Shown here: piece after piece, positions 1 to 11,472 of the stretch
Layout of the letters: each line of letters starts with the position of its first letter
Position numbering within the stretch: position 1 is the first letter of the stretch
Assembly (NCBI GenBank): GCA_017998095.1
Contig: JAGODU010000132.1
Location: forward strand, 1-11,472
Length of the DNA: 11,472 bases
Source: Prolixibacteraceae bacterium
GTDB lineage: Bacteria > Bacteroidota > Bacteroidia > Bacteroidales > Prolixibacteraceae
Direction of reading: 5' to 3'
The notes under the pieces: generated by a model
Database searches by the model: none
Told to the model about the DNA's origin: nothing
The model's input: only the letters and a program-made list of their open reading frames with translations
Position numbers and translations under genes: made by a program

Positions 1-123
1 TAAATGATTGTTTATGTTTTACTTACTTGTATTTTTTCTAACAGTTACAAATATGCGCTTTTAGGATGACTTTTTAAAATAAAATTTAAACAAATCAATT
101 TAGGATTATATCAATTTTTACGC

Positions 124-145
124 GTTAGTTGCTAACATAATGTTA
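124..145. repeat. Two overlapping inverted repeats with TAAC/GTTA half-sites
   Basis: GTTAG-TTG-CTAAC occupies 124-136 and TAACAT-A-ATGTTA occupies 133-145, so the right arm of the first is part of the left arm of the second. Such overlapping dyads can be an operator, but short palindromes are also common by chance in sequence this AT-rich. Confidence 0.35.
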
Positions 146-194
146 TGAGCTTTTATAAAAATTCACTTTATTTAATTGTTGTAATAAATATTAA

Positions 195-213
195 TATATT
201 GAATATCAATATA
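195..213. repeat. 19-nt palindrome (8-bp arms, 3-nt centre)
   Basis: TATATTGA-ATA-TCAATATA is a perfect inverted repeat with 8-bp arms. It lies about 80 bases upstream of the -7 element at 290-297, so it could be an operator. It has no T-tract and is not a terminator. It is low-complexity, so chance is a real alternative. Confidence 0.35.
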
Positions 214-289
214 ATCTATCATGAAAATTGTGTTAATTAAATACCCAATCTTTTAACAATTTTTAACATTTTACTATCTATTTAAGCTT

Positions 290-297
290 TATATTTG
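290..297 (+). promoter_or_regulatory. Bacteroidota-type -7 element
   Basis: TATATTTG is a perfect match to the Bacteroidota sigma-ABfr -7 consensus TAnnTTTG. No good -33 TTTG lies 19-21 bases upstream, only T-rich sequence with two copies of TTTTAACA. Transcription would start near 303 and run straight into the terminator at 373-399, well short of clpB. Confidence 0.5.
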
Positions 298-302
298 TTA
301 CA

Positions 303-399
303 TAGCTTCAATAAAAAAGCAATTTCTTTTCATATTAGGTTTTTCATAGATTTTAGGTTAGATTAGTTTATAGGATGGTTCAACCCATCCTTTTTTTTT
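303..399 (+). ncRNA. Candidate small RNA of about 95 nt
   Basis: A perfect -7 element at 290-297 and an intrinsic terminator at 373-399 would define a short transcript with no plausible ORF inside it. I do not recognise the RNA family, and it is too short for 6S or tmRNA. Alternatives are that the terminator ends a transcript from a gene left of the window, or that the segment is an attenuated leader for clpB. Confidence 0.35.
373..399 (+). terminator. Intrinsic terminator
   Basis: GGATGG (373-378), a 6-nt loop and CCATCC (385-390) form a perfect 6-bp stem followed by an uninterrupted run of nine T (391-399). This is a textbook plus-strand terminator, with no gene ending upstream of it inside the window. 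Confidence 0.75.
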
Positions 400-484
400 A
401 TCTGTCAATATTTCAGAATATTATTAAATAAAGTGTTAATTTTTCATGGTTAGTTGAACTTTTAATGTCAATAATTCCGAATTA

Positions 485-518
485 CTTGTCTGGATTCAAT
501 TTTGATGCTTTATCTTAA
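485..518 (+). promoter_or_regulatory. Weak candidate clpB promoter
   Basis: A CTTG at 485-488 lies 22 bases before TATCTTAA (511-518), which matches TAnnTTTG only partly. Transcription would start near 524, leaving almost no leader before the clpB ATG at 530. It is the best pair I can see close to the gene, but weak. Confidence 0.25.
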
Positions 519-529
519 TAAACAATATT

Positions 530-3118
530 ATGAACTTTAATAACTTTACAATAAAAGGACGTGATACTGTCAACCAAGCTGCGCATATAGCAGCTTCGCT
601 AGGACAGCAGGCAATTGAAACAGGACATCTTCTTAAAGCCGTTCAGGAAGAAGCTGATGATCTGGTGCGATTTCTTTTTAATAAGTTAGGAGTGAACAAT
701 ACTGCTATCAATGCAGCCCTGAATAAAATTGTTGAGTCGTACCCTAAGGTTAGCGGTGGGCAGTCATATCTTTCAAATTCAGCAAACAACGCAATACAAT
801 CGGCTGTTAAATATGCAAGCGAAATGGGTGACCAGTATGTGTCAGTAGAACATATTATTATGGGATTGCTTGATGCCGGCGACTCTGTTTCATCGTTACT
901 GAAAGATGGGGGTTTCAATAAAAAAGACCTTCGCTCTGCCGTTGATGAATTGCGTAAAGGATCAAAAGTAACCAGTGAAAATGCAGAAGATCAGTATAAT
1001 TCGTTAGAAAGATATGCAATAAATCTGGTTGACCAGGCACGTAAGGGAAAGCTTGATCCTGTTATTGGCAGAGATGAAGAAATACGAAGGTTATTGCAAA
1101 TTTTAACCAGAAGGACAAAAAACAATCCTATTTTAATAGGTGAGCCAGGAACCGGGAAAACAGCAATTGCCGAAGGTTTGGCACAGAGGATTTTCAAAGG
1201 CGACGTGCCGGAAAATCTAAAATCCAAATTAATATTCTCACTTGATATGGGAGCTTTAATTGCAGGTGCAAAATATAAAGGTGAATTTGAAGAAAGGTTA
1301 AAATCAGTAGTTAATGAGATAATTAAATCGGAAGGAGAAATAATTCTTTTTATTGATGAAATTCATACTTTGGTTGGTGCTGGAAAGAGTGATGGTGCAA
1401 TGGATGCAGCTAATATTTTAAAGCCCGCACTGGCACGAGGTGATCTTAGAGCAATAGGAGCAACTACCCTTGATGAATATCAAAAATTTTTCGAAAAGGA
1501 CAAAGCCCTTGAACGCCGGTTTCAACCGGTAATGGTTGATGAGCCCGATATGCTTAGTTCGATTTCAATATTGCGTGGGTTGAAAGAGCGATATGAAAAT
1601 CATCATAAGGTAAGGATTAAGGATGAAGCAATAATTGCATCCGTTGAGTTGTCGCACAGATATATTACCGAACGGTTTCTTCCTGATAAGGCAATTGACC
1701 TTATGGATGAAGCTGCTTCAAAGTTGAGGCTTGAAATTGATTCATTGCCTGAAGAGCTTGATGAGATAGAACGCAGAATTAAGCAGTTGGAGATTGAGAG
1801 GGAAGCTATAAAAAGGGAAAACGACCATACCAAATTGAAAACTATAGAAGTGGAACTTGCCAATCTTCAGACTGAGAGATCGCGTTATAGGGCTGAATGG
1901 GAAACTGAAAAGCAACTTATCGATGGAATTCAGAAAAATAAAAAGGATATAGAAGAGTATAAATTTCTGGCTGATCAGGCTGAAAGGTCAGGTGATTATG
2001 GGCGTGTTGCAGAAATCAGGTATGGACTTATTAAAAATGCCGAGAATGAAATTAATGATCTTCAGTCTCAGCTTGAAGAAAAACATAAGAAGAATTCTTT
2101 AATAAAACAGGAAGTAGATGCTGATGATATTGCTGAAGTAGTAAATAGATGGACAGGAATTCCGGTTTCAAAGATGTTGGAGAGTGAGCGGGAAAAGTTG
2201 TTAAATCTTGAACAGGAGCTGCAAAAGAGGGTGGTAGGACAAGGGGAAGCTATAAGAGCAGTTGCTGATGCAGTTAGAAGGAGCAGGGCAGGACTTCAGG
2301 ATGAGAAAAAACCAATTGGCTCATTCATTTTTCTGGGAACAACAGGAGTTGGTAAGACAGAACTTGCAAGAGCTCTGGCAGAATATCTTTTTGATGATGA
2401 AAACATGATGACCAGAATTGATATGAGTGAATATCAAGAAAAATTTTCGGTTACTCGTCTTATAGGTTCTCCTCCGGGATATGTTGGTTATGAAGAAGGG
2501 GGACAGCTTTCAGAGGCAGTAAGACATAAACCGTATTCAGTCGTTTTGTTTGATGAAATTGAAAAAGCACATCCAGATGTGTTCAATGTCTTGCTACAGG
2601 TACTTGATGATGGTCGTTTAACTGATAATAAAGGCAGGGTGGTTAATTTCAAAAACACCATTATAATTATGACATCGAATATTGGTTCGCAGATAATTCA
2701 GCAAGTAATGGAAGGAATCAATGAAAACAATCGTTATCAGAAGTATGAGCAAGCACGTGAACTGGCATTTGATATTCTTAAAAAGACAATAAAACCTGAG
2801 TTTTTAAACAGAGTTGATGATACAATAATGTTCCTTCCATTGGGAAGACAGGAAGTCAGGAAAATAGTTCAGCTTCAATTTGAAAGGATAAAAGACAGAT
2901 TGAAATATCAGGGTTTTGATATTGAAATCTCAGAAGATGGAATTGACTGGCTGGCTTCAGTTGGTTTCGATCCACAATATGGAGCAAGACCTATAAAAAG
3001 GGCATTGCAACAATACATATTAAATGATCTTTCAAAAATATTATTGTCAGGGAAGATAGAGAAAGGTAAAAAAATCAAAATAACGATAGAGAATGAAGAG
3101 TTAAAGTTTAATAACTAA
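530..3118 (+). CDS. clpB: ATP-dependent disaggregase chaperone ClpB
   Basis: This is a Hsp100-family AAA+ hexamer that, in known homologues, pulls polypeptides out of cytoplasmic aggregates together with DnaK/DnaJ/GrpE. All domains are present in order. A double-repeat Clp N domain covers about residues 1-145. The first AAA+ module has Walker A GEPGTGKT at 204-211, Walker B ending in IDEIH at 275-279, an ATT motif at 311-313 and an ALERR arginine-finger segment at 326-330. A charged coiled-coil middle domain spans about 400-530 and separates ClpB from ClpA. The second AAA+ module has Walker A GTTGVGKT at 603-610, Walker B aspartate-glutamate at 675-676 and a C-terminal GARPIKR sensor-2 motif. 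At 862 residues it is normal length. The ATG at 530 gives a standard N-terminus. It is monocistronic, closed by a strong terminator. No heat-shock operator was recognised upstream. Confidence 0.98.
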
Positions 3119-3144
3119 AAAAGCGGAGTTCTCCGCTTTTTTTT
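3115..3144. terminator. Bidirectional terminator shared by clpB and the Hpt gene
   Basis: AAGCGGAG and CTCCGCTT form a near-perfect stem (GCGGAG 3123-3128, CTCCGC 3131-3136), followed by eight T (3137-3144) and preceded by an A-run from 3117. It can therefore terminate in both directions. On the plus strand it begins at the clpB stop codon; on the minus strand it abuts the Hpt stop codon (3143-3145). Confidence 0.9.
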
Positions 3145-3490
3145 ATCCTAATTTCTTTAATTCTTCATTCAGTTCGATTATGGCAGCATTGCATTGTTCT
3201 TCAAACATTTTAACGTAATCGGGATAAGATTCAATTTCTGAATTTGCTTCAGTTAAAAGCTGTAACTTTTTTAAGTTTTTACCAAGCTCCTCCATTCCGA
3301 CAATTAAAACTGAAGATTTCGCTTTGTGAGCTTCTTTGCCAAGATCTACATAGTTTTTGTCTTTGAGATGTTTATTCAGGTTTACCTTAAATTCTTCAAC
3401 CTGTTCCAGAAACATTTCTATCATCTCTCTTACGATGCTGCTCTCTCCTCCGGTAATCTCATTTAAATAAGATAAATCAGTATATGCCAT
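3143..3490 (-). CDS. Orphan histidine phosphotransfer (Hpt) domain protein
   Basis: This is a small single-domain protein of 115 residues, predicted all-helical and cytoplasmic. The segment EAHKAKSS carries the Hpt motif HxxKxS with the likely phospho-accepting His55. It is followed by a conserved-type glycine (Gly65) and LGKNLKKL, as in the second helix pair of Hpt four-helix bundles. Such proteins relay phosphate between hybrid histidine kinases and response regulators. No kinase or regulator gene lies in the window, so its partners are encoded elsewhere. The frame stays open upstream to an ATG at 3526, but the ATG at 3490 (MAYTDLSYL) fits the family start better, because the extra 12 residues look like translated leader. 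A -7-like TATAATTG sits at 3523-3516. Role in a particular pathway is unknown. Confidence 0.85.
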   Translation of the reverse strand: MAYTDLSYLNEITGGESSIVREMIEMFLEQVEEFKVNLNKHLKDKNYVDLGKEAHKAKSSVLIVGMEELGKNLKKLQLLTEANSEIESYPDYVKMFEEQCNAAIIELNEELKKLG

Positions 3491-3644
3491 CTTTAAAAGT
3501 TTTATCAATAAAGTACAATTATACAAAATTTGAAAATAACTAGTAAGATAAAAAGTCAGTTTTATGAGATTAATCTGATACTTTTTTTGAAATCTCCAAT
3601 TTTTAGATTTATTTTAATTTTTGAAATTATAATTATACAATGTT

Positions 3645-4727
3645 ATGAAGACTACACCTTTTACTCAAATGCATATTGAAGCAGGAGCTAAAATGCTTCC
3701 TTTTGCCGGATATAATATGCCAATAGAATACTCCGGAATTAAAGATGAACACATGACTGTCAGAAATGGAGTAGGGGTATTTGATGTATCTCATATGGGA
3801 GAAATATGGGTAAAAGGGAAAAATGCTCTTGAATTCGTACAGAGTGTAACATCGAATGATGCTTCTATACTTATACAGGGTCAAGCGCAATATTCATGTT
3901 TTCCAAATGGTAAGGGGGGAATTGTTGATGATTTACTGGTTTACTACTTTGAAAAAGATAAATACCTGCTTGTCGTTAATGCTTCAAATACTGAAAAAGA
4001 TTACAACTGGCTTGTTTCAAATAATAAATTCGACGTTGAAATTGAAAATGCATCTGATAATATAGCACAGTTGGCAATTCAAGGGCCAAAGGCGGCTGAA
4101 TTAATGCAAAAGCTTACTGATACTGATTTGAAATCGATTCCTTATTATCATTTTAAAACAGGAAAATTTGCTGGAGTTGAAAATGTAATAATATCAGCAA
4201 CCGGATATACAGGAGCAGGTGGCTTTGAAATTTATTTCTATAATGAATATGCTACTCAAATATGGAATTCACTGTTTGAGGCAGGAAAAGAATATGATAT
4301 CAAGCCTATTGGTTTAGGAGCCCGTGATACATTACGTCTGGAAATGGGATTTTGTTTATATGGAAATGACATTGACGATTCAACATCTCCATTGGAAGCT
4401 GGATTGGGTTGGATCACCAAGTATACACCTGAAAAAGATTTCATTGATAAAGCATTTCTTGTAAATCAAAAAGAACAAGGAATAAAAAAACGTCTCAGGG
4501 GTTTTAAAATGATTGATAAGGGAATTCCCCGTCACGAATATGAAATTGCTGATGCAGAAGGAAATATAATTGGAAATGTAACTTCAGGATCAATATCACC
4601 TGTTCTGGGTATAGGAATTGGTATGGGCTATGTGAAATATGAAAATTCAGAAATAGGAAGTGAAATTTTCATCAGTATTAGAGGAAGACTATTAAAAGCT
4701 GAAATAGTTAAGTTCCCATTTATTTAA
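3645..4727 (+). CDS. gcvT: Aminomethyltransferase, glycine cleavage T-protein
   Basis: T-protein of the glycine cleavage system transfers the methylene group from the aminomethyl-lipoyl arm of H-protein to tetrahydrofolate, releasing ammonia and giving 5,10-methylene-THF. The sequence has the family hallmarks: FDVSHMGE at 46-53, [10 protein letters not shown] at 91-100 with the catalytic aspartate of the DD pair, VNASN at 111-115, a GYTG...FEIY folate-site segment at 187-197 with Glu195, [11 protein letters not shown] at 223-233, and PLEAGLGW at 249-256. Length (360 aa) is normal. The folate segment reads YTGAGG where many homologues have YTGEDG. The start at 3645 gives the standard MKTTPF N-terminus. 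gcvH and gcvP are not in the window. A weak -7-like TAATTTTT lies at 3615-3622. The gene converges on the next one with 3 bases between stop codons and no visible terminator. Confidence 0.97.
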
Positions 4728-4730
4728 AAG

Positions 4731-5570
4731 TTACTGTTTATTAGCTTTTTCAATAAACTTTAGTTTGAACTGTACAAGGCCATTTTTATATGTGCCACCC
4801 AATACTATTTCATAATTTTTACCGGGTAGGAAGTTGAATGTTTCAGTGTGAACAATTCCATCAATAATCCTGTTTCCAAGTATAAGATATTCAAATTTAT
4901 GCCTGCCCGCTTTTATTTTAATGTTTAATTCCCCATTATTTTTATTGAAATATTTAAAATCGAAAGGTTTCGAATAATCACAAAGGCCATAAATATCACC
5001 AATTTCATTTGTGATCATATCATCAATTCTGGTTATAAAAGGATGTGTGGAATTATTGTTTGCAGGTATATATGTTACATTTACAATTGAATCCTGGGGA
5101 ATAGGTAAAGTAGGTATGTCTTCGACTTTAAAATTTGTTTTAATATTTTTATCTTTTCTTTTACCTTCAACTTCAATGTTAAAGTTATTTCGTATCATCC
5201 TGTATACAGCACCGGATTTCATTTCAATGGTTATTTTCTTTACAATAATATTTTTTGAACAAGTGTTCAATCCTTTATCATTCAAGACTAATTCAAATGT
5301 ATGTTTTCCGGATTTTAATTCAATTTCAAAACAACCTGTAGAATTTGCTTTATTAAATCCAAATTCATAGTATAGAGAAGAATATTCTTTTCTGAGTTCA
5401 TTGTCTACTTTATAAAGGCAAGTATTAGGGACATGACTTTTATCACCTTCAAAAATAAAGACAGAATTTCCTGTTTTAGTGTTTTTACTATATAAATCTG
5501 ACGATATAAACGAGATTAGGGAAAGGGTGATTAACAATAATTTTATATTTATAGTTTTCATCTTAGACAT
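4731..5570 (-). CDS. Unrecognised exported protein with internal duplication
   Basis: I do not recognise a named family. Residues 4-28 form a signal peptide: MKTINIK, then a hydrophobic stretch (LLLITLSLISFI). There is no clear lipobox, so it is probably cleaved by signal peptidase I and periplasmic or secreted. The mature part appears to be two diverged copies of a beta-rich unit, about 36-136 and 163-274. The best-matching segments are FEIELKSGKHTFELVL (81-96) and LNIKIKAGRHKFEYLI (215-230), each followed by a second strand pair ending in a G-x-x-Y turn (ITIEMKSGAVYRM; ETFNFLPGKNYEI). The G-[KR]-H-x-F-E turn resembles beta-sandwich lipoprotein-type domains. Four cysteines occur in the mature part. 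Start may be the ATG at 5570 or the one at 5561; the latter gives the more typical signal peptide. It is monocistronic. Confidence 0.75.
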   Translation of the reverse strand: MSKMKTINIKLLLITLSLISFISSDLYSKNTKTGNSVFIFEGDKSHVPNTCLYKVDNELRKEYSSLYYEFGFNKANSTGCFEIELKSGKHTFELVLNDKGLNTCSKNIIVKKITIEMKSGAVYRMIRNNFNIEVEGKRKDKNIKTNFKVEDIPTLPIPQDSIVNVTYIPANNNSTHPFITRIDDMITNEIGDIYGLCDYSKPFDFKYFNKNNGELNIKIKAGRHKFEYLILGNRIIDGIVHTETFNFLPGKNYEIVLGGTYKNGLVQFKLKFIEKANKQ

Positions 5571-5583
5571 TTAATGTTGCTTG

Positions 5584-5591
5584 CAAAATTA
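5584..5591 (-). promoter_or_regulatory. -7 element for the exported-protein gene
   Basis: The minus strand reads TAATTTTG here, a perfect TAnnTTTG match. Transcription would start near 5578, giving a leader of only about 8-17 nt to the ATG at 5570 or 5561. No good -33 element was seen; the inverted repeat TTAAC-GT-GTTAA (5603-5614) occupies the space around it. Confidence 0.45.
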
Positions 5592-5602
5592 ATTAAAAGA
5601 AT

Positions 5603-5614
5603 TTAACGTGTTAA
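5603..5614. repeat. 12-bp inverted repeat near the -33 region
   Basis: TTAAC-GT-GTTAA is a perfect dyad 12 bases upstream (minus-strand sense) of the -7 element at 5584-5591, a typical place for an operator. Similar TAAC/GTTA half-sites occur at 124-145. No regulator can be assigned. Confidence 0.3.
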
Positions 5615-5687
5615 TCTAAAGAACAGAGAAACAAAATTTTATTTGATATTAAATATTCGATTGTTGTGATATTTTATAATTAAATAC

Positions 5688-5706
5688 AATTTATTGCCAA
5701 TAAATT
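5688..5706. repeat. 19-nt palindrome upstream of the serC promoter
   Basis: AATTTATT-GCC-AATAAATT is a perfect inverted repeat with 8-bp arms, about 45 bases upstream of the -33 element of the serC promoter. It could bind a dimeric regulator. It is AT-rich, so chance occurrence is possible. Confidence 0.35.
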
Positions 5707-5749
5707 ATAAATTCAGGATTTACTAAATAATCAATTTTGTTATAAAAAT

Positions 5750-5782
5750 TTTGATTTTCTTCATACATAAATTATATCTTTA
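5750..5782 (+). promoter_or_regulatory. serC leader promoter
   Basis: TTTG (5750-5753), 21 bases, then TATCTTTA (5775-5782), which matches TAnnTTTG at 7 of 8 positions. Element identity and spacing fit the Bacteroidota primary sigma factor consensus (TTTG-N19-21-TAnnTTTG). Transcription should start near 5788, about 15 nt before the leader ORF and about 180 nt before serC. Confidence 0.65.
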
Positions 5783-5803
5783 TCCCGATATTTATATTCT
5801 ATA

Positions 5804-5890
5804 ATGATGAACATTATGACAGGAGAATGGTATAGATACAATACTGGGTGGTACACTACTTACCACTATTCATGCCGATCTTGTTCCTGA
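5804..5890 (+). CDS. Candidate serC leader peptide (28 aa)
   Basis: An ATG at 5804 opens a 28-codon ORF ending in TGA (5888-5890). The peptide starts MMNIMTGEWYRYN, is very rich in Trp/Tyr in the middle, and ends Ser-Cys-Arg-Ser-Cys-Ser just before the stop. Three of the last six codons are serine (TCA, TCT, TCC) and two are cysteine (TGC, TGT), the amino acid made from serine. It sits between a good promoter and a hairpin, upstream of a serine biosynthesis gene, which is the arrangement of a ribosome-stalling attenuator. A 6-bp hairpin (GTGGTA 5848-5853 with TACCAC 5861-5866, 7-nt loop) lies within it. The start could also be the ATG at 5807 or 5816. Its function is inferred from composition and position, not from a recognised family. 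Confidence 0.5.
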   Translation: MMNIMTGEWYRYNTGWYTTYHYSCRSCS

Positions 5891-5906
5891 TATACAATTT
5901 ATTTTA

Positions 5907-5924
5907 CCGATTACTATTAATCGG
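5907..5924 (+). promoter_or_regulatory. Hairpin in the serC leader, possible attenuator
   Basis: CCGATTA (5907-5913), loop CTAT, and TAATCGG (5918-5924) form a perfect 7-bp stem beginning 16 nt after the leader stop codon. The following bases (AAATCTTAATTTA) make only a broken T-tract, so this would be a weak terminator or a translation-control structure. The 3' arm's ATCGG could alternatively pair with CCGAT at 5875-5879, inside the leader's Cys-Arg-Ser codons, which suggests competing folds that a stalled ribosome could shift. Confidence 0.45.
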
Positions 5925-5969
5925 AAATCTTAATTTATCGAATATTAAAACCATCAAATAATTATAAAA

Positions 5970-7040
5970 ATGAAAAAACACAACTTTTCTGCAGGACCAT
6001 CGGTTTTACCGGAATTTACTAAGGAAGAAACAGCTAAAGCAGTAATGAATTTTGCTGGAACAGGATTGTCTGTTATGGAAGTTTCACACCGTGGAGCAGA
6101 ATTTCAGGCTGTAGTAGATGAAACTATTGCCCTTGTTAAGGAAATACTCAACGTTCCTGAAGGATATTCAGTATTACTTTTACAGGGTGGTGCGAGTCTT
6201 CAGTTTTATATGGCACCTCTTAATCTTCTTATTAAAAAAGCAGCTTATCTCAATACAGGAGTATGGGCTAGTAAAGCATTAAAAGAAGCTAAGCTTGTAG
6301 GAGAGGTAATAGAAGTTGCTTCATCAAAAGATAAGAATTTCAATTATATACCTAAAGGTTTTACAGTACCATCAGATGTTGATTTTTTGCATGTAACAAC
6401 AAACAACACTATTTATGGAACTGAGCTCGAAGGTGATTTAGATGTAGCTGTGCCTATGGTAGCAGATATGTCATCTGATATTTTCAGTCGCCCGATTGAT
6501 ATTAGTAAATATGATCTTATTTATGCCGGTGCCCAGAAAAATTTAGCACCAGCAGGATTGACTCTTGTAATAGTTAAAGATACAGTATTAGGAAAGACAG
6601 GAAGGGTAATTCCAACAATGCTTGATTATAAAGTTCACATTGATAATGGTACAATGTTTAATACTCCTCCTTGTATTGCAATATATGCAGCGCTGCAGAC
6701 TTTAAAATGGTTAAAAGGATTAGGAGGAGTTTCTGTCATGCAAAAAATGAACATTGATAAAGCTAAGATTCTTTATGATGAAATAGACAGAAATAAAATG
6801 TTCAAAGCTGTAGTTCCTGATCCAAAAGACCGTTCAATAATGAATATTTGTTTTGTACTTGAAGAACAATATTCAGATCTTGAAAAAGAATTTATGGCAA
6901 TAACAAAGGCTAAAGGAATCGATGGAATTAAAGGACATCGTTCAGTTGGTGGATTCAGAGCTTCATGCTATAATGCCCTTCCAAAAGAGAGTGTAGAAGT
7001 TCTCATTGAAGCAATGAAAGAATTTGAATCACAGCATTAA
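5970..7040 (+). CDS. serC: Phosphoserine aminotransferase
   Basis: This PLP enzyme converts 3-phosphohydroxypyruvate and glutamate to 3-phosphoserine and 2-oxoglutarate, the second step of the phosphorylated serine pathway. Homologues often also act on the phosphohydroxythreonine intermediate of PLP synthesis. The N-terminal [10 protein letters not shown] (5-14) is the family signature. GGAS (73-76) and Trp99 in TGVWA contact the cofactor, as does Asp166. [12 protein letters not shown] (185-196) carries the Schiff-base Lys190, and the C-terminal [11 protein letters not shown] segment is intact. Length (356 aa) is normal and the ATG at 5970 starts directly at the signature. The gene has a long leader with a candidate Ser/Cys-rich peptide and hairpin, so it is probably controlled by attenuation. 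It ends at a strong terminator, and serA does not follow. It acts in the cytoplasm. Confidence 0.98.
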
Positions 7041-7047
7041 AATATTG

Positions 7048-7081
7048 AAAATGCAGAATTAACCTTCTGCATTTTCTTTTT
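7048..7081 (+). terminator. serC terminator
   Basis: AAAATGCAGAA (7048-7058), a 6-nt loop and TTCTGCATTTT (7065-7075) form a perfect 11-bp stem followed by a T-rich tract. It starts 8 bases after the serC stop. DUF1015 therefore either has its own promoter in the remaining 30 or so bases, where I see no good one, or is read by leak-through. Confidence 0.8.
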
Positions 7082-7111
7082 TATTCTTTTCTAAAATCAA
7101 AATTATTTAAA

Positions 7112-8359
7112 ATGGCAGTAATTAAACCATTTAAGGGGCTAAGGCCTTTAAAAGATCTGGTCTCTAAAGTTGCATCACGCCCATATGATGTATTAAATTC
7201 AGAAGAAGCAAGAGCTGAAGCAGGAGCTAATATTTATTCACTCCTGAGGATAATAAAACCAGAGATTGAATTTCCTGTTGGAACTGATGAACATGATCAA
7301 AAAGTATATGATAAAGCAGTAGAAAATTTTTTGTTATTCCAGAAAAAAGGGTGGCTTGTTCAGGATGAAAAGGATTGTTTTTATATATATGCTCAAACCA
7401 TGAACGGCAGGACTCAATATGGACTTGTAGCATGTGCTTCTGTTGATGATTATTTGAATAATGTAATTAAAAAACATGAATTGACACGGAAAGATAAAGA
7501 AGAAGACAGGATGAAGCATGTTCGTAATACAAATGCAAATATGGAACCGGTTTTCTTTGCTTATCCAGCCGTAAAAGAGATAGATGAAATTGTAAGAAAT
7601 ATTACCGGGCTTGAAGATCCTGAATATAATTTTATTTCGGAAGATGGCTTTGGACATCATTTCTGGGTAATAAAAGATGATAATACAATCAAGAGATTAG
7701 TTGATCTTTTTGCTGAAATACCTTCCACATATGTTGCTGATGGTCATCACAGAACAGCAGCAGCAGCACTTGTGGGTGCTGAAAAACGTAAATTAAACCC
7801 TGATTATAATGGCGATGAAGAATTCAATTATTTTCTTGCTGTTCATTTTCCTGATAATCAACTAAGAATCATTGATTATAACAGAGTAGTTAAAGACCTG
7901 AATGGATTAACAGTAAAAGAACTTGTTGAAAAGCTAGAAGAAGATTTTTCAGTTGAAAAATTGGGTAGTGACATTTATAAACCTGATCAGCTTCATACAT
8001 TCAGCATGTATTTATCCGGTAACTGGTACAAGCTTGTCGCAAAAGAAGGACGTTATAATGATAATGATCCGATTGGGGTACTTGATGTAACAGTACTTTC
8101 TAATCTGGTACTTGATAAAATTCTTGGAATTAAAGATTTAAGAACAGATAAGAGAATCGATTTTGTTGGTGGGATCAGAGGTTTAGGAGAACTTTCAAAG
8201 AGAGTTGATAGCGGAGAAATGGCTGTTGCATTTGCATTATATCCTGTTTCAATGAAACAGCTTATTAATATTGCCGACTCTGGTAATATAATGCCTCCAA
8301 AAACAACTTGGTTTGAACCTAAGTTGAGATCTGGGTTGGTTATACACAAGCTTGATTAA
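7112..8359 (+). CDS. DUF1015 family protein
   Basis: This is a full-length DUF1015 (COG4198) protein of 415 residues with no signal peptide, so cytoplasmic. Recognisable motifs are the N-terminal PFKGLRP...ASRPYDV (6-27), HELTRKDKEEDR (122-133), the signature ADGHHRTAAA (209-218), and the C-terminal TTWFEPKLRSGL (398-409). The family has no firmly assigned reaction that I know of. Genes of the family are repeatedly found with serC and serA in Bacteroidota and Firmicutes and were once annotated as ParB-like. The DGHHR segment resembles the active-site region of ParB/Srx-fold proteins, a group that includes the archaeal free serine kinase SerK. A role in serine/phosphoserine metabolism is therefore plausible but inferred. 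It lies 71 bp after serC, with a terminator between. The ATG at 7112 gives the usual MAVIKPF start. Confidence 0.93.
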   Translation: MAVIKPFKGLRPLKDLVSKVASRPYDVLNSEEARAEAGANIYSLLRIIKPEIEFPVGTDEHDQKVYDKAVENFLLFQKKGWLVQDEKDCFYIYAQTMNGRTQYGLVACASVDDYLNNVIKKHELTRKDKEEDRMKHVRNTNANMEPVFFAYPAVKEIDEIVRNITGLEDPEYNFISEDGFGHHFWVIKDDNTIKRLVDLFAEIPSTYVADGHHRTAAAALVGAEKRKLNPDYNGDEEFNYFLAVHFPDNQLRIIDYNRVVKDLNGLTVKELVEKLEEDFSVEKLGSDIYKPDQLHTFSMYLSGNWYKLVAKEGRYNDNDPIGVLDVTVLSNLVLDKILGIKDLRTDKRIDFVGGIRGLGELSKRVDSGEMAVAFALYPVSMKQLINIADSGNIMPPKTTWFEPKLRSGLVIHKLD

Positions 8360-8375
8360 TAATTATCTACATAAT

Positions 8376-8410
8376 AAATAAACCCGGAAATAAAGGCCGG
8401 GTTTATTTTT
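8376..8410. terminator. Bidirectional terminator between DUF1015 and M28 genes
   Basis: AAATAAACCCGG (8376-8387), a 9-nt loop and CCGGGTTTATTT (8397-8408) form a perfect 12-bp stem with a T-run on the plus-strand side. It lies between the convergent stop codons (8359 and 8412) and probably serves both transcripts. The minus-strand T-tract is weaker. Confidence 0.8.
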
Positions 8411-8411
8411 A

Positions 8412-9395
8412 TCAATTATTTTGAAGTAGAATTGCACAAGAAAGTTTAGTTATTTCTCTGCAATATTCAAAATTACAGTTTTTAGCAAAATCATTTTTGG
8501 TATGATAATAAGCATCTTCAGTATAACTAATAAAAAACAATGCTTTATATCCCCAAATCCAAAAAGAATAACTATCACTGGCATTTGAATATGTGTTATC
8601 GTTGACGGTTGAAAGTTCAGTAAATTTATTGGCAAGTTCATCAGCTTCTAAGTACAAACCTACAGAATTGTCATAGTCAATAATATTTACTTTCCACGTT
8701 GACTTTTCATTTGATGGTTCGTAAGCAATCATATCTTCATTTAACATTAACTTTATTGCTTCCCCTTTTTGAGAAGCTTTCATTGCATAGTCGTTGCTAC
8801 CATATAAACCAATTTCTTCAGCAGCAAAAGCAATGAATTTGATAGTTGATTTTGGAGTATATTTCTTAAGCTTCATTATTCTTGCTATTTCAACAACAGC
8901 AGCAACTCCACTTGCATTATCGTGAGCTCCCGGTGCCTTTTCCATAGGATCAGGTTCGTACGCAAAAGAATCGTAATGAGCTCCAAGAATGCAAATGCTA
9001 TCCGGACTAACCATTCCTTCGATAGAGGCAATTACATTATATTGCCAGGTTGAATATTCAGGAAGATAAAATGAATCAAGATATGAATTTTGATAACCAA
9101 TAGATTTGAATTTATTTTGAATGTCGATAGCTATTTCTTTTCGGTTATCACATAAAGCAAATCTCGTAACTTTATCCTGAAGCCAGATTACATTAGATTC
9201 CAGACTGTCTGAATTGATATCATTAATAAATTCGGAAATAAAAACTTCTTCAGCGTCTTTATTTATTAAAGGATCATCTTTCTCGCAGGAATAAACTATA
9301 AAAAGAAATGAAATAGCCAGAAAAAATGATTTCAAGGAAACGATATAGCCTTTCTTAATAGCAAGAATTTTTATTTCACTTAATAGGGAATCCAT
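8412..9395 (-). CDS. M28 family zinc metallopeptidase, surface lipoprotein
   Basis: This is a family M28 peptidase, most likely an aminopeptidase with two zinc ions. All expected ligands are visible: His140 in GAHYDS, bridging Asp159 in GAHDNASG, Glu194 after the general-base Glu193 in AAEEIGL, Asp221 in NEDM, and His298 in YYHTKND. A hydrophobic signal (about 23-36) ends in IVYSC with lipid-acceptor Cys37. The following EKDD resembles the acidic lipoprotein export signal of Bacteroidota, suggesting display on the outer cell surface. The N-terminus before the signal is unusually long for a lipoprotein, and an in-frame TTG at 9335-9333 would give the more typical MKSFFLAISF. It is the second gene of an operon, 8 bp after the GH127 stop codon. 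Substrate cannot be read from sequence; glutaminyl cyclases share this fold and are a less likely alternative. Confidence 0.9.
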   Translation of the reverse strand: MDSLLSEIKILAIKKGYIVSLKSFFLAISFLFIVYSCEKDDPLINKDAEEVFISEFINDINSDSLESNVIWLQDKVTRFALCDNRKEIAIDIQNKFKSIGYQNSYLDSFYLPEYSTWQYNVIASIEGMVSPDSICILGAHYDSFAYEPDPMEKAPGAHDNASGVAAVVEIARIMKLKKYTPKSTIKFIAFAAEEIGLYGSNDYAMKASQKGEAIKLMLNEDMIAYEPSNEKSTWKVNIIDYDNSVGLYLEADELANKFTELSTVNDNTYSNASDSYSFWIWGYKALFFISYTEDAYYHTKNDFAKNCNFEYCREITKLSCAILLQNN

Positions 9396-9403
9396 ATAAA
9401 TAA

Positions 9404-11344
9404 TTAATTTTTAATTTTTTCAACCCAAACCTTCATCTTACCAATACCTCTGTTTGACCATGTATAATAAGGTATCATTGTAATTTCTTTTCCATTGATT
9501 GAGCCTTTTAATGCTTGAACTTTTTCTTTGATAACAGTTTTTTCTTCTGGGGTGAGAATAATATTCTCAGGGATAGAAATTCCAGAAATATCATTATTAT
9601 CTGCATCTTCAATGCAATAAACAACAGGACCTCTTTCGAAAGCAACTTTTCCTAAGTTGGAAGCTACTTTTTCATTTGTAGTCACCATTCTGACATTCAT
9701 TGGAATATTAACTTCAATGTTATCATTTGGTGACCATTCTTTGTTGATTTCAATATACCCTTTGTCAACATCTGCAATTTTCTTTTCTCCGTTAACAGAC
9801 AAAGTAATATATCCATTATTGTTATCTGTATATTCATATAAATTGCCTGGTAGAACCTGATTTTGAGCCCAGCCAGGTATGCGTATTTTTACTGTGAAAT
9901 TGCTTTTGTTTTCAGGTGTTACTTTGAGTTTTATATTGCCATTCCATGGATAATCAGTCTTTTGAGAAACTTTTATTTTTTTTCCGTTTATTTCTGTTTC
10001 AGCATCATTCGAAATAAAAAGATTAACAAATAAAGTATCTTTTTGTATTGAGTAAATTAATCCGTGAATTGAAGGGATGAATCTAATTAAGTTTGTCGGA
10101 CAACAAGAACAATCGAACCAGGGAGATCGTGTGCATGAACCATGATTGAATTTATATTTTCCATCTGATTCAAGAGGATTAGGATAAAAGAATTTATTAC
10201 CGCTAATTGAAATACCTGCTATCAGACCATTATAAAGTGATCTTTCTATTATGTCATAATATTTTGAATCACCTGTAAGTTGAAATAATCTTTGATTCCA
10301 ATATACATTGCCTATTGCAGCACAGGTTTCATTATAGGAAGTCAGATTCGGTAAATCATAATCATCACCAAAAGCCTCACCATCGTGCCTTGAACCAATT
10401 CCACCTGTTATATACATTTTTTTATTTACCATATTATCCCAGATAGCATTTACGGCATTTAAATAAGAATTGTCTTTATAAATAGCTGCTATATCTGTCA
10501 TGCCTGCGTACATGTAAACTGCCCTTACCGCATGTCCTACTGCTTCCTTTTGCATTGTAACAGGAATATGATCCTGGCTATAAGCCCCATAAAGTTTATG
10601 AGTTGTTGAGTCCCCTCTTAAGTCGAGATAAAATTTTGCCAGTTCAAGATATTTTTCGTTTTTAGTAATATTATAAAGCTTTATAAGTCCTGTTTCTACA
10701 ATTTGATGTCCGGGTGGTATTTGTAATTTGTCTTTACCGAAATTATTTACAAGAAGGTCAGCATTTTTAATAGCTATATCAAGCATATTTCTTTTGCCAG
10801 TAGCCCAAAAATGAGCAGCAGCTGCTTCAAACAAATGACCGCTGTTATAAAGTTCGTGATTTGTAATTTCAAATTCCCATCTGTTAGGCGATGGATTAGC
10901 CCATGGAGCAGGAGGATTCATTTTATCGATTGTAATCCAGGTAGTGAGGTATCCATCTGGCTCCTGACCAGTTTTTATGATATCAATCATTGAGTCGAGG
11001 TATGTGTCAAGCTTGGGGTCAGGACTACTGATAAGAGAATACGATGCACCTTCAATAATTTTATATAGATCAGTATCATCAAAAGGCATTTTACCCCTTG
11101 TTTTGCCTTCTTTTTTACCTCCAGCAATTAGGAAATTTTCCATTCTTCCTTCCTCATCACATTTGTTAAAAGAAAAACTGATTGTGGTATCTTGTACCAC
11201 CTTTATTTTAGGTAACCAAAAGTTATCATTGATAACTACTTTTTTTATGTCAACTGCTGAAATAGGATAATCAGAATACTTCTTTTCCTTATCCGAACAA
11301 CTAATTATGGCAAGTAATGTCAACAGAAATAAAATTCTCTTCAT
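9404..11344 (-). CDS. GH127-type beta-L-arabinofuranosidase lipoprotein (DUF1680)
   Basis: This glycoside hydrolase of the DUF1680 clan (GH127, or possibly the related GH146) would release L-arabinose from beta-linked arabinofuranosides. Characterised GH127 enzymes act on hydroxyproline-linked arabino-oligosaccharides of plant cell-wall proteins. Catalytic and zinc positions of the family are intact: acid/base-type Glu323 in RHDGEAFG, Glu339 and Cys341 in YNETCAA, and Cys414-Cys415 in CSCCPTN, one of them the cysteine nucleophile. They sit within a few residues of their places in the Bifidobacterium HypBA1 enzyme as I remember them. An (alpha/alpha) barrel precedes C-terminal beta domains. 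The signal MKRILFLLTLLAIISC makes Cys16 the lipid anchor; SDKEKK after it is a weak surface signal. At 646 residues it is of usual length. It is first gene of an operon with the M28 peptidase. A weak -7-like TATCTTGG lies at 11365-11358. Confidence 0.93.
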   Translation of the reverse strand: MKRILFLLTLLAIISCSDKEKKYSDYPISAVDIKKVVINDNFWLPKIKVVQDTTISFSFNKCDEEGRMENFLIAGGKKEGKTRGKMPFDDTDLYKIIEGASYSLISSPDPKLDTYLDSMIDIIKTGQEPDGYLTTWITIDKMNPPAPWANPSPNRWEFEITNHELYNSGHLFEAAAAHFWATGKRNMLDIAIKNADLLVNNFGKDKLQIPPGHQIVETGLIKLYNITKNEKYLELAKFYLDLRGDSTTHKLYGAYSQDHIPVTMQKEAVGHAVRAVYMYAGMTDIAAIYKDNSYLNAVNAIWDNMVNKKMYITGGIGSRHDGEAFGDDYDLPNLTSYNETCAAIGNVYWNQRLFQLTGDSKYYDIIERSLYNGLIAGISISGNKFFYPNPLESDGKYKFNHGSCTRSPWFDCSCCPTNLIRFIPSIHGLIYSIQKDTLFVNLFISNDAETEINGKKIKVSQKTDYPWNGNIKLKVTPENKSNFTVKIRIPGWAQNQVLPGNLYEYTDNNNGYITLSVNGEKKIADVDKGYIEINKEWSPNDNIEVNIPMNVRMVTTNEKVASNLGKVAFERGPVVYCIEDADNNDISGISIPENIILTPEEKTVIKEKVQALKGSINGKEITMIPYYTWSNRGIGKMKVWVEKIKN

Positions 11345-11357
11345 TATTTTTTTCGAA

Positions 11358-11365
11358 CCAAGATA
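11358..11365 (-). promoter_or_regulatory. Weak candidate promoter for the GH127-M28 operon
   Basis: On the minus strand TATCTTGG partly matches TAnnTTTG, with a TTG about 23 bases upstream of it. Transcription would start only about 8 nt before the GH127 ATG at 11344. No operator was recognised. Confidence 0.25.
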
Positions 11366-11454
11366 TAAAAGATTTTAAAAAGAAAATGCAATTACATAAA
11401 AGCTTTAAATAATAATTTAATTTTCTTAGTTTTATGTTTAAATAAATAACCTAA

Positions 11455-11472
11455 ATGAAAGCAATATTTTAT
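11455..11472 (+). CDS. Possible start of a divergent gene, cut by the window edge
   Basis: An ATG at 11455 opens a frame reading MKAIFY up to the window end. A -7-like TATGTTTA at 11433-11440 (7 of 8 to TAnnTTTG) lies 14 bases upstream, and the MK start is typical. Only six codons are visible, so neither the gene nor its product can be confirmed. Confidence 0.35.

Follow-up and report, generated by a model that had tools for sequence, protein, structure and literature searches.

A clade-specific short reading frame ahead of serC in uncultured Bacteroidota, a probable leader peptide with a Ser/Cys-rich end

Amino-acid operons controlled by leader-peptide attenuators include those led by trpL, hisL and others. 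The locus described here shares with such systems a short open reading frame (ORF) in the 5' leader of a biosynthesis gene, codons related to the product near its end and a hairpin close by. It differs in using Ser/Cys rather than Trp, His or branched-chain codons and in a long run of other residues conserved at the protein level; moreover, the search described below found no convincing intrinsic terminator or either/or fold. Within the Bacteroidota, attenuation by leader peptides has been inferred from strong clues in Flavobacterium psychrophilum, there too for amino-acid operons (PMC9723704), and B. thetaiotaomicron is reported to carry short ORFs resembling leader peptides in its long 5' UTRs (PMC7366714). 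Bacteroidota peptides that arrest at the stop codon upstream of sec genes (PMC10987492) likewise combine an upstream ORF in regulatory position with a conserved C-terminus at a fixed distance from the stop; arrest peptides of this kind stand upstream of tnaA or sec genes and end in Pro, whereas the serC leader, at most a candidate for arrest, ends in Ile-Gly (Ser in the genome studied here).

Two further systems resemble the locus in how they read Ser or Cys. Mycobacterial short ORFs that control an operon through Cys codons are, by the title of the report, leaderless and poly-cysteine (Canestrari 2020); the serC leader has a predicted 5' leader of about 20 nt and alternates Ser and Cys in a fixed motif, and since Cys-Cys occurs in none of the 20 tails compared below it is not poly-cysteine. 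In Bacillus subtilis, serine shortage is read through translation of TCN serine codons in SinR (PMC3862929), where the codons lie in the regulated gene itself and not in a separate ORF as here. In the open-access literature, outside which most subscription papers fall, we found no report of leader-peptide control of serC or serine synthesis in Bacteroidota, and no occurrence of the string PVQMGW in 5.39 million open papers. If the reading proposed below is true, it would add leader-peptide control of serine synthesis in Bacteroidota, and a single leader would unite the sensing of codon supply with that by nascent-chain arrest, which are as a rule considered separately.

The reading frame ahead of serC and its family

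The window, by which we mean the whole stretch of 11,472 nucleotides analysed from a Prolixibacteraceae contig, contains, among other genes, gcvT (3645-4727) and serC for phosphoserine aminotransferase (5970-7040, (+)), whose product is recognised by the NCBIfam transaminase model NF003764. Between the two lies a reverse-strand gene (4731-5570, (-)) that could not be assigned to a family with confidence, its only match, to DUF4399, being sub-threshold; a DUF1015 gene (7112-8359) follows serC. A promoter, a 28-codon ORF and a hairpin all sit between 5571 and 5970, and re-reading of the sequence placed these elements and serC exactly where the initial annotation had them, although the peptide has five Tyr residues and not the six it had counted. 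The promoter, P1 (5750-5782, (+)), consists of TTTG at 5750-5753, a 21-nt spacer and the -7 box TATCTTTA at 5775-5782, and is of the Bacteroidota type (consensus TTTG / TAnnTTTG). The 8-mer TATCTTTA is present upstream of the ORF in all six leader loci (the window and the five relatives introduced below). In the 400 nt upstream of serC in the window, no TAnnTTTR box other than that of P1 occurs; a sigma-70 scan, which is not designed for promoters of the Bacteroidota type, gave 2 sites, neither of them at P1, where shuffled sequences gave 4.3. No other such box occurs in the 195 nt before serC, which leaves unsupported a transcription start downstream of 5890, named in the initial annotation as speaking against a leader.

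The ORF (5804-5890, (+)) encodes 28 residues, MMNIMTGEWYRYNTGWYTTYHYSCRSCS-stop. Its codons align without gaps to the conserved tail of its relatives (5828-5887, (+)), with W at 5828, GW at 5846-5851 and SCRSC at 5870-5884, followed by Ser. Five of the last 12 residues are Ser or Cys. Such a content would not by itself be unusual, since 125 shuffled loci are expected to yield about 4.5 ORFs with at least five; it is because of homology, not composition, that we count the ORF as real. Judged by that homology it is no chance ORF and belongs, as a short and diverged member, to a clade-specific family of peptides that usually have about 68 residues. Pattern searches found homologous ORFs in five of the 140 genomes of one Prolixibacteraceae-like family (G001, G040, G041, G126 and G130), in each case, as in the window, directly ahead of serC. 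Three of these ORFs (G001, G126, G130) encode 67-69 residues; the short serC-linked forms have 28 (window), 32 (G041) and, counted from its first in-frame ATG, 33 (G040). A profile built from the long ORFs retrieved 12 predicted proteins from a public protein collection and, in a second round, 15 (the same 12 plus three), mostly of 67-69 residues and with the common tail W-x-PVQMGWFTS[SC]Y[CS]S[CS]RS[CRW]IG-stop; one of them, P0003, is the G130 protein. The length of 67-69 residues is kept in 15 of the 17 long forms (P0001-P0017) although the part before the tail varies; by eye, hydrophobic and aromatic residues look frequent in that part. Of the members scanned, P0006 matched nothing in Pfam, and neither P0006 nor P0007 matched an NCBIfam model.

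Across 20 tails (16 distinct, including the window and two short forms), G7, W8, T10, S15, R17 and S18 are invariant, while P3, V4, M6, S11 and Y13 are altered in the window alone. If the window is set aside, 56 of the 57 residues at positions 12, 14 and 16 are Ser or Cys, so the C-terminal Ser/Cys codons singled out in the initial annotation are indeed conserved within the clade; at position 19 Cys, Arg or Trp occurs. In 18 of the 20 sequences G21 is the final residue, P0010 being one residue longer and the window one shorter, and 13 residues (12 in the window) separate Trp8 from the last residue. Ser and Cys occupy 6-7 of the nine codons at positions 11-19 in the five relatives and 6-7 of their last 12 residues. 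The window departs from this pattern by RYNT in place of PVQM, by a stop one codon early and by ending in CS. The N-terminal two thirds are highly variable and absent from three of the six serC-linked forms, which makes the tail probably the working part of the peptide.

Selection on the reading frame is evident from a codon alignment on a fixed anchor, gap-free from the Trp codon (Leu in G001) to the end of the ORF. Among the five relatives PVQMGWFTSS has a pS of 0.81, synonymous sites thus being nearly saturated, and a pN of only 0.02; the same DNA read in the two other frames gives the reversed pattern. This is the synonymous-substitution bias the initial annotation had looked to, and it argues strongly for a peptide that is produced and whose sequence is important. 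Between the window and the relatives, GW.T plus SCRSC are still constrained, with pS 0.45 and pN 0.08 for codons picked after inspection of the alignment; all 19 codons give pS 0.72 and pN 0.34. The distance from the P1 box to the first in-frame ATG is 21-26 nt in five of the six loci (21 nt in the window) and 109 nt in G040; from this spacing, ribosomes on the P1 transcript probably translate the leader ORF before anything else, and translation from the start of that transcript is supported by selection and spacing alike.

How far does the family extend? Of the family genomes, 133 bear serC, and 129 of them were surveyed upstream of it (125, then G026, G032, G071 and G091, the latter four yielding no leader there), with the ORF present in five. 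In G015, G036, G049 and G128 the serC start is cut off, and these were covered by a whole-genome pattern instead, whose two extra one-mismatch matches in the 140 genomes fall in G045 and G072. Among 80 serC loci from public genomes, the ORF, here ending MGWFTSSYSSCRSWIG, precedes serC only in the closest one (L001, 79% SerC identity, a Prolixibacteraceae MAG whose genome is G001) and is absent from the other 79, two of which (L025, L080) have less than 300 nt of upstream sequence. Conservation as the initial annotation envisaged it across Bacteroidota therefore fails in general (1 of 80 serC loci) and is limited to a single small clade. Across 393 genomes of the order, VQMGWF had, besides G001, a single match (G274), judged to be chance; a longer pattern in 371 genomes of the same order, largely the same genomes, gave nothing new, and VQMGWFT in 296 genomes of the phylum occurred in none besides G001. 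The G274, G045 and G072 matches all lie out of phase within open frames of more than 1,300 nt and were dismissed as chance, as were most matches of an early pattern list, of which four with TCATGCCGATC were read individually. An ORF ending SCRSCISG in L236 overlaps, in a different frame, the end of an open frame of 318 nt and was likewise put down to chance.

A serC tree with 44 rows unites the six leader genomes and the leaderless G123, G124 and G127 in one 9-row clade (support 100/99), and the window pairs with G040 (support 82/90). The presence of the leader needs two changes on this tree, which is compatible with, and does not prove, a single origin with later loss. On the genomes searched, the leader family is so far confined to one uncultured Bacteroidota clade.

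RNA folds around the end of the leader

In the relatives, the codons CRS-x-IG form a hairpin, SL2 (e.g. CCGATC-TTG-GATCGG), that ends right before or at the stop codon. Its exact segment is stabler than 98.4-99.6% of synonymous recodings in four of the five relatives, while in G130 SL2 is weak (30% of recodings as stable); over a longer segment 3-19% of recodings are as stable in the four and 60% in G130. Because the adjoining synonymous sites are nearly saturated, this suggests that SL2 is not explained by descent alone, though the relatives are non-independent. Taken as a whole, the 21-codon tail has no exceptional stability (12-84% of recodings as stable). A candidate hairpin over the PVQMGW codons, SL1, found no support, since 4-15% of recodings matched its stability in four relatives, 59% did so in G130 and 77% in the window.

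The window retains CCGAT, the 5' arm of SL2, in its Cys-Arg-Ser codons (5875-5879, (+)), and the 3' arm ATCGG, which would encode Ile-Gly, is absent from its ORF. Sixteen nucleotides after the leader stop lies a perfect 7-bp hairpin without a U-tract, CCGATTA-CTAT-TAATCGG (5907-5924, (+); -7.1 kcal/mol), whose outer arms CCGAT/ATCGG are the same as those of SL2. When the 79 nt after the ORF are shuffled, a perfect hairpin of at least 7 pairs, at least 3 of them GC, turns up in 0.66% of cases; for the 183-nt leader the figure is 1.2%. The leader as a whole folds somewhat better than its shuffles do (z of -2.1, with 7 of 200 shuffles as stable). The initial annotation proposed that the in-ORF CCGAT and the local 5' arm compete for the hairpin's 3' arm. 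This switch is unsupported in the window, since the alternative pairing reaches -2.7 against -7.1 kcal/mol for the local one and has an ensemble probability of 0.

No intrinsic terminator was detected at 5571-6020 of the window, and our own scan (a stem of at least 5 pairs with at least 3 GC, a loop of 3-9, then 5 T in 8 bases) found no terminator-like stem with a T-run after the leader in the window, G040, G041 or G001, and no qualifying stem at all in G130; G126 has one weak candidate (5 T in 8), which lies inside a second promoter-like element, P2. No U-tract follows SL2 in the relatives. Of the attenuator that the initial annotation suggested, a selected leader ORF, its conserved Ser/Cys codons and a conserved promoter are upheld; no convincing intrinsic terminator was found in the six loci, and the alternative fold proposed for the window is not competitive. 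Rfam gave no match in the window at gathering score, and in nine related loci, at E up to 1, three implausible sub-threshold matches (two miRNAs and one Enterococcus sRNA).

How the leader could act

We consider it highly probable (about 0.85) that 5804-5890 is a real cis-acting leader peptide of serC, notwithstanding the three members of the clade that are without one. What could be its mechanism? The frozen PVQMGWFTS speaks for contact between the nascent chain and the exit tunnel and the interchange of Ser and Cys for codon supply; the constancy of PVQMGW, of GW above all, argues for nascent-chain arrest at least as much as for the counting of codons. We give even odds to the two acting together in ribosome-mediated control of serC. 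More specifically, and only tentatively, the family may be one of nascent-chain-assisted Ser/Cys sensors, arrest peptides of about 68 residues in which PVQMGWF would prime the ribosome to stop at the Ser/Cys codons or at the stop codon, the same mRNA serving as the hairpin that signals to serC. In the preferred reading, the ribosome would slow or arrest at the stop codon or close to the Ser/Cys-rich end, with Gly-Trp-aromatic-Thr, and in the relatives Pro-Val-Gln-Met, placed in the exit tunnel at a distance of some 11-18 residues from the end of the chain. A shortage of Ser- or Cys-tRNA may add to the arrest. The position of the ribosome would then set whether SL2, or in the window its counterpart after the stop, is open or folded, and the fold could determine how much of the P1 transcript is produced, is retained or yields SerC, through candidate routes that include Rho, mRNA stability and translation.

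A rather unlikely account, the model of the initial annotation in its pure form, dispenses with the nascent chain and holds that stalling at Ser/Cys codons suffices to switch folds, the other conserved residues being incidental. The product of serC is a precursor of serine, and serine of cysteine, so the swapping of Ser for Cys and for nearly no other residue at positions 12, 14 and 16 would be expected if either starved tRNA serves, and the density of such codons at positions 11-19 in the relatives fits as well; the protein-level freeze of PVQMGWFTSS, however, is not needed by such a device, which also finds neither a convincing terminator nor a competitive fold and, in the window, is down to five Ser/Cys codons in the last 12. 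A small, well-defined tail means that point mutations can separate the sensing of codons from that by the nascent chain. The opposite simplification, in which codon identity is irrelevant and the nascent chain forms a pocket where a free ligand blocks release at the stop codon, is modelled on TnaC, with its 12 residues between W12 and P24. The spacing from Trp8 to the end comes near this, 18 of 20 tails terminate precisely at Gly21, and stop-codon arrest peptides do exist in Bacteroidota (PMC10987492). We nevertheless regard this as unlikely, because the Bacteroidota NAP-stop and NSP-stop peptides end in Pro and the present family in Ile-Gly, and because SL2 constrains the last codons at the RNA level too.

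Whether the peptide needs to act in cis, and whether it still acts in the window, bear on the preferred reading of a cis-acting leader as well. The constant length of 15 of the 17 long forms and an invariant C-terminus suited to a binding motif could belong to a small protein that works in trans and precedes serC merely as a member of its operon, but against it stand the N-terminal two thirds, which vary widely and are missing from the window, G041 and G040, the overlap of SL2 with the end of the ORF and the want of a Pfam (P0006) or NCBIfam (P0006, P0007) match, and we hold it to be very improbable. The window copy, for its part, could be decaying, since PVQM and the in-ORF arm of SL2 are lost and pN over 19 codons is 0.34, and being short and without PVQM it may work less well. 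Complete decay, that is, a relic without function of a leader that works in the relatives, would also account for the short form and the fewer Ser/Cys codons; it seems quite improbable given that the frame is open, that the start and its promoter spacing are retained, that GW.T and SCRSC persist with their low pN of 0.08, and that a hairpin with the same CCGAT/ATCGG arms stands downstream.

A second promoter and the genes around serC

The promoter-like element P2 stands between leader and serC in G001, G041, G126 and G130, four of the five relatives, and is absent from the window and G040. Where P2 is present, control by the leader could extend to the P1 transcripts alone. P2 is laid out as TTGATTTTTCTCAYC, about 21 nt, then TAATTTG, and lies about 95 nt before serC in L119, L120, L121, L122, L128 and others. 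It carries a candidate TGA-N6-TCA site, presumably CRP/FNR-like, near -41 by hand count. In raw counts, 55 of 126 loci have TTGA(T)-N5/6-TCAY no more than 300 nt from serC, with 36 of the sites at -100 to -81. A reading of the TTGATTTTTCTCAYC...TAATTTG stretch as a covarying RNA was dropped because its arms, judged by eye, are not consistently paired across loci and its spacing fits a promoter with an operator.

Gene order downstream of serC varies within the clade. A serA-like dehydrogenase gene, its match below the NCBIfam cut-off, separates serC from the DUF1015 gene in G001 and G041, and an ORF with a serA-like start lies downstream of serC in G126. In the window (spacer 7041-7111) and in G040, the DUF1015-type gene follows serC directly with no serA-like gene there, in contrast to L001 and L113; the two genomes without P2, the window and G040, are thus also without a serA-like gene after serC. 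A TGA-N6-TCA inverted repeat overlies the -33 element of P1 in the window as well (5752-5763), and, by eye, G001 and G040 are without one and G041, G126 and G130 carry it at nearly the same place before P1.
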